Source: an uncultured Chthonomonas sp.
GTDB taxonomy: Bacteria > Armatimonadota > Chthonomonadetes > Chthonomonadales > Chthonomonadaceae
DNA: 64,000 nucleotides
Assembly: GCA_903919615.1 (NCBI GenBank)
Contig: CAIXIX010000136.1
Span: 1 to 64,000 of the forward strand
Direction of reading: 5' to 3'
The position numbers and the translations under genes were made by a program. The notes beneath the pieces were generated by a model. It saw only the letters and a program-made list of their open reading frames with translations. It made no database searches and was not told where the DNA came from. Positions within the stretch are counted from its first letter, which is position 1, and each line of letters begins with the position of its first letter. Below are positions 1 through 64,000 of this stretch, one piece after another.

Positions 1-30
1 GAACTTGAGGGCGAGTCGCTCCTTCATCAT
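1..30 (-). CDS. possible 5' end of a gene running off the window
   Basis: On the minus strand two adjacent ATG codons (positions 30-25) open a frame reading MMKERLALKF to the window edge. No convincing ribosome binding site precedes it, and only ten codons are visible, so no function can be given. It would lie just downstream of the small membrane protein gene on the same strand. Confidence 0.2.
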   Translation of the reverse strand, partial: MMKERLALKF

Positions 31-91
31 GTGCGGAGTAGGATTCTGCATTTAGACTGTCTGAAGTCTGGAATTCTCCGCGTTGAGTGCG

Positions 92-316
92 TCATCTTCC
101 CGTGTTTGAACTATCGGTTGGTCCGGAGCCCGGCGCATGTGAGCCTGGCGCAACCGGATCGGAATGCATTGCCGACATTTTTTTCACCATCTCCTGGCTC
201 ATCTGTACTTTGCCAGGGCCCTTGATGGTCTTAATTCCGAAAAAGACCACCAGACCAACTACAACAGCGATGGCGATCCCCGCAGCGAGCGAAGATATTT
301 GCGGACCACCTTTCAT
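92..316 (-). CDS. small single-pass membrane protein, unknown function
   Basis: This is a 74-residue protein preceded by a strong GAGGAGG ribosome binding site about 8 bases before the ATG, which makes it more credible than the overlapping plus-strand ORFs. Residues ~9-28 (LAAGIAIAVVVGLVVFFGI) form one hydrophobic transmembrane helix. The rest is a short, charged, then Pro/Gly/Ser-rich tail. I recognise no domain. The layout (short N-terminus, one helix, flexible tail) fits a small anchored envelope protein, but this is inference from composition only. Confidence 0.6.
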   Translation of the reverse strand: MKGGPQISSLAAGIAIAVVVGLVVFFGIKTIKGPGKVQMSQEMVKKMSAMHSDPVAPGSHAPGSGPTDSSNTGR

Positions 317-914
317 TAGATTCCAACCTCCTCGTTAGCATAACCGTAGAGACTTCCTATGATATTGCAGGTCTCCCTCCTTCCGGTATAGCGCTGCCGT
401 TAGGGAAGCTCCGCAAGAAGGACGACCCGCAACGAAAGACATTGGGTACAGGCGCCGTGTATGACAGCGACAAGAGAATTGGTTCGTCAGGAACTGGGTT
501 CTGCACAGCAACTGAGAGGTTGCGAAATGAGGTGAAAAGGTGGCAGTTGCCACGGCAGCGGACGCTAATGTTTCTGTCAAGCGTTCGAATCGGGTTGCAT
601 ATCGGCATGCCAACAACCACGAGATCCACTTTTGCTGCTCCTTTAAGAGCTGTGTGGAACACACGAAACCAGAGGACATTACCGGGCTGGGCAGTCCGAT
701 AATGTCCGGAAACTAATCAACCGTACTGCAGCAATGGCTAGCTCAAATGCTAAAAGTCCATCACTAATGACAATTCTAATGTCTTTTCAATGCTATCACT
801 TGATCAATATTAATACAAGTGTGAAGCGCAGGAGTTGCAGGCGGAGTTATCCAAGTCAAACTGATTGATAGGATAATACACGAAGCCCGCTCATATTGTC
901 ACCGCATAAGTGAC
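317..914. other. intergenic stretch with no supported gene
   Basis: About 600 bases contain only overlapping ORFs on both strands (for example 335-679, 357-662 and 442-702). None has a ribosome binding site, a recognisable motif or protein-like composition. The part from 740 to 900 is comparatively AT-rich and may hold promoters, but I see no clear -35/-10 pair. Confidence 0.5.
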
Positions 915-1316
915 TTAACCGATTGCCAGGTAATCTTCGTCGCTCACCTTTTCCAGCCAATCAACCGCTTTGCCATTGAGCAACTCTGCAATGGCGATGT
1001 GCGTCATCGCGGTCGTTGCCGTGGCGCCGTGCCAGTGCTTCTCCCCTGGCGGGAACCAGACGATGTCACCAGGATGAATCACTTCGATTGGCCCACCATC
1101 GTGCTGCGCCCAACCGCATCCTGCTGTCACGATAAGGGTTTGTCCCAGCGGATGTGTATGCCATGCGGTGCGGGCGCCTGGCTCAAAGGTGACGGTCGCG
1201 CCTCCGACTCTTGCGGGCTCCTCCGCCTGAAACCTAGAATCGATGCGAACCGTGCCACTGAACCAATCTGATGGTCCTGTTGCCGATGGCTGGGATCCGT
1301 TTTTCTTGATGTCCAA
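915..1316 (-). CDS. cupin-fold metalloprotein, (R)-hydroxynitrile-lyase-like
   Basis: This is a 133-residue single-domain cupin. From memory it closely matches the manganese-dependent (R)-selective hydroxynitrile lyase of Granulicella tundricola, in length and in segments such as [11 protein letters not shown] and TAGCGWAQ. The metal ligands reported for that enzyme are present at the same numbers: His53, His55, Gln59 and His94 in GEKHWHG. The start is TTG, with GGAGAA six bases upstream. Such enzymes reversibly split cyanohydrins into aldehyde and cyanide in vitro. The natural role of these bacterial cupins is unclear, and many relatives are annotated only as cupin-domain proteins. The cupin assignment is firm; the activity is inferred. 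Confidence 0.85.
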
Positions 1317-1536
1317 GTTAGTTCTCCGCGACCGTGATAGTCATATCTTAGCAGATATGTGTGAGGCGCTGCGTGATCTTGCACGACTTCGAGAAGAGGT
1401 ATGCGATCGGTCAAGGATCGCAGCTGCCAGGATGCTACAGAGAAGCAGGCTTAAGCGGCTGATGATGTTAAGAATTTCACACGGTATCTAAGCCCAAATG
1501 GGAACATCGTATCGAGAATTATCCGTTATTATTGGT

Positions 1537-1560
1537 GGATGAAGCCCATGTGCTTCATCC
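1537..1560. promoter_or_regulatory. inverted repeat upstream of hsp20
   Basis: Arms GGATGAAGC and GCTTCATCC pair perfectly around a six-base loop, 45 bases before the small heat-shock gene. It is not a CIRCE element (TTAGCACTC-type). It could be a repressor operator, or an RNA hairpin in the leader. No T-run follows, so a terminator is less likely. Confidence 0.4.
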
Positions 1561-1604
1561 GGTTATACGTCAATCCAGTTGAGATCTGTTAAGGAGGTAT
1601 TCCA

Positions 1605-2162
1605 ATGTCTACTTCTCTAATGCGTCGCAACCAGACCGGCGCAAACGACGTACTTTCGCTGCAGTCCCGTATGTGGGATTGGTTCACCACCCCGTATGGC
1701 TCTACTCCATTGAGCAAACTGTTTGAAGAGACAAACACGTTTGTGCCACCCGTCGACATCTGGGAGTCCCCGGACGAGGTGATCCTGGTTGCAAGCTTGC
1801 CAGGCTTGAATGTGGATCAGATCGACATTCAAGTGATCGAGGATAAGCTGACCCTCTCGGGCGAACAGAGCCCTGCCATAAAGCCGAACACAGAGTCGAA
1901 GATGGTCCAGCATATGCAGGGCATTCGCAACTATGGTCGGTTCTCATTCTCCTTTGTGCTTCCCTGTACGGTGAATGCGGACAAGTCCCAGGCAAAATAC
2001 GAGAACGGCATGCTCTATGTTCGCTTCAACAAGCACGAGCGAGAGCGGCCCGTTCGTATCCCAGTACAGATTACCGATAACAACATGACAGGTGAGCAGC
2101 CGCGTTTAGGAGAAACCACCACGGAGGCGAAAACCTCCGCAGCAGTAGCGACCGCCCTTTAG
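1605..2162 (+). CDS. small heat-shock protein, Hsp20/alpha-crystallin family
   Basis: This 185-residue ATP-independent holdase chaperone binds unfolding proteins in the cytoplasm. The alpha-crystallin domain runs from about residue 48 (VPPVDIWESPDEVILVASLPG) to about 150. It includes the conserved late strand motif ENGMLYVRF (the A-x-x-x-N-G-x-L signature) and a terminal I-x-V-like stretch (VRIPVQI) used for oligomer contacts. The start is ATG with AAGGAGG nine bases upstream. The C-terminal ~30 residues are a Thr/Ala/Glu-rich tail, somewhat longer than usual. The gene is monocistronic: a hairpin lies upstream and a strong terminator directly downstream. Confidence 0.93.
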   Translation: MSTSLMRRNQTGANDVLSLQSRMWDWFTTPYGSTPLSKLFEETNTFVPPVDIWESPDEVILVASLPGLNVDQIDIQVIEDKLTLSGEQSPAIKPNTESKMVQHMQGIRNYGRFSFSFVLPCTVNADKSQAKYENGMLYVRFNKHERERPVRIPVQITDNNMTGEQPRLGETTTEAKTSAAVATAL

Positions 2163-2190
2163 GTCATAGTAACCAACCGTAATGAGAATG

Positions 2191-2230
2191 GCAGTGCAGA
2201 ACCGAGGCCACTCGGTCCTGCACTGCTTTT
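2191..2230 (+). terminator. rho-independent terminator after hsp20
   Basis: Arms GCAGTGCAG and CTGCACTGC enclose a second short stem (ACCGAG/CTCGGT) and are followed by TTTT. It lies 28 bases past the hsp20 stop codon. The hairpin is long and GC-rich and probably also limits transcription coming from the opposite strand. Confidence 0.8.
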
Positions 2231-2301
2231 GTTAAAACACTAGCACGTCGTCTCGTTGCAAAATCGTTCACATTCGTCCATGTTTTCTCGGTCCCGTTGC
2301 T

Positions 2302-4341
2302 TTAGACATGTCGTTTTCTCAGAGGGGGCAGGGCTGCCCGTAAAGCGTTCAGAACTGCCAGTACATCAATCACTTCCTGACTAATCGCACCGCTTACCGG
2401 GTTCAGATGGCCCGTCGCAGCAATGGCCATTCCAACCATGCTCAGGGCCATGCCGCCGACTGCGCTCTGCAGTGCGATGGCCCGCATTCGGCAGCTGATA
2501 TGGATGAACTCGTCCACCTTCACCAGAGAATTGTCCATAATGACGACTCCCGCTGCTTCTGCGGTTACATCACTGTTTTGCCCGATGGCGATGCCGACCG
2601 TGGCGGCCATCATCGCAGGAGCGTCGTTGATGCCGTCGCCCACGTATAGCGTTTTTGCTGCCGCGGTCTCCTTGCGGACGATCGCGAGCTTCTGCTCAGG
2701 CGTGGTTTCCGCGTAGATTTCTGTGATGCCAACCTGATCTGCAAGGTAGCGGACTTCAGACTCACGGTCTCCAGATACGATCATTACGCGGGAGAATTTA
2801 TGCTTTGGTCTAAGATGGCGCACGAACGAACGGCTCTCCTTGCGAGGTGCGTCCCGGAACCGAAATGTCGCAGCGTACTTTCTGTCTATCGTCACCATGC
2901 ACTCCAGCCCGCCTGAAATGGGAGGCAGATGTTCGATATCGACTTCAGTGTCCTTACGTGCTGTGAGCAGATTCCGGCTCAAAACCTGGACATCGTGGCC
3001 CGAAACGGAGCCCCGCAACCCCTCGCCTGGCGCTTCGCTCACTGCTATGGCCTCTGCGAGGGATATCTTATCCGCCTTCGCAGCAGCATGGATTGCGCGT
3101 GAGAGGGGATGCTTGGAATAACGCTCGAGGCTAGCCACGAGTGTTAGCACTTCCTTTTGGGAGAAGCCAGGTGAGACAAGCTGCTCTGTCAGGCTCGGCT
3201 CACCATAAGTCAGTGTTCCAGTCTTATCGAATATGGCGGTGCGGCATTCGCCGATCTGTTCAAGCACAACAGAGCTCTTTATAATGATAGCCCGGCGAGC
3301 ACAAAGGGAGATCGAACCAATGATTGCTACGGGTATGGCAATTAGCAGCGGGCAAGGCGTCGCGATAACGAGTACTGCCAGGAACCGAATCGGCTCGCCA
3401 CTGAGCGCCCAGGCGAGGCTGGCTACAATTAGCGCGACCGGAGTGTAAAAGGCGCCTAGACGGTCTCCCAACCTTTGCAGTTGCGGCCGGGTAGATTCGG
3501 ATTCGCGCATTACTTTGGTGATTTTGGCGTAGCGCGAATCTGCCGCCAGTTGTGTTGCCCGGACTGTTAGAGCCGATTCACCATTGATCGCTCCCGAAAT
3601 TACGGGTGAGCCGGTGGTTTTGCTAATCTGGAATGGCTCGCCAGTTAGATAGGACTCGTCCATGGCGCCATGTCCATCGATCACGACGCCGTCAACCGGG
3701 CAGATGTCATGCGGATAGATCACCAGTGTGTCGCCAACGATTATTTGATCTAGCGATACGTCCAGAATTTTTGTTTCGCATTTCCTATGCGCGACGGAGG
3801 GCATCCGCTTTGCCAATGCAGCAAGCACGGATGAGGCGCTGCGAAGAGCGTAACTCTCTAAGGCAGCGCCGCCAGACAACATCAATACAATAATCGCGCC
3901 AGCCAGGAACTGACCTTGCAGAAGTGAAGCGATGACGGCGACACCACCGAGGAGGTCGGCGCCAAATTCGCGTTTCGCCATCTTTCGAATCAGATCATAC
4001 AGGAGGGGTAATCCGCCAAGACAAAGGTCGAACATCAACGGCAGATTATAGACGCTGACACTCGTGCGGAATATATAACGAAGCGAGAGAGACACAAGCA
4101 GCGCCACCACCGAAAGCGCTGCAATGATCGTGGACTTACGGCGCCAGAGTCCGAGCATCGAGTTCCACTTCGGCTCCGGCGGCATCGTTAAACTCGGTCG
4201 TGAATCAGGTTTCTTTTCCAGCTTACTGGTGGGAGGATGTTCCAGGGTTGAGTTCATTTCCTGTTCAACAATTGCTTTCTTTAATTCACAATCACATTGG
4301 TAATCGCAACACACGTATAACGGAAGACGGACGTCGCACAT
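2302..4341 (-). CDS. P1B-type heavy-metal translocating P-type ATPase
   Basis: This 679-residue ATP-driven metal exporter of the inner membrane has the expected order: N-terminal helices (~70-175), actuator loop with LTGEP (~233), the metal-site helix with TPCPLLIAIP (~328-337), phosphorylation motif DKTGTLT (~372-378), the P1B marker SKHPLS (~413), and the hinge GDGINDAPA. The metal motif reads CPL rather than CPC, CPH or SPC, so the substrate cannot be named from the motif alone. No HMA domain is present; the N-terminus is instead Cys-rich (CCDYQCDC). The ATG at 4341 is weakly supported; an internal ATG at 4257 would remove this Cys-rich segment. The gene is divergent from the AraC-type regulator. 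Confidence 0.92.
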   Translation of the reverse strand: MCDVRLPLYVCCDYQCDCELKKAIVEQEMNSTLEHPPTSKLEKKPDSRPSLTMPPEPKWNSMLGLWRRKSTIIAALSVVALLVSLSLRYIFRTSVSVYNLPLMFDLCLGGLPLLYDLIRKMAKREFGADLLGGVAVIASLLQGQFLAGAIIVLMLSGGAALESYALRSASSVLAALAKRMPSVAHRKCETKILDVSLDQIIVGDTLVIYPHDICPVDGVVIDGHGAMDESYLTGEPFQISKTTGSPVISGAINGESALTVRATQLAADSRYAKITKVMRESESTRPQLQRLGDRLGAFYTPVALIVASLAWALSGEPIRFLAVLVIATPCPLLIAIPVAIIGSISLCARRAIIIKSSVVLEQIGECRTAIFDKTGTLTYGEPSLTEQLVSPGFSQKEVLTLVASLERYSKHPLSRAIHAAAKADKISLAEAIAVSEAPGEGLRGSVSGHDVQVLSRNLLTARKDTEVDIEHLPPISGGLECMVTIDRKYAATFRFRDAPRKESRSFVRHLRPKHKFSRVMIVSGDRESEVRYLADQVGITEIYAETTPEQKLAIVRKETAAAKTLYVGDGINDAPAMMAATVGIAIGQNSDVTAEAAGVVIMDNSLVKVDEFIHISCRMRAIALQSAVGGMALSMVGMAIAATGHLNPVSGAISQEVIDVLAVLNALRAALPPLRKRHV

Positions 4342-4485
4342 ATCGGGAAGGTTCCCCGCATCGTATGCTGTTTACCGGGTAGAGTTACCGTGGACGAAGC
4401 ATGATCCATCGTTCGTTTCAGCGCCCCGAGTTACGCTATCAATCAGGTTGACAACGTTAAGTTATCGATACCGTGGAGGAGTGGT

Positions 4486-5400
4486 GTGAAGGACGAAAGC
4501 CGGCAAGAATATATTGAGCGAATTAATCGCGTGATTGATCACATCAGCGAGCATTTTGATACGGAAAACTCACTCGCAGATCTGGCGGACATCGCCTGCT
4601 TCTCCGAATATCACTTCCACCGCATCTTTCGCGCCATGATGGGCGAAACGATCGGAGAGTTCACAGGCCGCATGCGCATGGAGCGAGCTGTCGCACTTAT
4701 GCGCCGCTCTAGATCAGCAAATCTGAGCCGCATCGCCATCGAATGCGGGTTCAACTCCGTTTCCAATTTCTCGCGAGCGTTTAAGAAGCGGTATGGCGTC
4801 AGTCCGAGCCGCACGGATCTCGATGAGCTATCACAAGATAGCAAGATTGGTAAAGACTATCCGACAGCTTCACGGTACTATTTCAAACCGTTCCCGGAGG
4901 ACGAACTCGCCTTAGATTTCGAGGTCAAGATCGAGCAAAGGGCAGATCTTCATCTGGCCTATATCCGCACTTTCGGGCTCTATCTGGAACCACAAAAAGG
5001 CATGGACGCCTATGCTCGCCTGATGGACTGGGTGCGCCAGAACAAGGAACTGCTGCTCGACGACAGGGTGATAGGGATGTCTCCGGATGATCCCGAAGTG
5101 ACGCCGCTTGAAAAGTGCAGATACGATCTGTGCGTAGCCCTTAACCAGCCTATGGCTCCGCAGGGCGAGATCGGCTGCATGCTCATTCCGGCTTCGAACT
5201 ACGCCGTGCACCACTGCGCGGGAGACATCACGGCATTTGAGCGCGCCTGGAGCTACTTCTTTAAGGTGTGGTTCCCGTCGAGCGGATACGTGCCGGATTC
5301 TATGCCGGCAATGGAGATCTTTCACTCTCGCCCAGAAGATGTTGGCTGGGAATATTTCGATATCGACTGCTGCGTACCGATTAAGCCCCTGTGGCGATGA
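4486..5400 (+). CDS. AraC-family regulator with GyrI-like effector domain
   Basis: This 304-residue transcription factor has an N-terminal AraC/XylS DNA-binding domain (residues ~8-110). Two helix-turn-helix units are visible, the second as IAIECGFNSVSNFSRAFKKRYGVSPS. The C-terminal half (~140-304) is a GyrI/Rob-type small-molecule-binding domain, as in Rob and the SbmC-like proteins. This layout usually senses hydrophobic or toxic compounds. The start is GTG at 4486, with GGAGG five bases before it. The gene diverges from the metal ATPase and is followed closely by a VOC-family gene. Regulation of either neighbour is plausible but unproven. Confidence 0.9.
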   Translation: MKDESRQEYIERINRVIDHISEHFDTENSLADLADIACFSEYHFHRIFRAMMGETIGEFTGRMRMERAVALMRRSRSANLSRIAIECGFNSVSNFSRAFKKRYGVSPSRTDLDELSQDSKIGKDYPTASRYYFKPFPEDELALDFEVKIEQRADLHLAYIRTFGLYLEPQKGMDAYARLMDWVRQNKELLLDDRVIGMSPDDPEVTPLEKCRYDLCVALNQPMAPQGEIGCMLIPASNYAVHHCAGDITAFERAWSYFFKVWFPSSGYVPDSMPAMEIFHSRPEDVGWEYFDIDCCVPIKPLWR

Positions 5401-5457
5401 ACCTCGATAGAGACGCGGCTTGTGTGCGCTCACAGTTCAAAATGGAGGGAGAACACA

Positions 5458-5982
5458 GTGTTGCCAGTATCGTATCGGCCGAGTTTGCAGCTAGCATTGG
5501 GAGTGGCTCTCGGCTTCGCAGGCTGCCTGCTGACAGTGACACACCGACAGGTAGGTGGGCAAGCAATTGCACAATCACCTCCCGTCATTCTGGTTCACGA
5601 CACAACGATAAAGGAGGCTCCGCGCATGGGACGGCCTGTGGTGCATTTTGAGATTGGCTGCGATGACAGCACGAAGACAACCGCATTTTACAGTGACATG
5701 TTCGATTGGAAAGTCACCAAGAACGGACCGTCGCTCGATGTGGATACTGGCAGTAAAGAGGGCATCCCAGGGCACATCGCTTCGCTTGGGCACGAGCCGC
5801 GCCACTATATTACATTCTATGTGGACGTCGAGGAGATCAAACCGTACCTGGACAAAGTGATCAAACTCGGCGGCAAGGTCATCGTTCCGGCGATCAAGAT
5901 CCCATCTGGCCACTTCGCGTGGATCTCAGATCCGGAGGGCAACGTTATCGGCCTGCTGCAAAAGAACCCAAAGCCGGAGTAA
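5458..5982 (+). CDS. VOC-superfamily (glyoxalase/bleomycin-resistance-like) protein
   Basis: The region from MGRPVVHFEIGC onward (~119 residues) is a single VOC domain with the usual beta-alpha-beta-beta-beta halves and the closing ISDPEGNVIGLLQ. Two starts are each supported by a good ribosome binding site. GTG 5458 (GGAGGGA, spacing 7) gives a protein with an N-terminal hydrophobic segment (LALGVALGFAGCLLTV), which would anchor or export it. ATG 5626 (AAGGAGG, spacing 8) gives the canonical cytosolic length. I list the longer form, but the short form may be the main product. The function is unspecified: VOC proteins include metal-dependent lyases, dioxygenases and drug-binding proteins. The gene follows the AraC/GyrI-like regulator by 57 bases. 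Confidence 0.8.
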   Translation: MLPVSYRPSLQLALGVALGFAGCLLTVTHRQVGGQAIAQSPPVILVHDTTIKEAPRMGRPVVHFEIGCDDSTKTTAFYSDMFDWKVTKNGPSLDVDTGSKEGIPGHIASLGHEPRHYITFYVDVEEIKPYLDKVIKLGGKVIVPAIKIPSGHFAWISDPEGNVIGLLQKNPKPE

Positions 5983-6120
5983 GCAACGGCTCCCAAATGG
6001 CTGTAGGGACAGTGGCTTGTCCCTGTCCGGATAAACGGCGGCGCGATGTGCTCTGGTGAGTACGAGTTGCAGTTCGCTCGGGTAATGACCCACCGTCCCT
6101 GTAGCCGTACGTGGCTTGAC

Positions 6121-6400
6121 TTGGTAGTTGCGCTGCTTGCTGCGCATCAATCCGGCTTGAACGCCGTCTCCATCCGAATGTGCCACGTTGCTATCCACCC
6201 CATTTATTCGCTCCTCCACGCCCTAATTGCTTCGCACAGCGCGGAGACGATCCTCGTGCGGGCGCAGTCAACCCATGCAGCCGCGGTCGTGTCGCGCCGT
6301 TTGCAACCTGAAACCCGTTGAGATGCGCCGTTTTCCGGATGCACGCCGCCATCTTTATTTCGACATGAACAGCCCACAGCCACCGTCATCTCGACATGAG
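6121..6400. repeat. dispersed repeat family R1, copy 1
   Basis: The core TTGGTAGTTGCGCTGCTTGC and the following 45 bases recur at about 10191 and 33217. A second block near 6365-6400 (CATGAACAGCC..CAGCCACCGTCAT) recurs in the 33 kb copy at the same relative distance, so the unit is at least 250 bases with a divergent middle. It lies in the 550-base gap between the VOC and blaI-like genes. A short hairpin (AGGGACA/TGTCCCT, 6005-6024) is also present in the gap. No coding signal is convincing. Confidence 0.6.
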
Positions 6401-6514
6401 CCTTAGGCGATTGAGAATCAGACCGCATCCCCCTCGTCTTTTCCGGACTCCAGCCTTGCACACTGAACTTCCACGCACAGAAGCGAGACATTATCACCGT
6501 TGTGATCGCATCCC

Positions 6515-6543
6515 TTGACACGATGAATTCACTGTGCTAAACT
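6515..6543 (+). promoter_or_regulatory. sigma-70-type promoter of the blaI-like gene
   Basis: TTGACA (6515-6520) and TAAACT (6538-6543) are separated by exactly 17 bases. The -10 box lies inside the left arm of the perfect palindrome, so a bound repressor would block RNA polymerase. Confidence 0.7.
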
Positions 6544-6568
6544 TTCAGCATAATGCTGAAAGTTTAGC
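6536..6568. promoter_or_regulatory. perfect palindromic operator, likely BlaI-type
   Basis: A left arm GCTAAACTTTCAGCAT and its exact reverse complement are separated by one A, a 33-base perfect palindrome. It overlaps the -10 box and ends 24 bases before the repressor start codon. BlaI/MecI repressors bind palindromes in their own promoters as dimers, so autoregulation is the natural reading. The sequence differs from the TACA/TGTA-type bla operators of staphylococci. Confidence 0.75.
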
Positions 6569-6591
6569 ATGTGGCACGAAGAGGTGGATAT

Positions 6592-6978
6592 ATGCCAAGG
6601 AAGATTGGTTCGGGACTGAGCATGCGGGAGCGAGAGATTGTGGATATTCTGCATCGCGTGGGTAAGGCCTCGGTTGCGGAGGTGCAGGAGCTTCTGCCAG
6701 ATCCCCCCTCCTACTCGTCGGTCCGTTCCATTCTAAGGATTTTGGAGCAGAAGGGGCACGTCCGACATATTGAAGACGGCAAACGTTATCTGTACGCTCC
6801 GCTGGAATCCCGGCCTACGGCAGCGCGGGCTGCGCTGCAGCAGGTTGTCCGCAACTTCTTCGGCGGCAGCCTGGAGCAGGCTGTAACCGCCTTTCTTGCC
6901 GACAGTGAAGCTGAGATCTCGCGGGATGAACTGGGGCGCCTTGCCGACTTGATTGAGCGAGCCAGAGAAGAGGGGTGA
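6592..6978 (+). CDS. BlaI/MecI-family transcriptional repressor
   Basis: This ~128-residue winged-helix repressor has the family's typical opening, LSMREREIVDILHRVGKASVAEVQELL, followed by a recognition helix (SYSSVRSILRILEQKG) and wing (HIEDGKRYLYAPL). The C-terminal helices (~75-128) form the dimerisation domain. The ATG at 6592 has GAGGTGG upstream; the GTG at 6571 would add seven residues but sits too close to the operator. The next gene encodes an M56 protease, the standard partner that inactivates the repressor when a signal is sensed. The palindrome over the promoter indicates autorepression. Confidence 0.93.
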   Translation: MPRKIGSGLSMREREIVDILHRVGKASVAEVQELLPDPPSYSSVRSILRILEQKGHVRHIEDGKRYLYAPLESRPTAARAALQQVVRNFFGGSLEQAVTAFLADSEAEISRDELGRLADLIERAREEG

Positions 6979-6982
6979 CAGA

Positions 6983-9799
6983 TTGATAACCAGACTCAAT
7001 CCTGATGCATGGACTGCTATTTTTCTTAACGCAGCGATCCAGAGTACGCTAGTGCTGGCGATCACTGTCTGTTGCCTGGCAATTTCTAAACACCAATCGG
7101 CTGCGAGACGCCATGCAATGGCATCTATCGCCCTCTTCTCATTGTTTCTGCTGCCGCTTCTCTCCATAATTGCTCCCGCCAAGTGGCGCATCCACACTCC
7201 TGCCCGATGGAACGCCGCGAAGGTAAACTCCACCGCAGATGTGCCATCTAGAACCGCGCGTTCCGAAGTCGAGACTCCAGATAAGGGCAACGCATCTTCT
7301 GTGTCCCAAGCAAAATCTACGACCGTAATGAATGCGCAAGTCGCAGACCCACGGCAGACGGCGACCATGAGTACACCCTCACGTGCCGGCACGTCGATGC
7401 TGCCTGTGCTTGTTGGCATCTGGATAGCTTCTGTGTGGATCCTCTCATTTCGGCAGGCATTCGGGCTATTTGGTCTATGGATGTTGGCCACACGTGGATG
7501 CGAACACGCCTCAAATGAGTTGAGAGACCGAATCAAGGCTCTGCCTGGTGGAGAAATCGTTACTCACTGCGTAAGACTCATTGTCGACAAGAGCGATAGG
7601 CGAGCCGTACCTGTTACATGGGGAGTATTTCGGCCTGTGCTTCTGTTGCCAGGAGATATCGAGTCGTGGCCAAACAGTCGGTTTCGACCAGTAATGATCC
7701 ATGAGCTTGAGCACATTAGGCGCTACGACTGGCTGTTGCAGACGCTTGCGCTTTCCGCCTGTATTCTATATTGTTTTAACCCTTTGGCATGGTATCTGCA
7801 TCGCCGCCTCATGGCCGAGGCCGAGTTTGCGTGCGACGATGCCGTAATGAGGGTCGGCTTGCCCGCGCCGGCGTATGCTCAAACGCTGTTGGATGTCGTG
7901 AACGTTCTCAAAGGGCGCCGGACGATGCCGGCTGCCATTGGGGTATTCGGCAGATATCCGGTTACAAAGCGCATAGAGGCGATTCTCGCCAGGGGCAGAC
8001 GCCGCGACCGCATATCTCCTAAGATTGCCGTTTCGTATGTCGCGGTCGCTTCGCTGGTTCTTTGCGGCGCAGTCGCCCTGCGTCCGGCAGCAGCGCGTGA
8101 AACAGCACCGGCACAAGCTACCTACACGCAAGAAAAGTTGGATCAAATTCCGATGCCTGACCGCGGACCATCGGGAAAGACAATCACGCTTGGCAGCGGG
8201 ATTGGCGTTGAACTTATCGCAGTTGGCGTTGCGCCAACCGCGAATGGCAGCAACTGGTGGTCTCCCGAAGGCGACGTCCTGCCGGAACCTCCAGCCAGGG
8301 TCCGCAATCAGTTCCACTACCAGGCGATCGATCCAGGAGACAAGTATGTTGTCCGAACTCTCTGTTTTCGGCTGCATTCAGCCGTTAAAACGGATGCCAG
8401 CACAACCGGATACGTAGTGGACCCAACTCATCACCTCGACACCGAATTCTATCTTCACGGACGGGATATTCGCCTCAATGACGCCCACCTGCTCCCAAAG
8501 CAGTCGGCAGTTGGCAACGTTGACCTGAAACTGCCGCCATCGGAAAAGGTGATAACCTATCGGTTCGGTATTGCTTCTGGAAACTGGCAAACAGTCGCAT
8601 CGATTAAGAAGGACGATGTTATTCCGCGCGGCACTTCCTTCTTGCCGGCTTCAGCTGGTGGCTTCGAACCTAGACTGGAACTCAGCCCATCGCTATCTTT
8701 GCTTTTTCGAGACTCTGCAGGTGAATATCGCACTCTACTGCTGCTCAATGCTGCACCGCCTCTGGGAGATGTGGCGCGAAGGGTGATTGCCTTTGACCGC
8801 GAAGGGCGTGAAATAACTCTTGGACGCGATGAAACCGGCTATAGTACTGAAGGTCTAGGAATTCAGGTTGAGACGCTGGAAAGGGTTCATGAATTTCGAA
8901 TCCAGACACGACCGTACGAATGGGCGGAGTTTATCGGAGTTGCAGTACAACCCAAAGCTGCGATTCTGCCATTTGCCCCTACCCCTGCCAGCCTCCCTCA
9001 ATACAGACACACTTTCGCCTGCGGGCTCACAATGGAGGTCCCGGCGGTTACTCTACCCAACCACGGCGGGCAATTCTGGCGGCCAGATGGCAAACTTGTG
9101 CCTGGTCCGCTGAAAGAGTATGCGAGGACGCTGAACCCGGTGTGGAGTTCTGAGATCCCGATGGTGCTGTTTCGCATCTCAGCAAGCAAAACGACTACAT
9201 TCACTACTGCCAGGGAGTTCCTGCCTGCCGTGAATAACAATCAGGGCGTAGTGCAGGAGTCGTACGGACAGACAATCGCCGCGCATGAGGCAGTCTCGAG
9301 CATCTTCTCCGCAGTCTACCCGCGAAGAAACATGCCCTCTGAGATGACCATCCGATATGGCGTGGCCACGTCCCCGTGGAAAACGATAGGCACCGTTCAA
9401 ATGCCACAAGACGTCCTGCACAACGCGGCGATACCGGACTACAAAATGTCTCCGAAGTTCGGTGAAGATCTCTCGATAGATCTCTTCGGCCGTGTTTCAC
9501 TCAAATTCGCAACAGGGACCGGACAAGCGCAGACACGGTACTTTATGCCTGTCGGCGCTGAGCTTGGCGCCGGTGCCAGACGCATTCTAGCGATCGATAA
9601 GCAAGGCGCAGAAACCATCGTTAACTTCTTCAGCGAGGGACAAAAGCTGCAAAACGATCAGATAGTACTGAGCTTCCACTCGAGCGGCATGCTTGCGGAA
9701 AGAAACCGATTCGATCTTTTCAAGATCAAAGAGTTCCGTCTGCAAACCCGGCCATACGAGTGGGCGGAGTTTAAACATATTCAGCTTGCGCCGAAGTAA
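6983..9799 (+). CDS. M56 (BlaR1-type) membrane metalloprotease with duplicated C-terminal sensor
   Basis: This is a ~938-residue integral membrane sensor-protease. The N-terminal part (~1-370) has transmembrane helices and the M56 zinc site HELEH (~240), with a downstream EAEFACDD glutamate region; signalling would end in cleavage of the BlaI-type repressor. Instead of a penicillin-binding domain, residues ~380-938 form two tandem modules of ~270 residues. They end in near-identical motifs, RIQTRPYEWAEFIGVAVQP and RLQTRPYEWAEFKHIQLAP. The ligand is therefore probably not a beta-lactam. The TTG start at 6983 has GAGGGG upstream and overlies no other supported start; the longer ORF start at 6953 lies inside blaI. 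The gene is translationally coupled to the repressor gene. Confidence 0.88.
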   Translation: MITRLNPDAWTAIFLNAAIQSTLVLAITVCCLAISKHQSAARRHAMASIALFSLFLLPLLSIIAPAKWRIHTPARWNAAKVNSTADVPSRTARSEVETPDKGNASSVSQAKSTTVMNAQVADPRQTATMSTPSRAGTSMLPVLVGIWIASVWILSFRQAFGLFGLWMLATRGCEHASNELRDRIKALPGGEIVTHCVRLIVDKSDRRAVPVTWGVFRPVLLLPGDIESWPNSRFRPVMIHELEHIRRYDWLLQTLALSACILYCFNPLAWYLHRRLMAEAEFACDDAVMRVGLPAPAYAQTLLDVVNVLKGRRTMPAAIGVFGRYPVTKRIEAILARGRRRDRISPKIAVSYVAVASLVLCGAVALRPAAARETAPAQATYTQEKLDQIPMPDRGPSGKTITLGSGIGVELIAVGVAPTANGSNWWSPEGDVLPEPPARVRNQFHYQAIDPGDKYVVRTLCFRLHSAVKTDASTTGYVVDPTHHLDTEFYLHGRDIRLNDAHLLPKQSAVGNVDLKLPPSEKVITYRFGIASGNWQTVASIKKDDVIPRGTSFLPASAGGFEPRLELSPSLSLLFRDSAGEYRTLLLLNAAPPLGDVARRVIAFDREGREITLGRDETGYSTEGLGIQVETLERVHEFRIQTRPYEWAEFIGVAVQPKAAILPFAPTPASLPQYRHTFACGLTMEVPAVTLPNHGGQFWRPDGKLVPGPLKEYARTLNPVWSSEIPMVLFRISASKTTTFTTAREFLPAVNNNQGVVQESYGQTIAAHEAVSSIFSAVYPRRNMPSEMTIRYGVATSPWKTIGTVQMPQDVLHNAAIPDYKMSPKFGEDLSIDLFGRVSLKFATGTGQAQTRYFMPVGAELGAGARRILAIDKQGAETIVNFFSEGQKLQNDQIVLSFHSSGMLAERNRFDLFKIKEFRLQTRPYEWAEFKHIQLAPK

Positions 9800-9806
9800 G
9801 GTTAGT

Positions 9807-9860
9807 GAGGAGAAGGTCTTCGAGGTCCATAAAGTCTGTGAAGTCGTTGAGGTGAGGCGC
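9807..9860. repeat. dispersed repeat R3, copy 1
   Basis: The segment GAGAAGGTCTTCGAGGTCCA and the next ~30 bases (…AGTCGTTGAGGTGAGGCGCC) recur in diverged form at 12177-12229. It sits just after the M56 gene stop. The surrounding gap 9861-10116 shows nothing else I can support. Confidence 0.45.
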
Positions 9861-10116
9861 CGATTCCGAACAAGTCATGGTGATTTGTAACGGAGTATCG
9901 CTACAAACCAACCTGGGTTAGCAAGAACCGGAGGTGAAGTGAGGCAGCCCGTCATCTCTACATTAACAATTATTTGTGTCTCAGTCAGCGACGGCAGCAT
10001 TCCAAAGAGCCCCCTCACCCTTATTCTCTCCCATGCATCTTGTCTTATTTCACATCACTCTGTACTTTTGTGCGTTCTGATCTCATTGATTGCCGTGAAA
10101 CAAGATAAGCCGCGTG

Positions 10117-10255
10117 CCTCCCTCGCACGCTCGAGTGCAGTGAACACGGCGAGGGAGTTGATGTGCGCGTGGAGGCGCTTGCCGCCTGAATTGGTAATTG
10201 CGCTGCTTGCTGCGCATCAATCCGGTTTGAACGATACCCAACATCGGGAGGTGCA
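10117..10255. repeat. dispersed repeat family R1, copy 2, joined to the end of R2
   Basis: The R1 core (TTGGTAATTGCGCTGCTTGC) at 10191 is preceded by GCCGCCTGAA, as in the 33 kb copy. Further upstream CTCCCTCGCACGCTCG (10119-10134) matches the end of the R2 copy at 51 kb, so R1 and R2 travel together. ORF 9939-10397 spans this repeat and runs antisense over the Nudix gene; I do not consider it real. Confidence 0.55.
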
Positions 10256-10270
10256 GACACCCAATCCCAT

Positions 10271-10735
10271 CTATTCCAGCCAGATCCTCGGCCCTATCGT
10301 CACGGGCATGTCAATACAGCAGCCGCTAACAGCATCGTGGATGCGCTTCACCGTCCAGTCGCTGATAGGGCGAGGCAAGGAGTTGAGTGGCCAGTAGGCG
10401 CACTCGCTGATTTCATCGCCATCGGGCACGGGTATTTCGGCCGTCCCTGAAGCGTCGCACCGGAACACGAAGTGCAGAGTCTCGTTCTCAGGCATGTAGT
10501 AACAGCCTGTCATTCCGGCAGCGGATACAGTCAGGCCGGTCTCTTCATGCACCTCGCGCATGGCGGTCTCAGCGGGCGACTCGGCTAGCTCACCGATGCC
10601 GCCCGGCAGTTCCCAATTGAGTGCCCCGTAGGTGTGGTGTACCAGCAGTACGTGGCCCAACTCGTTAGTGATGAACGCTGCTGCGCCAACTTTTTTGATA
10701 GGTAAACTCCGCTTCTGCTGCAGCCACGGCAGCAA
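10271..10735 (-). CDS. Nudix hydrolase
   Basis: This 154-residue cytoplasmic pyrophosphohydrolase carries an intact Nudix box, GX5EX7REUXEEXGU, read here as GIGELAE(7)REVHEETGL around residues 46-68. The Nudix fold binds Mg2+ through the REXXEE glutamates and cleaves nucleoside-diphosphate-linked substrates. Nothing in the sequence fixes the substrate. The start codon appears to be TTG (10735) without a strong ribosome binding site; no better in-frame start is seen. The gene lies downstream of, and on the same strand as, the oxidoreductase gene, with a hairpin between them. Confidence 0.88.
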   Translation of the reverse strand: MLPWLQQKRSLPIKKVGAAAFITNELGHVLLVHHTYGALNWELPGGIGELAESPAETAMREVHEETGLTVSAAGMTGCYYMPENETLHFVFRCDASGTAEIPVPDGDEISECAYWPLNSLPRPISDWTVKRIHDAVSGCCIDMPVTIGPRIWLE

Positions 10736-10756
10736 TGACAGTAGTGGTTTTGTGAC

Positions 10757-10790
10757 AGCTCACCGCCTGTTTATTCTATGGCGGTGAGCT
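10757..10790 (-). terminator. hairpin between oxidoreductase and Nudix genes
   Basis: Perfect 11-base arms AGCTCACCGCC and GGCGGTGAGCT flank a 12-base loop. It follows the end of the minus-strand oxidoreductase gene. No clear T-run follows on the minus strand, so it may be an attenuating or processing hairpin rather than a strong terminator. Confidence 0.45.
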
Positions 10791-10814
10791 TGGCGCGCTT
10801 TTATGCGATCTAGC

Positions 10815-12083
10815 CTACAGGCTCCATGGCGCGCGGTAGTTCGCAGCGATGCAGGCGTTGGCCTCGGCATCCCCAATAAACTGCTCCGCTAGCATATCGT
10901 ATTCTAATTTTCTCCCAAGTGTCCAGGCAAGGTTCCCCAGAATACATAGTGAGCAGGTGGCATGTCCAATGGCGACATCCATCACCGGCAGTCGGCCGGT
11001 GCGGATGCAATCGTACCAGTTCTGGCGGTGCCGTTCGGTCGCGCCCGTACCCGGCGCTGCCGGATGCAGGTAAACTTCTCCGCCGGCAGGCGGCTGATAC
11101 TGAAGCGCCTTCTCTTCCGTTCGGCAGCCACCGTCGCCTTCAATAACGATGAGATTATCTTTGTCTCCATAATAGGTTGCGCCCCACTGCCCATGCGTCT
11201 CGGGAACGGCGCCCTGACGCCAGGTCAGGGTCCAGTCCGGGTCTTGGAACTTCCACGTCACGACCAAATTGCGCGGCGTAGTATACATTCCGTGTGGCTG
11301 CGGGTCGCCGGTCGCCTCCACGCTCACCCGGCCCGCATAGGAGTCATGGTTCATAAGCCAGCAGACGATGCTGAGTGCATGGTTACCACGATCCTTGATC
11401 ATGCCGCCCCCGAGATCCATGAACCACCGGAAGTTGGCGGGATGGTAACGGGAGTGGAAGGGTCGATACTGGGCCGGGCCGAGCCACAGGTCCCAGTCCA
11501 GCCCATCAGGCACGGGCATCGGTTCGGCCGTATCCGTTGTCGTTGGGTTGTCGGGGTGCCAGATTTCGACGCTGTCCACCTGCCCGAGCATGCCGTTGCG
11601 CACGTACTGGCATGCGGCGTGGGCGTTGGGATTGGAGCGACCCTGGGCGCCTATCTGAACGGTGCGGTTATACCTCCGGGCGGCATCTACCATCGCCCGA
11701 CCCTCCTGCAGCGTGTTGCAGGTCGGTTTCTCCGAGTAGACATGCTTGCCGGCCTGACACGCGTGGACAGTCATCATCGCATGCCAGTGATCGGGTGTGC
11801 CGATGGTGACGGCATCGATGTCCTTCCGCTCCAGAAGCTGTCGATAGTCTGTGTAGAGGTCGGGCGGACCTGCTGCGGTCCGCTCCGGGTTCGCTATGAC
11901 CGATTTAGCCACCTCATTCAGTCGGTTCCGATCCACATCGCACAGAGCGACCACATCGGCAGGCACATGGCTCCGGCCCATGCCTCCAACACCTATACTG
12001 GCCACCACGATTCGGTCGTTTGCACCCGGGCGGCCCGGCTTGCCGATTACTCCATCAGGGATGATTGTGGGAAAGTCACTCAT
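10815..12083 (-). CDS. Gfo/Idh/MocA-family NAD(P)-dependent oxidoreductase
   Basis: This ~422-residue protein has an N-terminal Rossmann domain (IGVGGMGRSH, then ALCDVDRNRL) and the family signature GTPDHWHAMMTVHACQAG followed by HVYSEKP, whose Lys is the catalytic residue. The C-terminal alpha/beta substrate domain has IKDRGNHALSIVCWL. Members oxidise or reduce sugars, inositols or related polyols. The start is ATG 12083, with AGGAGC nine bases upstream. The ORF-track extension of 59 residues runs into the R3 repeat and has no support. Unlike many relatives in planctomycete-like bacteria, no Tat signal is visible at this start. The substrate is unknown. Confidence 0.88.
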   Translation of the reverse strand: MSDFPTIIPDGVIGKPGRPGANDRIVVASIGVGGMGRSHVPADVVALCDVDRNRLNEVAKSVIANPERTAAGPPDLYTDYRQLLERKDIDAVTIGTPDHWHAMMTVHACQAGKHVYSEKPTCNTLQEGRAMVDAARRYNRTVQIGAQGRSNPNAHAACQYVRNGMLGQVDSVEIWHPDNPTTTDTAEPMPVPDGLDWDLWLGPAQYRPFHSRYHPANFRWFMDLGGGMIKDRGNHALSIVCWLMNHDSYAGRVSVEATGDPQPHGMYTTPRNLVVTWKFQDPDWTLTWRQGAVPETHGQWGATYYGDKDNLIVIEGDGGCRTEEKALQYQPPAGGEVYLHPAAPGTGATERHRQNWYDCIRTGRLPVMDVAIGHATCSLCILGNLAWTLGRKLEYDMLAEQFIGDAEANACIAANYRAPWSL

Positions 12084-12176
12084 CTTTACAGCTCCTATCT
12101 GCTTCGATATTGGAAATGAGATTTCGGTTAGTTTCCGCACAACACCGGATAACTCCTGTGGCAACGTACGGGCCAG

Positions 12177-12229
12177 GCGAGAAGGCCTTTGAAGTCTATA
12201 TAGTCTGAGAGTCGTTGAAGTGAGGTGCC
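12177..12229. repeat. dispersed repeat R3, copy 2
   Basis: This segment (GAGAAGGCCTTTGAAGTCTA and following ~30 bases) aligns with 9807-9860. It lies between the oxidoreductase start and a degenerate pepF-tail-like segment. Confidence 0.4.
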
Positions 12230-12240
12230 AACTACAAGCG

Positions 12241-12395
12241 TTTGCCGAGGATGTCTGCATCTGGCATGCCTGTGGAGCTTTCCAACATACTGTATCGCAG
12301 CCGGAATGCTGCCATATCGGATGTTTTGAGATATTGCAAATAACGCCAGGGACCGAAGAGCAACCAGTCCTGTGTAAGGATAGTTAGCGAACGGT
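12241..12395 (-). pseudogene. degenerate oligoendopeptidase F C-terminal fragment
   Basis: On the minus strand, with one frame change, this stretch reads YPYTG, then LFGPWRYLQYLKTSDMAA and SSTGMPDADILGKRL. It parallels the pepF C-terminus (YPYTFGLLFGLGLYARFQAS…STGMYDAHTLAARF). The QYLKTS variant is shared with the fragment at 38 kb rather than with the intact gene at 49 kb. The rest of the gap to 12510 shows nothing else. Confidence 0.5.
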
Positions 12396-12510
12396 GCGCG
12401 ATTGCTATGGTCTTTCTTGATTGTCATTCTTGCTACAGATATTACGAATGCTGCGAATAAATGGTAGATTCTTCTAAAGCAACAACCCGACGGGAGGCGA
12501 CGAGCCGAAC

Positions 12511-12969
12511 ATGACAGAAGTCATATTACCGACTGAGCAGGAGAGCTTGTTAGCTCGCCAATCGGGTGAGCAACTCGCTGCGCTTGTGCTCAGGGAGGCC
12601 AACGCGGATATTTATCTTCATAGTGCTGCCGATAGGGAGGAAACTCTTGCCTTACCCAAGCCTGTGGTGAGTATCCTCCTCGGAGCCCTTAAGTCGATGG
12701 CAGACGGGAACGGCGTGACAATCACACCGGTTACCAAGGAGTTTACAACGCAGAAGGCTGCGGACTTCCTCATGGTCTCGCGACCATTCCTTATCGCTGA
12801 GTTGCTAGACAAAGGCAAGATTCCGTACCGTCAGGTGGGTAATAGGCGTCGCATTCGCTATGCGGACTTGCTGCGTTATCGACAGGAAGAAGAACAGGAG
12901 ATAGCTCGGCGTAGTCAGGTAATGCTCGAACTGATGGAGGAAACAGAAAACCCGGGACTCTACAAGTGA
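12511..12969 (+). CDS. antitoxin with excisionase-type helix-turn-helix
   Basis: This 152-residue protein has an HTH_17/excisionase-like domain at ~85-130: TTQKAADFLMVSRPFLIAELL, then IPYRQVGNRRRIRYADLLRY. This is the DNA-binding layout of antitoxins that pair with PIN-domain toxins. Its stop codon overlaps the GTG start of the following PIN ORF by four bases, a typical coupled toxin-antitoxin arrangement. The antitoxin reading frame appears intact while the toxin frame is broken. The family assignment is by motif and context. Confidence 0.82.
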   Translation: MTEVILPTEQESLLARQSGEQLAALVLREANADIYLHSAADREETLALPKPVVSILLGALKSMADGNGVTITPVTKEFTTQKAADFLMVSRPFLIAELLDKGKIPYRQVGNRRRIRYADLLRYRQEEEQEIARRSQVMLELMEETENPGLYK

Positions 12970-13525
12970 TTGCCGTTCTGGACGCCTGTGTAATCTACCC
13001 GTCCGCCCTCAGGGATATTTTGATGTGGCTGGCGGTGGTAGGCGTCTACGAACCGCGCTGGACGGATGATATACACGCCGAGTGGATGCGCAATGTACTC
13101 AAGGATAATCCCGAAATGGACTTGAGCGATTGGAGCGAACACGCCGACTCATGGACAAGGTCAACTCTAGCTGCCTTGTAATCGGCTACGAAGAATATAT
13201 TCCGGACCTGCAACTTCCAGACGAAAACGACAGACATGTGTTGGCGGCCGCAATATTGGCGGGAGCAACCGTAATCGTCACGTTCAACCTGTCGGATTTT
13301 CCCCGGTCCGCGTTGAAACCGTTCAGTATTCGTGCGTTCCCACCGGACGCTTTTCTAGAGGCTCTCTTACGTGAGAATCCTGTCCGTTTTCTTCGTGGGA
13401 TTAAGCTGCATCGCTCCTCCATGAATAATCCGCCGATGTCGCAAGATCAGTACCTGCAATCGCTCGCTTCCCAGAAATTGAACAAAACCGCTGAACGTCT
13501 TTCAATACACAAAGCCGTAATCTGA
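12966..13525 (+). pseudogene. frameshifted PIN-domain toxin (VapC-like ribonuclease)
   Basis: The first frame (12966-13181) begins IAVLDACVIYPSALRDILMW with the PIN aspartate at the fourth codon, and stays PIN-like to about 13125. The second frame (from ~13130) continues with LERTRRLMDK and DENDRHVLAAAILAGATVIVTFNLSDFP, the acidic core of the same domain. The frames join if one base is restored near 13125-13130 (…TTGAGC/GATTGG…). PIN toxins cleave RNA using clustered Asp/Glu residues. As sequenced, only truncated products can form, so the toxin is probably inactive; a sequencing error or recoding cannot be excluded. The tail after ~13400 is unusually long. Confidence 0.8.
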
Positions 13526-13857
13526 TCCGACCGTCACTTTCGTACCATTAGAATGCTAGCACAGGCATCGTTGTGCTACTGCATCTAGTTCAGAGAACCG
13601 GCAGCCGCCAATAACTCTCAAGCGCCTACTGAATTTGTACGGTATCAAAATCATCCCTTGCCTTAAACTCCAGATAGTGGATGATTGCGATACGTTCCTG
13701 ACCATTACATAGCGCCAGATTATTGACGGAATATTCGTACATCGAGGAATCCGTGATCGGCCTTTTTGTCTTTTCCAATCCGTTCGCGTTTCACATCCTC
13801 AATCGCGCGGCAGACGTCAACGCTGCGGATATCGAACACCAAACCTCATGCCTGGAG
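13526..13857. other. intergenic region, nothing recognised
   Basis: This ~330-base gap separates the convergent toxin remnant and the WD40 gene. The ORF 13723-13926 overlaps the WD40 gene end and has no ribosome binding site or motif. No clear terminator hairpin was found. Confidence 0.4.
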
Positions 13858-16800
13858 TTACTGATTCGACCATATTCTCACGATTCCATCCCGTCCTCCT
13901 GCAGCAATGTGCTGTCCGTCTGGTGACCAGGCGACGGCGTACACCTCATGCGGACATTGGAGCAGAAGCGTCTCGTGACCCGTATTCGTATCCCAAATGC
14001 GAACAGTACCGTCATGGCTGCCAGAGAGTATCCTCCTGCCATCCGGCGAGATCGCTACCGCATGAACATTGTCGGTGTGTCCCTGCAGAAACGGCTGCTC
14101 GCGGCCGTTTCTTGCATCGAATACCCTGATGGTATTGTCCTGACATCCACACGCTACTTTGCTGCCATCAGGCGTAGCAGCAACAGACCAAAGCCATTGT
14201 GGACATGTAGCTGACCACTTGCAGTATCCATTGCTGATGTTGGTAATATCCATCGCGCCTTTGGCCTCAAGATCCGGTCCGGCTGTAACGAGTTGGCTGC
14301 CATCCGTCAAAAACGCGAGAGACATAACACGAACAGCCCGACCTCGAATTGTTCGCGACATCTTCCAGTCGGCACTGTCCCAGATCCTGGCAGCGCCATC
14401 GTGATGACCGGTTGCGACGCTGCGGCCATCTGGTGACCACGCCACCGAATCGACACGCCCCCCGCGACCATGTAGCGTGTTGAGCGCAAGGCCGCTATAG
14501 GCATCCCACACGATTGCCGTGGCATCGTTGCTGCCTGTGAGGATTTTCTTGCCGTCAGGCGAGAACGCTGCGGCATAGACATCGCTTGTATGCCCGGCAA
14601 GCTCGAACAGCTTGCTCCCGGTTGCAACATCCCAAACGCGAGCAACGGAATCTGCACCGCCAGTTACAATACGCTTCCCGTCCGGCGAGAACCCAAGCCC
14701 GATCACGAATTCCCTTTGAGCGTGAAACGAAACCAGGCGCCTTTCATTGCGAGCTGACCATACTTTAACGAAACTCTCATCGCCAAGCGTAACTACGTGG
14801 CCCCCATCCGGGAAAAAGGCCGCGAAATTCGCCGGCGGATCGATACGCAGCGTTACGAGGTCGTCGCCAGACACGGCATCCCAGATCGTAGTAGAACCAT
14901 CCTTACACGCAGTAATCAGATGGCTGCCATCCTTACTGAATGCAACGACTTCGGGCGAGCTCTTGTGCGCAATGAGCCTGGTTGTTCGCCCTGTATCTGC
15001 ATCCAGAATCCGCAGATTCACCCCGAAACCCCATGTCGCCAGTCGCCTCCCGTCCGGGGAAAGAGCCACCCGACCAAAGTCGGTATCGTTTGCCGGCCAC
15101 GAGTGCTCGACCTTCCAGTGTGCAAGCGCGATTGTGCGGGCAATTCCATCATGACCAAGCACGATCATATGTCTACCGTCGTTAGATACGTAGCCGTGAT
15201 CGTCGGGAGCTAAACCACTTCGCAGCAAATCCAGTCCAGTCTTTGAGTCACGTATTCGGACATTCCGATAGAAGTAATCCGACGATACTATAAGCAAACC
15301 GTCGTCAGAATACCGTAATACCTGTATCGGACTCCCGGTCGCGCGAATTGCAAGAACCTGCCTTCCTGTTGCGACATCCCACACCCAGATACCGCCGTTT
15401 GCGCCTCCCGCCGCAATACGGTCACCGTCCGGCGAATACGCTGTAGTGATTACAGAGTCGCTTTCCAGCTCGCCCAGCGATCTGACTATTGAACCGGACA
15501 TCGCGTCGCACAATTCTACGCCGTGTTTGCCAGGCAGGGCCAGTCGCAGCCCATCGGGTGAGATGCCCACAGATAACACGGCCTGATATAGCGGAATTCT
15601 GGCGACTTCCAGGTTACACAGGTGATGCCAATATCCCCACTCCCAGCCCCGATTCTCGTTCTTAGAGGTTTCCTCTAAAAGCTGCTTTAGATGGGCCAGG
15701 TGACCCGCCTGCCAATCGCGCGGAGCCGCAGCCATATTCGCATAATAGAGTTGCCGTTGTGCATTTACGGTCTGCTCCAAAGTGCGTGCTGCCTCCTTTC
15801 TGAGCAGCGACGCGTTTCGGTCGGCCTGGCCCTTTAGCTTCATCGCAACAATTGCCAGGGCGCAGATTACCAGCGATACAGTAGCGTAAAATGCTGTTGC
15901 TCGGGCTATTCCCTTGCGGTATGCTTCCCTTTGCCGGCGAATCTCGGCATCCGGTAGGTTCTCACGCACCCAGACACGATCAAAAACCCTGGCATATATT
16001 CGATTACGAACATATAGCCGTCCGCTTTCGACACGAACAACTCCGGCGAGCCTCAATTCCGTAACCAGCGAAATCGTTACTGGGTCACCGACATTTCTTC
16101 CCTGCAATACCTTAGAGTAAAGGCCGAGAAGTGCTGCGAGATCCCTGGCGCCTCGAGTCAACCGGTTACCAACAAATGCAAGATTGTCGTCATTGTGTCG
16201 GGCCTCCGGCGCAAAGAACAGCTGCTCGCAGATTTGGTCAATCGCTGAAGCTGTCTTTGTTTGGCTCTCCGGAATCTCTGCTACTGCACGGCACAGTCGC
16301 TGCGTCAAGTAGGGGTGGCCGTTCGTCCAGAAAAAAATACGATCATAAAGCTCCATGGCATTCGATCTGCTAGACGCATGGAGACCGTCGGCAAGATGCG
16401 ATGCCTCCTGCCTAGTAAAGTCGTTCAGCTCTATGCGAGTTCCTATATTAAAAGGCGTTGTCTGTGAGTCGCTTATCAGGTCAGCGGGAGACGCTACGCC
16501 CAGCAGACAAAACGTCCATCGTGCATATTCAGGATCCAGTGCTCGCCGGTTGTAACATTCGCGGATGCCTGCAAAGAATTCATCGGTGGGAAAGCTGAGC
16601 GATCGTACATTGTCGATTTCATCAATAAAGAACACTAACTGGCCCAACACGCTTCCGAGCACGATCTCGCGCATTGCCATCTGCCAACGCTGAAACGGTG
16701 CAACCTGTTCTCGATGCTCGCGCCAGAAATCCCTTAGCGGAGCTGTGAGACTGAGCTGACTTCCGATTTCAAGCAGCATGCCGTAGTACCACTGCTCGGA

Positions 16801-17067
16801 CGTAGCTGGCAACCCAATATGCGTCAGATCGAGGTCCACGACCGCTACGCCTGCTTCACGCAACCGATCCGCCGTCCGCACCTTCAAGCTGGACTTGCCT
16901 AGTTGCCGCGTGTTAAGCACGTAACAGAAATCGCCGCATGTAAGTGACGCGAATAACTCCTCGTCGGCACCGCGTTTTACGTAACAGCCACTGTCGGTCG
17001 GCAGCGTGCCTCCGGATACGAAGAAGCGTTTAGGCCTCGGTGATGTTTCTGGTTTCGTGCCCGGCAT
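13858..17067 (-). CDS. AAA-like ATPase with transmembrane segment and 14 WD40 blades
   Basis: This 1069-residue protein has an N-terminal AAA_35-type P-loop domain (~1-350): Walker A-like NTRQLGKSSL (~52-61) and Walker B LVFFIDEID (~150). One transmembrane helix follows (~395-415, ATVSLVICALAIVAM). A WD40 region (~490-1069) has about 14 repeats recognisable by SPDG…IW/VWD motifs, enough for two seven-bladed propellers. The layout resembles STAND-type signalling ATPases, with an NTPase switch tethered to a ligand-binding propeller. Its start lies two bases after the stop of the BTAD-AAA gene, indicating coupled expression. The physiological role is unknown. Confidence 0.88.
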   Translation of the reverse strand: MPGTKPETSPRPKRFFVSGGTLPTDSGCYVKRGADEELFASLTCGDFCYVLNTRQLGKSSLKVRTADRLREAGVAVVDLDLTHIGLPATSEQWYYGMLLEIGSQLSLTAPLRDFWREHREQVAPFQRWQMAMREIVLGSVLGQLVFFIDEIDNVRSLSFPTDEFFAGIRECYNRRALDPEYARWTFCLLGVASPADLISDSQTTPFNIGTRIELNDFTRQEASHLADGLHASSRSNAMELYDRIFFWTNGHPYLTQRLCRAVAEIPESQTKTASAIDQICEQLFFAPEARHNDDNLAFVGNRLTRGARDLAALLGLYSKVLQGRNVGDPVTISLVTELRLAGVVRVESGRLYVRNRIYARVFDRVWVRENLPDAEIRRQREAYRKGIARATAFYATVSLVICALAIVAMKLKGQADRNASLLRKEAARTLEQTVNAQRQLYYANMAAAPRDWQAGHLAHLKQLLEETSKNENRGWEWGYWHHLCNLEVARIPLYQAVLSVGISPDGLRLALPGKHGVELCDAMSGSIVRSLGELESDSVITTAYSPDGDRIAAGGANGGIWVWDVATGRQVLAIRATGSPIQVLRYSDDGLLIVSSDYFYRNVRIRDSKTGLDLLRSGLAPDDHGYVSNDGRHMIVLGHDGIARTIALAHWKVEHSWPANDTDFGRVALSPDGRRLATWGFGVNLRILDADTGRTTRLIAHKSSPEVVAFSKDGSHLITACKDGSTTIWDAVSGDDLVTLRIDPPANFAAFFPDGGHVVTLGDESFVKVWSARNERRLVSFHAQREFVIGLGFSPDGKRIVTGGADSVARVWDVATGSKLFELAGHTSDVYAAAFSPDGKKILTGSNDATAIVWDAYSGLALNTLHGRGGRVDSVAWSPDGRSVATGHHDGAARIWDSADWKMSRTIRGRAVRVMSLAFLTDGSQLVTAGPDLEAKGAMDITNISNGYCKWSATCPQWLWSVAATPDGSKVACGCQDNTIRVFDARNGREQPFLQGHTDNVHAVAISPDGRRILSGSHDGTVRIWDTNTGHETLLLQCPHEVYAVAWSPDGQHIAAGGRDGIVRIWSNQ

Positions 17068-17069
17068 AC

Positions 17070-18938
17070 TTAATTCAGTTCTCTCTCTAGATAGGCTTTA
17101 TAGAGCCGGCACCGAATTTGTGCTACGCCACGAGGCGCTCCGAACACAATTCCTGCGCTCCTGAGACGATAGAAGCTTTCGGAGGTCAGGCTGCGCCCGT
17201 CACGCAGAATGCTTCGGGCCTCACTTATGAGGCGGGTATCCTGTTGCAACGATTGCAGCATCCGGATAAGATGGTCGCCGAGTATCCCATCGCTGCAGCT
17301 GTAGCCTAGCTCCAGATCCGCTATTCTTGCACCGCGCTCAACTACTTCATATAAAATGCGCCTCGTGAGGTAAGGCTGACCGCCAACCAGTTCGTACAGT
17401 TGCATCAATTCCGAATCACTGCGTAGTGGCGAGCCATACCTAATGTTAAGTTCCCGAACTTCATCTAGCGTGAAATCCTGCAAGACAAGCCTCGTACCGA
17501 CATTGAAAGGCGACTGATTGAGATCCGATATAAAGAGATGTGCTTCCGTCGCATAGGCAATTGCAACCGTCAATTTAGACCAGGGGCCGGTTGCGTCCAG
17601 TGCTCTTCGGTTATGCCACGACCGTATCAAACCAAAGATTTCACTGCCGAATGGGCATTGGAATAACCGGTCGACCTCGTCCAATCCCCATACTAAATGC
17701 CGGTCTGCATTGCGAAGAACCTGGTCTCTCATATAGTAGTCTAGATTGAGGCTCGCCCCAAGTCCCGAGTCCCAGGTTTTAGTAGGTGGCGCGGGTATAT
17801 CGAGTTCAAGGTACAGCGTATTCGCAAGTGCTAAGCACAGACTATCAACGTCAGAGAGATGGACCCGATTGAGTGCTTGAAGATCCAGGAGCGCCACACT
17901 GCTTCCGGATTCCCTGGCTTGTCGTAGTCCGCGAGCCAAGAGCGAAGTTTTGCCGACCTGGCGGGCGCCTTTCACGAGGACGATACTATCACGATAATTA
18001 ATTGCTTGATGGAACTCCCCGTCAACATTTCGTTCAATATAGAACGCGGAGTCAACGGGTACGGCGCCGCCTATCGGTTCAGATCGAAGTGGCGCAGTTT
18101 CCAATGGCCGACGCTGCCGCGAGACGCCGGGGGCTGCTTGGATGTTCGATAAACGAGGCGCTGGTTGGCTAGGAGGTCGGTTGGCGCGCTCTTCCGCACG
18201 AAGCGAGTGAAAAAGCACAGTGGTTTCTAGAGAAGGCTCCGCATTGATTTCGCGGTGCAGCATAACCCTCAAATCCCGGTAAACCGCAATTGCCGCGGCA
18301 GTGTCGCCGCAATCAGAATACGCGCACATCAGGTTGCGGTGTGTTGATTCGCGCATTGGGTTGGCTTCCGCCAATCTGCACAGACACGCAATCGCACCGT
18401 TTCGGTTTCCATCTACTGCGTATTGAGCAGCCAGCGAATCCAGCGCTTCCTCATACTGCTTTTCTCGAATAAGCCGCTCCTGATAGACCCACCCGTCCGA
18501 ACAGTCTTCCATAAGTGGGCTGGTGTACAGATCGACGGCGCGCTGCAGGGCTTCGCGATTACCACATTTGATCTCGCGATCAAATGCACATACATCTATG
18601 TCGACACCGGACGTGTTAAGCCGCAATGCATGTCCGGGCAACACAGCGAGACTTGCGCCACATTCGCCGAGAGCGCTGCGCAGCTCACTCAGGTTTTGCC
18701 TCAGGTAGGCGAGGGCCTGGCTCTCGATGCTATCCGGCCAGAGCATGCCGGCAAGCCAATTGCGCGCTACGCTGCGATCCGCTCGGAGGGCAAGCAAGGC
18801 GAGCAGGTCAAGCGTTTTTCGGGATCGGAGGCGTGGTAGTGGGATTCCGCCAACGTACACCGCCATCGGGCCGAACATCCGGATAACAAACATACTGTGG
18901 CTGACGGCGGGCGGTTCGGTCAACGAGGAATCTCCCAT
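17070..18938 (-). CDS. BTAD/SARP-type regulator fused to an AAA-like ATPase
   Basis: The N-terminus is a winged-helix OmpR-like DNA-binding domain (MFVIRMFGPMAVYVGGIPLP…, RSRKTLDLLALLAL). A bacterial transcriptional activator domain follows to ~residue 240 (YRDLRVMLHREINAEPSLET). The C-terminal half is a P-loop domain paralogous to that of the next gene, with Walker A KGARQVGKTSLLARG and Walker B LVWGLDEVDRL. It also shares the FNVGTRLVLQDFT motif with the neighbour's PFNIGTRIELNDFT. The start is uncertain: I use ATG 18938; GTG 19037 and ATG 18893 are alternatives, none with a good ribosome binding site. The gene is divergent from the PEP-CTERM genes and forms an operon with the AAA-WD40 gene. 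Confidence 0.85.
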   Translation of the reverse strand: MGDSSLTEPPAVSHSMFVIRMFGPMAVYVGGIPLPRLRSRKTLDLLALLALRADRSVARNWLAGMLWPDSIESQALAYLRQNLSELRSALGECGASLAVLPGHALRLNTSGVDIDVCAFDREIKCGNREALQRAVDLYTSPLMEDCSDGWVYQERLIREKQYEEALDSLAAQYAVDGNRNGAIACLCRLAEANPMRESTHRNLMCAYSDCGDTAAAIAVYRDLRVMLHREINAEPSLETTVLFHSLRAEERANRPPSQPAPRLSNIQAAPGVSRQRRPLETAPLRSEPIGGAVPVDSAFYIERNVDGEFHQAINYRDSIVLVKGARQVGKTSLLARGLRQARESGSSVALLDLQALNRVHLSDVDSLCLALANTLYLELDIPAPPTKTWDSGLGASLNLDYYMRDQVLRNADRHLVWGLDEVDRLFQCPFGSEIFGLIRSWHNRRALDATGPWSKLTVAIAYATEAHLFISDLNQSPFNVGTRLVLQDFTLDEVRELNIRYGSPLRSDSELMQLYELVGGQPYLTRRILYEVVERGARIADLELGYSCSDGILGDHLIRMLQSLQQDTRLISEARSILRDGRSLTSESFYRLRSAGIVFGAPRGVAQIRCRLYKAYLERELN

Positions 18939-18975
18939 TTCACGACAATGGTTGCACCATTCGCACACCACATAC

Positions 18976-19036
18976 GAATCTCCTTCGCTTTCACATACAT
19001 TCCAACATATGCTTGCCGTGTAAGATGTCGATGTCA
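18976..19036. promoter_or_regulatory. shared upstream element, copy A
   Basis: TCCTTCGCTTTC, then a gap, then ACATATGC and a GTGTAAGATGTC-like block, recurs in the same order at 20820-20880. Copy A lies between the BTAD gene and the first PEP-CTERM gene, copy B before the third. Conservation in two intergenic regions suggests a promoter or operator. The GTG start at 19037 of the longer BTAD ORF would fall inside this region. Confidence 0.45.
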
Positions 19037-19166
19037 CAATCGAACGCGGTACACATGGATAACTTGGTAACGCGATGTTCCTACAGTGGTGCTACTCCTC
19101 GTACAACGGCGAGCGGCTTGTGTTCGAACAAACTCGGCGGAAATCGACTTTCAAAGGAGCAATCAA

Positions 19167-19862
19167 ATGCTGTACGGAAATAGAATTAAGATGGCGCTGG
19201 CAGTGATCGGTTGCATCACATTTTCGATCAATTTCGCCGCGGCCCAGACGTTCGATGCGTCGGCCGATTTTGACGTTGCACATAACCCCAGTCAGATCAA
19301 CGGCGGTGCTTTTCGATACGGCTACGAAACGGCGCCAGGCAGCACCTTCAATCTCTTCCTGACACCTTACAACAACTCAGGTAAGCTCCTGGGATGGACG
19401 ACTGGGAGCGGCGTTCCTATCGCGGCGAAGAATATCAGCGGCAGCACGTTCTATGTGCAGCCAGGCGATGTCCTGTTACATCCGGACAGCTCGGGCGACT
19501 ACAGCGTAGTGCGCTTTGTGGCACCCAGCAGCGGCACGTACACACTCTCCTCTTCGTTCGATGGTGGGCCATCTGGTGCAACGACCGACGTGCATGTGCT
19601 ATTGAACAGCGTTGCGCTCTTTAACGGCAATGTCTCCGGCAATGTTGTTTCCTACTCCAACTCCCATCTGGCGCTGTCCGGAGGTGATGAAGTCGATTTT
19701 GCCGTGGGGTATGGCATTGATGGCAGCTACCTCTCCGACTCCACCGGCCTCCTGGCGACGCTGACCGACGTCTCGCCGGCAACACCGGAACCCAACGCTC
19801 TTATTGGCTTGAGTGGACTCTGTGCAGCCTTTGGGTTGACCCGGGCTCGCCATAAACGGTAG
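19167..19862 (+). CDS. PEP-CTERM exported protein
   Basis: This 231-residue secreted protein begins with a signal peptide (residues ~1-28, ending NFAAAQ). It ends with the PEP-CTERM sorting signal: TPEPN, a hydrophobic stretch (ALIGLSGLCAAFGL) and a basic tail (TRARHKR). Exosortase-type systems cleave at this motif and deliver such proteins to the outer surface or extracellular matrix. The middle is a beta-rich, Gly/Ser/Asn-rich region lacking enzyme motifs. The ATG at 19167 has AAAGGAGC upstream; the ORF-track start 81 bases earlier lacks support. No exosortase gene is in this window. Confidence 0.87.
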   Translation: MLYGNRIKMALAVIGCITFSINFAAAQTFDASADFDVAHNPSQINGGAFRYGYETAPGSTFNLFLTPYNNSGKLLGWTTGSGVPIAAKNISGSTFYVQPGDVLLHPDSSGDYSVVRFVAPSSGTYTLSSSFDGGPSGATTDVHVLLNSVALFNGNVSGNVVSYSNSHLALSGGDEVDFAVGYGIDGSYLSDSTGLLATLTDVSPATPEPNALIGLSGLCAAFGLTRARHKR

Positions 19863-19971
19863 ATAAACTCGGCCCGCAAGTGGAAATGCTGGAATATTCC
19901 GTAGAATACGCTTTGGGAAGGCTTTCTACTCGGGATCGACCAGCTGACAAAGTCGAAAGGCAGTGTAGAAA

Positions 19972-20802
19972 ATGAGATACCGTATTCCTTCATGCTCCAT
20001 GCATTTAGCCGGACTACTATTCGTGCTGATTCCAGTGGCTCCTTCCGGTGCGCAAACCATCTGGGTTTCTGATTATGCTACAGGCGACGTAGGTACTTTC
20101 GATCGTACTTTAGGCACGGTAACCAAGACGTCCTTGCTTGGGACCGCCATGACAGACATCGCTTTCAATCCCGTAAACCGCATTTTCTACGGTATCGGTT
20201 ATAACGACAACCTGTATACATTCGATCCAACCTCTGGTGCTACAACATTGATCGGCAATGACGGCGGAGTCTTTTTGGCCGGATTAGGTTTTCGAAATGA
20301 TGGATTGCTGGTTGGCGGCACCGGGAACGACCTGTACACAATAAACATAACTACCGGAGCTGCAACACATGTACAGAGCTTGAGTGGATCGGGCCAGGGA
20401 GCCGATCTTGTCTTCGATAGTTCCAACAATCTGTATCTCACCACTGCTGACGCGCACATATATAAGTTCACTGACTTTCTGGGCAGCAGCGCGTATGCAG
20501 ATCTAGGCAGTACCGGTCTGCCCGATGGCGGCGTCGCATTAGCTTACAATGGCAGTCAGTTGTACGTCTTTGATAACGGCACGAGCCAATTTTCGGTATT
20601 CAACCCGATTTCGAGTGCGCATACCGTGTTTTCGTATTCCGGCAACCTGGGAAGTATCGTAGGTGGCGCTACCTTTGAGCCGGCCATTTCTGGCGTTCCC
20701 GAACCGGGGGCATTAGCGATTCTTCCCGGCTTGGGAGTAGCATCACTCTTCACCGTACGCAGAATACGACGGCGCGCGCAGCCGAACGAGCAGCTGGGAT
20801 GA
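19972..20802 (+). CDS. PEP-CTERM exported protein, probable beta-propeller
   Basis: This 276-residue protein has a signal peptide ending around SGAQ (residue ~28) and a C-terminal VPEPGALAILPGLGVASLF followed by an Arg-rich tail, the PEP-CTERM sorting signal. The central region has repeated blocks of the type LYTFDPTSGATTLIG and LYTINITTGAATHV, spaced ~45 residues apart, resembling YVTN/NHL-like propeller blades. It is likely a surface or matrix protein rather than an enzyme. It is one of three adjacent genes of this class, each with its own 100-200-base leader. Confidence 0.85.
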   Translation: MRYRIPSCSMHLAGLLFVLIPVAPSGAQTIWVSDYATGDVGTFDRTLGTVTKTSLLGTAMTDIAFNPVNRIFYGIGYNDNLYTFDPTSGATTLIGNDGGVFLAGLGFRNDGLLVGGTGNDLYTINITTGAATHVQSLSGSGQGADLVFDSSNNLYLTTADAHIYKFTDFLGSSAYADLGSTGLPDGGVALAYNGSQLYVFDNGTSQFSVFNPISSAHTVFSYSGNLGSIVGGATFEPAISGVPEPGALAILPGLGVASLFTVRRIRRRAQPNEQLG

Positions 20803-20819
20803 CGGCCAACTGCCGCTTT

Positions 20820-20880
20820 TGGATTTCCTTCGCTTTCGCATCAATTCGGACATATGCAAACGCTGTATTATGTCAACGAG
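20820..20880. promoter_or_regulatory. shared upstream element, copy B
   Basis: This is the second copy of the TCCTTCGCTTTC…ACATATGC…TATTATGTC element, lying ~170 bases before the third PEP-CTERM gene; see copy A at 18976. Confidence 0.45.
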
Positions 20881-21048
20881 ATCATGATCGAAATAGGCAA
20901 GGGGTATCGAAAGGAATTATTTCAATTGAAACAAGCAATTGCAATATCGCTTTAGAATTGTGATGTAATTCCAACAAATCCGTTCGCACGCCATTGATGT
21001 CGGTTGTCACCGCCGGCACGCGGCGTTTCATTCGAGAGGAAATCGTCG

Positions 21049-21612
21049 ATGAAAGTTCACGCAGCCATTTTATTGTGTTTTCTGGGGCCGACTCTGTGTG
21101 CTCGGACGGCAACCGCGCAGTCATACACATTTGTGGGCAGCTGGGACCTCGCAACTATAGACGGTGGCTACGGTAATTCCAGCAATCCGTATCTCTGGTT
21201 TAACAATCCGCTGTGTTATTCAGGTGTCTCTGCCGCTGCGCTTTTATTCGGCGGCAGTCCGGCCGACTATGTTACGTCGACAGTCGATAGCAATCCAGCA
21301 AACATCAACTTTGATGCATTTGTTGATGGTTACGGTTACGGTAACGATCTGTACTTGTATAGTCCAGCTCCAGACACGTTCTTTCTTCAGACGGATTCCG
21401 GCTACCAATTCGGATCTTCCTTTTCAGCTTACGTTGTTGACCACGCTCCATTCGACGGCTCAGGGTCATTTGTCAACTACGCTTTCAGAATAAATCCAAC
21501 ACCTGAACCTGGAGCATTTGCCGTTGCTGTTAGTTTAGGTATCACTGGGTTTGCTCTTATTCGCCGCAGACGCCGAAGCTTGATTCCCCAAAATTCAAAG
21601 GTCGGTCAATAA
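21049..21612 (+). CDS. PEP-CTERM exported protein
   Basis: This 187-residue protein has a signal peptide (MKVHAAILLCFLGPTLCARTATAQ) and a C-terminal TPEPGAFAVAVSLGITGFAL with the basic tail IRRRRR, a canonical PEP-CTERM signal. The mature part is aromatic- and Gly-rich (for example DGYGYGNDLYLYSP) with no recognised catalytic motif. The start ATG 21049 is preceded by GAGGAAA; the 15-residue upstream extension in the ORF track is unlikely. It is the third PEP-CTERM gene in tandem. Confidence 0.86.
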   Translation: MKVHAAILLCFLGPTLCARTATAQSYTFVGSWDLATIDGGYGNSSNPYLWFNNPLCYSGVSAAALLFGGSPADYVTSTVDSNPANINFDAFVDGYGYGNDLYLYSPAPDTFFLQTDSGYQFGSSFSAYVVDHAPFDGSGSFVNYAFRINPTPEPGAFAVAVSLGITGFALIRRRRRSLIPQNSKVGQ

Positions 21613-21668
21613 ACTTCGAAAAGGGCATGTTGCATATCGGTTTCGGCATTTAATTCGTAGGAAGAATC

Positions 21669-21698
21669 CGCCCTGGTATTTCAACTTCCTGGGCGGGT
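21669..21698. terminator. weak hairpin between PEP-CTERM and alkD-like genes
   Basis: Arms around CCGCCC and GGGCGG with a ~17-base loop lie between two convergent genes. A short GTTATTAAAG follows, so termination strength is doubtful. Confidence 0.4.
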
Positions 21699-21719
21699 TA
21701 TTAAAGAACGTACTTCGAA

Positions 21720-22427
21720 TCAACACTTCGCGGTTTTGCGCTTCTTACCAATCTGTCCTTTTGCCTGCACCTTGCGAATTACCTCGGCCGAGTCGGGAAT
21801 CTTGCAGGCTGTGTCTCCCATATCGACCATCACTGCGCCGATTTCTGCCGAGCATGCAAGGGCATACTCGGTGAGTGGCGCGATACAGGTTCCGATAGAG
21901 CCTACGAACCCATTCATGCTGGCTCGAACGCGGTTGGGGCTCGAATGGATACTGTTCTTGACCCGGGTAAGCAGCGACCTGTAAGCTTCAATATCCAACC
22001 TATCGTCCGGTGTAATGAGTGCGATGCTGGAGAGGGTACGCCACCCGGCGCAGGCGATGGTATCCACAGGCGAATTGATCCATTTATGGGCAATCTCCCA
22101 TCCGGCCGGGCTGCCCGCCGCAACCCAGGGAACGGTCGATTCGGATAGCAGCGACCAGTAGGCCGCATCCACCCACCGCTGCAGGTCATCCTCCGTCATT
22201 CGGGCATCATCGGCAATGAGCCCCGCAAGGTACATCGCGTCCGACACTCCCGTTGCATAGAGCTGAAGCGCAAGCTCATGATCGACCTTGACGCGCTTCT
22301 CGATGGTTTTCAGGTACTCGACCTTAACGCCATAGAACGGCTCACGCGCGCCATGCTTGACAAGGACTTTTTTGATCGACTCGGAGCCGTTCGCGCGCAA
22401 CTCCTCCATAACCTCATCGAACGTCAT
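21720..22427 (-). CDS. DNA alkylation repair protein, AlkD-like HEAT-repeat fold
   Basis: This ~235-residue all-helical protein matches the DNA alkylation repair family (COG4912-type), with the opening MTFDEVMEELRANGSES and the region REPFYGVKVEYLKTIEK. AlkD proteins are glycosylases that remove bulky or cationic alkylpurines without base flipping. This branch is often annotated generically and may lack glycosylase activity. The start ATG 22427 has AGGTGA upstream; the 81-residue ORF-track extension has no support. The C-terminus is Lys-rich (KAKGQIGKKRKTAKC). It is convergent with the PEP-CTERM genes. Confidence 0.78.
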   Translation of the reverse strand: MTFDEVMEELRANGSESIKKVLVKHGAREPFYGVKVEYLKTIEKRVKVDHELALQLYATGVSDAMYLAGLIADDARMTEDDLQRWVDAAYWSLLSESTVPWVAAGSPAGWEIAHKWINSPVDTIACAGWRTLSSIALITPDDRLDIEAYRSLLTRVKNSIHSSPNRVRASMNGFVGSIGTCIAPLTEYALACSAEIGAVMVDMGDTACKIPDSAEVIRKVQAKGQIGKKRKTAKC

Positions 22428-22694
22428 GACTAATTCACCTTGTTTCCTGGTTTGAGAATATGATCGCAGTACTGGATCGATTGCGCCAATCGAGGCGCAT
22501 CTAGTAGGAAATAATTGCACATTTCGAGCAACAGATCTGCTGATTTTACCTGAAGCTTGGCGTCGCTCACGTTCCGGCTTTAGTCGGAGTTTTGAAGCTT
22601 CCTCGGCCGGTGCAATCTTGCACCTGAACCAAATTCTCAGAATAGGCAACTCCCTTCGCTCTGCCGACAATAACTAGGGTACAAAACTCTGCCG

Positions 22695-22723
22695 TTGATA
22701 CCACGAGCTAGCTATGCTATAAT
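22695..22723 (+). promoter_or_regulatory. sigma-70-type promoter of the lacI-type gene
   Basis: TTGATA (22695-22700) and TATAAT (22718-22723) are spaced by 17 bases. A small inverted repeat GCTAT…ATAGC (22728-22743) directly downstream could be an operator for the LacI protein. The rest of the 22428-22792 gap shows no gene. Confidence 0.65.
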
Positions 22724-22792
22724 CCGTGCTATCACGAAATAGCTTTCCCGTTTCAGCATTGGCCAATTGATACGCATGGAAGAAAACTGACC

Positions 22793-23845
22793 GTGAGACG
22801 CCCTACTGGACATCCTACTATCGCGACTATCGCGGCGCATATGGGCGTGTCGCGAGCGACAGTCACGCATGTTCTCAACGGTCGAGCCACGGAACAGCGC
22901 ATTCATCCGGAGACTCAGAAGCGAGTTCTGGAGGCTGCACGCGAGCTTGGCTACCGCCCAAACGCTGCCGCCCGGGCGATCCGTTCAGGTAAGTTTGGCA
23001 GCGTAGCGCTCATTCAGTCTCAACTTGGGCAGTATCTGCCCTCAGAACTACTGTATGGCCTTACTTCCGCATTAGTGGCGCGGGATATGCTGCTCGTGCT
23101 AACTCAGATTGCAAATATCGACGCTGCCGGCGATTCGTATGTGGCGCAAACGATGCGCGAGTTATCGGTGGATGGCGTATTCGTCAATCGCCATGGCGGC
23201 GCCCCGCCTCCGTACCTCGATCGGATTATTAAGCTAAGAATTCCTGCGGTGTTTCTCAATTCGAAGCAGGAGTTTGATGCCATCTATCCGGACGACTTTC
23301 AGGGCGGCGAGTTGGCTACAGCGTTCCTGCTCGTTCTGCAGCACGAGCGGATCGCTTACGTCGAGTCGGAGTTACGGCGCGTTCCCCACTATAGCGAGAC
23401 GGATCGGCGATCGGGTTATGAGCGCACTATGGCATCCGCAGGAAAGGCGCCATGGGTCTATCAACTTCCCGTAGATTGGCGTTCGCCGGGTGGTGGTAGC
23501 GAAGATCAGCGCATGTTGGCGGCGGTGGCGCTGTTAGATAGGCCCAACCGTCCGACCGCGGTGCTTGCCTACGAGTTCGGCGAATCGATGGCCGTCGTGC
23601 GCGCCGCACTAACTCTCGGGTTGCGGATCCCGGAGGATTTGTCGCTTATCCAGTTTCACAACCGGATCGACCCTGGCGCGTTTATTCCCGTTCACACAGT
23701 TAGCAATATGATGCAGCAGGTCGGTGAGAGCGCTGTCGGAATGCTGCTCGAGAAGATTGCAAAGCCGGATGCTGCACTGCCCTCAAAGGCAATTCCGGAG
23801 ATTCTCATCGAAGGCGCTACGTGCTTGCCATTTCGGCGCGATTAA
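22793..23845 (+). CDS. LacI-family transcriptional regulator
   Basis: This 350-residue repressor or activator has an N-terminal LacI headpiece (TIATIAAHMGVSRATVTHVLNGRAT, residues ~9-33), the hinge region YRPNAAARAIRSGK, and a periplasmic-binding-protein-like effector domain (~60-350). The start is GTG 22793. Its position at the head of a block of xylan- and arabinan-degrading genes suggests it senses a pentose or oligosaccharide and controls that block. That is context-based inference; the effector is not readable from the sequence. Confidence 0.9.
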   Translation: MRRPTGHPTIATIAAHMGVSRATVTHVLNGRATEQRIHPETQKRVLEAARELGYRPNAAARAIRSGKFGSVALIQSQLGQYLPSELLYGLTSALVARDMLLVLTQIANIDAAGDSYVAQTMRELSVDGVFVNRHGGAPPPYLDRIIKLRIPAVFLNSKQEFDAIYPDDFQGGELATAFLLVLQHERIAYVESELRRVPHYSETDRRSGYERTMASAGKAPWVYQLPVDWRSPGGGSEDQRMLAAVALLDRPNRPTAVLAYEFGESMAVVRAALTLGLRIPEDLSLIQFHNRIDPGAFIPVHTVSNMMQQVGESAVGMLLEKIAKPDAALPSKAIPEILIEGATCLPFRRD

Positions 23846-24262
23846 TGGATTGCCCAACGGCATAGCCGCAACCAATGAAGAGGCTCACGCAAAGCACGAC
23901 CCCGTTAGGAATGAAAGCGGATGCAGTGTACCTGAGGCGCGGCTTCCTTCGACCGCCGTTTGATATCACAATTCGATAGGACAGGGCCGCTTGTTGCTTT
24001 CGGAGCCTCGCTCCCCTCCCTAACCCTCCCCTGATTCGCTCGCAAGCTCGCAGGGGCGGGGACAAGTTCGGCGCCTCCGGAAGACAACGCGTCTCGGAAT
24101 TGGTGGCGTGAAAGAAGAGACTCACGCAAAGAACGCAAAGCCTGAGAAATGCGAATTAGCGGCGATAACGCTTACTGAAACATGGCTTATTGCGAAGCTC
24201 AAGCAATATATACTCCAAGGCTTATGGCCTTGCAGCACGTTAAAACTGGAGGAACAGAAACC
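23846..24262. other. leader of the xylan locus, with short repeats
   Basis: This ~415-base gap holds two copies of GAAGAGRCTCACGCAAAG (about 23877 and 24113). A related CTCACGCAAAG with GCACGACCCCGT recurs at ~32870. A stem CCCCTG/CAGGGG (24027-24053) encloses GCGAGCTTGCGAGC. No convincing gene is present. Confidence 0.45.
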
Positions 24263-26290
24263 ATGCGCTGGCTCGCAAAATCAACGGTGAAATTCTGGTC
24301 GCGTTTCGTGAAGACGGCAGCATTGGCTGGCGTCGTATGCGGTGTTGCACGCGCCGATGTAACAGGAACTCTGAATGTCGACCTTGGTAATCCAGGCCCG
24401 AATATACCGCCACAATTCTTCGGACTGATGACGGAGGAGATCAACCATTCCTACGATGGTGGGTTGTACGCTGAGCTGATTCAGAACCGATCATTTCAGG
24501 ACCCGGTGCGAAACCCAGCGAGCATGCCGGTTCACTGGTCGACGGTTGGGTCGGGCAAGGCTTCGACGGATCGGTCCAACCCCGTTAATTCGGCGCTGCC
24601 GATTAGCCTGCGTCTGGACCTATCGGGCAGTAAAGCAGGAGTGGCAAACGACGGCTACTGGGGCATCCCTGTTCGGCCGGATACCACGTACTCAGCGACC
24701 TTCTATGTAAGATCGGAGGGTTTTAGTGGACCTGTGACGACCTCCTTAGAAACCGAAGATGGGAGCACGTCGTTTGCCAGCGCGGCTACTCCGCCAATCA
24801 CCAATGCATGGCGAAAGGTCACACTCAAACTCAAGACAGATCCTGGCGCCCCGACAACTTCTAAGGCAAGATTCGTTTTATCAGCGAGTGGCACGGGCAG
24901 AATCTGGTTCAGCCTGGTTTCACTCTTTCCGCCGACGTACCAGAATGCGCAAAATGGCCTCCGCCCCGACCTTATGCAGCTCCTCAGCGAGCTCAAACCG
25001 AAGTTCATTCGTCTGCCCGGAGGTAACTATGCGGAGGGCGGGCGCTTCTCCGATAGGTTCAACTGGAAGCAGATGATCGGCCCGGTCGACGCCCGGCCCG
25101 GCCACATGGGCTGCTGGGGATACCGCTCGTCCGACGGATTTGGCATGCCCGAGTACCTGCTCTGGTGCAAGCAGCTTGGCGCAGAGCCGGTGTTGGCGCT
25201 CTTCGCAGGATACGTGCTAAATGGGGACCACTTCTTAGCCGGTAGCCAGGAGATGGCCATATATACACAGGAGGCGCTGGACGAGATTGAATATGTCAGC
25301 GGTTCTGCTAAGAGCAAGTGGGGAAAGCTGCGTGCTGCCGATGGATTTCAGGAGCCCTTCACACTGCGCTATGTTGAGATAGGCAATGAGGACTGGTTCG
25401 ACAGGTCTGGCAGCTACAACGGAAGGTTTACGCAGATGGCGACAGCCATTCACAAACGTTACCCTAAGCTTAAGATCATTGCGACCGCTCCGGTTAGCGG
25501 TTTCAAGCCCGACCTGTATGATGACCATTTCTACCGCAGCGCGCATCAGCTTGTGCAGATGGCAACTCTGTACGACAAGCCATCCGGGATGGCTGCGCCG
25601 CTTACATTTAATGGAGGCGGCTGGAACGGACGGCAGCCGGACGGCATCAAGACATTTGTTGGTGAATGGGCGGCACAGGAAGGTCGCCCAACACCGAACC
25701 TCAGTTCCGCGTTGGGGGATGCAGCGTTTGTAATGGGGCTGGAAAAGAACTCCGATGCTGTGTTGATGGAGTGCTATGCTCCACTCTTCGTAAACGTGAG
25801 CCCGGCCGACACCGAAAAGGGATACCCCAAGGCGATGCAATGGAATACGAATCTGATCGGGTACGACGCTCTGCACAGCTTTGGTTCGGCGAGTTATTAC
25901 GCTCAGGTGATGTTGGCGCAGAACAAGGGCGACGTGGTCTTGCCTGCGCTGCTGACAATCGCCGACACAGGTTCGGCGCCGAACCTGCATCCCCACTCCC
26001 TCGTTGCTACGGCCACACTATCTAAAGCTGAGAACACGGTGCTGGTAAAGGTTGTAAATGCAGGTGATCAGGCGGAAGAGATAGAGATCCGACTTAACGG
26101 CGCAGCGCACGTTGAGCCAACCGGAACTGCGCTGTTGCTAACTGGTGAGCCAGAAGGGGTCAACTCGGTAGATGAGCCGCAGAAATTCGCGCCGCGCAAA
26201 GAGGTCATCTCCGATGCCGGGATGACGTTTCATCGAACGTTTCCACCTCATTCTTTCACGATCGTGCGACTCAGAGTTTCGGCGAAGTAA
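24263..26290 (+). CDS. secreted GH51 alpha-L-arabinofuranosidase
   Basis: This ~675-residue enzyme releases arabinose side chains from arabinoxylan or arabinan. After a signal peptide (AALAGVVCGVARA), it opens with DLGNPGPNIPPQFFGLMTEEINHS. A beta-sandwich insertion resembling a carbohydrate-binding module follows (~130-220). The TIM barrel has FIRLPGGNYAEG, the acid/base motif EIGNEDWF, and a probable nucleophile in TFVGEWAAQEG. A C-terminal beta domain closes the protein. The start ATG 24263 has GGAGG upstream; the 27-residue ORF-track extension is unlikely. It is the first enzyme gene after the LacI regulator. Confidence 0.9.
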   Translation: MRWLAKSTVKFWSRFVKTAALAGVVCGVARADVTGTLNVDLGNPGPNIPPQFFGLMTEEINHSYDGGLYAELIQNRSFQDPVRNPASMPVHWSTVGSGKASTDRSNPVNSALPISLRLDLSGSKAGVANDGYWGIPVRPDTTYSATFYVRSEGFSGPVTTSLETEDGSTSFASAATPPITNAWRKVTLKLKTDPGAPTTSKARFVLSASGTGRIWFSLVSLFPPTYQNAQNGLRPDLMQLLSELKPKFIRLPGGNYAEGGRFSDRFNWKQMIGPVDARPGHMGCWGYRSSDGFGMPEYLLWCKQLGAEPVLALFAGYVLNGDHFLAGSQEMAIYTQEALDEIEYVSGSAKSKWGKLRAADGFQEPFTLRYVEIGNEDWFDRSGSYNGRFTQMATAIHKRYPKLKIIATAPVSGFKPDLYDDHFYRSAHQLVQMATLYDKPSGMAAPLTFNGGGWNGRQPDGIKTFVGEWAAQEGRPTPNLSSALGDAAFVMGLEKNSDAVLMECYAPLFVNVSPADTEKGYPKAMQWNTNLIGYDALHSFGSASYYAQVMLAQNKGDVVLPALLTIADTGSAPNLHPHSLVATATLSKAENTVLVKVVNAGDQAEEIEIRLNGAAHVEPTGTALLLTGEPEGVNSVDEPQKFAPRKEVISDAGMTFHRTFPPHSFTIVRLRVSAK

Positions 26291-26341
26291 CAATATCACC
26301 GACGTTGTGCATGTGCCACGTCTATCAAAGGAGATTCGCGT

Positions 26342-28348
26342 ATGAGCTTAGCATTACTCATGCTGGCGCTGCTGCCACTGAATGCCCAGGGACAGCCGCA
26401 GGCTGCCATGGACGGAGTGCCTGCAACTACTAATGTGAGCGGGGCTCAGTATCCCAGGATTACAGCCGACTCTCGTGTGATCTTCCGCGTCAAGGCGCCT
26501 GACGCGCAAAAGGTGGAGTTCGATCTCGGCAAGCGTTATCTCGCACAGAAGGACGCCGAGGGCAACTGGACAGCCACGACCGATCCGCAGGCGCCTGGGT
26601 TCCACTACTACTTTCTCTGGATCGATGGGGTGCGGGTGAGCGACCCAGCCAGCGAGTCTTTTTATGGGACCGGCAGGCAGGCAAGCGGTATAGAGGTTTC
26701 CGAGAAGGATGTCGATTACTATCTGCCAAGAGACGTGCCACACGGCGATGTGCGCGAGCAGTGGTACCATTCGGCCACAACCGCTTCATGGCGGCGTGTA
26801 TATATTTACACGCCACCCGGCTACGACGCAGACCGCGAAACCAAATATCCTGTTCTGTACCTACAGCATGGCGCCGGTGAGGATGAGCGCGGCTGGTCGA
26901 CGCAGGGTCGGGTTGCGTTTATTATGGACAACCTGATTGCGGAGAAGAAGGCCCGGCCAATGCTCGTCGTGATGGAGAAAGGGTACGCTGCCAAACCAGG
27001 CGATACGCCCGCACCAGGCAGGCCTGATTTTAGCCGCATGTTCCAGGCATTTGATGAGGTTGTATCGAAAGACCTCGTGCCGTATATCGATTCAAGATTC
27101 AGAACGCTTGCAGATCGTGATCACCGCGCGCTCGCCGGGCTATCGATGGGCGGGATGCAGGCCTACAACATCGGACTAAACCACCTCGATATTTTCTCCT
27201 ACATAGGAGGTTTCAGCGGCGCCGGCGGCGGGTTTGGCGGTGGTACGTTCGATCCCAAAACTGCGAACAACGGAGTATTGGCAGACGCAGATACATTTAA
27301 TCGACGCGTTCACGCGCTTTTCCTGAGTATCGGCACTACCGAGCCGCAGCGGATGCAGGATAGTGTGAGAGGATACCACGATGCCCTTTCGAAGGCTGGC
27401 ATCAAGACCGTCTTCTATGAATCGCTGGGCACCTCCCACGAATGGCTTACGTGGAGGCGGAGCCTGCATGAATTTGCGCCGCTCCTGTTTCAAGGTCAGG
27501 GCGCCGGGCAGGCGTCCGGAAATGCGCCCCCCCAGCGCGGCCCTGGAGGCTTCGGCGGTCCCATTAAGCTAAATGCAGACGACATCCAGGCCTATCCTGA
27601 ACCCCCGAATGGAATCAATGCGAACCGACAGGGGATTGCGCACGGCAAGCTGGAGATGATTGAATACGATTCCAAATCGGTAGGGACGAAGCGCAAGATG
27701 CAGGTTTACACTCCGCCGGGATACTCGCCAGACAAGATGTACCCGGTGCTCTATCTGCTTCATGGGATAGGCGGCGATGAGACGGAATGGGAGCGCTTTT
27801 CTCACCCGGGCCTCATGTTAGATAACCTGCTGGCGGATGGCAAGTCGACTCCAATGATCATCGTGTTGCCGAACGGACGCGCGCAAAAGAACGATCGCGC
27901 CGAGGGTAATGTCTATGCCACCGCTCCTGCGTTTGCTGCATTTGAACAGGACCTGCTTCAGGATGTGATTCCGACAATCCAGGCACGCTACTCCGTGCAG
28001 GCAGACCGGGAACACCGCGCGCTCGCCGGGCTTTCTATGGGCGGCGGACAGTCGCTCAATTTCGGTATGGCGCACATAGATACGTTCGCCTGGGTCGGTG
28101 GCTTCTCATCGGCTCCAAATACGAAGCCACCGGCCCAGCTCATGCCCGACCCTGCTGAAGCAAAGAAACTGAAGCTGCTCTGGCTCTCTGTTGGCAACAA
28201 GGATGGCCTGCTGCGCATCAGCCAGGGGGTGCATACTTACCTGAAGGAGAAGGGTGTACCGCACGTGTGGAATGTGGATGGCCATGCCCATGATCCCACT
28301 GAGTGGACAAACAATCTGTACTACTTCCTGCAACAGGTGTTCCATTAA
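26342..28348 (+). CDS. tandem-domain CE1-type esterase (feruloyl/acetylxylan esterase)
   Basis: This 668-residue secreted protein has two complete alpha/beta-hydrolase esterase domains. The N-terminal part holds a CBM48/E-set-like module (~30-120). Domain 1 (~140-385) has YTPPGYDADRETKYPVLYLQHG and the nucleophile elbow GLSMGGMQ. Domain 2 (~420-668) has YTPPGYSPDKMYPVLYLLHG and GLSMGGGQ. Each also has a C-terminal His region (SHEW; HAHDPTEW). Such proteins remove ferulate or acetate from xylan, and two domains could give two specificities. A Gly/Pro/Gln linker separates them. AAGGAG lies seven bases before the ATG. The signal peptide is short (LALLMLALLPLNAQG). Confidence 0.88.
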   Translation: MSLALLMLALLPLNAQGQPQAAMDGVPATTNVSGAQYPRITADSRVIFRVKAPDAQKVEFDLGKRYLAQKDAEGNWTATTDPQAPGFHYYFLWIDGVRVSDPASESFYGTGRQASGIEVSEKDVDYYLPRDVPHGDVREQWYHSATTASWRRVYIYTPPGYDADRETKYPVLYLQHGAGEDERGWSTQGRVAFIMDNLIAEKKARPMLVVMEKGYAAKPGDTPAPGRPDFSRMFQAFDEVVSKDLVPYIDSRFRTLADRDHRALAGLSMGGMQAYNIGLNHLDIFSYIGGFSGAGGGFGGGTFDPKTANNGVLADADTFNRRVHALFLSIGTTEPQRMQDSVRGYHDALSKAGIKTVFYESLGTSHEWLTWRRSLHEFAPLLFQGQGAGQASGNAPPQRGPGGFGGPIKLNADDIQAYPEPPNGINANRQGIAHGKLEMIEYDSKSVGTKRKMQVYTPPGYSPDKMYPVLYLLHGIGGDETEWERFSHPGLMLDNLLADGKSTPMIIVLPNGRAQKNDRAEGNVYATAPAFAAFEQDLLQDVIPTIQARYSVQADREHRALAGLSMGGGQSLNFGMAHIDTFAWVGGFSSAPNTKPPAQLMPDPAEAKKLKLLWLSVGNKDGLLRISQGVHTYLKEKGVPHVWNVDGHAHDPTEWTNNLYYFLQQVFH

Positions 28349-28381
28349 AACCCTCGCGTCGCCCTGATGGAGTGCAATCGA

Positions 28382-29974
28382 ATGTACCGAGCTGTTTCAG
28401 TGCTGGTGACGGTTATCGTTATTCTGGTTTCAGGATTAGGTATGGAAACTTCGATAGCTCAGCATGCCGATGCCACAAACCCGATCATTTGGGCCGATGT
28501 CCCAGACCCGTCGGTCATCCGCGTTGGCGACACCTACTACATGAGCAGCACGACGATGCATATGAGCCCGGGGCTTCCGATTATGAAGTCCCGGGATCTC
28601 GTGAACTGGCGACTCGTTGGATACGCCTACGATAAGCTTGAAGAGAATGACTCTCTGAACCTTCAGAACGACAGGAGCGCATACGGTCAGGGTTCGTGGG
28701 CCAGCAGCTTGCGATATCACGATGGCGTATTTTACGTGTCGACCTTTTCCAGTACGACGGGCAAGACGCATATCTACACAACCCGAGACATTGAGCATGG
28801 CCCCTGGGCTGCGAAATCATTTCGCCCTGCCCTGCACGACCATTCTCTCTTTTTCGAAGAGGATGGACGCGTCTACATGGTCCACGGAGCCGGAAACGTC
28901 CGGCTAACCGAACTCGAACCCGACCTGTCCGGGATAAAGCCCGGCGGAACGGATCAGACGATCATTCCAAACGCAAGCCTTGCTGCCGGCCCAAACGTTG
29001 GGCTTCCCGCTGAGGGCTCCCAGCTCTACAAGATCAATGGCAAGTACTATGTGTTCATGATCACCTGGCCGAGGGGCGGGATGCGCACTGAGCTGGTATT
29101 TCGATCCGATCACCTCACCGGTCCATACGAAGGCCGGATTGCCCTGCAGGACCAGGGTGTTGCGCAGGGAAGCCTGATAGACACTCCTAAAGGCGACTGG
29201 TATGCTCTCCTGTTTCAAGACCATGGCGCTGTTGGTCGCACACCTTTCCTGGTGCCTGTAACGTGGAAGGATGGGTGGCCAATTCTGGGCATAGACGGCA
29301 TGGCGCCTGCACGTCTCAACATCGGCACAAGCCAGCGACCGGTTCCGGAAGTGGTAGCTTCGGACGAATTCACCCGCCGTCCCGGTCAGCCTGCGCTTCC
29401 TATAGTGTGGCAGTGGAATCACAATCCAGACAACCGTCTCTGGTCCATTTCAGAGCGCCCCGGGTTCCTCCGGATTCGCACCGGGCGAGTGGATGCCGAC
29501 TTCCTGTCGGCCCGTAACACGCTAACACAGCGCACGTTCGGCCCGCAGTGCTCGGGAGCGATCGCAATGGACGTTAGCGAGATGAAGAGCGGAGATTATG
29601 CCGGGCTGGGTCTGCTTCAGAAGAAGTATGGATTCGTAGGCGTGAAGGCAGTGGACAATTCGAAGCAGATTGTGATGGTGAGCGCGGATGGCGCAGTTCC
29701 GAACGAGGTGGAGGGCGTCCCTCTGTCTCAGAAAGTGGTTTACCTGAAAGCAGAATGCGACTTCCGGAATCGGACCGACCGGGCTCAATTCTACTACAGT
29801 CTTGATGGCAAGATTTGGACCGCCATTGGTAAGCCCCTTCACATGGTCTACACGCTTCCGCATTTCATGGGCTACCGCTTCGCGCTCTTCAACTTCGCGA
29901 CCCAATCTGCCGGCGGCGCGGTGGATTTCGACTACTTCAGGGTGTCCGCAGACTTGACAGCCGCGACACCATAA
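28382..29974 (+). CDS. GH43-family beta-xylosidase/arabinofuranosidase
   Basis: This ~530-residue secreted enzyme has a signal peptide (VLVTVIVILVSGLG) and a five-bladed GH43 propeller. It starts NPIIWADVPDPSVIRVGDTYYM, where the Asp is the predicted general base; the next motifs are DHSLFFEEDGRVYMVHG and the predicted catalytic acid in LPAEGSQLYKINGKYY. A C-terminal concanavalin-like domain (~340-530) is typical of the xylosidase subfamilies. ATG 28382 has GGAG nine bases upstream and is preferred over ATG 28367. The gene lies 33 bases after the esterase gene, clearly in the same operon. Confidence 0.9.
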   Translation: MYRAVSVLVTVIVILVSGLGMETSIAQHADATNPIIWADVPDPSVIRVGDTYYMSSTTMHMSPGLPIMKSRDLVNWRLVGYAYDKLEENDSLNLQNDRSAYGQGSWASSLRYHDGVFYVSTFSSTTGKTHIYTTRDIEHGPWAAKSFRPALHDHSLFFEEDGRVYMVHGAGNVRLTELEPDLSGIKPGGTDQTIIPNASLAAGPNVGLPAEGSQLYKINGKYYVFMITWPRGGMRTELVFRSDHLTGPYEGRIALQDQGVAQGSLIDTPKGDWYALLFQDHGAVGRTPFLVPVTWKDGWPILGIDGMAPARLNIGTSQRPVPEVVASDEFTRRPGQPALPIVWQWNHNPDNRLWSISERPGFLRIRTGRVDADFLSARNTLTQRTFGPQCSGAIAMDVSEMKSGDYAGLGLLQKKYGFVGVKAVDNSKQIVMVSADGAVPNEVEGVPLSQKVVYLKAECDFRNRTDRAQFYYSLDGKIWTAIGKPLHMVYTLPHFMGYRFALFNFATQSAGGAVDFDYFRVSADLTAATP

Positions 29975-30817
<843 letters not shown>

Positions 30818-30883
30818 CAAAGTTGACATGCTCGGTTAGCGATCTAACGAGCTTCGCACTATTTAGACCGAAAGGAAGTTCGC

Positions 30884-32149
30884 ATGAAGACCTCTCGCGT
30901 AACCCTTAACCTGCAGATCGGTTCAATCACCGGAATATTCCTCGCTACGGGAACGGCCGCTCAGCTCGCAAATGCCCCAACTCTCAAGGATTCGTACAAA
31001 AAGCAATTTCGCGTCGGAGTGGCGATAAATCGATCCATTGCCACCGGTGAAGGCAGCTTCAATCGGAGTGTTGAGCAGGTTCAGAAAGATATCTCGTTGA
31101 CTAAAGAGCAGTTTAACCAGATATCCCCTGAAAACGACCTGAAGTGGAGTCTCATTCATCCGCGTGAGGGCGCCGAAGGCTACAATTTCGGCCCGGCGGA
31201 CGCGTATGTGGACTTCGGCGTGAAAAACCACATGCTCATTGTCGGCCACACTCTCGTCTGGCATGGGCAGACCCCTGGTTGGGTCTTTGCCGCCACAACT
31301 CCGGCCGATGCGGCGAAAACTTCAGTGCAGACGCCGCCTGCGCAGGCGAACGGACCGGGGGCCATGCCGAGAGGCGGACGGCCCGGGCGCGGTTTTGGCG
31401 GTTTCGATATCAATGCTCCGCACGCTACGCGCGATGAGCTGCTTCAGAGAATGCGCGAGCACATTCACACGGTCGTTGGCCGATACAAGGGCAAAATTAA
31501 GGTTTGGGACGTCGTGAACGAAGCCATCGCCGATGGCGGCCCAGAGATCCTTCGCGTTTCGCCCTGGCAGCAGATTATCGGACCCGATTTCATTGCGAAA
31601 GCTTTTGAGTATGCCCATGAGGCTGATCCTCGTGCAATATTGCGATACAACGACTACGGTCTGGAAAATCCGGCCAAGCGGCTAAAACTGATCGCACTGA
31701 TTAGGGACCTACAGGCAAAGAAGGTTCCGGTTATGGCTATCGGCACGCAAACGCATGTCAACGTCTCCTGGCCGAGTTTTGAAGTCGAAGATACGACGTT
31801 AACTGAGCTTGAGTCGTTGGGTTTGCCGATACACGTAACGGAGCTTGATGTTAACGGCGCAGAGGGCGGGCAGCGCAATAGCGGAGCGGATATCGCGAAC
31901 AATGCGGCTGCGACGCAGGGCGGCCTAGTTGATGATGCCAATCAGCGGCTCGCAAATCAGTATGCAAATCTGTTTAGAGCCTTCGCGAAGCACAGGTCCG
32001 TTAAAGTGGTGACGATGTGGGGCATAAACGACGGCGTTTCCTGGCGCGCTAACGGTAAGCCGCTGCTGTTTGATAACAACGACACGCCAAAACCAGCCTT
32101 TGACGCGGTGATCCGAGCCGTTAAGGAAAGCTCACAGAACTCGAACTAG
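30884..32149 (+). CDS. GH10 endo-1,4-beta-xylanase
   Basis: This 421-residue secreted xylanase has the GH10 barrel with SPENDLKWSLIHP, GHTLVWHGQTPGWVF, the acid/base motif VWDVVNEAIADG and the nucleophile motif HVTELDVNG. It also has the late aromatic VVTMWGINDGVSW. An insertion of ~40 residues rich in Pro, Gly and Arg (AMPRGGRPGRGFGGFD) sits after the LVWH segment. A second Gly/Asn/Gln-rich insertion follows the nucleophile. Both are probably surface loops. AAGGAAG precedes the ATG. It completes a set able to cut, debranch and deacetylate arabinoxylan. Confidence 0.92.
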   Translation: MKTSRVTLNLQIGSITGIFLATGTAAQLANAPTLKDSYKKQFRVGVAINRSIATGEGSFNRSVEQVQKDISLTKEQFNQISPENDLKWSLIHPREGAEGYNFGPADAYVDFGVKNHMLIVGHTLVWHGQTPGWVFAATTPADAAKTSVQTPPAQANGPGAMPRGGRPGRGFGGFDINAPHATRDELLQRMREHIHTVVGRYKGKIKVWDVVNEAIADGGPEILRVSPWQQIIGPDFIAKAFEYAHEADPRAILRYNDYGLENPAKRLKLIALIRDLQAKKVPVMAIGTQTHVNVSWPSFEVEDTTLTELESLGLPIHVTELDVNGAEGGQRNSGADIANNAAATQGGLVDDANQRLANQYANLFRAFAKHRSVKVVTMWGINDGVSWRANGKPLLFDNNDTPKPAFDAVIRAVKESSQNSN

Positions 32150-32276
32150 CTCGTGGATCTACAACCCAACGAGTAAAGATGTTAGTGAACATCCTCTGTC
32201 ATCACACCGTCTCACTTGCAGTCGCAATTGCCGAAAAAAGGCGAGGGCGTTCAACTCATTGAGAAAGAAGACGGAT

Positions 32277-32855
32277 ATGAGAGCTATCACCTCAACACTA
32301 ATAAACATTGGAGCTGCTGCAGCACTTTTCTGCGTGCTTGGCCCGGCGGCTATGGCCCAGGATAAAGGCCTGATCGCATTCTGTCCGGCGGTTTACGATA
32401 AGGGCGATGGTATACCAGAATCCCGTGCCGAAGCGATACGCTTCACACGATTGACGCTCGAACACGCAGGCTATACAGTAGCAGATTACGACGCCATGAA
32501 GGCGAAGTGGACTGATCTTGGGATTGCAATGCCAGTTGAAGGTCAGCCGCCCACGCCGAGCGACCTGGCACGTTTTGGCAAGGCGGTGGGAGCGAAGTAT
32601 GTTCTTGAGCCTGAATTCGACTTTAGCGCCAACAGAAATTGGAATGTTGACAAATACACGACGGTGAAGGCCGCGATGAACATCTTTAAGGCTTCGGATG
32701 GCGTGCGTGTATACAAACAGACCGAGACCATAAGCAAGTCACCAAAGTCCTCCGAAGATTTTCGTGCGCTTTCACAGGCTGGCCGCGAGCAGCGGGTCGT
32801 CGATCAGGCTATTGATGTTTCACTGGCCAGATTCGGGCGGCGTGCGATACGCTAG
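32277..32855 (+). CDS. secreted protein of unknown function
   Basis: This ~192-residue protein has a clear signal peptide (INIGAAAALFCVLGPAAMAQ). The mature part contains a mixed alpha/beta segment (ESRAEAIRFTRLTLEHAGYTVADYDA, then DLARFGKAVGAKYVLEPEFDF). This layout recalls periplasmic proteins with a TolB-N-like domain, in which a gene-product-specific value is looked up and returned, but I do not recognise the family with confidence. The ORF-track start is a TTG six codons earlier; I prefer the ATG. It may be the last gene of the xylan operon or independent (the gap is ~127 bases). Confidence 0.7.
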   Translation: MRAITSTLINIGAAAALFCVLGPAAMAQDKGLIAFCPAVYDKGDGIPESRAEAIRFTRLTLEHAGYTVADYDAMKAKWTDLGIAMPVEGQPPTPSDLARFGKAVGAKYVLEPEFDFSANRNWNVDKYTTVKAAMNIFKASDGVRVYKQTETISKSPKSSEDFRALSQAGREQRVVDQAIDVSLARFGRRAIR

Positions 32856-32983
32856 CGGGAGGGGAATCTCACGCAAAGTATCCCAACGGGCAGGCACGAC
32901 CCCGTGTGTGATGAACGTAGCCAGATCGGCGGACATAGGCGCGCTCAAACACAGCTAAAAACGGCGTTTGTCGACAGAGTGGG

Positions 32984-33122
32984 TTACGGGACCCTCACCC
33001 AGGTACACTGTGCGCGCCCGAATTCATCCCATGCCTGGCTCCCTCATTCTTCGGGCGGCATAGGAGCCCTGGGGAGAAGCGCATAGGGCCTCCTCTTTCC
33101 GCTTGAGTCTCTCGCCGCTCGG
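32984..33122. repeat. dispersed repeat family R2, copy 1
   Basis: About 140 bases starting near GGTTACGGGACCCTCACCCA match 51074-51214 with few differences, including the shared run AGGTACACTGTGCGCGCCCG. The minus-strand frame gives similar peptides in both copies (SPGLLCRPKNEG…), but no start, stop or ribosome binding site is shared, so I treat it as a non-coding repeat or gene remnant. Confidence 0.65.
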
Positions 33123-33207
33123 GCGCACACAGGGGACCCGGTGTCCGGTGTCGGGAATCAGGACGGCCATTATGCCTGCCGGAATGAGACCGTTTCTGAG
33201 GCACACG

Positions 33208-33375
33208 CCGCCTGAATTGGTAGTTGCGCTGCTTGCTGCGCATCAATTCAGCTTGCAAAGTGCCTCCATCCGAAGGTGCCACATACGGCCCTCGGCCCTA
33301 AATCGTCCGTTTGAAGACGCATGCCGCATCCAGTTCACATGAACAGCTTACAGCCAACGTCATTCCGATGAAGCG
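33208..33375. repeat. dispersed repeat family R1, copy 3
   Basis: GCCGCCTGAATTGGTAGTTG and following bases match copies at 6.1 and 10.2 kb. The later block CATGAACAGCTTACAGCCAA matches 6365-6400. It directly follows R2, showing that R2-R1 is a composite unit. Confidence 0.6.
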
Positions 33376-33483
33376 ACAAAGGGTTCGGAGCCGCTGACTG
33401 CTATTTCGCGACTGAGGAATCCGGCCGCATGTTCTGCGCAATCTGTGAACAATTAAGTCGGTCAGACACCTGATCAGCGTTCA

Positions 33484-33780
33484 TCAACTCGCGTCCGGAT
33501 CGAACAGGCTGGCGGTCGTATCGGGCGGGCTGGCAGCTTTGGTTTTCTTAGCCCGCGGTTTCCTCGGCGATCTCGCTTTGCTCTTTAGAGCATCTGCGAT
33601 TCGTCTAAAGCTCTTCAGTGTATCCAGCTTGCTGCGCGAGTCAAGATACATCTCATTGTCTGGCTCGAGTTGTTCCCACATCTGCAATCAGAGTTCTGCG
33701 TTTTCCGGCTTGTCTCGCAGCGAAGCAAGCTTTATCCACACCGAAGCGCTTGCCGAAGCGTGAGTGAACTCGCTATAGCA
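33484..33780 (-). pseudogene. small ORF with an in-frame stop, unknown function
   Basis: On the minus strand, SVWIKLASLRDKPENAEL meets a TGA and continues in the same frame as LQMWEQLEPDNEMYLDSRSK…, ending in a Lys/Arg/Pro-rich tail and a normal stop at 33484. Both halves look protein-like, and the TGA stands where a Trp would fit. I therefore suggest one decayed gene rather than two tiny ones. No family is recognised and the upstream limit is uncertain. Confidence 0.35.
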
Positions 33781-33855
33781 TTGGTTGTTCTTCGAGTAGT
33801 GACAGCGCCGCACGGCAGGTAAAATAGCAACAAACGGATTTATGTGGAATGATCG

Positions 33856-34905
33856 ATGCCACGCAACATGGACCTGATTAATTTTCTCACCCTTGGCATT
33901 CCTCGCCGATATCAACTTGGCAAACTCGCACGGTTGTTTGCTCATGCGCGACACAGTGTATCAGGTGGCCGCCGGATGCAAGGAATCATCGAGTATGATG
34001 AGTGCCTGGATATTGCCCGCGCTCTTGAGCGGTGGGACTTAGTGCGCTATCTGCGGATGATGCTGGCGGGACTCTACGTAGAGCAGCACGACCATACTAA
34101 AGCTCGTTTGCATTACACCGAAGCAGTTAACGTTGCGCGCAGCCTTAAAGATCTACCATCACTAGCTCACGCGCGTTGTGCTCTCGCTTCGGTTGTAGGC
34201 ATGATGGGCGATTATACGCTTGCGGAGCGTCTTTGCGAAGAGGCTCACGAGTTCTTTCATACATCTGATGATTCCATAGGCCTGGCCTCGGTTTGCATGG
34301 TTCGGGCGGATATGGCTCAGACCACGACGGACGCAAGAAAACACTATTCGGATGCACTTGCGCTCTACGAAAAGGCGCAATCGCGCATCGGCGTTCTTGG
34401 CGCACTGCTTTCATTAGGCCACTTGGCAGAACCGGGACGCGATAATACCAACGAAAGATTATCTCTGACCCGTTGCCTGACAATGTGCGACGAAGAGCAC
34501 GACGTCCGAACTCAGGCGTATGCGCTTAACAATCTGGCAAATATAGATCGCTTCGATGGGAACCTGCATTCCGCTGCGACGAGGTACAACCAAAGTCTTA
34601 AGCTCAAGCAACAGCTGGATGATGAATGGGCAATCTCCTACACGCTAGATGGCTGTGCCAACCTGGCAGCCTGCTGGGGCGAGGTTCAGAAGGCGGCTCA
34701 GTTGTATGGCGCCGCAGACGCCATTCGTATGCGGCTTGGCACTCCGCTGGAGCGCAGTCGGCTATCTCTTTACAGTGAGGAGGTCAATGCCACCCGCCGT
34801 TCGCTTGGGGAAGAGCCCTTTGAGATCTGGTGGCGCGTCGGGACGCAGATGAGCGTTGATGACGCAGTTGAGCTTGCGCTCGGCCTCGTGGGACCGGGCG
34901 AATAG
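33856..34905 (+). CDS. TPR-repeat protein, C-terminal half of a signalling ATPase type
   Basis: This 349-residue protein is built of tetratricopeptide-like helical pairs (for example DLVRYLRMMLAGLYVEQHDHTKARLHYTEA and AYALNNLANIDRFDGNLHSAATRYNQSL). The C-terminal segment (AAQLYGAADAIRMRLG…EEVNATRRSLGEEPFEIWW…MSVDDAVELAL) is characteristic of the end of LuxR/SARP-type ATPase regulators. The expected NTPase and DNA-binding domains are absent, so it may be a truncated regulator or a stand-alone scaffold. The N-terminal 30 residues are atypical. The gene ends 13 bases before a pepF-tail fragment, which marks the edge of the accessory island. Confidence 0.72.
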   Translation: MPRNMDLINFLTLGIPRRYQLGKLARLFAHARHSVSGGRRMQGIIEYDECLDIARALERWDLVRYLRMMLAGLYVEQHDHTKARLHYTEAVNVARSLKDLPSLAHARCALASVVGMMGDYTLAERLCEEAHEFFHTSDDSIGLASVCMVRADMAQTTTDARKHYSDALALYEKAQSRIGVLGALLSLGHLAEPGRDNTNERLSLTRCLTMCDEEHDVRTQAYALNNLANIDRFDGNLHSAATRYNQSLKLKQQLDDEWAISYTLDGCANLAACWGEVQKAAQLYGAADAIRMRLGTPLERSRLSLYSEEVNATRRSLGEEPFEIWWRVGTQMSVDDAVELALGLVGPGE

Positions 34906-34918
34906 GTCCACCACCCCA

Positions 34919-34990
34919 CTAACCCCTCAAACCCTCAATCTTCCCACGAATCACATCCAGACTTGCGCGCCGCATGTCGATCCAGTTAAT
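34919..34990 (-). pseudogene. pepF 3'-end fragment, 34.9 kb copy
   Basis: On the minus strand this reads NWIDMRRASLDVIRGKIEGLRG followed by TAG, matching the last ~22 residues of oligoendopeptidase F (FWRSSLDVIRIQIGEFDQLIG). It is the shortest of the tail copies and is cut off near the IS1182 element. Confidence 0.7.
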
Positions 34991-35034
34991 GTCCATGCTG
35001 AGCATGTCTCATTGTCCTGACATCCACTGTGCCC

Positions 35035-36777
35035 CTAGAAGCGCGGTCGAAAAGTCGGTTTTTCACGGCATTTCGTGTTGCCTGCGTTTAGCCTGGCTGG
35101 TAATACCGCATTTTGACGAATGCCCCCACCAGCGATGCTCTTGTGAGCCTTGGTCGGCCTGCAGGTGAGCATCCAGTTCCAAATGAGCGCGTAAATAGGC
35201 ACCAAGAGTCCTGATTGCGCTCCGGATCCTGTATTCTGGTTCCACGCCAGCCTGAAGTTGGCGATAGCACACGCCATCATAAGTTGAATCCGGGTCTTTT
35301 CGCGTCCCTTGTACCGTGACTGGCCTATTCCAAGTTGCGCCAGTCGAGCCAATCGATGTTCCACAACAACTCGTTTACGAAGATGGGCGCGTCCCTCCGG
35401 TGTCTTCTGGTAACGTCGCGCCTCCCGTATCGTCGCTTCCTGAGGGTGAACTGTGATCCTGCGTCCTCCCTTGGCTTTAGTGCACGCGCTCCTCAGTGGA
35501 CAATCAGCACATAGGCGGCCAAACTGGAAGTGTTTGCTGCCCTCCTCTGTGTAGTATTTGGTGCTTGTGTGACCCGCAGGACATCTGACCGTGTCGTTTT
35601 CCAGATCAATCGTGAACGCGCTCTTGGGGTAGAGACCGTCACGTGAAGGCTCATGCGGTACCTTTGCTATCAGAACCCGACCGGCATCCGCAAACTCCTG
35701 TCTCGTCGGCCCACCGCCATACGCACAGTCGGCGGCGGTTTCTTCAACCGCCATGTCTGTGTTGTGCTCAGCCCGTTTGACCAACTCAAGCGCTCCAGAG
35801 GCGTCGGCGGCATCCCCGGCAAGTACGTTGAAGGCAACAATGATACCGCTGTCCTGGTCGACAGCGATGTCGGCTTTGTGTCCGTTAAATCGTTTGGAGG
35901 AGCTTTTTCTGCCGTGGCGCACATCCGGATCGGTTGCCGAAGGCATCCGGCCCCTGGCCGTACCGTCTTTAATAGTAGACTGCTCCGATCCGTCGTCGTT
36001 CTTCTTGGTCTCAATATCCTGCAGCATAAGCTGCTCCAGCAGTTTAGCCGCCTCTCTGACCGCATCGGTACCATGTGAGCCGGCCAGAGATAGCAGGCGC
36101 TTTGCATCGATGACGATCTCAGTCAGCACACAACTGCGTGCCTGTTCATCGCTCCAGTCGATATCAGCGCTCGCCTTGATGCTCGGTTCGGTGTATCGGT
36201 TCAAATCGTGTACGAGAAGATACGCATCTGTATCTTGTCCGGCGATCTTAGCCAGCGCACGCGCCAGTTGCCTGATTCCTGTAGCTACCAGGTTAAATGT
36301 ATCTTGAACGGAACCACGACCACGTATCGGCTTGGTGTCAATTGCGACCTGAAGTGCGCGCCCCTTCAACAAGCCAGCGCGCTTTGCTTCCTTGATGCTT
36401 GAAGCGAAGATCGCTTCGACTTCACGATGAAGGTCAAGATGAGCACGAAACAATTGAAGGGTGCTTTTGGCGCAATACTCATTCCCGGCGGCTGTGCGCA
36501 AAACCGCTGCCCAGCGCAGATCGCATGCGGTGCGAGCGATAGCCTCTTCGTCAGACACCTGAGCCTCAGCTTGCATCAGATAGATCAGCGCAAGCTGCGA
36601 CGGCGGTACGCTAGGACGCCCCATCTTCGTCGAATAGAACGCCGCGAAATCATCGTCGCTGAACAACCTGGGCGCGGCTACTGCGAGTTGTGCGTGAAAC
36701 GAACCTGGTTTGAGTGCGTAGTCAAACACATTACCCACGTCATACAGGGGCATCTGAGCACTGCGCTTCCCGATCAT
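35035..36777 (-). CDS. IS1182-family transposase
   Basis: This ~580-residue DDE transposase has an N-terminal DUF772-type domain (FYSTKMGRPSVPPSQLALIYLMQ). The catalytic core holds TKPIRGRGSVQDTFNLV, HGRKSSSKRFNGHKADIAVD and ADCAYGG, with a Cys cluster (LCADCPLRSACTK) and the conserved end QLGIGQSRYKGREKTRIQLMMACAIANF. The stop codon lies in the terminal inverted repeat. ATG 36777 has GGAGG upstream; the longer ORF-track start (36864) adds an unlikely N-terminus. The frame is intact, so the element may be active. Confidence 0.88.
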   Translation of the reverse strand: MIGKRSAQMPLYDVGNVFDYALKPGSFHAQLAVAAPRLFSDDDFAAFYSTKMGRPSVPPSQLALIYLMQAEAQVSDEEAIARTACDLRWAAVLRTAAGNEYCAKSTLQLFRAHLDLHREVEAIFASSIKEAKRAGLLKGRALQVAIDTKPIRGRGSVQDTFNLVATGIRQLARALAKIAGQDTDAYLLVHDLNRYTEPSIKASADIDWSDEQARSCVLTEIVIDAKRLLSLAGSHGTDAVREAAKLLEQLMLQDIETKKNDDGSEQSTIKDGTARGRMPSATDPDVRHGRKSSSKRFNGHKADIAVDQDSGIIVAFNVLAGDAADASGALELVKRAEHNTDMAVEETAADCAYGGGPTRQEFADAGRVLIAKVPHEPSRDGLYPKSAFTIDLENDTVRCPAGHTSTKYYTEEGSKHFQFGRLCADCPLRSACTKAKGGRRITVHPQEATIREARRYQKTPEGRAHLRKRVVVEHRLARLAQLGIGQSRYKGREKTRIQLMMACAIANFRLAWNQNTGSGAQSGLLVPIYALIWNWMLTCRPTKAHKSIAGGGIRQNAVLPARLNAGNTKCREKPTFRPRF

Positions 36778-36923
36778 ACCGCTGCTTACCTCCAAGAACG
36801 TCCGTGGAGGTATGATTCGAAACACGCTAACGAAATGACTCTTTCTCAAAGCCCCAAAAACCAACTATTTCGAAAATGCTCGTCCGGCACATGAGAAAAC
36901 CGATTTTTCGGCCGCGCTTCTAG
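35035..36923 (-). mobile_element. IS1182-family insertion sequence, apparently intact
   Basis: The element is bounded by imperfect inverted repeats: left CTAGAAGCGCGGTCGAAAAG, right the complement of the same with two substitutions (CTAGAAGCGCGGCCGAAAAA). They continue into TCGGTTTT. CTAG is palindromic and present at both outer ends, so it may be part of the repeat or a duplicated target. The length is ~1.89 kb with a single transposase gene. The insertion lies next to the truncated pepF tail at 34.9 kb. Confidence 0.85.
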
Positions 36924-37076
36924 ACAGCAATCAGATTCCGTGCGGTCGAACTGGTGTTGCCGATCATGTATCAACTCGTTCTCCGTGTTAGTGAAAAGTC
37001 AATCTCCCGATGTCATGCTGGATAAATCGCATGATAGCATGTTGATTTAAATAGTGAATTGTGATATTATTAAATA

Positions 37077-37093
37077 TCAGCATAATATGCTGA
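37077..37093. promoter_or_regulatory. palindrome before the ribbon-helix-helix gene
   Basis: TCAGCATA and TATGCTGA are perfect arms around a single A, within an AT-rich stretch 41 bases before the gene at 37134. It is a good operator candidate for that small DNA-binding protein. It closely resembles the inner part of the blaI palindrome (TCAGCATAATGCTGA). Confidence 0.5.
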
Positions 37094-37133
37094 GAATTAA
37101 TTCACTGCTGATGTGTTGAAGTGGAGGTTTTAG

Positions 37134-37514
37134 ATGTCTCGAGTTGAATCGCTGGTCAAACAAAAGCTAAGTCCGCGTGCTGGCGAGGTCGCTCCCACTG
37201 CGAACCGAATTACTGTACGCTTGGATGATCGCGCGCACTGGAAACTTGTTACTATGAGCACCAGATTTGGCATGAGCAAGTCCGCGACTGCGGAAGATCT
37301 GATCGAGTCGGCCATTGACGATGCTTTTAAGCTGTTCTTCAACATGCTAGATGACGACGGAAAGGCGGAAATACTGCACGATCCGAGCTTTGGTGCCGTT
37401 GAAGATATAGCACTAGCGGAAGCGCTTGATCTTGCTGGGGGCGATGAAGCGCTGCAAAGGTTAGGCAGTGTTTACGAATTGAAACACACAACCCCCGCCC
37501 GCAAGCGAATATAG
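37134..37514 (+). CDS. small protein with ribbon-helix-helix-like DNA-binding segment
   Basis: This 126-residue protein contains a short beta strand followed by two helices, NRITVRLDDRAHWKLVTMSTRFGMSKSATAEDLIESAID (~23-62), as in MetJ/Arc-type regulators. The rest is acidic and helical and matches nothing I know. GGAGG lies seven bases before the ATG. A palindrome in the promoter suggests autoregulation. It could be an antitoxin or cassette regulator; no obvious toxin is adjacent, although the next gene is also small and on the same strand. Confidence 0.62.
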   Translation: MSRVESLVKQKLSPRAGEVAPTANRITVRLDDRAHWKLVTMSTRFGMSKSATAEDLIESAIDDAFKLFFNMLDDDGKAEILHDPSFGAVEDIALAEALDLAGGDEALQRLGSVYELKHTTPARKRI

Positions 37515-37687
37515 GCGGTACGATGACGCCCTGGCGACAGAATGCCATTGCCGCGCAAGACGCGGCCGCTTGAAACATCGGGAATCTCGACGTTGCCAAC
37601 GCCGAGATCATATAGGGTCGAGCCAGAATTCTAAATGATCGGCCCCTCATATAAATGGGATTTGGCCTATCAAGGGAGGTTACTGAA

Positions 37688-38026
37688 ATGAGATCTTATT
37701 GTGTGGTTCCGTTTTCCGCTGAAACTTCGTATGGAAGCGGCCCGGATATTAACGAGATTTCGCAATGGCGCCGGGAGTTGATTGTGCGGCTACGCGCTTT
37801 GGACGGCAAATCAACCGCTCACCAACCCGAAACCTTAGCAGCCACTATCCAACGACTGACATATGAAAGAATGATACCGAGGCCAATCGCCTCAATGATG
37901 CGAACCATCACCGCGACTCGAAATGAGATGGAATACGAATCGAGACAAATATCTCCCGCCGAGGGCGTGGCTGTACGTGCGTGCTGTGACGCGGTTAATC
38001 AATGGTTCGACGCACTAACGAACTGA
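37688..38026 (+). CDS. small helical protein, DUF4145/HEPN-like
   Basis: This ~112-residue protein is preceded by GGGAGG nine bases before the ATG at 37688; the ORF-track start 33 bases earlier is less likely. The C-terminal half (SMMRTITATRNEMEYESRQISPAEGVAVRACCDAVNQWFDAL) resembles the end of DUF4145-type domains, where an R-N…H/Y motif precedes a helix ending in W. The canonical HEPN histidine is not present, so catalysis is doubtful. It follows the ribbon-helix-helix gene by ~170 bases on the same strand. Function unknown. Confidence 0.5.
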   Translation: MRSYCVVPFSAETSYGSGPDINEISQWRRELIVRLRALDGKSTAHQPETLAATIQRLTYERMIPRPIASMMRTITATRNEMEYESRQISPAEGVAVRACCDAVNQWFDALTN

Positions 38027-38119
38027 TGGAGGGGTCCCACAATGGCGACGCTGTTATCCGCAAATGCAAGTTTGAGTCGGGTTTTGATCTGCGCATTTAG
38101 CTGTCGACACCCGCACAAT

Positions 38120-38316
38120 ACCGCTTGTCGTGGGTGACAGCGTCCGCTACCCGAAAGGGGCTCAGGAACTCATCGTCGCGCACCTCGAATCTGGCCGTTT
38201 CGGATGTTTTGAGGTATTGCGAATAGAGCCCGAGGCCGAAGGGCAATCCGAAGGTGTAGGGGTAGTTGTAGAAGGTTGGTCCGTAGTAATGGCCCTTAAC
38301 CGTTAACTCTCGTCCG
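38120..38316 (-). pseudogene. pepF C-terminal fragment, 38 kb copy (divergent type)
   Basis: On the minus strand VKGHYYGPTFYNYPYTFGLPFGLGLYSQYLKTS is readable, then the frame drifts. It matches the pepF region VKGHYYNSGFYNYPYTFGLLFGLGLYARFQAS. It differs from the 42, 45 and 49 kb copies but shares QYLKTS with the 12 kb remnant, implying another pepF paralogue as its source. Confidence 0.75.
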
Positions 38317-38763
38317 CATATCTCATTTTGGACGACTCGATACGTCATGCGGTCTACCTAACCTGCGTAATGCACTACGGATGGGCGTCCATCGGTACAC
38401 CGGAATGTGCTGTGATCTAGTCAGTCGCTCGCAGACGATTAGTTTTGCCGAGCAGCTTAGCGTCACCGACCACCAAAATTGGCCGGTCTGCCATGTTGTC
38501 GAAAAGATACGATAGCGCCCGTAGCGCGATCGTAACGCAGTCGATATCCTCCGACTTCTCCTCGGCATGTTGGATAAGCGCGACGAGCTTATTGCGTCAG
38601 CGCTTGGCCCGAAGATAGCGTCCAGGCTCAAGGATACACTCTCAACGCCATAGTGATACGACTCTAACTGCAACTTCTTTGGGGGACACTCTGTCATGGA
38701 CTCTACAAGGATCAAAACCATTATCTGTGCTTTCCAGGTAATTCGTCGCTAGAGTTAAACTTA
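38317..38763. other. intergenic region, nothing recognised
   Basis: This ~450-base stretch separates the 38 kb pepF tail and the DUF5677-type gene. ORF 38323-38721 has no ribosome binding site, an unusual composition and no motif, so I do not call it. Confidence 0.4.
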
Positions 38764-39522
38764 ATGTCCCAGAATGTGCTCGATCATTTAATCAGTAACG
38801 TTGAAGTTGAAGTTCAGGCAATCAAGATGCTTCTCGCGTCATGCGATCTAGGGTCGCCAGGGTTAACCGCATTCGATAGCTTGGCACTTTCGCTCGCGTC
38901 AAAGGAGTTGGTGAATGTAGCAGATGTACTTCTGCTCGTGCGGAGCGGGCGCGGACAGGGGGCACTCTCCTTAATTAGGAGCGTCTGGGAGAGCGGTGTA
39001 TTGCTCGACTACGTTCTGCGGTGTTCAAACACACCAGAAGAACTCTCGTACGCAATCTTTCTTGAAGATGAGGTGAAGACTGGAAAGTGGGCTAAGCGAG
39101 CTGGCCTCTGGGACAAGCTGCCGGCTAATCGCAAGGCAGAGTACTCTCAGTCAGAGTACGACCTCGATGCGTTGAGCCAGGACATAAAAGCAGCATTAGA
39201 ACTAAACATCCAATCAAGGTTCGACAAAGTCAGGCGCATCGAGCCATTGAGATGGCCACCGATCATAATACAAGATGTCTCTGTCAACCAGTATGAAGCT
39301 CTGTTCCGATATTCCTCACGATCAGTTCACGGCGGGGTAGCTGGTACTCGGCAATCAGTGACAGACTTGATCGGTTCGAGCGATCAAAGTGAATTCGACG
39401 AGGTTGCGCTCGCTGGCATATTGGCTACGGCGGCCCAATCAATACATAACCTGGTAGATGCATGGATTGAAGGAACGCGGATGACCGGGCTCTCGGATCG
39501 GTGGAATTCACCCAGTGACTGA
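38764..39522 (+). CDS. DUF5677-type helical protein
   Basis: This 252-residue, largely helical protein resembles DUF5677 proteins, which have a set of helices (EVEVQAIKMLLAS…, QGALSLIRSVWESGVLLDYVLR) and the signature YSSRSVHGG near the end. The family is common near mobile elements and defence genes, but its activity is not established. No strong ribosome binding site precedes the ATG. It is followed by the SEC-C protein gene, 73 bases away on the same strand. A nucleic-acid- or nucleotide-directed role is only a guess. Confidence 0.65.
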   Translation: MSQNVLDHLISNVEVEVQAIKMLLASCDLGSPGLTAFDSLALSLASKELVNVADVLLLVRSGRGQGALSLIRSVWESGVLLDYVLRCSNTPEELSYAIFLEDEVKTGKWAKRAGLWDKLPANRKAEYSQSEYDLDALSQDIKAALELNIQSRFDKVRRIEPLRWPPIIIQDVSVNQYEALFRYSSRSVHGGVAGTRQSVTDLIGSSDQSEFDEVALAGILATAAQSIHNLVDAWIEGTRMTGLSDRWNSPSD

Positions 39523-39595
39523 AATCCAAAACACATGCACATTCCCTAAAGCGGTTTAGGCCCGCTTTGATCAGATCGTATTCAAAGGTAATGAT

Positions 39596-40780
39596 ATGGC
39601 GGGAACGCAGCGAAATGACCAATGTCCGTGTGGAAGTGGCAGCAAGTACAAGAAGTGTTGCCTTAATAAGCATTCGCAACCACTGAAACCGGCTGCAGAT
39701 AACGGAACAGCTCCGAATGGTGGAGATCGATATCCATTGATAGATCGCAGCACAACTCCTGATTTCGATGTCCATGGCTACTTACACCGAGAAACAATAA
39801 CGACAACGTTCACATACAAGGATCTACCTGAAGGCGTTACCGAACAGCCGCGGCCCGAAGGATCTCAGGGAGTATACGACGTCGAATTTACTCTGCAGCC
39901 GCCCTCGCGGATCATCATGGACAGCCACAATTTTGAGTGCGGCGCCGGTCTAAAGGGCGGCTCACTCATCGCGATCGCAAAGCCGGTCCCGAGAACTGGC
40001 ACTGATATAGATCGCATGAATATTGATGTGTTGGCAAATCCAATCGATCCAAATCAACCGCCGAGTCATCTCAAATTTCTGCTACTGCCGAACGATGAAG
40101 GTCACCTGTCGACCGTGTTCGTCTCAATTAATGCGAACAGCATGGCTGAGGCGGCTCGAGAAGCGTGGATCGGATTTGCGCCCGTGTTAAGCAAAATTGC
40201 GTTCATACACGATGTGCCGTTAGAAGTCTACAGAATTCGTACCGAAGAGCGGGCAACAAAAAGTGCTTCATGTACGTTTACACACCATATGTACAGACAA
40301 GTTGGTTTCGATCACAATACGTTCGGTCCGTTTGGTTCGGTCTCAATGCAATATCATCCGATGGTGTATTACCGTGAAGCGCTTGGCGCGAGCAGTCCAT
40401 TTTATCAATACCTTTGCTACTATAAGGTAATTGAGATGGTGATCAAGATGCGCCGAGAGCGTGTTGTCGCAGCTAAGAGGGAAGGTAAAGACCCTGACGT
40501 TACGACTGAACGGCTCATTGAAAATGAGTGGCTCACAAAGAATGTTGAAAAGAGACTTCTCTCAAGTGCTATTGGCAAAAAGGTTACGGAGCTTAAAGAT
40601 AAGCTTTTTCGGCCTGTCCGAAATCGGATTGCACACGAGCTACTGGAAGACGAGGAACCGACTGACACCAAGGCCGAAGACCTGCTCAATGAGGAGGAAG
40701 TCTTCAAAGTGCTGCCACTTATAAAGCATGTCGCGCGGCTGATGATAGTTACCGACATGACTCCGAAGGTGTCCCAGTAG
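39596..40780 (+). CDS. SEC-C zinc-motif protein, MauJ-like C-terminus
   Basis: This 394-residue protein begins with a SEC-C zinc-binding motif, CPCGSGSKYKKCC (~12-24), the same motif that tethers SecA to partners. The long remainder (~75-394) has beta-rich and then helical parts. These include KLFRPVRNRIAHELLEDEEP, whose RN(R/x)IAHE pattern resembles HEPN/MauJ-like helical domains with an R-x4-H signature. It might therefore be a HEPN-type ribonuclease guided by a zinc motif. This is motif-level inference. It forms a likely operon with the DUF5677-type gene and lies on the opposite strand to the pepF tails. Confidence 0.65.
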   Translation: MAGTQRNDQCPCGSGSKYKKCCLNKHSQPLKPAADNGTAPNGGDRYPLIDRSTTPDFDVHGYLHRETITTTFTYKDLPEGVTEQPRPEGSQGVYDVEFTLQPPSRIIMDSHNFECGAGLKGGSLIAIAKPVPRTGTDIDRMNIDVLANPIDPNQPPSHLKFLLLPNDEGHLSTVFVSINANSMAEAAREAWIGFAPVLSKIAFIHDVPLEVYRIRTEERATKSASCTFTHHMYRQVGFDHNTFGPFGSVSMQYHPMVYYREALGASSPFYQYLCYYKVIEMVIKMRRERVVAAKREGKDPDVTTERLIENEWLTKNVEKRLLSSAIGKKVTELKDKLFRPVRNRIAHELLEDEEPTDTKAEDLLNEEEVFKVLPLIKHVARLMIVTDMTPKVSQ

Positions 40781-41234
40781 GCATGTCTAAGCCAATTGAA
40801 TCTCAAAGTCAATCCATCTACCGCGATAAACCCTACTCACTTGATCGGAACAACAACCTTGTAGCCTCACCTTACCGCTGTACCCCATTGCTAGGAGTGC
40901 CTTCGAAATCTCCTCTGGTATCGCGAAGATATAGACACGAGTTCCGGGTTGTAACTCATACGGCAGCTTCTCTCCGAACGGTGGAAGTAGGTTATTAAAA
41001 TACTTGCCACCTTTTATCTAGAAATGTTGAGAAGCAAGGGTTACAGGAACTGCGCCGATATTCTCTACTAGCACGCAGATGACCGGGATCGAAAGCTTCG
41101 TGGCAGGCTGCATAATAGCTCAGTCTGGCTGAACCGTTACACGCAACCTGGCAGCTTTGTCGCGTCTGGCGACAAGCGCGTTATAGATGCCTAGTAGATC
41201 GTTTTTTAAAAACGTGTAGGTATTTTGCTCCCGG

Positions 41235-42461
41235 ATGTTAGATTCTACCTTCGGGCCGCTGTTGGACGTGAAGTCCATGCGGCAGGAGGTGGATATGCCC
41301 TGGGTCTCACCACAGTACCAACCGACCTTCTCCGAGGTGGATCTTGCGCTTGCGCGTGATGTTGTTCGCAAACCAAGCAGTCGTCGTGACCACTTTCGGC
41401 GAGCTCAACTTGCCTTGCTGCTCGCGGCTGATCCGGGTTTGTCGAATCCGGAGGCAGGCCGAAGAGTTGGCATGCACGAAAACGCGGTACGCAAATGGCG
41501 CAAGGTCTGGTGCGCCGGCCCGTTCCGGCTTACTGACCTTCCCGGACGTGGCCGCAAGCCGCGTCTTTCCCCCCTCAGTGGTCACTGAGGTCAAGGCGGC
41601 GGCATGCGACAATGCCGGAGCGCGCGCTAAAGGGCTGTCCTACTTTTCGATCCGCGACTTAGCGAAGCTTGTCATGCAGAAGCTATCGCTGCCAACACTG
41701 GCCCCGAGCACTGTATGGGACATTCTTGACCAAGACGCGATCAAGCCGTGGCAGTACAGATCGTGGATATTTCCCCGCGATCCAGAGTTCGCCAAGTATG
41801 CTGATGTGGTCTTAGACCTCTACCAGGGATACTACATGGGCGAACGGCTTGACGAACGCGACTTCGTCTTTTCTGGCGACGAGAAGCCTGGTCTTCTGCT
41901 GCGAACTCGGTGCCGGCCCACGGTGCTGCCGGCACCTGGCAAGGCTGGCTTGATAGAGTTCGAGTACCGCCGACATGGAACGGCGACGTTGCTCGCGCTG
42001 ATGGAGATTAGCTCCGGGCTGGTATTTCACCAGACTGTGCACAAGAGCGGAATACTGCCCTTTAAGAACCTCATCGACAAGCTACTTGGACAGGAGCCGT
42101 ACCGCAATGCAAGGAGGCTCTCCTTCGTCGTAGACAATGGCAGCTCTCACGGTCGGAAACGCTTTCAGGAACGGTTGAGTGAATGGTTCCCACAACCTGA
42201 CTATCCCGAGATGATCGCAGTTCACACGCCCAAGCACGCCAGTTGGCTTAATCAGGTGGAACTGTTCTTCTCAATTGTCGGGCGCAAGGCGTTAAAGCAT
42301 GTGCAGTGCCGAACGCGAGAAGCAATGATCGACCACATAGCTCGGTTTATTGAACGGTACAACAAGAACGCGACTCCGTTCAACTGGCGCTTTACGAAGG
42401 ACGACCTTGCCGAAAAGATGAAGAAATGGCAAGACCCTATACTCAATTAGGAATCACAGTA
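41235..42461 (+). mobile_element. IS630-family insertion sequence
   Basis: Two overlapping frames encode an IS630 transposase. The ends are approximate: TGTTAGATTCTA (41236-41247) and the reverse complement of 42447-42461 (TAGTACTGTGATTCC) are weakly related and could be the terminal repeats. It interrupts the minus-strand gene described at 40787-42519. Confidence 0.65.
41295..42450 (+). pseudogene. IS630 transposase in two frames
   Basis: Frame 1 (from ATG 41295, AGGAGG upstream) carries the helix-turn-helix part (LALLLAADPGLSNPEAGRRVGMHENAVRKWRK). It ends at a stop at 41588. The catalytic part continues in the +1 frame: FSGDEKPGLL (first Asp), FVVDNGSSHG (second Asp), HTPKHASWLNQVELFFSIVGRKAL (final Glu). 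The frames meet at a run of six C (CTTTCCCCCCTC, ~41567-41577). Several IS families make transposase by programmed frameshifting at such runs, so this may be functional recoding or simple decay. Confidence 0.8.
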
Positions 42462-42546
42462 CTAGTAAGAGGCCGGCTATGGCGATGCAAGTTGTCGTCC
42501 ACCATTGCATCCTCATCATTTCACTCCGGTGTTAGGCGATCTTCCT

Positions 42547-42590
42547 TCACACAGACACAAGTAGATGCTTTACACTGCTTATGACGATGG
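42547..42590. repeat. leader repeat shared with the SIR2-like gene, copy 1
   Basis: TCACACAGACACAAGTAGAT and GCTTTACACTGCTTATGACGA match 44860-44903 before the SIR2-like gene. Both lie between a pepF tail and the start of a minus-strand cargo gene. The shared block therefore extends beyond the pepF stop codon into the promoter or leader of the cargo. Confidence 0.6.
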
Positions 42591-42619
42591 GAACAAGCCA
42601 GCGATTTCGCCTGGGACAA

Positions 42620-42888
42620 CTACGTAATCAGCCCCTCAAACACCTCGATCTGTCCCCTGATTACATCCAAGCTCGATCTCCAGAACTCAGCGCTGTGCGT
42701 ATCAATCCCAAACCTGGCAGCGAGCGTGTGCGCGTCATACATCCCCGTCGAACTCAGGAAGTCGTCGTAATCGGCCCTGAACTCGTCCGGTGACGCTTGG
42801 AAGCGCACATACAGTCCCAGACCGAACAAGAGCCCGAATGTATACGGGTAATTATAAAACCCTGAATTATAGTAGTGGCCTTTAGGAC
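42620..42888 (-). pseudogene. pepF 3'-end fragment, 42.7 kb copy
   Basis: About 90 codons match the end of pepF, from GHYYNSGFYNYPYTFGLLFGLG to FEGLIT and a stop. The homology begins within a few bases of the stop codon of the HNH-like gene (42890). An AT-rich block TAATTATAAAACCCTGAATT (plus strand) is identical in the 42.7, 45 and 49 kb copies. There is no start codon or ribosome binding site, so it is not expressed as a separate protein. Confidence 0.85.
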
Positions 42889-42889
42889 C

Positions 42890-43711
42890 TTACTTACGGC
42901 CCACGTGCCTTTGCCATGCCGGCATTTGCGACAACAATTGCTCTCGATTTTGTGTGTCGAAGCTGGTTCTGTTGGATACCCGAACTGCAACCGCTGACCT
43001 GCCAGACGAAATCACCGTTACGTCTGGCCATCCTACCTGCAAGCATTTGGTCCAATCTCGCCGTTGTTTCCTAGGAACATCGGTTGAGAACAGGGCGATA
43101 TAGAAGTGAAACGCATTTAGCACTATGAATCGCGATTCCGCCGGTGATAATTCGCTGTGAGAAATGCCGAATCGCCCGAATCGAAACCAGCTTGAAAGGG
43201 AGGCTCCATCATCTGCAAGGCTATCGCGATCAGCTTCAGAAAGGCCGGCGTGATCGGGTTCGCTTACAACCTCCAACATTACTGCCGCGCTGTGCAGCAA
43301 TTCCTCCCGCCCAAGAATAAACCCGGCGCATGCTTCCAGCACATCGGACTGGCTGCTCATTGCGCGAGAGCTGTTGTAGCTGAGCTTGAGCAACCACCGA
43401 AGTAGAATGTCGTAATCATAGTCGACCCGAAGGACTTGACCGGCCATAAACGATCGCGTGCATTCGTTCTTCTCAAAAAAAGTCTTGCCACGAGCGTCGA
43501 GCTCAGAAAGCGGGCCGGAGTTACATCCTCGGCAAACGTCTCCGATCTTGACTTCCGTTTTGATGTACTCGTCCTTCGCTGGATGGTACATCGTTTTTTG
43601 ATTCGGGCAAGCTCGGTATAGAAATGCCGGCACGACATGCTCGTTTGTAAAAGGCCCTGGCCCCCCGCAGTAAGCACATTTCTTGATCTGTGTCATTCGA
43701 GTGACCAACAT
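42890..43711 (-). CDS. HNH-endonuclease-like zinc protein
   Basis: This 273-residue protein opens with a treble-clef zinc site. It has CAYCGGPG (Cys12, Cys15), then TNEHVVPAFLY (Glu24-His25) and CRGCN (Cys60, Cys63, Asn64), the C-x2-C…EH…C-x2-CN pattern of HNH nucleases. The remaining ~200 residues are helical and unassigned. The gene follows the SIR2-like gene by 60 bases on the same strand, so they are probably co-transcribed; a SIR2 sensor/NADase with a nuclease partner would fit an antiphage module. The stop codon abuts the pepF-tail homology. Start M1 or M6 (MTQIKKCAYC) are both possible. Confidence 0.72.
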   Translation of the reverse strand: MLVTRMTQIKKCAYCGGPGPFTNEHVVPAFLYRACPNQKTMYHPAKDEYIKTEVKIGDVCRGCNSGPLSELDARGKTFFEKNECTRSFMAGQVLRVDYDYDILLRWLLKLSYNSSRAMSSQSDVLEACAGFILGREELLHSAAVMLEVVSEPDHAGLSEADRDSLADDGASLSSWFRFGRFGISHSELSPAESRFIVLNAFHFYIALFSTDVPRKQRRDWTKCLQVGWPDVTVISSGRSAVAVRVSNRTSFDTQNREQLLSQMPAWQRHVGRK

Positions 43712-43771
43712 TCTTCAGTACCGGCCGACTCCGCCGACATAAACTGAGCACGCTTGGCAGGATAGCGAGCA

Positions 43772-44842
43772 CTAATTGCGAAAAGCTGCGCACAGGAACT
43801 CGAATTCCCGTCGTGACAGCAGGGACTCCATATCGCCGCATCGTGCTAAGGCGAGCGTCTCAATAGGGTAGTCCTGCCACCGATGGGTTGGACCAATCAC
43901 CTCTTCTATTCCGCAGGCTCGAGAATAGTATTCGTAAACCGTGGGGCCGATCCCGGCGTTCGGCAGAAACTTGCGCCCGCAGGATTCGCCAACCAACCGC
44001 AGGATCGCCATTGTGAGTGGCCGCCAGCTTGCTTTCACCGGGACGACGCGGACGCCCGGACACCATTGATCGATCATTCCCGCCGTGTGTTCTGGCGCGA
44101 TATCAACCACGTAGACAGGCTTTTGCCGGCGATTCAACAGGCTAGCAAGGTACCGTAGGGTTTCACGATCATCGATATCGTTTCCAACGCGGCCAAACGA
44201 ATAACCCACGATAATCACGGATTCACACTGATCGAAGCGCGGTTCGAGTTCCGCATACTCAGGCTGAAACGAGGTGATAGTCAACGACTCGGGCACGGAC
44301 AGGGTAAGACCTGCAAATCCTCCCTTCATACCAGACAGATCGACTCCGTAACGCAAGCTGTCGCGAGTCAACTGCCGCAAGCCCTCCGCCGATCCGTGAA
44401 TGCTTAATAGGCTGCCATGAGGTGCCAATACGGGAATTGTCTGAACCGAGCGTTCAGCGATCCCGTCCACATTAAAGCTGAGGATGCATCCGTCCGGGTG
44501 AACCTTGTTGAAAACCTGGTATGGGTTGCATACTCCGGGCAGCTGCGAAACCTGGAGTTCTGAATACATAATCCCGCGCAATGTACCTGCTCCGATATGT
44601 CTAACATACGGCGAAGCGCGATTGTACTTGTCGTGTGAACCGTTCAGCCTGACCACCTCAATACCCGGCTGGTATTCTGGGCAAAAGCCACCAGCGTCGT
44701 ACGTCAACTGCTCGGCAACCCCACGCAGGAAGCCATAACTCGGCGAGAGTCCAAAAGAGGCGCCGGCTCCTACAACAAAGAGAGCCGGCCGATCGAGCAT
44801 CACGGGGACTAATTTGTCGATCAGTTCAGGTGTAAGATCCAC
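43772..44842 (-). CDS. SIR2-like domain protein
   Basis: This 356-residue protein has SIR2-like features: the nucleotide-binding GAGAS (residues 25-29, in LFVVGAGASFG), LSFNVDG (~121-127) in the place of the usual TTNYD, a candidate catalytic His in LAPHGSLLSIHG (His142 or His149), and VIIVGYSFG (~209-217). SIR2-like proteins in defence systems hydrolyse NAD+ after infection is sensed. A ~100-residue C-terminal part is unassigned. The ATG at 44842 follows a leader repeat shared with another cassette. It is upstream of the HNH-like gene. NADase activity is inference. Confidence 0.8.
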   Translation of the reverse strand: MDLTPELIDKLVPVMLDRPALFVVGAGASFGLSPSYGFLRGVAEQLTYDAGGFCPEYQPGIEVVRLNGSHDKYNRASPYVRHIGAGTLRGIMYSELQVSQLPGVCNPYQVFNKVHPDGCILSFNVDGIAERSVQTIPVLAPHGSLLSIHGSAEGLRQLTRDSLRYGVDLSGMKGGFAGLTLSVPESLTITSFQPEYAELEPRFDQCESVIIVGYSFGRVGNDIDDRETLRYLASLLNRRQKPVYVVDIAPEHTAGMIDQWCPGVRVVPVKASWRPLTMAILRLVGESCGRKFLPNAGIGPTVYEYYSRACGIEEVIGPTHRWQDYPIETLALARCGDMESLLSRREFEFLCAAFRN

Positions 44843-44859
44843 TTGCGACTACCTTCGTT

Positions 44860-44903
44860 CTCACAGACATAATCTGATGCTTTACACTTCTTAAGACGAA
44901 GTA
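44860..44903. repeat. leader repeat, copy 2
   Basis: TCTCACAGACATAATCTGAT and GCTTTACACTTCTTAAGACGA match 42547-42590. It sits 17 bases before the SIR2-like start codon and 28 bases from the pepF-tail stop, so it probably contains the cassette promoter. Confidence 0.6.
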
Positions 44904-44931
44904 GACGAGACGGCGGTTTCTTGTAAGGCGT

Positions 44932-45208
44932 CTACTTAATCAACCCCTCAAACTCCGTGATCTGCTTTCGAATAACATCGAGGCTACTTTTCCAGAACTC
45001 CACACTGTGCGTATCGATCCCGAACCGCGAAGCAAGAGTATGTGCATCGAACATACCGGTCGAACTCAGGAAGTCGTCGTAATCGGCTCTGAACTCATCC
45101 GGAGACGCCTGGAAGCGCGCATACAATCCCAGGCCAAACAAGAGTCCAAAAGTATAAGGGTAATTATAAAACCCTGAATTACAGTAGTGACCCTTGACCG
45201 CCAACATC
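44932..45208 (-). pseudogene. pepF 3'-end fragment, 45 kb copy
   Basis: The last ~90 codons of pepF are present with an open frame, from AVKGHYCNSGFYNYPYTFGL to ITEFEGLIK and a stop. The few differences from the intact gene are mostly conservative, including an apparent Tyr-to-Cys change in HYCNSG. Upstream sequence is unrelated to pepF. ORF 44932-45288 is this fragment with a chance extension. Confidence 0.85.
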
Positions 45209-45268
45209 GACCCTATGCCATGGCAAGCTGGCTGAACGTGAATTCGAACCAATGCAATGTACCGGTTG

Positions 45269-46123
45269 TTAGGCCGAGTGTTTGGCATCGCGTTTGGCCG
45301 CTTTCAACACATCTCTGAATATGTTCAGCAACTCTTCCAGAGACTTTTTGAGCAGATCGTAGTCCCGAGGTACCCCCTTGCCCCGATGGGTGATGTTGGA
45401 CCGTACTTGATAATAGTAATCGACAGCCTTGTCCGGCGAGTGAGGGTTAAGAACTACCCTTTCGCCGGGCCGATCGGCGCGATAGACTTCGCGATAGCCT
45501 CCCTGGCTATCATTAAGGTGGACGTGTTGCTTAAGGCTCGTGGCAAATGCTGACTCGGTTGCGAGCTTACCGACCTTAGCTGTGACCTTGTCGCCGAGGT
45601 GATAGCGCAACGACACGTAGCGCTCAATGGAGGACCATAGTAGGAGGTAGGCCATTTGCAGTTTGAATAGAGACTTCATGTCCCAGTCGAAAACCTGCGA
45701 CTTGAGTGTCTCCTCCACCACCTCCAAGGCTGCCGTGAAGAGCGGGTCGTTCCAACCGTCCCATACAGCGTCCTCGCAAACCACGCTGCCCTTTCTTGGA
45801 GACCTACCTACCAGCACGTTCGCTGATACTCCGTTGATTTTAGCTTCGTTCCAGCGGTAATGCTTGTCCGGCTCCATAGTCGAGATGCAATCGTATGCGT
45901 CCGAAGCCCGCTCAGGTAGGAATGTCAGCAGCGCACCTTCGGTGCGTTCCCGTGAATCGGGATCGATAATCGGCAAACCGTCGCGAAGTAGGAGGCTTCC
46001 TGCAACTCGTGCCGGCTCATCAACCTTAGCGACGAGTTCACGTAACTGGAAGAAGGCCAACTGCCCGGGCCTGAAGAGGCCGTACGCGAAGAAGGGCCAA
46101 TCAATATTCGGTGGGTGTTCCAT
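45269..46123 (-). CDS. GGCT-like domain fused to a HEPN-like domain
   Basis: This 284-residue protein combines two domains. Residues ~10-110 resemble the gamma-glutamylcyclotransferase/AIG2 fold: FFAYGLFRPGQ, then EGALLTFLPERASDAYDCISTMEPDKHYRW, with Glu84 as the likely acid. Residues ~130-284 are helical with IERYVSLRYHLGDK and YYYQVRSNITHRGKG. The latter contains R-x4-H (Arg241, His246), the HEPN ribonuclease signature. The combination suggests a small-molecule or amide-processing module linked to an RNA-cutting effector. I know of no described system with it. It stands between a pepF tail and the next cargo gene on the same strand. Confidence 0.68.
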   Translation of the reverse strand: MEHPPNIDWPFFAYGLFRPGQLAFFQLRELVAKVDEPARVAGSLLLRDGLPIIDPDSRERTEGALLTFLPERASDAYDCISTMEPDKHYRWNEAKINGVSANVLVGRSPRKGSVVCEDAVWDGWNDPLFTAALEVVEETLKSQVFDWDMKSLFKLQMAYLLLWSSIERYVSLRYHLGDKVTAKVGKLATESAFATSLKQHVHLNDSQGGYREVYRADRPGERVVLNPHSPDKAVDYYYQVRSNITHRGKGVPRDYDLLKKSLEELLNIFRDVLKAAKRDAKHSA

Positions 46124-46309
46124 TGCTTAAGTCCGTTCAATCGGCGTGAGGTCCGCGCGCCAGCTGTTCATGCCTGCAATGCGGATCAGATCGATGCGGC
46201 GCGGACGCTTCCCGATCTTTCATTATAAAACTATCTTGGCGCGTACCCCTGCAGATAGAGCAGTTTTGCGGCTGCCATATACCGTCCGCTGGAACTAAGC
46301 GTTGGTTTA

Positions 46310-46801
46310 TTACTCGATGATAAAGCCAGCGTAGTAGTTTTCCATGCGGCTCGCCAGTGTTGCGCAATATCCGAAATACTTAACGCATTCGGATCTGGAC
46401 TTGTTCATATGCTCTGTTCCTGGGTAACAAAGTGAAATAAAGTAGATCGTCGTCGTTGGAAGGATTGCCATTCGAGAAACGAACTTCTTGGCGACTTGGT
46501 CCGCACGATTTTTGTCCAACTCAACTGCCACAACGAAATTCGACCCTTTGCCGAAAATGTCGATGGAGTCACCAGAATCTACTCTAGGGCGATATTCTAC
46601 ACTCCAGGTTACATCCGGCATTACGTGTGCAAACACAGATTTGAGACATGTTTGAAATTCAGTAACGTAGGACTTTTGTTCCGGCTGAGACTTTCCAAGG
46701 TGCTCTGAAAAGTACTCTGAGCACTCAATGCTAACAATACACGAGATGATTGAATTCAGAATCGGTCCATCATCAGATTTATTCACAAGTGTTGGTTTCA
46801 T
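46310..46801 (-). CDS. small protein, possible PD-(D/E)XK-fold nuclease
   Basis: This 163-residue protein is preceded by GGAAG nine bases before the ATG. The segment VDSGDSIDIFGKGSNFVVAVELDKNRADQVAKKFVSRM (~74-111) has the strand-Asp-strand-Glu-x-Asp/Lys order of restriction-endonuclease-like folds (Asp81, Glu94, Asp96/Lys97), followed by a helix with DQVAKK. The size suits a minimal nuclease subunit. The assignment rests on one motif block. It lies next to the GGCT-HEPN gene and an IS element. Confidence 0.5.
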   Translation of the reverse strand: MKPTLVNKSDDGPILNSIISCIVSIECSEYFSEHLGKSQPEQKSYVTEFQTCLKSVFAHVMPDVTWSVEYRPRVDSGDSIDIFGKGSNFVVAVELDKNRADQVAKKFVSRMAILPTTTIYFISLCYPGTEHMNKSRSECVKYFGYCATLASRMENYYAGFIIE

Positions 46802-46980
46802 TCAGTACATCTTCCTTGCTGGCACCTCCAGATGACATCCAGAATGGACGGTTGAGCTGCTGAATTAGGTCTTTATGCGACCTTTTTGGAGGCTGTAGGA
46901 CAGTCTTTGAGGCTTCCTTCGAGCGCGTAATCACGGAAACGATGCCGATTAGTCTCTTCCGGTTTGGTTATGTCGGGTGA

Positions 46981-48120
46981 CTTTATTAGGACTTTCGCTT
47001 CGCTTAAAATTCTCATGGTAGCCGCTTGACACGATTCCACCGATTGATTCACAATCGCGAATCTTGAACAAGCTGCAATATATTGAATATCTTGTCGCGA
47101 CATGCGGCAACTACACGTGCACGAACCTGGCAAACCATCTTGAGGGTCGGCCCGGCACGAGCCACGACGCGATCAGCGATTTCCTTCGCCATGATAAGCG
47201 AACAGCCAGAGAACTCTGGGATCTCGTCGCTCCGCTTATAAATGACAGCGAAGACGCATATTTGATCTTGGACGACAGCGTCCAGAACAAAGAGTACTCG
47301 AAGTCTATTGAGCTTGTAAATCGGCAATATAGCGGTGCCGTACACGGACTGGTACGCGGCATTGGCATCGTAAACCTGGTCCACACGACTGGAGAAGATG
47401 GCGGCTATTACCCCATCGACTTCCGCATATACGACCGTGAAAGTGATGGCAAGACCAAGAACGATCACTTTCTGGAAATGCTTGTCCGCGCTATTGCCGA
47501 CAAAGGGATCAAAGCCAAAACAATCCTTTTCGACACATGGTATGCCTCCGTGGATAACCTCAAAACTATCCATCGACTTGGACTTTTCTTCGTGACGTCT
47601 CTCAAGAGCAACCGCCTGGTCAGTCCCGAAAAGGGTAAAGGCAACGTCCATCTTGATCAAATCGTTTGGACAGATGAACAGCTCGCCAATGGCATTCTGG
47701 TGCACCTGAAAGCTGTACCTTTTCTCGTGCGTCTCTTCAAGATAGTCGCCAAGAACGGCGACGTTGAATGGATTATCACCAATCGTGAGCACTTTATAAG
47801 CTCACAAGGTGATCCCCCACGTTCGATTACTGCGCAAGACGTTGAGAAACAAGGCGCCGTGCGATGGCAGATCGAGCAGATGCACCGTGAACTGAAACAG
47901 CTTGTTGGCACGGAAAAATGCCAGTGCCGAAAGGCGAGATCACAACGCAACCACATAGCGTGCTGCTACCAGGCTTGGCTTGCAATCAAAGTAGCCGCTG
48001 TTAAGCAGTCCGTGACACTGTACCAGGCGCAAGCCGACCTGCTAAGGAACTACCTAATCGACCAACTCAGAAACCCACGGATACCAGCATACACAGGGTA
48101 AGCGAAAGTCCTATTTATTA
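46981..48120 (+). mobile_element. IS4/IS701-like insertion sequence
   Basis: A 13-base inverted repeat AGGACTTTCGCTT (46988-47000; complement at 48100-48112) flanks a single transposase gene. Outward of the core the ends are AT-rich but poorly matched, so exact limits are uncertain by ~10 bases. Confidence 0.7.
47064..48101 (+). CDS. DDE transposase, IS4/IS701-like
   Basis: This 345-residue transposase has a TTG start. The DDE core includes AYLILDDSVQNKEYSKSIE (first Asp), AKTILFDTWYASVDNLK (second Asp) and VRWQIEQMHRELKQLVGTEKCQ with the terminal Glu in the Y/W-x2-E-x3-R-x6-K-like helix. The motif LVNRQYSGAVHGLVRGIGIVNLVH is typical of this transposase group. The frame is intact. The stop codon lies in the right inverted repeat. 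I am less sure of the subfamily than of the IS4-like class. Confidence 0.8.
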   Translation: MNKLQYIEYLVATCGNYTCTNLANHLEGRPGTSHDAISDFLRHDKRTARELWDLVAPLINDSEDAYLILDDSVQNKEYSKSIELVNRQYSGAVHGLVRGIGIVNLVHTTGEDGGYYPIDFRIYDRESDGKTKNDHFLEMLVRAIADKGIKAKTILFDTWYASVDNLKTIHRLGLFFVTSLKSNRLVSPEKGKGNVHLDQIVWTDEQLANGILVHLKAVPFLVRLFKIVAKNGDVEWIITNREHFISSQGDPPRSITAQDVEKQGAVRWQIEQMHRELKQLVGTEKCQCRKARSQRNHIACCYQAWLAIKVAAVKQSVTLYQAQADLLRNYLIDQLRNPRIPAYTG

Positions 48121-48851
48121 GACCGCTGAGTAGTAGGACTTCCAACTCTCTTGGCATTATCACCAGCGGCGTTTGAAGACCCAGCTCCTTGTTTACTTTC
48201 CAACTGCTTTTGAAGCGTATCGAGTTGCCCTTTGACGTCAGCGGCGCGAATCGTGGCATTAGAGCTTGCAGCAGCGGCATCGTGACTGGCTTTGAAACTG
48301 ATTATTGCACCTGCAATCGCTGCGGCCGCTGCTATGGCGGAGGCAATAGCGGGAGCAAACGTAGTGATTTTCCATCGCTTCTCCTGAAGATAGGCGATGT
48401 GCCTGTTTTGCAGTTCGACAGCAAGTTTAGTAAGGATCTCAATGTTTGATACATCTAACTTACCTTCCGGTGCCACCAGCCGAACCTTCAGTGCTGCCCA
48501 CGTCTCTTCTTTAGTGTCCTGATCGTCCCGCGGGTTCCTGGTCTTTTTTCGCGTAACCTTGAAGAATTCGGGATGAGCCGTGAATAGGTTCTCCCAACCC
48601 TTATCATCGCAGATGGGTTTGCCCAAGATCCGCTCCCAATCGTTTACCAGCATCCTTGATTTCTCGTGCGTACCCATAACGCAGATCGCTGAAATAATGT
48701 TTTGAAGGCGAGTTTCGCGCCCATAGCGACCGTCGGGAGAATAGTCGGGTGTATACTCAGAACCGGGGACTTCGGGCCAAGATTCCTCTGGTGTGGTTCC
48801 TGCATTTTGCGAACTGCTGGTATATGTAATATCGTGAGAGTTTACATTCAT
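48111..48851 (-). CDS. membrane-anchored hypothetical protein with coiled-coil tail
   Basis: This ~246-residue protein starts at ATG 48851; the ORF-track extension to 49034 overlaps intergenic DNA. The N-terminal ~120 residues contain RLQNIISAICVMGTHEKSRMLVNDWERILGK and a WENLFTAHPEFFKVT block, an uncharacterised alpha/beta-like segment. A transmembrane helix (APAIASAIAAAAAIAGAIISF, ~175-195) is followed by a short coiled-coil-like tail (ADVKGQLDTLQKQLESKQ) and a Ser/Asn-rich end. It is the first gene after intact pepF on that strand. The helix next to a cytoplasmic domain fits a membrane effector, but function is unknown. Confidence 0.68.
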   Translation of the reverse strand: MNVNSHDITYTSSSQNAGTTPEESWPEVPGSEYTPDYSPDGRYGRETRLQNIISAICVMGTHEKSRMLVNDWERILGKPICDDKGWENLFTAHPEFFKVTRKKTRNPRDDQDTKEETWAALKVRLVAPEGKLDVSNIEILTKLAVELQNRHIAYLQEKRWKITTFAPAIASAIAAAAAIAGAIISFKASHDAAAASSNATIRAADVKGQLDTLQKQLESKQGAGSSNAAGDNAKRVGSPTTQRSNK

Positions 48852-49055
48852 TTTACGGCCCCCGTGGCATTCGGCAGTACGCTTAAAAGCGACTACAAGC
48901 GCTGCGCTGTAAAGGACGGACTCAGGAACTTGCCCCGACCAAAAAACGGAATATGACCTGCGGCCACACGAGGCTGGTCGTGTTTCGCCGATTGGTTGGT
49001 ATCGGCCTCCATGATCCAAACGCGGTTCCACCATCCGCCGGAACTTGCGTAGCGC

Positions 49056-50846
49056 CTACCCGATCAACTGATCAAACTCTCCAATCTGGATTCGTATCAC
49101 ATCCAAACTCGATCTCCAGAACTCCACACTGTGTGTATCGATCCCAAACCGGGCAGCAAGTGTATGCGCGTCGTACATTCCGGTTGAGCTGAGGAAGTCA
49201 TCGTAATCTGCCCTGAACTCGTCTGGCGATGCCTGGAAGCGCGCATACAGCCCAAGACCGAACAAAAGCCCGAAAGTGTACGGATAATTATAAAACCCTG
49301 AATTATAGTAGTGACCCTTTACGGCCCACATGAAGGGGTGGGTGCTGTTGAGCGCATCGCCGTAGGTTTGCTGCTGCGCGGTGGTCATCAGCTCCTTGAA
49401 CTCGGCGACGGTGATCTCTCGCTCCTGTCGCTTCGCGAAAACGCTCTTCTCAAACAGGAAGCGCGAGTGGATATCTACCACCACCATCAGGTTTCGCTCT
49501 AGAACGGTATCAAGCAGAACCAGCCGCTCAGAATTATCCGCCGAGGCTAACGCGCCATCAAACGCCAGCGTCTCACAGAAGATGCTGGCAGTCTCCGCCA
49601 GTGTCGCAGGGGTAGCGCGCTGCATCGACTTACGCTCTTTGAGGTTCAGGTTGTGGTAGGCATGGCCTAGCTCATGCGCGAGCGTGCTGACGCTGTTGAA
49701 CGAGCCATTATAGTTCATCAGAATTCGGGATTCGCCCGGGCGAAGTCCGGTGCAGTAGGCGCCGCCAACCTTGCCGACACGCTGCCCCGCGTCGATCCAG
49801 TTTTCGGTGAAGTTCATGCGGGCAAAGCCGGCCAGTCGGTGCGAGTAGCGGGCAAAATTGGTCTCGACAAATGTTTCAGCTTCGCTCCAACTCCAGCTTT
49901 TGCCCTCTTCGCCGAGCGGGGCAGAGACGTCGTACCATTCCAACTTCTCGACACCAAGCGCTTTCGCTTTGGCATTCATGTATCGGCGGAAATCTGGGAA
50001 AGATTCCACGCACGCGGTATGCATCGCCTCAAGGGTCTCCGCATCGATTCCGTTTGCGCTTAAGGTTGGCTCAATGTCGTTCGCATAACCTCGGCGCTTG
50101 CGCACTACCTGCTGGTAGCCCTTCACGCCATTTAGCGCAGCAGCCAGCGGCATTGCCGTCTCGGCCCACGCTGCAATCTCCGCTTCAAAGGCTGCCTTGC
50201 GAACTTCTCGGCGGCTATCCGTTGCAAGCGATCGCACCGCACTCATCGGCAGGCTTTTTGTTTCGCCATCTACGGTAAGCGGAACATTCAGCATCGCAGT
50301 GAGATTTGCGTGGAGCTTCACCCATCCGGAGATGCCGGGAGACTGCAGCTCCGAAGCGAGATCCTCCTCCACGGGAGACATCTGATGCTTTGCTTGCTCA
50401 GCTGCGCGCCTTACATTGTACTCAAGGTCGCGCGCAACACCGGATGCGGCTAGCAGCGCTTCGGTATCGGTTGTTCCAACCCAGGCAACTAGCCGGGTGT
50501 ATAGTTTCTGGAGGCGAACCGATCGTGCTGAAAGCAGCGATTCTCTTGATCGAGCGGCATCGTCTCGCGCATCGGTGGTTACGAAGCAGCCGATGTAGGA
50601 ACTCACCGCTCGTAACCGCTGCTGAAGCGCGCTCGTCTTTTCGATAATCTCCTCGTACTGCGCGACAAAAGCAGCGTCTACGGAGGATTCTAAACGGCGA
50701 TTTACGTTGTGAGTATCAAACAGTGCGGCGAGAGTTTCGATTCCGGCGCATAGGGCCTCAAATTCGGCAACAAACTCTTCGGATGCGAGAGACGGGAAGA
50801 TCGGGGTCATATCCCAAACAGGTAGATCGTTGGCCAGCGCTGTCAT
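49056..50846 (-). CDS. pepF: oligoendopeptidase F, M3-family metallopeptidase
   Basis: This ~596-residue cytoplasmic zinc peptidase cleaves short peptides. It has the M3 zinc motif HELGHAYH (~390) with the downstream ETASIFCETLAFD glutamate, an all-helical N-terminal half, and the conserved end YNYPYTFGLLFGLGLYARF. The start ATG 50846 has GAGGAGG upstream; the GTG at 50855 is too close to it. Its last ~90 codons are repeated at 45, 42.7, 38 and 34.9 kb on the same strand. This gene is therefore the likely recombination target for the accessory cassettes downstream of it. Confidence 0.94.
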   Translation of the reverse strand: MTALANDLPVWDMTPIFPSLASEEFVAEFEALCAGIETLAALFDTHNVNRRLESSVDAAFVAQYEEIIEKTSALQQRLRAVSSYIGCFVTTDARDDAARSRESLLSARSVRLQKLYTRLVAWVGTTDTEALLAASGVARDLEYNVRRAAEQAKHQMSPVEEDLASELQSPGISGWVKLHANLTAMLNVPLTVDGETKSLPMSAVRSLATDSRREVRKAAFEAEIAAWAETAMPLAAALNGVKGYQQVVRKRRGYANDIEPTLSANGIDAETLEAMHTACVESFPDFRRYMNAKAKALGVEKLEWYDVSAPLGEEGKSWSWSEAETFVETNFARYSHRLAGFARMNFTENWIDAGQRVGKVGGAYCTGLRPGESRILMNYNGSFNSVSTLAHELGHAYHNLNLKERKSMQRATPATLAETASIFCETLAFDGALASADNSERLVLLDTVLERNLMVVVDIHSRFLFEKSVFAKRQEREITVAEFKELMTTAQQQTYGDALNSTHPFMWAVKGHYYNSGFYNYPYTFGLLFGLGLYARFQASPDEFRADYDDFLSSTGMYDAHTLAARFGIDTHSVEFWRSSLDVIRIQIGEFDQLIG

Positions 50847-51073
50847 TCTACACACACCTCCTCGCAGTTGCCGAAATATCGGTCAGTTAAGTTCAATCAG
50901 GATCACACGAGTGCTACACAGTATATCAGCCGATTGTGCTCCGGTTTCGGGCCCAATCGGCTGACTATATCTAATCTGGCATGGCCAAGACGATGGCTGA
51001 TCGTGATTCATTCCGAGCTAGCAGAAATCACAACGCAAGTCCAAAGGCAGTGCGTTTGGTCTGGGAGCGGCGT

Positions 51074-51214
51074 GCGCTACGGGACTCTCGCCCAGGTACA
51101 CTGTGCGCGCCCGAATTCATCCCATGCCTGATTCCCTCATTCTTCGGGCGGCATAGGAGCCCTGGGGAGAAGAGCATAGGGCCTACTCTTTCCGCTTTAC
51201 TCCCTCGCACGCTC
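51074..51214. repeat. dispersed repeat family R2, copy 2
   Basis: About 140 bases match 32984-33122 (for example CATTCTTCGGGCGGCATAGG is common to both). It lies in the ~520-base gap between pepF and gyrA, in which I see no gene. The end CTCCCTCGCACGCTCG is shared with 10119-10134. Confidence 0.65.
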
Positions 51215-51374
51215 GGCCGCAGTAGAGAAACACGGTGGAGACCACTCTCGCAGGGAGATGGGCCACTGCGCGCCTCCAGATGTGTGCAAAACCATGCTCG
51301 TAGTAATTGAACACGATTAGACTCGCAGTGAGAGGGCCAATCAAGCGATTTTGCTTCTACTAGCGTTACGGGCG

Positions 51375-53930
51375 CTACTCTGCTGTGGGCTCCGTCTCTT
51401 CGCCGTTCGATTCACCGGAGGCCGCTTCTGCTTCATCCAGATCAGTATCGAGCAGGCGCTCGATGGTCACGACCTTGTCGCCCGCGCCGACTTTAATCAG
51501 CGTGACGCCCTGCGTGCTTCGTCCGGTTGCGCGAATTGGCGCGACATCCATACGAATGGCAACGCCAGATTCTGTGAGGACCATCAGCTTATCTTCCGGC
51601 TCAACAACCGCTGCATCCACAATCGGGCCTGTTTTCGAGGTGACGTTCATCGTGATGATGCCGCGTCCACCGCGTGTCTGTGCACGATACGAGGAGAGGT
51701 CGGTGCGCTTTCCGAAGCCCTTTTCGCTGCAGACCAGCAGCTGACTTGTGGGGCTGATGAGATCCATCGCCACCACTTTGTCCTTCAGCAGCTTCGTCTT
51801 CGGGTCGCGCATTTCGATGCCTCGAACGCCGCCAGCGGTGTTGCTGCGGGCCGTGATGTCCTGCTCCAGGAAGCGGATTGACATGCCGTTACGGGTGACC
51901 ATGATCACCTCTTGCTCGCCAGTAGAGTGGCGAACCCAGTCGAGACTGTCTCCCTCTTCAATATCGAAGCACTTCTTGCCGTTAACGCGGAGATTTGCGA
52001 ATTCGCTCAGCGCGGTGCGCTTTACTTCGCCATTCTCTGTCGCCAATAGCAGGTAGCCCGGCGCCGTCATATCTTTCATCGGCAGAATGGCGGTGATCTT
52101 GTCTCCCGGTTCAACCTGAATGAAGTTGTTGATATGCTGTCCGCGCGCCTGTCTCGATGTTGGCGGAACTTCGTACGCCTTGAGGCGATAGACGCGTCCG
52201 CGATCGGTAAAGAAGAGAATGTAGTGTGTTGTTGTCGCGACAAACAGATGCAGAAGCTGGTCCTCGTCCTTCAGGTTTGCCGCCTGAACTCCGCGACCGC
52301 CGCGCTTCTGAGTTCGGTAGGTATCCACTGGGACGCGCTTGATATAGCCATCTCTCGAGATGGTTACCAGCGTCTTCTCTTCCGGAACGAGATCTTCGTC
52401 GCTGATATCATCAGCTTCCGTCGGAATAATCCGCGTTCGCCGATCGTCGCCATACTTGTCGCGCAGGTACTTGAGCTCATCGCGAACGATCGCTGCCACT
52501 CTGGCTGGCGTCACGAGGATATCCTCAAGGGCCGCCATTTCGCGCAGGAGGCGCTTGTAGTCGTCTTCGATCTTCTGCCGCTCAAGCTGAGATATCTGGC
52601 GTAGCTGCATATTTAGAATGGCTTCGGCCTGAATCTGCGTCAGCCCGAATCTCGAGCACATCTCACTTCGCGCGGCCTCTGCGCTCGCCGACCTTCGGAT
52701 GAGGGCAATGATCTCATCAAGGAAGTTGAGCGCGATCTGAAGACCTTCGCGAATATGGGCCAACGCCTTGGCGCGCGCCAGTTCGTATCGCGTTCTGCGA
52801 ACAATGACCTCTTTGCGATGCGTGAGGTAGAGGTTCAGCGCCTGTGGCAGGTTGAGCAGCCTCGGCTGTCCGTTTACCAATGCGAGCAGAATGATACCGA
52901 AGGTCTGGCGCATATCGGTGTGCTTCAGCAGGAAGTTTGCGATGCGCATCGGCATCACATCGCGGCGCAGGTCAATAACGACCCGCATGCCGTGCTTATC
53001 GCTGAAGTCGTTGATATCCGTGATACCTTCGACCTTTTTGTGGCGTACCAAATCCGCGATATGCTGAATAAGGCGCGCCTTGATCACCTGATAGGGCAGT
53101 TCGGTGATAATAATGCTGTTCTTGCCATTATCCTGAGGCTCGATGGTGAACTTAGCCTGCATAATAACGCGGCCGCGGCCGGTTCGGTAGGCCTCTCGGG
53201 CACCATTGGTGCCAAGGATAAATGCTGCTGTGGGGAAGTCTGGCCCGGGAACAAATTTGATGACATCCTCGGGAGTTGAGTCCGGATGCTCCAGCACGTG
53301 GTAGAGGGCATCGATGATTTCGCGCAGGTTATGCGGCGGAACACTCGTACTCATACCTACGGCGATACCTTCGCCACCGTTGCAGAGGAAGTTCGGGAAT
53401 TTGCCTGGAAGGACGCGCGGCTCTCGGATCGACTGGTCGTAGTTAGGCATCCAGTCGACGGTTTCGCGGTCGATGTCCTCCATCATTTCCATTGCGACCG
53501 GAGTGAGACGGCACTCGGTATATCGCATGGCGGCCGGCGGGTCTGCATCGATGCTACCGAAGTTACCCTGACCATCGATCAGAGGATAACGCATGCTGAA
53601 AGGCTGTGCTAGGCGCACAAGCGTGCCGTAGATGGAGCTGTCGCCGTGTGGGTGATAGAGACCCATGGTCTCACCCACGACGCGCGCGCACTTGACGCGC
53701 GCAGAGTTCGGGCCGACGTTCAGTTCGCGCATGGCATACATAAGGCGGCGCTGAACGGGCTTAAATCCATCGCGAATGTCGGGAAGCGCACGGGAGACCA
53801 GTGTGGAGACAGCGTATCCCAGGTAGGAGCGGCGCAGCTCATGCTCAATATCTACCTGCATGAGTTCGCCAGCGTCTCCCGTTCCCTCAGACGGAGGGGT
53901 TGGGTTTTCGGGCGGGGTTTCGTCAGACAA
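51375..53930 (-). CDS. gyrA: DNA gyrase subunit A
   Basis: This 851-residue type II topoisomerase subunit, with GyrB, introduces negative supercoils. The catalytic Tyr137 lies in [10 protein letters not shown]; the breakage-reunion domain fills the first ~520 residues. The C-terminal beta-pinwheel carries a GyrA-box variant QKRGGRG (~545), which argues for gyrase over topoisomerase IV. The quinolone region reads [12 protein letters not shown]: Ser98 (E. coli Ser83) is kept, but Gly102 replaces the usual acidic residue (Asp87). The start is TTG 53930, with AGGAG nine bases upstream; an ATG nearby is out of frame. The acidic, Pro-rich first 22 residues are an extension. dnaN lies just upstream on the same strand. 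Confidence 0.96.
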
Positions 53931-54088
53931 AACGCATTCTCCTGCCGAACTGGAGCGGGCAAACTGCGCCCACTCCGTCGTCTAATCGAAGGTGATCCGG
54001 CAATAAAGCCAACATTAAATTATACCAAATATGTGCAGTTTTGTCAACTGCTGTCAATGGTTCGCAAGTCTCGTCGGTCGACGAGCGT

Positions 54089-55270
54089 CTACACGATCTG
54101 CATCGGCATAAGAACGCACAGATAATCCGGCGCTCCCGTGTCGGCTCCACCCTCTTCGGTCTGCTGCGCAGGCACAGGTCGAAGTAGGCCTGGCTTCAGC
54201 GGTTCGGTCAGCTCAAGGTAGACGCTCTCTGTCTCAAGCACGGTGAGCACGTCGAGCAGATACTTGGAGTTGAAGGCCACCTCAACGTCATCGCCTTCGC
54301 GCTCGATCTCAACCTCTTCGTACGCGTTACCAATGGTCTGGCTCTCGGCTGTCAGTACAAGGTGATCATCGTTGGTGCGCATGATCACTCGGAATGCGTT
54401 TTCGCGTGCAACAATGGAGGCGCGGCGAACAGCCCGCAGCAGTGGCTGAACCGGGACTTTAATTCTGCGAAGGTAAGACGTGGGGATGACGCGCTGGTAG
54501 TTCGGAAACTGGCCCTCGATGAGCCGCGAGATGATCTGGATGCCATCGTCACCCGGCAGCTCAAACCGCACCTGGTTGGCCGAAAGCGTTACCTGCACGC
54601 TGCCTTCCGCATCGGTCAGCAGTCGAATCAATTCGTTCATTGCTCTTGCGGGAACAATCGCGTTCTGTGCGCCCTGGCCATCGTTCACCTGCGATACGAT
54701 CGATGCAAGCCGGTGCGTATCGGTGGAAACGAGCCGAAGCGTTTCACCATCGAATGCCATCAGTATCCCGGTAAGAATCGCGCGAGTTTCATCGGTCGAG
54801 ACCCCGAATAGCGTGTGTCGGATCATCTCCTTCATTCGCCCCTGCGGAATTGAGAACCTCGCCGAATCAAGCACATCCGGAAGATTGGGATACTCATCGG
54901 CCGGCAAACCCAAAATCTTATAGTCCGACTTTTCGCAGTGAACGCGAACCGTATGGCTCTTATCAACCGACAGCGCCACGTCGCCCTTGTCTGGCAGGTT
55001 CGCAAGCACCTCTGTGAGAGTTCGTGATGGTGCAGTGAGCGCGCCAGCCTCAAGCACGGAGGCATTGATGCGGCAGGAGATCCCCAACTCGAGATCGGTT
55101 GCAACCAGCCTGAGGCCGCCCTCTTCCGCCTGGATAAGTATGTGGCTAAGAATAGGCAATGAACTGCGGCCACTGACGGCGTGTCCTACTGTTTGAACCG
55201 CTTCGAATAGCTCTTTACGTGGGCAATCTGCCTTTAGGGAGGCGCGTGTAATATCGGAGGTGAGAACCAT
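54089..55270 (-). CDS. dnaN: DNA polymerase III beta subunit (sliding clamp)
   Basis: This 393-residue ring-forming clamp tethers the replicative polymerase to DNA. Three clamp domains are visible, beginning ADCPRKELFEAVQTVGHAVSGRSSLPILSHILI; the mid-domain has DETRAILTGILMAFDGETLRLVSTDTHRLA, and the end is near YLCVLMPMQI. It is longer than the E. coli protein because of an N-terminal extension and an insertion (QQTEEGGADTGAPD) before the last strand. The ATG has AGGAG seven bases upstream. It is followed by gyrA after ~160 AT-rich bases. dnaA, recF and gyrB are not adjacent. One near-consensus DnaA box (TTAACCACA, minus strand) is upstream at ~55411. Confidence 0.95.
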   Translation of the reverse strand: MVLTSDITRASLKADCPRKELFEAVQTVGHAVSGRSSLPILSHILIQAEEGGLRLVATDLELGISCRINASVLEAGALTAPSRTLTEVLANLPDKGDVALSVDKSHTVRVHCEKSDYKILGLPADEYPNLPDVLDSARFSIPQGRMKEMIRHTLFGVSTDETRAILTGILMAFDGETLRLVSTDTHRLASIVSQVNDGQGAQNAIVPARAMNELIRLLTDAEGSVQVTLSANQVRFELPGDDGIQIISRLIEGQFPNYQRVIPTSYLRRIKVPVQPLLRAVRRASIVARENAFRVIMRTNDDHLVLTAESQTIGNAYEEVEIEREGDDVEVAFNSKYLLDVLTVLETESVYLELTEPLKPGLLRPVPAQQTEEGGADTGAPDYLCVLMPMQIV

Positions 55271-55462
55271 TGTTAACTCCTGAAGTGGTTGATATTGAGA
55301 CGACGCGGTTTTGAAGGTAAAAGTGTCGCAGTGGAACTAAAAATAGTGGGAGTGTTTTTGTTGCCAGTTTTGACTTTGACACGTGAAGAGGAGTTTACTG
55401 GGATGTGGTTAATGTTCCTATAGAAATATTTGATCTTTGAGAGACCGCGAGGAGGCGCCTCG

Positions 55463-57535
55463 ATGCGAATTGGATTTGCCAGTATATTGTTTGTGATCGC
55501 CACACTCTCATGCCACTCAGCTTGCGCTCAGGATCCGATTGCCGCGCCCTTTACTCCGGATCTCCTGACAAAGCAGCAAGCATGGATGAAAGGTGGAGAT
55601 GGCGTCGCCGCTTCCGGGCGTAACGGCATCGAGCTCTGGGTTAAGAACAGTTATTCTGCGATGGTTTCGCAGCCTGTTATGCTGCCGAAAGGCGCAAACG
55701 CGATTTCGCTCAACATTCACCTGGCCGGCGGAGCAAGGCTAATCGTTCAGTTGCTGGCCGACTACGATGGAAGCGGCACAGAGCGCAGCTACTCGCCCGC
55801 CTGGGGGGCCGACATCCCGGGGCAATACTCCCGCCCGCTCGATCCGCGTGTTTTTAGGCCCGATTTCAATCGCCCTGTGCGCATCTCTGTTGCCATCGAT
55901 GGGCCTGTCGGTGCGTCTGCAATCCTCTCGGGCCTCAATTTCATCTCGAGCGCTCCGGCTGCTTTATCGGCACAGGCTGGTCAGAAGAGGATGCTGGCAG
56001 TCGAAAGTATGCCTCCGATGCCCTCGCCATATCGGTATGTGGACTGGAAACAGCGATGCCGCAACTACGTTAATCTCGCCTTCAATCCTAAGGCAATCGG
56101 ACCGGATCTGCCGTTGAGCCGGATCAGTGCCGATGCCGGCGAAACCTACTTTGCTCAGTGCAGCTACGTTGGCGACGACCGCGTAAAATCCGGCGCAGGT
56201 GAGAGCATTACAGGCATGTTCGGCGTAATCAGTGGCGCAGTGTCCGGCATCGATATGCGAAACTATCGTGACGTTGACTGGGTTTCGCGCTGCGACGCCT
56301 GGTTTTGCAAACAGAACGGCCTCAATTTACTCACAGACTATCGCAATGGCCCAACCCCAGAAAACTACTGGTACGATCTACAGCCCTCCGTCGCCTACGC
56401 CTGGTTGCTCGATCTGTATCCCGGTCGCCGCGGCGCCGAGGAAACATGGCGAAAGAGCATCGAAACCCTTGCCCGAGTGCATGATAGCCTTAAAGCCCCA
56501 GATGGCGTTCCCGACTATAACTTCAGCGGATTCGACTACAAAAGATGGAAGCCTGCAGAGAAGGGCAGTAAAGAGCCCGATAACTTTGGCCTTGCTGCCT
56601 GGCTCTTCTACCTTGCCTACCGGCACAGCGGGGGCGATGCCTACCTAAACCGAGCGTTGGAGTGCTTTAAATTCTGGGACCGACAGAAGGAGATGCCCTT
56701 CATAGAAACTGGCGCACCCTTCGGCGCTGTAACCGCTGTGCGTATCAATGCCGAGATGGGTATGCATTTACCACTGGACAGGTACATGCAAAGCGTATTC
56801 GACTTTCATCTACAGGGACACACGGGGATTGGAATCGACAGATGGGGTGAATCGGACATCTGCGGCCTGTGGCACGACCCTGCCGCCAAGGCCTACCTTT
56901 TCGAGTCGGCGCAGCTATCTGTGCTCGTGCCAGTGGCGCGTTACGCACCCGAATACTCGGCCGCAATCGGTAAGTGGTTTCTCAACTTAACGAATTCGAT
57001 GCGCTATTTCTATCCTGATCAGCTACCGGCGGAATCTCAAACATGCTCAACATGGTTCTCCGATCCAGCCCATGCGATACCATATGAGCGAATAAACTGG
57101 GGAAGGAAGGGGAAGTGGTTATTTGCTTGCAGCGATGCGATGGATTACCACTGGCCTGTGAAGGATCTTAGTCTCTACTCCGGCGCGTCTGTGGGGCTTG
57201 TGGCTGGAAGATGCGCCGCAACGGATGTCCCCGAAATCCTCAACATCGACCTGAACGCGCTGGATCCATTCAAGCTGCCAGCCTGGCCTGCCATACTGCT
57301 CTACAATCCGTACCCGAGCCCGAAGACTGTAACCATTGATGTTGGCGCGAAACGCGTCGACCTGTATGACGTGGCGCACAAGCGCTATGCGTTACATGGG
57401 GCTGTGGGAAAGTGTAAGGTGAGGATTGAGGCGTGTTGCGCAGTGAATCTGGTGGCGATACCCGCTGGCGAGGCGCTTTCGAAGAAGGACGGCCATCTCA
57501 TGTCAGCAGGACGCATCGTGGATTATGCGCCCTGA
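55463..57535 (+). CDS. large secreted protein of unknown function
   Basis: This ~690-residue protein has a signal peptide (FASILFVIATLSCHSACAQ). Residues ~25-165 are beta-rich (NSYSAMVSQPVMLPKGANAISLNIHLAGG), like a galactose-binding sandwich. Residues ~175-600 are helical with many aromatic and acidic residues (YRNGPTPENYWYDLQPSVAYAWLLDLYPG; WLFYLAYRHSGGDAYLNRALECFKFWDRQ), suggesting an (alpha/alpha)6 barrel as found in glycosidases or lyases. A short beta domain ends it. ATG 55463 has GAGGAGG upstream. I recognise no named family; a polysaccharide-active enzyme is a reasonable but unproven guess. It is divergent from dnaN. Confidence 0.75.
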   Translation: MRIGFASILFVIATLSCHSACAQDPIAAPFTPDLLTKQQAWMKGGDGVAASGRNGIELWVKNSYSAMVSQPVMLPKGANAISLNIHLAGGARLIVQLLADYDGSGTERSYSPAWGADIPGQYSRPLDPRVFRPDFNRPVRISVAIDGPVGASAILSGLNFISSAPAALSAQAGQKRMLAVESMPPMPSPYRYVDWKQRCRNYVNLAFNPKAIGPDLPLSRISADAGETYFAQCSYVGDDRVKSGAGESITGMFGVISGAVSGIDMRNYRDVDWVSRCDAWFCKQNGLNLLTDYRNGPTPENYWYDLQPSVAYAWLLDLYPGRRGAEETWRKSIETLARVHDSLKAPDGVPDYNFSGFDYKRWKPAEKGSKEPDNFGLAAWLFYLAYRHSGGDAYLNRALECFKFWDRQKEMPFIETGAPFGAVTAVRINAEMGMHLPLDRYMQSVFDFHLQGHTGIGIDRWGESDICGLWHDPAAKAYLFESAQLSVLVPVARYAPEYSAAIGKWFLNLTNSMRYFYPDQLPAESQTCSTWFSDPAHAIPYERINWGRKGKWLFACSDAMDYHWPVKDLSLYSGASVGLVAGRCAATDVPEILNIDLNALDPFKLPAWPAILLYNPYPSPKTVTIDVGAKRVDLYDVAHKRYALHGAVGKCKVRIEACCAVNLVAIPAGEALSKKDGHLMSAGRIVDYAP

Positions 57536-57553
57536 CATTGTTTACCGCACTGG

Positions 57554-58375
57554 TTAAAACAGATTCTGCTGCACGCCGAACGCATCGCAGATCATGCGGA
57601 TTTCATGCGCAGAGAGTCCTTCCGCCAGGCCATGATTCGTGAGGTTTAGGTACTCATATCTTGCGCCGGTCTCGGCATATTCGATCACATCGCAGGCTTT
57701 TTTCACCGAGGTGCTTGAGCGCGACATTACTCCATGTTTCGCCCAGAGCGCGATCTTATGCTCGCGGAGCGTGCGCACATTCGCCAGCATCAACTCCGGA
57801 GAACCTGGCAGCATGAATGGCACGAAGCCTATCCCCTCTGGCAGATTCACGATCGACTCCGGCTGCCATCTCAGCACGTGCCGGCTGAAATATCCCGTAT
57901 CCTGATACCGGGTAATGTGGCTCAGGTATACAAGATGCAGCGGTTGCGCATGTATCAATGCATGGAAGTTAGTCGGGTTGTGAGCGATCTGATCGCGATG
58001 CACAGCCAGGTGTGAATTAAACTCACTCGTAAGCTTCTGGAAGAGCCGTTCATTCGAGGTGTGCAGGAGAGCAGTCTTGCCGCCCTCCAATACCTGCACA
58101 ATCCCGAGGTTCGCCTCGGGATTTGCATGGATCTCACGCAGTCTGCGACCAGAGCCTGTAACGATAAATGCTTTCCCGGCAAGCTCGACAGCAGTTGTGG
58201 GCAGTTCGATCTGCTCGGTAATGGGAAAGCGCGCGGAAGGATCGAGATCCCAGCCAATGAAGACTGAGATGTTTCCGGCCGCGCCTTCACTAGCCTCAAT
58301 TTCAGCCAGTCGTTGTCCTGCTTCACCAATGTAGCCTAACAGCTCATCCAGTGTGGGATAGGGTGGCTCAATCAT
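57554..58375 (-). CDS. rhaD: class II aldolase, rhamnulose-1-phosphate aldolase-like
   Basis: This 273-residue zinc-dependent aldolase is of the RhaD/FucA type; RhaD splits L-rhamnulose 1-phosphate into dihydroxyacetone phosphate and lactaldehyde. It has the early ASEGAAGNISVF segment, FIVTGSGRRLREI, the zinc histidine region NPTNFHALIHAQPLHLVYLSH and the second site WAKHGVMSRS. The length and motif order match RhaD better than FucA. AAGGAG lies ten bases before the ATG. No other rhamnose genes are in the window; a Dabb-family gene lies directly upstream on the same strand, 43 bases away. Confidence 0.87.
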   Translation of the reverse strand: MIEPPYPTLDELLGYIGEAGQRLAEIEASEGAAGNISVFIGWDLDPSARFPITEQIELPTTAVELAGKAFIVTGSGRRLREIHANPEANLGIVQVLEGGKTALLHTSNERLFQKLTSEFNSHLAVHRDQIAHNPTNFHALIHAQPLHLVYLSHITRYQDTGYFSRHVLRWQPESIVNLPEGIGFVPFMLPGSPELMLANVRTLREHKIALWAKHGVMSRSSTSVKKACDVIEYAETGARYEYLNLTNHGLAEGLSAHEIRMICDAFGVQQNLF

Positions 58376-58418
58376 CCGTGAAATCTCCTTGGACCTACCT
58401 TACGAAGTTACCGGCTGG

Positions 58419-58712
58419 TCAGAACTCGTAATCGATGGCGAGAACGTCTGCCCGAATTGGGCTGATCAGGTTCTTAACAACGTTTTGATGTGCGTCTGAC
58501 GGGCCGTAGGATTCGAGCCCCGCCCTATCCTCAAATCGAACCACAAGCCCGTGAGTAAAGCCCTGATTTCGATTACAAAAGTTCTCACCGACAGTAAGAT
58601 CGACGATCTCTGGCAAAAGCGCCTTAAGCCCACGCAGCCCCTCAATTGCAGCAGTCACCTGCTCCGCACTGGCTTCAGCCTTCCACTTAAACAGAACAAT
58701 ATGTTCAACCAT
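58419..58712 (-). CDS. Dabb-family stress-responsive A/B-barrel protein
   Basis: This 97-residue single-domain protein has the family pattern MVEHIVLFKWKAEASAEQV, LRGLKALLPEIVDLTVGENF, FTHGLVVRFEDRAGLESYGPSDAHQNVVKN. Dabb proteins form dimeric alpha/beta barrels; a few act as cyclases or dehalogenases, but most lack a known reaction. GGGAG precedes the ATG by eight bases. It probably shares a transcript with the aldolase gene downstream. Confidence 0.88.
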   Translation of the reverse strand: MVEHIVLFKWKAEASAEQVTAAIEGLRGLKALLPEIVDLTVGENFCNRNQGFTHGLVVRFEDRAGLESYGPSDAHQNVVKNLISPIRADVLAIDYEF

Positions 58713-58903
58713 TTCTGGCGCTCCCTTGCATCTATAAAGGTAGCGACCATTGTACCCGGATTACGCATCAGAGGTGCAGGTTGGCCACTTCTTCAGAGGC
58801 GATAGAGTTGCACCAGTTTGTTCGCATAGGGACATGACAGGAACGGTATAATCCAGTTATCGGCGAGGTATCGTCGATTGGCTGTTTGCGAAAGGACACG
58901 GAT

Positions 58904-59197
58904 ATGAACAGAAATAGAGTTGTTGGCAATTTGGTAACGCTCTCTGCTCTCGTCGTCGGTATGTGTACCTGTGGGTCGGCGTTAGCTAACGGGCAATTTA
59001 TGCCCGTTATTCAGAAAGTATTTCCGAAGTCGAGCCTCACCTGTCTCGCCTGCCATGATACGAAGTTTCCTGCACTTAACAAATACGGCAAGTCTGTGAA
59101 GGCTGTGCTTGCTAAGTCGAAAGACAAGAAGACACTTACAGAGGCACAGCTCAAGGCGCTGTACGCGAAGGGTGTTAAGCCCGAGGGCGTTAAGTAA
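58904..59197 (+). CDS. mini CXXCH secreted protein 1
   Basis: This ~97-residue protein has a signal peptide (LSALVVGMCTCGSALA), then a ~65-residue mature part with one c-type-heme-like CXXCH motif (LTCLACHD). The tail KKTLTEAQLKALYAKGVKPEGVK is nearly the same in its two neighbours. The start is ATG 58904, with AGGA upstream. A covalent single heme is plausible, but the mature domain is shorter than usual cytochromes c and no obvious sixth-ligand Met is conserved. It could act in periplasmic electron transfer or metal handling. Confidence 0.78.
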   Translation: MNRNRVVGNLVTLSALVVGMCTCGSALANGQFMPVIQKVFPKSSLTCLACHDTKFPALNKYGKSVKAVLAKSKDKKTLTEAQLKALYAKGVKPEGVK

Positions 59198-59336
59198 CAT
59201 AAAATCATCCCACAATCTACCTATTTTGAGGCTAAACAGTTGCACGTAGACGCCCTGTTGGGGCGAGAAGCAGCACGGTATACTTAGTTTGGCCACGGAT
59301 TCCGTTGGTCTCAAAGTCCTCTGGAAGGAGATGCAT

Positions 59337-59630
59337 GTGAACAGAAGCAAAGTTGCACGAGCGGTTGTATCTGGATCCGCTCTACTCGCCGTTCTGTCCA
59401 TCGGAGTATCCGCGTTTGCTCGACCGCCCTACGTGGCCGTTGTCAAGAAGGTGTTCCCGGACGCTACCATTAACTGCCAGTCTTGCCACGATGGAAAGCC
59501 ACCGGCCCTGAATGCCTATGGTAAAGCTGTCAAGGGCGTACTTGCGAAAGCCAAGGACAAGAAGACTCTGACCGAAGCGCAGATTAAGGCGCTTTGCGCC
59601 AAGGGATGCAAGCCGGCCGGCGTTAAGTAG
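59337..59630 (+). CDS. mini CXXCH secreted protein 2
   Basis: This is the second of three tandem paralogues, ~97 residues. It has a signal peptide (GSALLAVLSIGVSAFA), the CXXCH motif INCQSCHD, and the tail KKTLTEAQIKALCAKGCKPAGVK, which has two extra cysteines relative to copies 1 and 3. GTG 59337 with GGAAGGAG upstream matches the starts of the other two (M/V-N-R/K). The ATG two codons earlier is too close to the ribosome binding site. A terminator follows. Confidence 0.8.
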   Translation: MNRSKVARAVVSGSALLAVLSIGVSAFARPPYVAVVKKVFPDATINCQSCHDGKPPALNAYGKAVKGVLAKAKDKKTLTEAQIKALCAKGCKPAGVK

Positions 59631-59666
59631 TCAACGCACTTTTCTTCGCCCAATAGGGCGAACAGG

Positions 59667-59707
59667 GTCGCTCGCACGTGTTTATTCGGCGAGCGGCCTC
59701 TTTTTAT
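59667..59707 (+). terminator. terminator after the second mini CXXCH gene
   Basis: Arms GGTCGCTCGC and GCGAGCGGCC pair with one wobble around a 13-base loop and are followed by TCTTTTTATT. It separates the second and third paralogues into different transcripts. Confidence 0.72.
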
Positions 59708-59881
59708 TGGCTCTGATGCACAAAATACGCACTTAAATAGAGTTTGTACTAGCTGCCAACTCCTGGCCGGAAACTTCAAGCCGAAAATCGCGTCGCACAG
59801 GTGTATACGGTCTAAAAACCGGTATAATCCGTTGTGCAGTTATTGCTGCCCGCGAGCTCGAACCTCACCAAGGAGCCTATC

Positions 59882-60190
59882 GTGAACAAGAACACCATTG
59901 CCCGCGCGCTGGTGACAGGGACCTCTGTTATTGCAGTCCTCTCCGTCAGCATCGCATCTTTCGCCCGCCCGCCGTACCTGGCAATTCTCAAGACTGTCTA
60001 TCCAAAGGCAGACCTGAAGTGCACCGCATGCCACGATGGCGGCCCGCCCAAACTCAATGAGAAGTACGGCGCAGCCGTCAAGGCCGTTCTGGACAAGTCC
60101 TCCGACCCGAAGGTCCTCACCGTAGCGCAGATTAAGGCGCTCGACAAGAAGGGCGTCAAGCCGGAAGGCGTTGCGAAAAAGAAGATGTAG
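59882..60190 (+). CDS. mini CXXCH secreted protein 3
   Basis: This is the third paralogue, ~102 residues. It has a signal peptide (GTSVIAVLSVSIASFA), RPPYLAILKTVYPKADL, the CXXCH motif LKCTACHD, and the tail VAQIKALDKKGVKPEGV ending in Lys-rich KKKM. GTG 59882 has AAGGAG seven bases upstream. RPPY(L/V)A(I/V) at the mature N-terminus is shared with copy 2. It has its own upstream region and a strong terminator downstream. Confidence 0.8.
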   Translation: MNKNTIARALVTGTSVIAVLSVSIASFARPPYLAILKTVYPKADLKCTACHDGGPPKLNEKYGAAVKAVLDKSSDPKVLTVAQIKALDKKGVKPEGVAKKKM

Positions 60191-60253
60191 TTGCTGCTTT
60201 CTCCCGAAGTGAACCTCACCTTCGCCCAGGGAAAGTGCAACCACAGCTAAGAT

Positions 60254-60285
60254 AAGGGCCGCAGCGATTTTGTGCTGCGGCCCTT
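60254..60285 (+). terminator. strong hairpin after the third mini CXXCH gene
   Basis: Perfect 12-base arms AAGGGCCGCAGC and GCTGCGGCCCTT flank an eight-base loop. The following bases are not a clean T-run, but the stem is very stable. Confidence 0.65.
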
Positions 60286-60298
60286 GCTGCATCAAAAA

Positions 60299-60334
60299 CA
60301 AAAGCCGAACTCCAACTGGAGCTCGGCTTTTAGT
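60299..60334 (-). terminator. terminator of the 60353 gene, probably bidirectional
   Basis: Arms AAAAGCCGA and TCGGCTTTT with an inner CTCCA/TGGAG stem. On the minus strand it is followed by TTTTGTTTTTG, an excellent U-tract, directly downstream of the minus-strand gene. Confidence 0.75.
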
Positions 60335-60352
60335 TTCAATAAAGATAGAGCG

Positions 60353-60631
60353 TCAGCTCTTCTTCTTCGCTGCTTCCTTCTTCGCGATCTCTGCCAGCTT
60401 CTTCTCTTTGTCCTTCTTGCTGAGGGCATCGAACTGAGGCTTGCAGCCAGCGCAGCAGAAGGTAACCTTGTACTTACCAACTACTTCGGCGCCGGTGCCT
60501 TCGCCCTTGACGGCTTCGCCGGTCATCGGGCAGGTGTGCAGGGCGATCGTCTTTTCTGCGGGCGGGCCAGCCAGCGCAGCGCAAGCGAGTAGAGAACCTA
60601 ATACGGTAAGACCGAATGCTCTTCGAATCAT
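60353..60631 (-). CDS. small secreted Cys-motif protein (TRASH/YHS-like)
   Basis: This 92-residue protein has a signal peptide (FGLTVLGSLLACAALAG). A compact cysteine domain reads HTCPMTGEAVKG…VGKYKVTFCCAGCKPQFDALSKKDKEKKLAE. The C…FCC-x2-C…F arrangement resembles YHS/TRASH metal-binding modules, which bind copper or similar ions. The tail is Lys/Ala-rich. GGAGGA lies six bases before the ATG. It is convergent with the mini CXXCH genes; a link to periplasmic metal or heme handling is context-based inference. Confidence 0.75.
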   Translation of the reverse strand: MIRRAFGLTVLGSLLACAALAGPPAEKTIALHTCPMTGEAVKGEGTGAEVVGKYKVTFCCAGCKPQFDALSKKDKEKKLAEIAKKEAAKKKS

Positions 60632-60766
60632 AATCTTCCTCCGTTGAACGAGACTGAGATAATATTATATCACGCAGATTATTAGAAAATCTTATAAAGC
60701 CGTTTACAATAGTGGCAAGTAGAGAGATGAACTCGATCTGATTAGAGGGAAAACGGACCTGAACTA

Positions 60767-62566
60767 ATGACTAGAGCACGAATCGCTATCCTGCCGACAA
60801 TCGCCGCCCTATCCGCATTGAGCCCAGTTTATGCGCTGAGCCAGGCGAACTGGAGCACAACCTACGAACGCTCCGGATACGTGGCCACGGGTCGCTACGC
60901 CGATGCGGTTACCTACTGTGAGCGTTTGGCTGCTGCGAGCCATGGAAAAGCCAGGGTAATTCGGTTTGGTACGAGTCCCCAGGGCAGGCCCATGGTTGCG
61001 CTCGCAATGAGTGGCGAGAATGCATTTACCGGCGTCGTAGCAGCGGCTAGCTCGCGCCCACTGGTCATTATCAATAACGGCATTCACAGCGGTGAGATTG
61101 AGGGCAAAGATGCAGATCTGCTGCTGGCACGAGACATTCTGATTACTGGCAAACATGCGGATCTGCTGAAGAAGGTCAACATTCTGCTCATCCCGGTTTT
61201 CAGCGTGGATGCCCACGAGCGCTTTACCCCGTATAACCGCATCAACCAGAATGGCCCCGTTGAAATGGGCTGGCGCGCTACAGCCGAGAACTTGAACCTG
61301 AACCGAGACTTTATGAAGGCGGATAGCGCAGAGATGCGCGCCATGCTCGGGCTCATCCACAGTTGGAAGCCAGACTTCCTTTTCGATAACCACACCACCG
61401 ACGGCGCAGACTGGCAGTACACGATTCAGATCGATGTGCCCACAGCGCCAACGCTGAACCCGGCTGGCATCGAATGGTCCAGGCAGTTGGTTTCAGAGGC
61501 GATGCCGCTGGTTGAAAAGGATGGCTTCCTGACATCTCCCTATTTCGATGGGGTCGACTACAACAATTTGAAGGCTGGTGTCACCATCTCCGACTTCGGC
61601 CCGCGATACTCCACCGGGTACATGGCTGCCATCAACCGTCCCAGCATGCTCGTCGAAACACACATGCTGAAGACGTACAAGCAGCGCGTTGACGCGACCT
61701 ATTCGATCAATCTGCACGTTATTGAGCACATCGCAGTAACGGCTGAAGCCCTAAAGGCAGCGAACCGAAGCGCGGATGCGGCTGAAGCCAGCCTTACGGC
61801 TGGCACGCCTGTTACTTTGACGGCGCTCACAAGCCCAGTTTCGCGCCCGTTCGTGTTTCGAGGTCTGGAGTATAAGCCGTTTCGAAGCGAAGTTTCCGGC
61901 GGAATGATCCCTGCCTGGACGAGCACACCCGTTGATACACAAACAACCATTAGAGATCAGTATCTGCCAGGTCTTGTTGTGAGTGCGCCAGCCGCATATC
62001 TCATTCCGGCACAATGGGCAGACGTGATAAGCAGACTCAAAAGTCACGGCATTCAGTTGAAGCGTTTGGCCAAACCTGTGACAGGCAGATATACTGTCTG
62101 GCGCTTCAAGGACATTCGTTTCCCCCCTATGCCCTTCGAATCTCGGTTTCAGCCCTCCTTCCACACCGAGCGCAGCGAAGAGCCTCTTGATCTGCCGGGA
62201 GGATCGGCGGTAGCCGTCACCTCACAGCCAGGCGCCAAGCTGCTGATGCAGTTGCTGGAGCCGGATGCTCCCGATTCGCTTGTTCGATGGGGCTTGATGA
62301 ACACGGTCTTCGAGCAGAAGGAGTACTTCGAGTCTTATCAGATGGAAAAGGTCGCCGTTAAGATGCTGCTGGAAGATGCAAATCTGAAAGCGGAGTTCGA
62401 AGAGAAGCTGAAGGATCCGAAGTTTGCAAGCAGCCCACGCGCACGGCTGGAGTTTCTGTACGAGAAGTCGAAATATGCCGATAAATACCTCAATCGCTAC
62501 CCGATTGTGCCACTAACGGCGGCTCAGCTTGCGGCGCTACCTCTTGTTCGTAACGGTAACTTCTAA
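60767..62566 (+). CDS. secreted M14-family zinc carboxypeptidase-like protein
   Basis: This 599-residue exported peptidase has a signal peptide (LPTIAALSALSPVYALSQA). The M14 zinc ligands are visible: H-x2-E in INNGIHSGEIEGKD (~108-114) and the downstream His in FLFDNHTTDG (~206). FSVDAHERFTPYNRINQNGP and NLNRDFMKAD are typical of this branch. The second half (~330-599) is an accessory region of beta and helical parts without clear match. Substrates would be peptides or peptidoglycan stems. The ribosome binding site is weak. Its stop overlaps the next small ORF (TAATG). Confidence 0.87.
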   Translation: MTRARIAILPTIAALSALSPVYALSQANWSTTYERSGYVATGRYADAVTYCERLAAASHGKARVIRFGTSPQGRPMVALAMSGENAFTGVVAAASSRPLVIINNGIHSGEIEGKDADLLLARDILITGKHADLLKKVNILLIPVFSVDAHERFTPYNRINQNGPVEMGWRATAENLNLNRDFMKADSAEMRAMLGLIHSWKPDFLFDNHTTDGADWQYTIQIDVPTAPTLNPAGIEWSRQLVSEAMPLVEKDGFLTSPYFDGVDYNNLKAGVTISDFGPRYSTGYMAAINRPSMLVETHMLKTYKQRVDATYSINLHVIEHIAVTAEALKAANRSADAAEASLTAGTPVTLTALTSPVSRPFVFRGLEYKPFRSEVSGGMIPAWTSTPVDTQTTIRDQYLPGLVVSAPAAYLIPAQWADVISRLKSHGIQLKRLAKPVTGRYTVWRFKDIRFPPMPFESRFQPSFHTERSEEPLDLPGGSAVAVTSQPGAKLLMQLLEPDAPDSLVRWGLMNTVFEQKEYFESYQMEKVAVKMLLEDANLKAEFEEKLKDPKFASSPRARLEFLYEKSKYADKYLNRYPIVPLTAAQLAALPLVRNGNF

Positions 62567-62790
62567 TGGCTGAGACTGCAGGTGTGGCGGGTGCCACTGC
62601 GCTTGGCATCTCCATGATCGCGCTCATCGGGCATCTGGAGTACTATCCGAGGTTCGGGTCTAAGCCGGCATCCGAACTTGGATTAACCTGCAATATCCCA
62701 GTGCCAAACAACGTGTTTATGGCGCTTGCCTTTGACGAGGAGAGAATCTATCCGGGAAGGCTGGTGTTCCCACCAGCCTTCTTCGGATAG
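62566..62790 (+). pseudogene. C-terminal remnant of a GNAT N-acetyltransferase
   Basis: The 74-codon frame reads MIALIGHLEYYPRFGSKPASELGL…VFMALAFDEERIYPGRLVFPPAF. This matches the end of YhbS-type GNAT acetyltransferases (LGHPxYYxRFGFxPA…), but the acetyl-CoA-binding half is missing. The ATG overlaps the M14 stop, so it may still be translated by coupling. A perfect hairpin (GAAGGCTGGTG/CACCAGCCTTC, 62756-62781) in its last codons may end transcription. Confidence 0.6.
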
Positions 62791-62844
62791 TCGTATTGAA
62801 CATGCGAAGCAAGTAGCGCAACCACCCTGCTGGGTAAGAGCAGG

Positions 62845-64000
62845 CTATGCTCCAGCGAGCTCCTTGAAGTAGGCGATTGCCTCTTCAAACGACTTCGCGC
62901 CGAGGTCGCCCTCGCCTCTGCGGCGAACGCTCACCGTTCCGTTTTCGACGTCTCGATCGCCAAGCACGAGCATCACGGGCACCTTCTGCATCTCACTCTC
63001 GCGAATGCGTTTGCCCATCTTCTCGTTGCGGCTATCGACTGCCGACCGGAACCCGGCCTCTCGCAGCTTCACATGAACCTCCTCGGCGTAGGCATGGTGC
63101 CTGTCCGAGATAGGAATGATCGCGATCTGCTGCGGTGCCAGCCAGAAGGGGAAGGCCCCGGCGTAGTGCTCCACGAGCAGGCCGATCATACGATCTAGCG
63201 AACCGAATGGCGCGCGATGGATCATGATTGGCCGATGCCGTGCTCCGTCGTCGCCGATATACTCCAGTTCGAAGCGCTCCGGCAGGTTGTAGTCCACCTG
63301 GACTGTACCCATCTGCCATTCGCGCCGCAGGGCGTCCCGCACGAGAAGGTCGAGCTTCGGGCCATAGAATGCGGCATCGCCTTCGGCAATCTCGTACTCC
63401 ATACCAAGCTCTTCCACCGCATCGATGATCGCCTTCTGGGCAGATTCCCAGTTCTCATCGCTGCCAATGTACTTGTCGTCCTTCGGGTCTCGAATTCCGA
63501 TTCGCACGCGGTAGTCTTCCAACCCAAGTCGCTTTAGAGTGAAGAGCATCAGGTCGACAACGCCCTTGAACTCTGCGCCAAGTTGCGCCGGTGTTACGAA
63601 CAGGTGGCTGTCGTCCTGCGTGAAGCCGCGCACGCGCAGCATGCCCGTAAGCTCGCCGGACTGCTCGTACCGATAAACCGTGCCGAACTCAGCCAGGCGA
63701 ATGGGAAGCTCACGGTAGGAGCGTAGCTCACTGGCGTAGATCATTATATGGTGCGGGCAGTTCATCGGCTTGAGCACATAGATCTCGCCAGACTCCGGAT
63801 CCGTCATCAGCGGATACAGCTTGGAGCGGTACGTAACCAGGTGGCCGCTCTTCTCATACAGCTTCGAGGAACCGATATTCGGAGTGACAACTCCCTGGTA
63901 TCCGCGTTTTAGCTGCTCAGCCTTCATGAAGTCGATCAGCGTGTCGCGGAGCGTCGCGCCCTTCGGCAGCCACAGCGGCAGTCCTTTGCCCACTTCATCA
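62845..64000 (-). CDS. thrS: threonyl-tRNA synthetase, 3' part
   Basis: The gene continues past the window edge; ~385 C-terminal residues are visible. This cytoplasmic class II synthetase charges tRNA-Thr. Visible motifs are the catalytic zinc region KPMNCPHHIMIY, motif 2 GTVYRYEQSGELTGMLRVRGFTQDDSH, the AFYGPKLD segment, motif 3 IMIHRAPFGSLDR (often HRAILGSLER in relatives), and the anticodon-binding domain from ~QQIAIIPISDRHHAYAEEV. The N-terminal TGS and editing domains, if present, lie outside. The ORF-track methionine at 63993 is internal. Confidence 0.95.
   Translation of the reverse strand, partial: DEVGKGLPLWLPKGATLRDTLIDFMKAEQLKRGYQGVVTPNIGSSKLYEKSGHLVTYRSKLYPLMTDPESGEIYVLKPMNCPHHIMIYASELRSYRELPIRLAEFGTVYRYEQSGELTGMLRVRGFTQDDSHLFVTPAQLGAEFKGVVDLMLFTLKRLGLEDYRVRIGIRDPKDDKYIGSDENWESAQKAIIDAVEELGMEYEIAEGDAAFYGPKLDLLVRDALRREWQMGTVQVDYNLPERFELEYIGDDGARHRPIMIHRAPFGSLDRMIGLLVEHYAGAFPFWLAPQQIAIIPISDRHHAYAEEVHVKLREAGFRSAVDSRNEKMGKRIRESEMQKVPVMLVLGDRDVENGTVSVRRRGEGDLGAKSFEEAIAYFKELAGA

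What the first reader, a model, noticed from the sequence alone, without database searches (positions are those of the whole stretch)
13858..18938. Two-gene STAND-like unit: BTAD-AAA regulator and AAA-TM-WD40 protein
Both proteins carry paralogous AAA_35-type P-loop domains (KGARQVGKTSLL and NTRQLGKSSL, shared FN(V/I)GTR block). One adds a DNA-binding activator, the other a transmembrane helix and ~14 WD40 blades. The genes are two bases apart. A membrane propeller sensor passing a signal to a DNA-bound paralogous ATPase by P-loop co-assembly would be a new type of two-part system. The divergent PEP-CTERM genes are possible targets.
Basis: partly seen in the sequence, partly recalled or inferred. 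Interest (0 to 1): 0.65.

Follow-up and report, generated by a model that had tools for sequence, protein, structure and literature searches.

The report
Split sensor-effector ATPase gene pair
Two neighbouring genes encode halves of what looks like one signalling machine, a membrane sensor and a gene switch that share a related ATPase part; the same pair recurs in about ten bacterial phyla, and in this bacterium's genus the switch half probably controls genes for surface-sorted (PEP-CTERM) proteins.

Summary
Window 17070-18971(-) is a SARP-type regulator (wHTH-BTAD-AAA_35, "S"); 13858-17067(-) is AAA_35-TM-WD40 ("W"); two bases separate them. The pair is a conserved unit: all 37 testable SARP-type S genes and 81 of 93 of any type have a W within 3 kb, in about ten phyla, and S and W distances co-vary (r=0.84). 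The S effector swaps repeatedly (SARP, TIR, TIR+kinase, CHAT+TIR); W's sensor end varies too (WD40, TPR, CHASE2). W's AAA_35 is predicted cytosolic, its propeller outside. AlphaFold2 of two homologous S-W AAA_35 pairs gave pTM 0.85 across disordered linkers, so a heteromer is credible (single-chain model, no PAE, not the window pair). The PEP-CTERM idea gained support: 20 of 36 SARP genes here lie within 4.5 kb of a PEP-CTERM gene (2.3 expected), and SARP-box-like 11-bp direct repeats sit upstream of SARP-type S genes, other SARPs and PEP-CTERM genes, including unlinked ones. The window's own intergenic region has only one half-site. Best reading: a STAND/AfsR-like switch split over two proteins, coupling an envelope sensor to surface-protein transcription. 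Signal direction, ATPase activity and DNA binding are inferred, not shown.

The parts
13858..17067 (-). W gene: AAA_35-TM-coiled coil-WD40 protein, 1069 aa
16240..17010 (-). AAA_35 P-loop domain of W (residues 20-276; Walker A TRQLGKSSL, Walker B VFFIDEID)
   Evidence: PF14516, 81.5 bits; alignment
15841..15891 (-). single transmembrane helix of W (FYATVSLVICALAIVAM), basic flank on the AAA side
13861..15570 (-). WD40 propeller region of W (approximate start)
17070..18971 (-). S gene: SARP-type regulator wHTH-BTAD-AAA_35 (start GTG 18971 behind AAGGAGA, or ATG 18938)
18597..18878 (-). OmpR/SARP-type winged helix of S (approximate)
   Evidence: Trans_reg_C, weak; AfsR 8hvr/8jke, EmbR 2fez
18198..18557 (-). 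BTAD of S
   Evidence: 69.6 bits
17085..18068 (-). AAA_35 P-loop domain of S (Walker A KGARQVGKTSLL)
   Evidence: 238.5 bits; alignment
19032..19038 (+). single TGTCACA half-site in the S/PEP-CTERM intergenic region; no second repeat 11 bp away
19086..19862 (+). divergent PEP-CTERM-like gene 1 (likely start ATG 19167)
19972..20802 (+). PEP-CTERM-like gene 2 (DUF4394-like propeller)
21004..21612 (+). PEP-CTERM-like gene 3 (weak PF07589 score, motif by eye)

Best explanation
S and W are the two halves of a split STAND-type switch. W is anchored in the inner membrane with its AAA_35 domain in the cytosol and its WD40 propeller outside, and acts as sensor and platform. S carries the output, here a SARP DNA-binding and activation domain, on a paralogous AAA_35. 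A change at the propeller alters the nucleotide state or assembly of the W AAA_35, which engages the S AAA_35 and so releases or holds the SARP domain. The SARP domain binds 11-bp direct repeats and controls its own promoter and nearby PEP-CTERM (exosortase-sorted) surface protein genes. Shown by computation: conserved gene pair, swappable effector and sensor ends, topology bias, SARP/PEP-CTERM linkage, and class- and spacing-specific repeats. Predicted only: the heteromer. Inferred: direction of signalling, ATP dependence, activation versus repression, ligand.
For: Pairing: 81 of 93 testable S genes, 37 of 37 SARP-type, have W within 3 kb, 76 of 81 on the same strand; S and W distances correlate (Mantel r 0.84, and within three genomes' paralogues). 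Spread over about ten phyla. Effector swaps on the S tree: the BTAD label needs 11 changes, at least 7 forced by well-supported branches. W: 72 of 79 have a TM with a more basic N-side (+3.1 versus +1.0); CHASE2, a known extracytoplasmic sensor domain, replaces WD40 in a Nostoc W. Heteromer: fused S-W AAA_35 models, pTM 0.85, pLDDT 92 and 89, with linkers under pLDDT 50. Fold near the archaeal STAND/MNS-type ATPases 2qen and 2fna. SARP/AfsR match; SARPs bind 11-bp direct repeats (PMC10936776, PMC5930380). Repeats: GTCAC-N6-GTCAC upstream of 8 of 37 SARP-type S genes, 0 of 67 others, none of the SARP-type regions at other periods. 10 of 14 genome hits lie next to SARP and/or PEP-CTERM genes; replicated in the genus mate (4 versus 0.06 expected). 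SARP near PEP-CTERM 20 of 36 versus 2.3 expected. 11- and 12-bp repeats in 10 and 11 of 63 PEP-CTERM upstream regions versus about 1.5 by null. Exosortases present.
Against: No experiment. The pTM evidence comes from homologous pairs read through stop codons as one chain, without PAE; in A3 the lone S rows were misaligned onto the W half, though the clean repeat A5 agreed. Adjacent duplicated genes co-evolve by linkage alone. About a quarter of TIR-type S genes (10 of 42) have no W nearby, so S can work without it. PEP-CTERM adjacency was seen only in the window's genus, more weakly in the genus mate by the BTAD count (5 of 22 versus 1.3). SARPs that are not AAA_35 proteins also sit beside PEP-CTERM genes, so the link belongs to SARPs, not to the pair. 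The window's own intergenic region has only one half-site.
Confidence: 0.55

Rival explanations
1. The pair is primarily a conflict (immune or altruistic-response) module. TIR is the default effector, and the SARP version turns on a stress or defence response; PEP-CTERM neighbours are incidental or part of an envelope response to attack.
For: TIR, CHAT, trypsin-like and kinase effectors on S; multi-copy, divergent paralogues; STAND-like fold; such effectors are typical of the conflict systems of PMC7159879.
Against: No PADLOC model of a matching system: hits are only to generic kinase, TIR, CHAT or WD40 parts. SARP/PEP-CTERM linkage and shared repeats are strong in this genus. No phage match for S.
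Confidence: 0.25
2. W is a scaffold or negative regulator that holds S at the membrane; S is released by W loss or proteolysis rather than by AAA_35 co-assembly.
For: AfsR's NOD and TPR parts inhibit its SARP domain (PMC10936776); W has a TM and repeats suited to scaffolding.
Against: Walker A and B are conserved in W, which a mere anchor would not need.
Confidence: 0.15
3. Adjacency reflects tandem duplication of an AAA_35 gene and carries no functional coupling.
For: S and W are paralogous at the AAA_35 domain.
Against: Two distinct classes kept side by side over about ten phyla, with S effectors swapping around a constant W.
Confidence: 0.05

Closest known systems
AfsR/SARP regulators and the AfsK-AfsR pathway (Streptomyces)
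   Same: wHTH-BTAD head on a STAND-like ATPase; 11-bp direct-repeat operators. AfsK as membrane-associated kinase with a propeller sensor is recalled, not tested.
   Different: ATPase is AAA_35 instead of NB-ARC plus TPR, and the sensor repeats sit on a second, membrane-bound AAA_35 protein with no kinase in the window pair.
STAND NTPases (NLR-like; Avs, NACHT)
   Same: Effector-NTPase-repeat logic and fold similarity to archaeal MNS/STAND ATPases
   Different: Effector and repeats are on separate proteins, each with its own P-loop domain, and W crosses the membrane.
PrsK/PrsR regulation of PEP-CTERM genes (Haft 2006, PMC1569441)
   Same: A dedicated membrane-linked regulator for PEP-CTERM genes with a shared upstream DNA site
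   Different: Histidine kinase and sigma-54 response regulator, reported only in Proteobacteria; here SARP with 11-bp repeats.
Ternary and related NTP-dependent conflict systems (Kaur 2020, PMC7159879)
   Same: TIR, CHAT and kinase effectors, propellers and P-loop ATPases in multi-gene units
   Different: They centre on MoxR-vWA, GTPase or protease cores; a term search of the main text gave no BTAD, and AAA_35 was not found in the searched library outside a sigma-factor paper.

Membership tests
SARP/AfsR family | OmpR-type winged helix plus BTAD | tested here: met
   (winged helix weak in Pfam, supported by the AfsR match)
SARP/AfsR family | Binds 11-bp direct repeats at target promoters | tested here: inconclusive
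   Repeats present for sibling S genes and other SARPs; window has one half-site only; binding itself not testable
AfsR (large SARP) | NB-ARC/NOD plus TPR in the same chain | tested here: not met
   S has AAA_35 and ends there
STAND NTPases | P-loop NTPase of the STAND/MNS fold with conserved Walker A and B | tested here: met
STAND NTPases | Effector, NTPase and sensor repeats in one polypeptide | tested here: not met
   Split over S and W
STAND NTPases | Ligand-driven nucleotide exchange and oligomerisation | not testable with these tools
   Only a heteromer prediction
Two-component (HK-RR) systems | Histidine kinase and receiver domain | tested here: not met
   No such domains in S or W
Known anti-phage systems (PADLOC) | Match to a defined system model | tested here: not met
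PEP-CTERM/exosortase proteins (neighbours) | PEP motif, TM and basic tail at C-terminus, with exosortase in the genome | tested here: met
   window genes score below curated cut-offs

The most novel reading that the evidence does not exclude
A general class of membrane-spanning split STAND receptors: a sensor-AAA_35 protein and an effector-AAA_35 protein signal by mixed P-loop assembly, and lineages swap the output (transcription, TIR, protease, kinase) while keeping the coupling core. In Chthonomonas-like Armatimonadota the transcription version, with other SARPs, forms the control layer for PEP-CTERM surface proteins.
Probability: 0.4. Interest if true: 0.8.

Novelty: new variant of a known kind. 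Interest (0 to 1): 0.62.

Why it matters
If right, bacteria have a modular receptor in which NLR-like logic is cut in two and put across the membrane, and the same coupling core serves gene regulation and TIR-type effectors. It also gives a testable answer to how PEP-CTERM genes are controlled outside Proteobacteria, where the earlier survey found no shared regulatory site.

Tried and rejected
PADLOC match to a known defence system: none beyond generic parts. Phage origin of S: no match. Literature for AAA_35/PF14516, PEP-CTERM with SARP, PEP-CTERM with Armatimonadetes: nothing on this system; the library is open-access only. GTCAC repeats as a genome-wide enriched motif: not so, 14 hits against 10 for the reversed control; the signal is where they lie. 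A clear SARP box in the window: not found. An S-S fused control fold was abandoned, because all lone S rows aligned to one half.

Full report
What is in the window. Two genes on the minus strand, two bases apart. S (17070-18971 or 18938) has a winged helix, a BTAD and an AAA_35 domain; W (13858-17067) has an AAA_35 domain, one TM and WD40 propellers. S matches AfsR and EmbR structures over residues 22-237. Three PEP-CTERM-like genes run the other way from 19086, the only ones in the 64 kb by a motif rule.

The pair as a unit. The genome has 12 AAA_35 domains, six of each class by score. In a set of 41 genomes (this one and 40 relatives) AAA_35 occurs in 20, nearly always as S-W neighbours. A named scan added 80 loci, chosen by S alone, in Armatimonadota, Acidobacteriota, Verrucomicrobiota, Cyanobacteriota, Chloroflexota, Pseudomonadota, Thermodesulfobacteriota, Planctomycetota, Aminicenantes and KSB1. 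Counting S genes with a W within 3 kb or with clear flanks, 81 of 93 are paired: SARP-type 37 of 37, TIR-type 32 of 42, others 12 of 14. These counts include related species. Unpaired ones are largely verrucomicrobial. S and W distances correlate at r 0.84, and within the paralogues of three genomes; linkage alone could give much of this.

Swappable ends. S carries BTAD, TIR (often after a cyclase-like domain), kinase plus TIR, CHAT plus TIR, or BTAD plus kinase plus TIR. The BTAD label needs 11 changes on the S tree, at least seven forced. W carries WD40, TPR, CHASE2 plus kinase, or Roc plus TIR. So the constant part is the two AAA_35 domains. 72 of 79 W proteins have a TM, with a more basic N-side, which by the positive-inside rule puts the AAA_35 in the cytosol and the propeller outside.

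Do the AAA_35 domains meet? Window S and W are in different frames, so homologous pairs with S and W in one frame were read through the stop (as Gly) and folded as a single chain. L066 (TIR-type) gave pLDDT 91.8 and pTM 0.85 with residues 338-351 under 50. In that alignment only 8 rows covered the S half because lone S rows fell on the W half. A clean repeat on L110, an Armatimonadota SARP-type pair, with W rows only added, gave pLDDT 88.9 and pTM 0.85 with a 35-residue disordered linker. Two equal domains with undefined placement should give a pTM near 0.5 (my estimate), so a defined interface is predicted. No PAE or coordinates were available and there was no good negative control. The best single-domain PDB matches are 2qen and 2fna, archaeal ATPases; I place them with MNS/STAND from memory.

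The PEP-CTERM link. In the genus, AAA_35 loci at the window, C356, C257, C327 and G001 C20 and C98 lie beside PEP-CTERM genes. Genome-wide, 20 of 36 BTAD genes lie within 4.5 kb of a PEP-CTERM hit (2.3 expected, p 2.7e-15), nine of them divergent. Most of the BTAD genes have long open frames of AfsR-like size; the two checked that carry BTAD (L139, L146) have NACHT/NB-ARC and TPR parts, not AAA_35. So the link belongs to SARPs in general. In G001 it is weaker, 5 of 22 against 1.3.

The repeats. SARPs bind direct repeats 11 bp apart (PMC10936776, PMC5930380). GTCAC-N6-GTCAC occurs upstream of 8 of 37 SARP-type S genes and none of 67 others, and at no other period tested in SARP-type regions. 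In the own genome there are 14 hits, about chance in number, but ten lie beside SARP and/or PEP-CTERM genes, including SARP-like genes on C43, C98 and C579 and PEP-CTERM genes on C316, C472 and C206; a 13-bp period gave 3 hits. In G001 four of 16 hits lie at PEP-CTERM starts against 0.06 expected. Any exact 7-mer repeat at period 11 or 12 occurs in 10 and 11 of 63 PEP-CTERM upstream regions against about 1.5 in a Markov null, with a shared TGTAACGATTCATGTAACG at the C327 and C467 genes. The motif was noticed before it was counted, so these figures are partly post hoc; the G001 count is the independent check. The window's own region has one TGTCACA at 19032 and no repeat.

Mechanism and place. 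The best account is a split STAND switch: W senses at the envelope, its AAA_35 engages the S AAA_35, and the SARP head acts on promoters of PEP-CTERM genes and of S. AfsR gives the nearest precedent: its NOD and TPR parts inhibit the SARP head and ATP relieves this (PMC10936776). In Proteobacteria PEP-CTERM genes are tied to PrsK/PrsR and sigma-54 sites, and those sites were reported only there (PMC1569441). The TIR-type pairs may serve conflict functions; no PADLOC system matches. I found no description of the pair in the open-access library searched.

Noticed in passing
L015 249-3740 (own genome contig C601): The W-like partner of this TIR-type S lacks the N-terminal part of AAA_35; it begins near the contig start, so it may be truncated or frameshifted.
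   Followed up: partly
window 12511-13525 (+): An HTH_17/excisionase-like gene followed by a PIN-like small ORF, tail-to-tail with W; resembles a toxin-antitoxin pair.
   Followed up: no
own genome contigs C43, C98, C579, C316, C472 (L139, L140, L147, L145, L146): AfsR-like or SARP-like genes that are not AAA_35 proteins carry the same 11-bp repeats upstream, or lie beside a repeat and a PEP-CTERM gene: a likely wider SARP regulon.
   Followed up: partly
L160 (own genome C269:7400-9800): Four or so tandem copies of AGCGCACAT at 11-12 bp spacing upstream of a PEP-CTERM gene.
   Followed up: no
L018 9720-9743 and L151: Identical TGTAACGATTCATGTAACG upstream of the PEP-CTERM gene beside a solo W and of an unlinked PEP-CTERM gene.
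   Followed up: no
L116 1684-5106 (Chloroflexota): One S protein carries BTAD, protein kinase, TIR and AAA_35 together.
   Followed up: no
L132 4951-8193 (Nostoc): W with AAA_35, CHASE2 and a protein kinase; supports a sensor role for W.
   Followed up: no
L063 1041-3878 (Verrucomicrobia): Two S-class AAA_35 genes in tandem and no W.
   Followed up: partly
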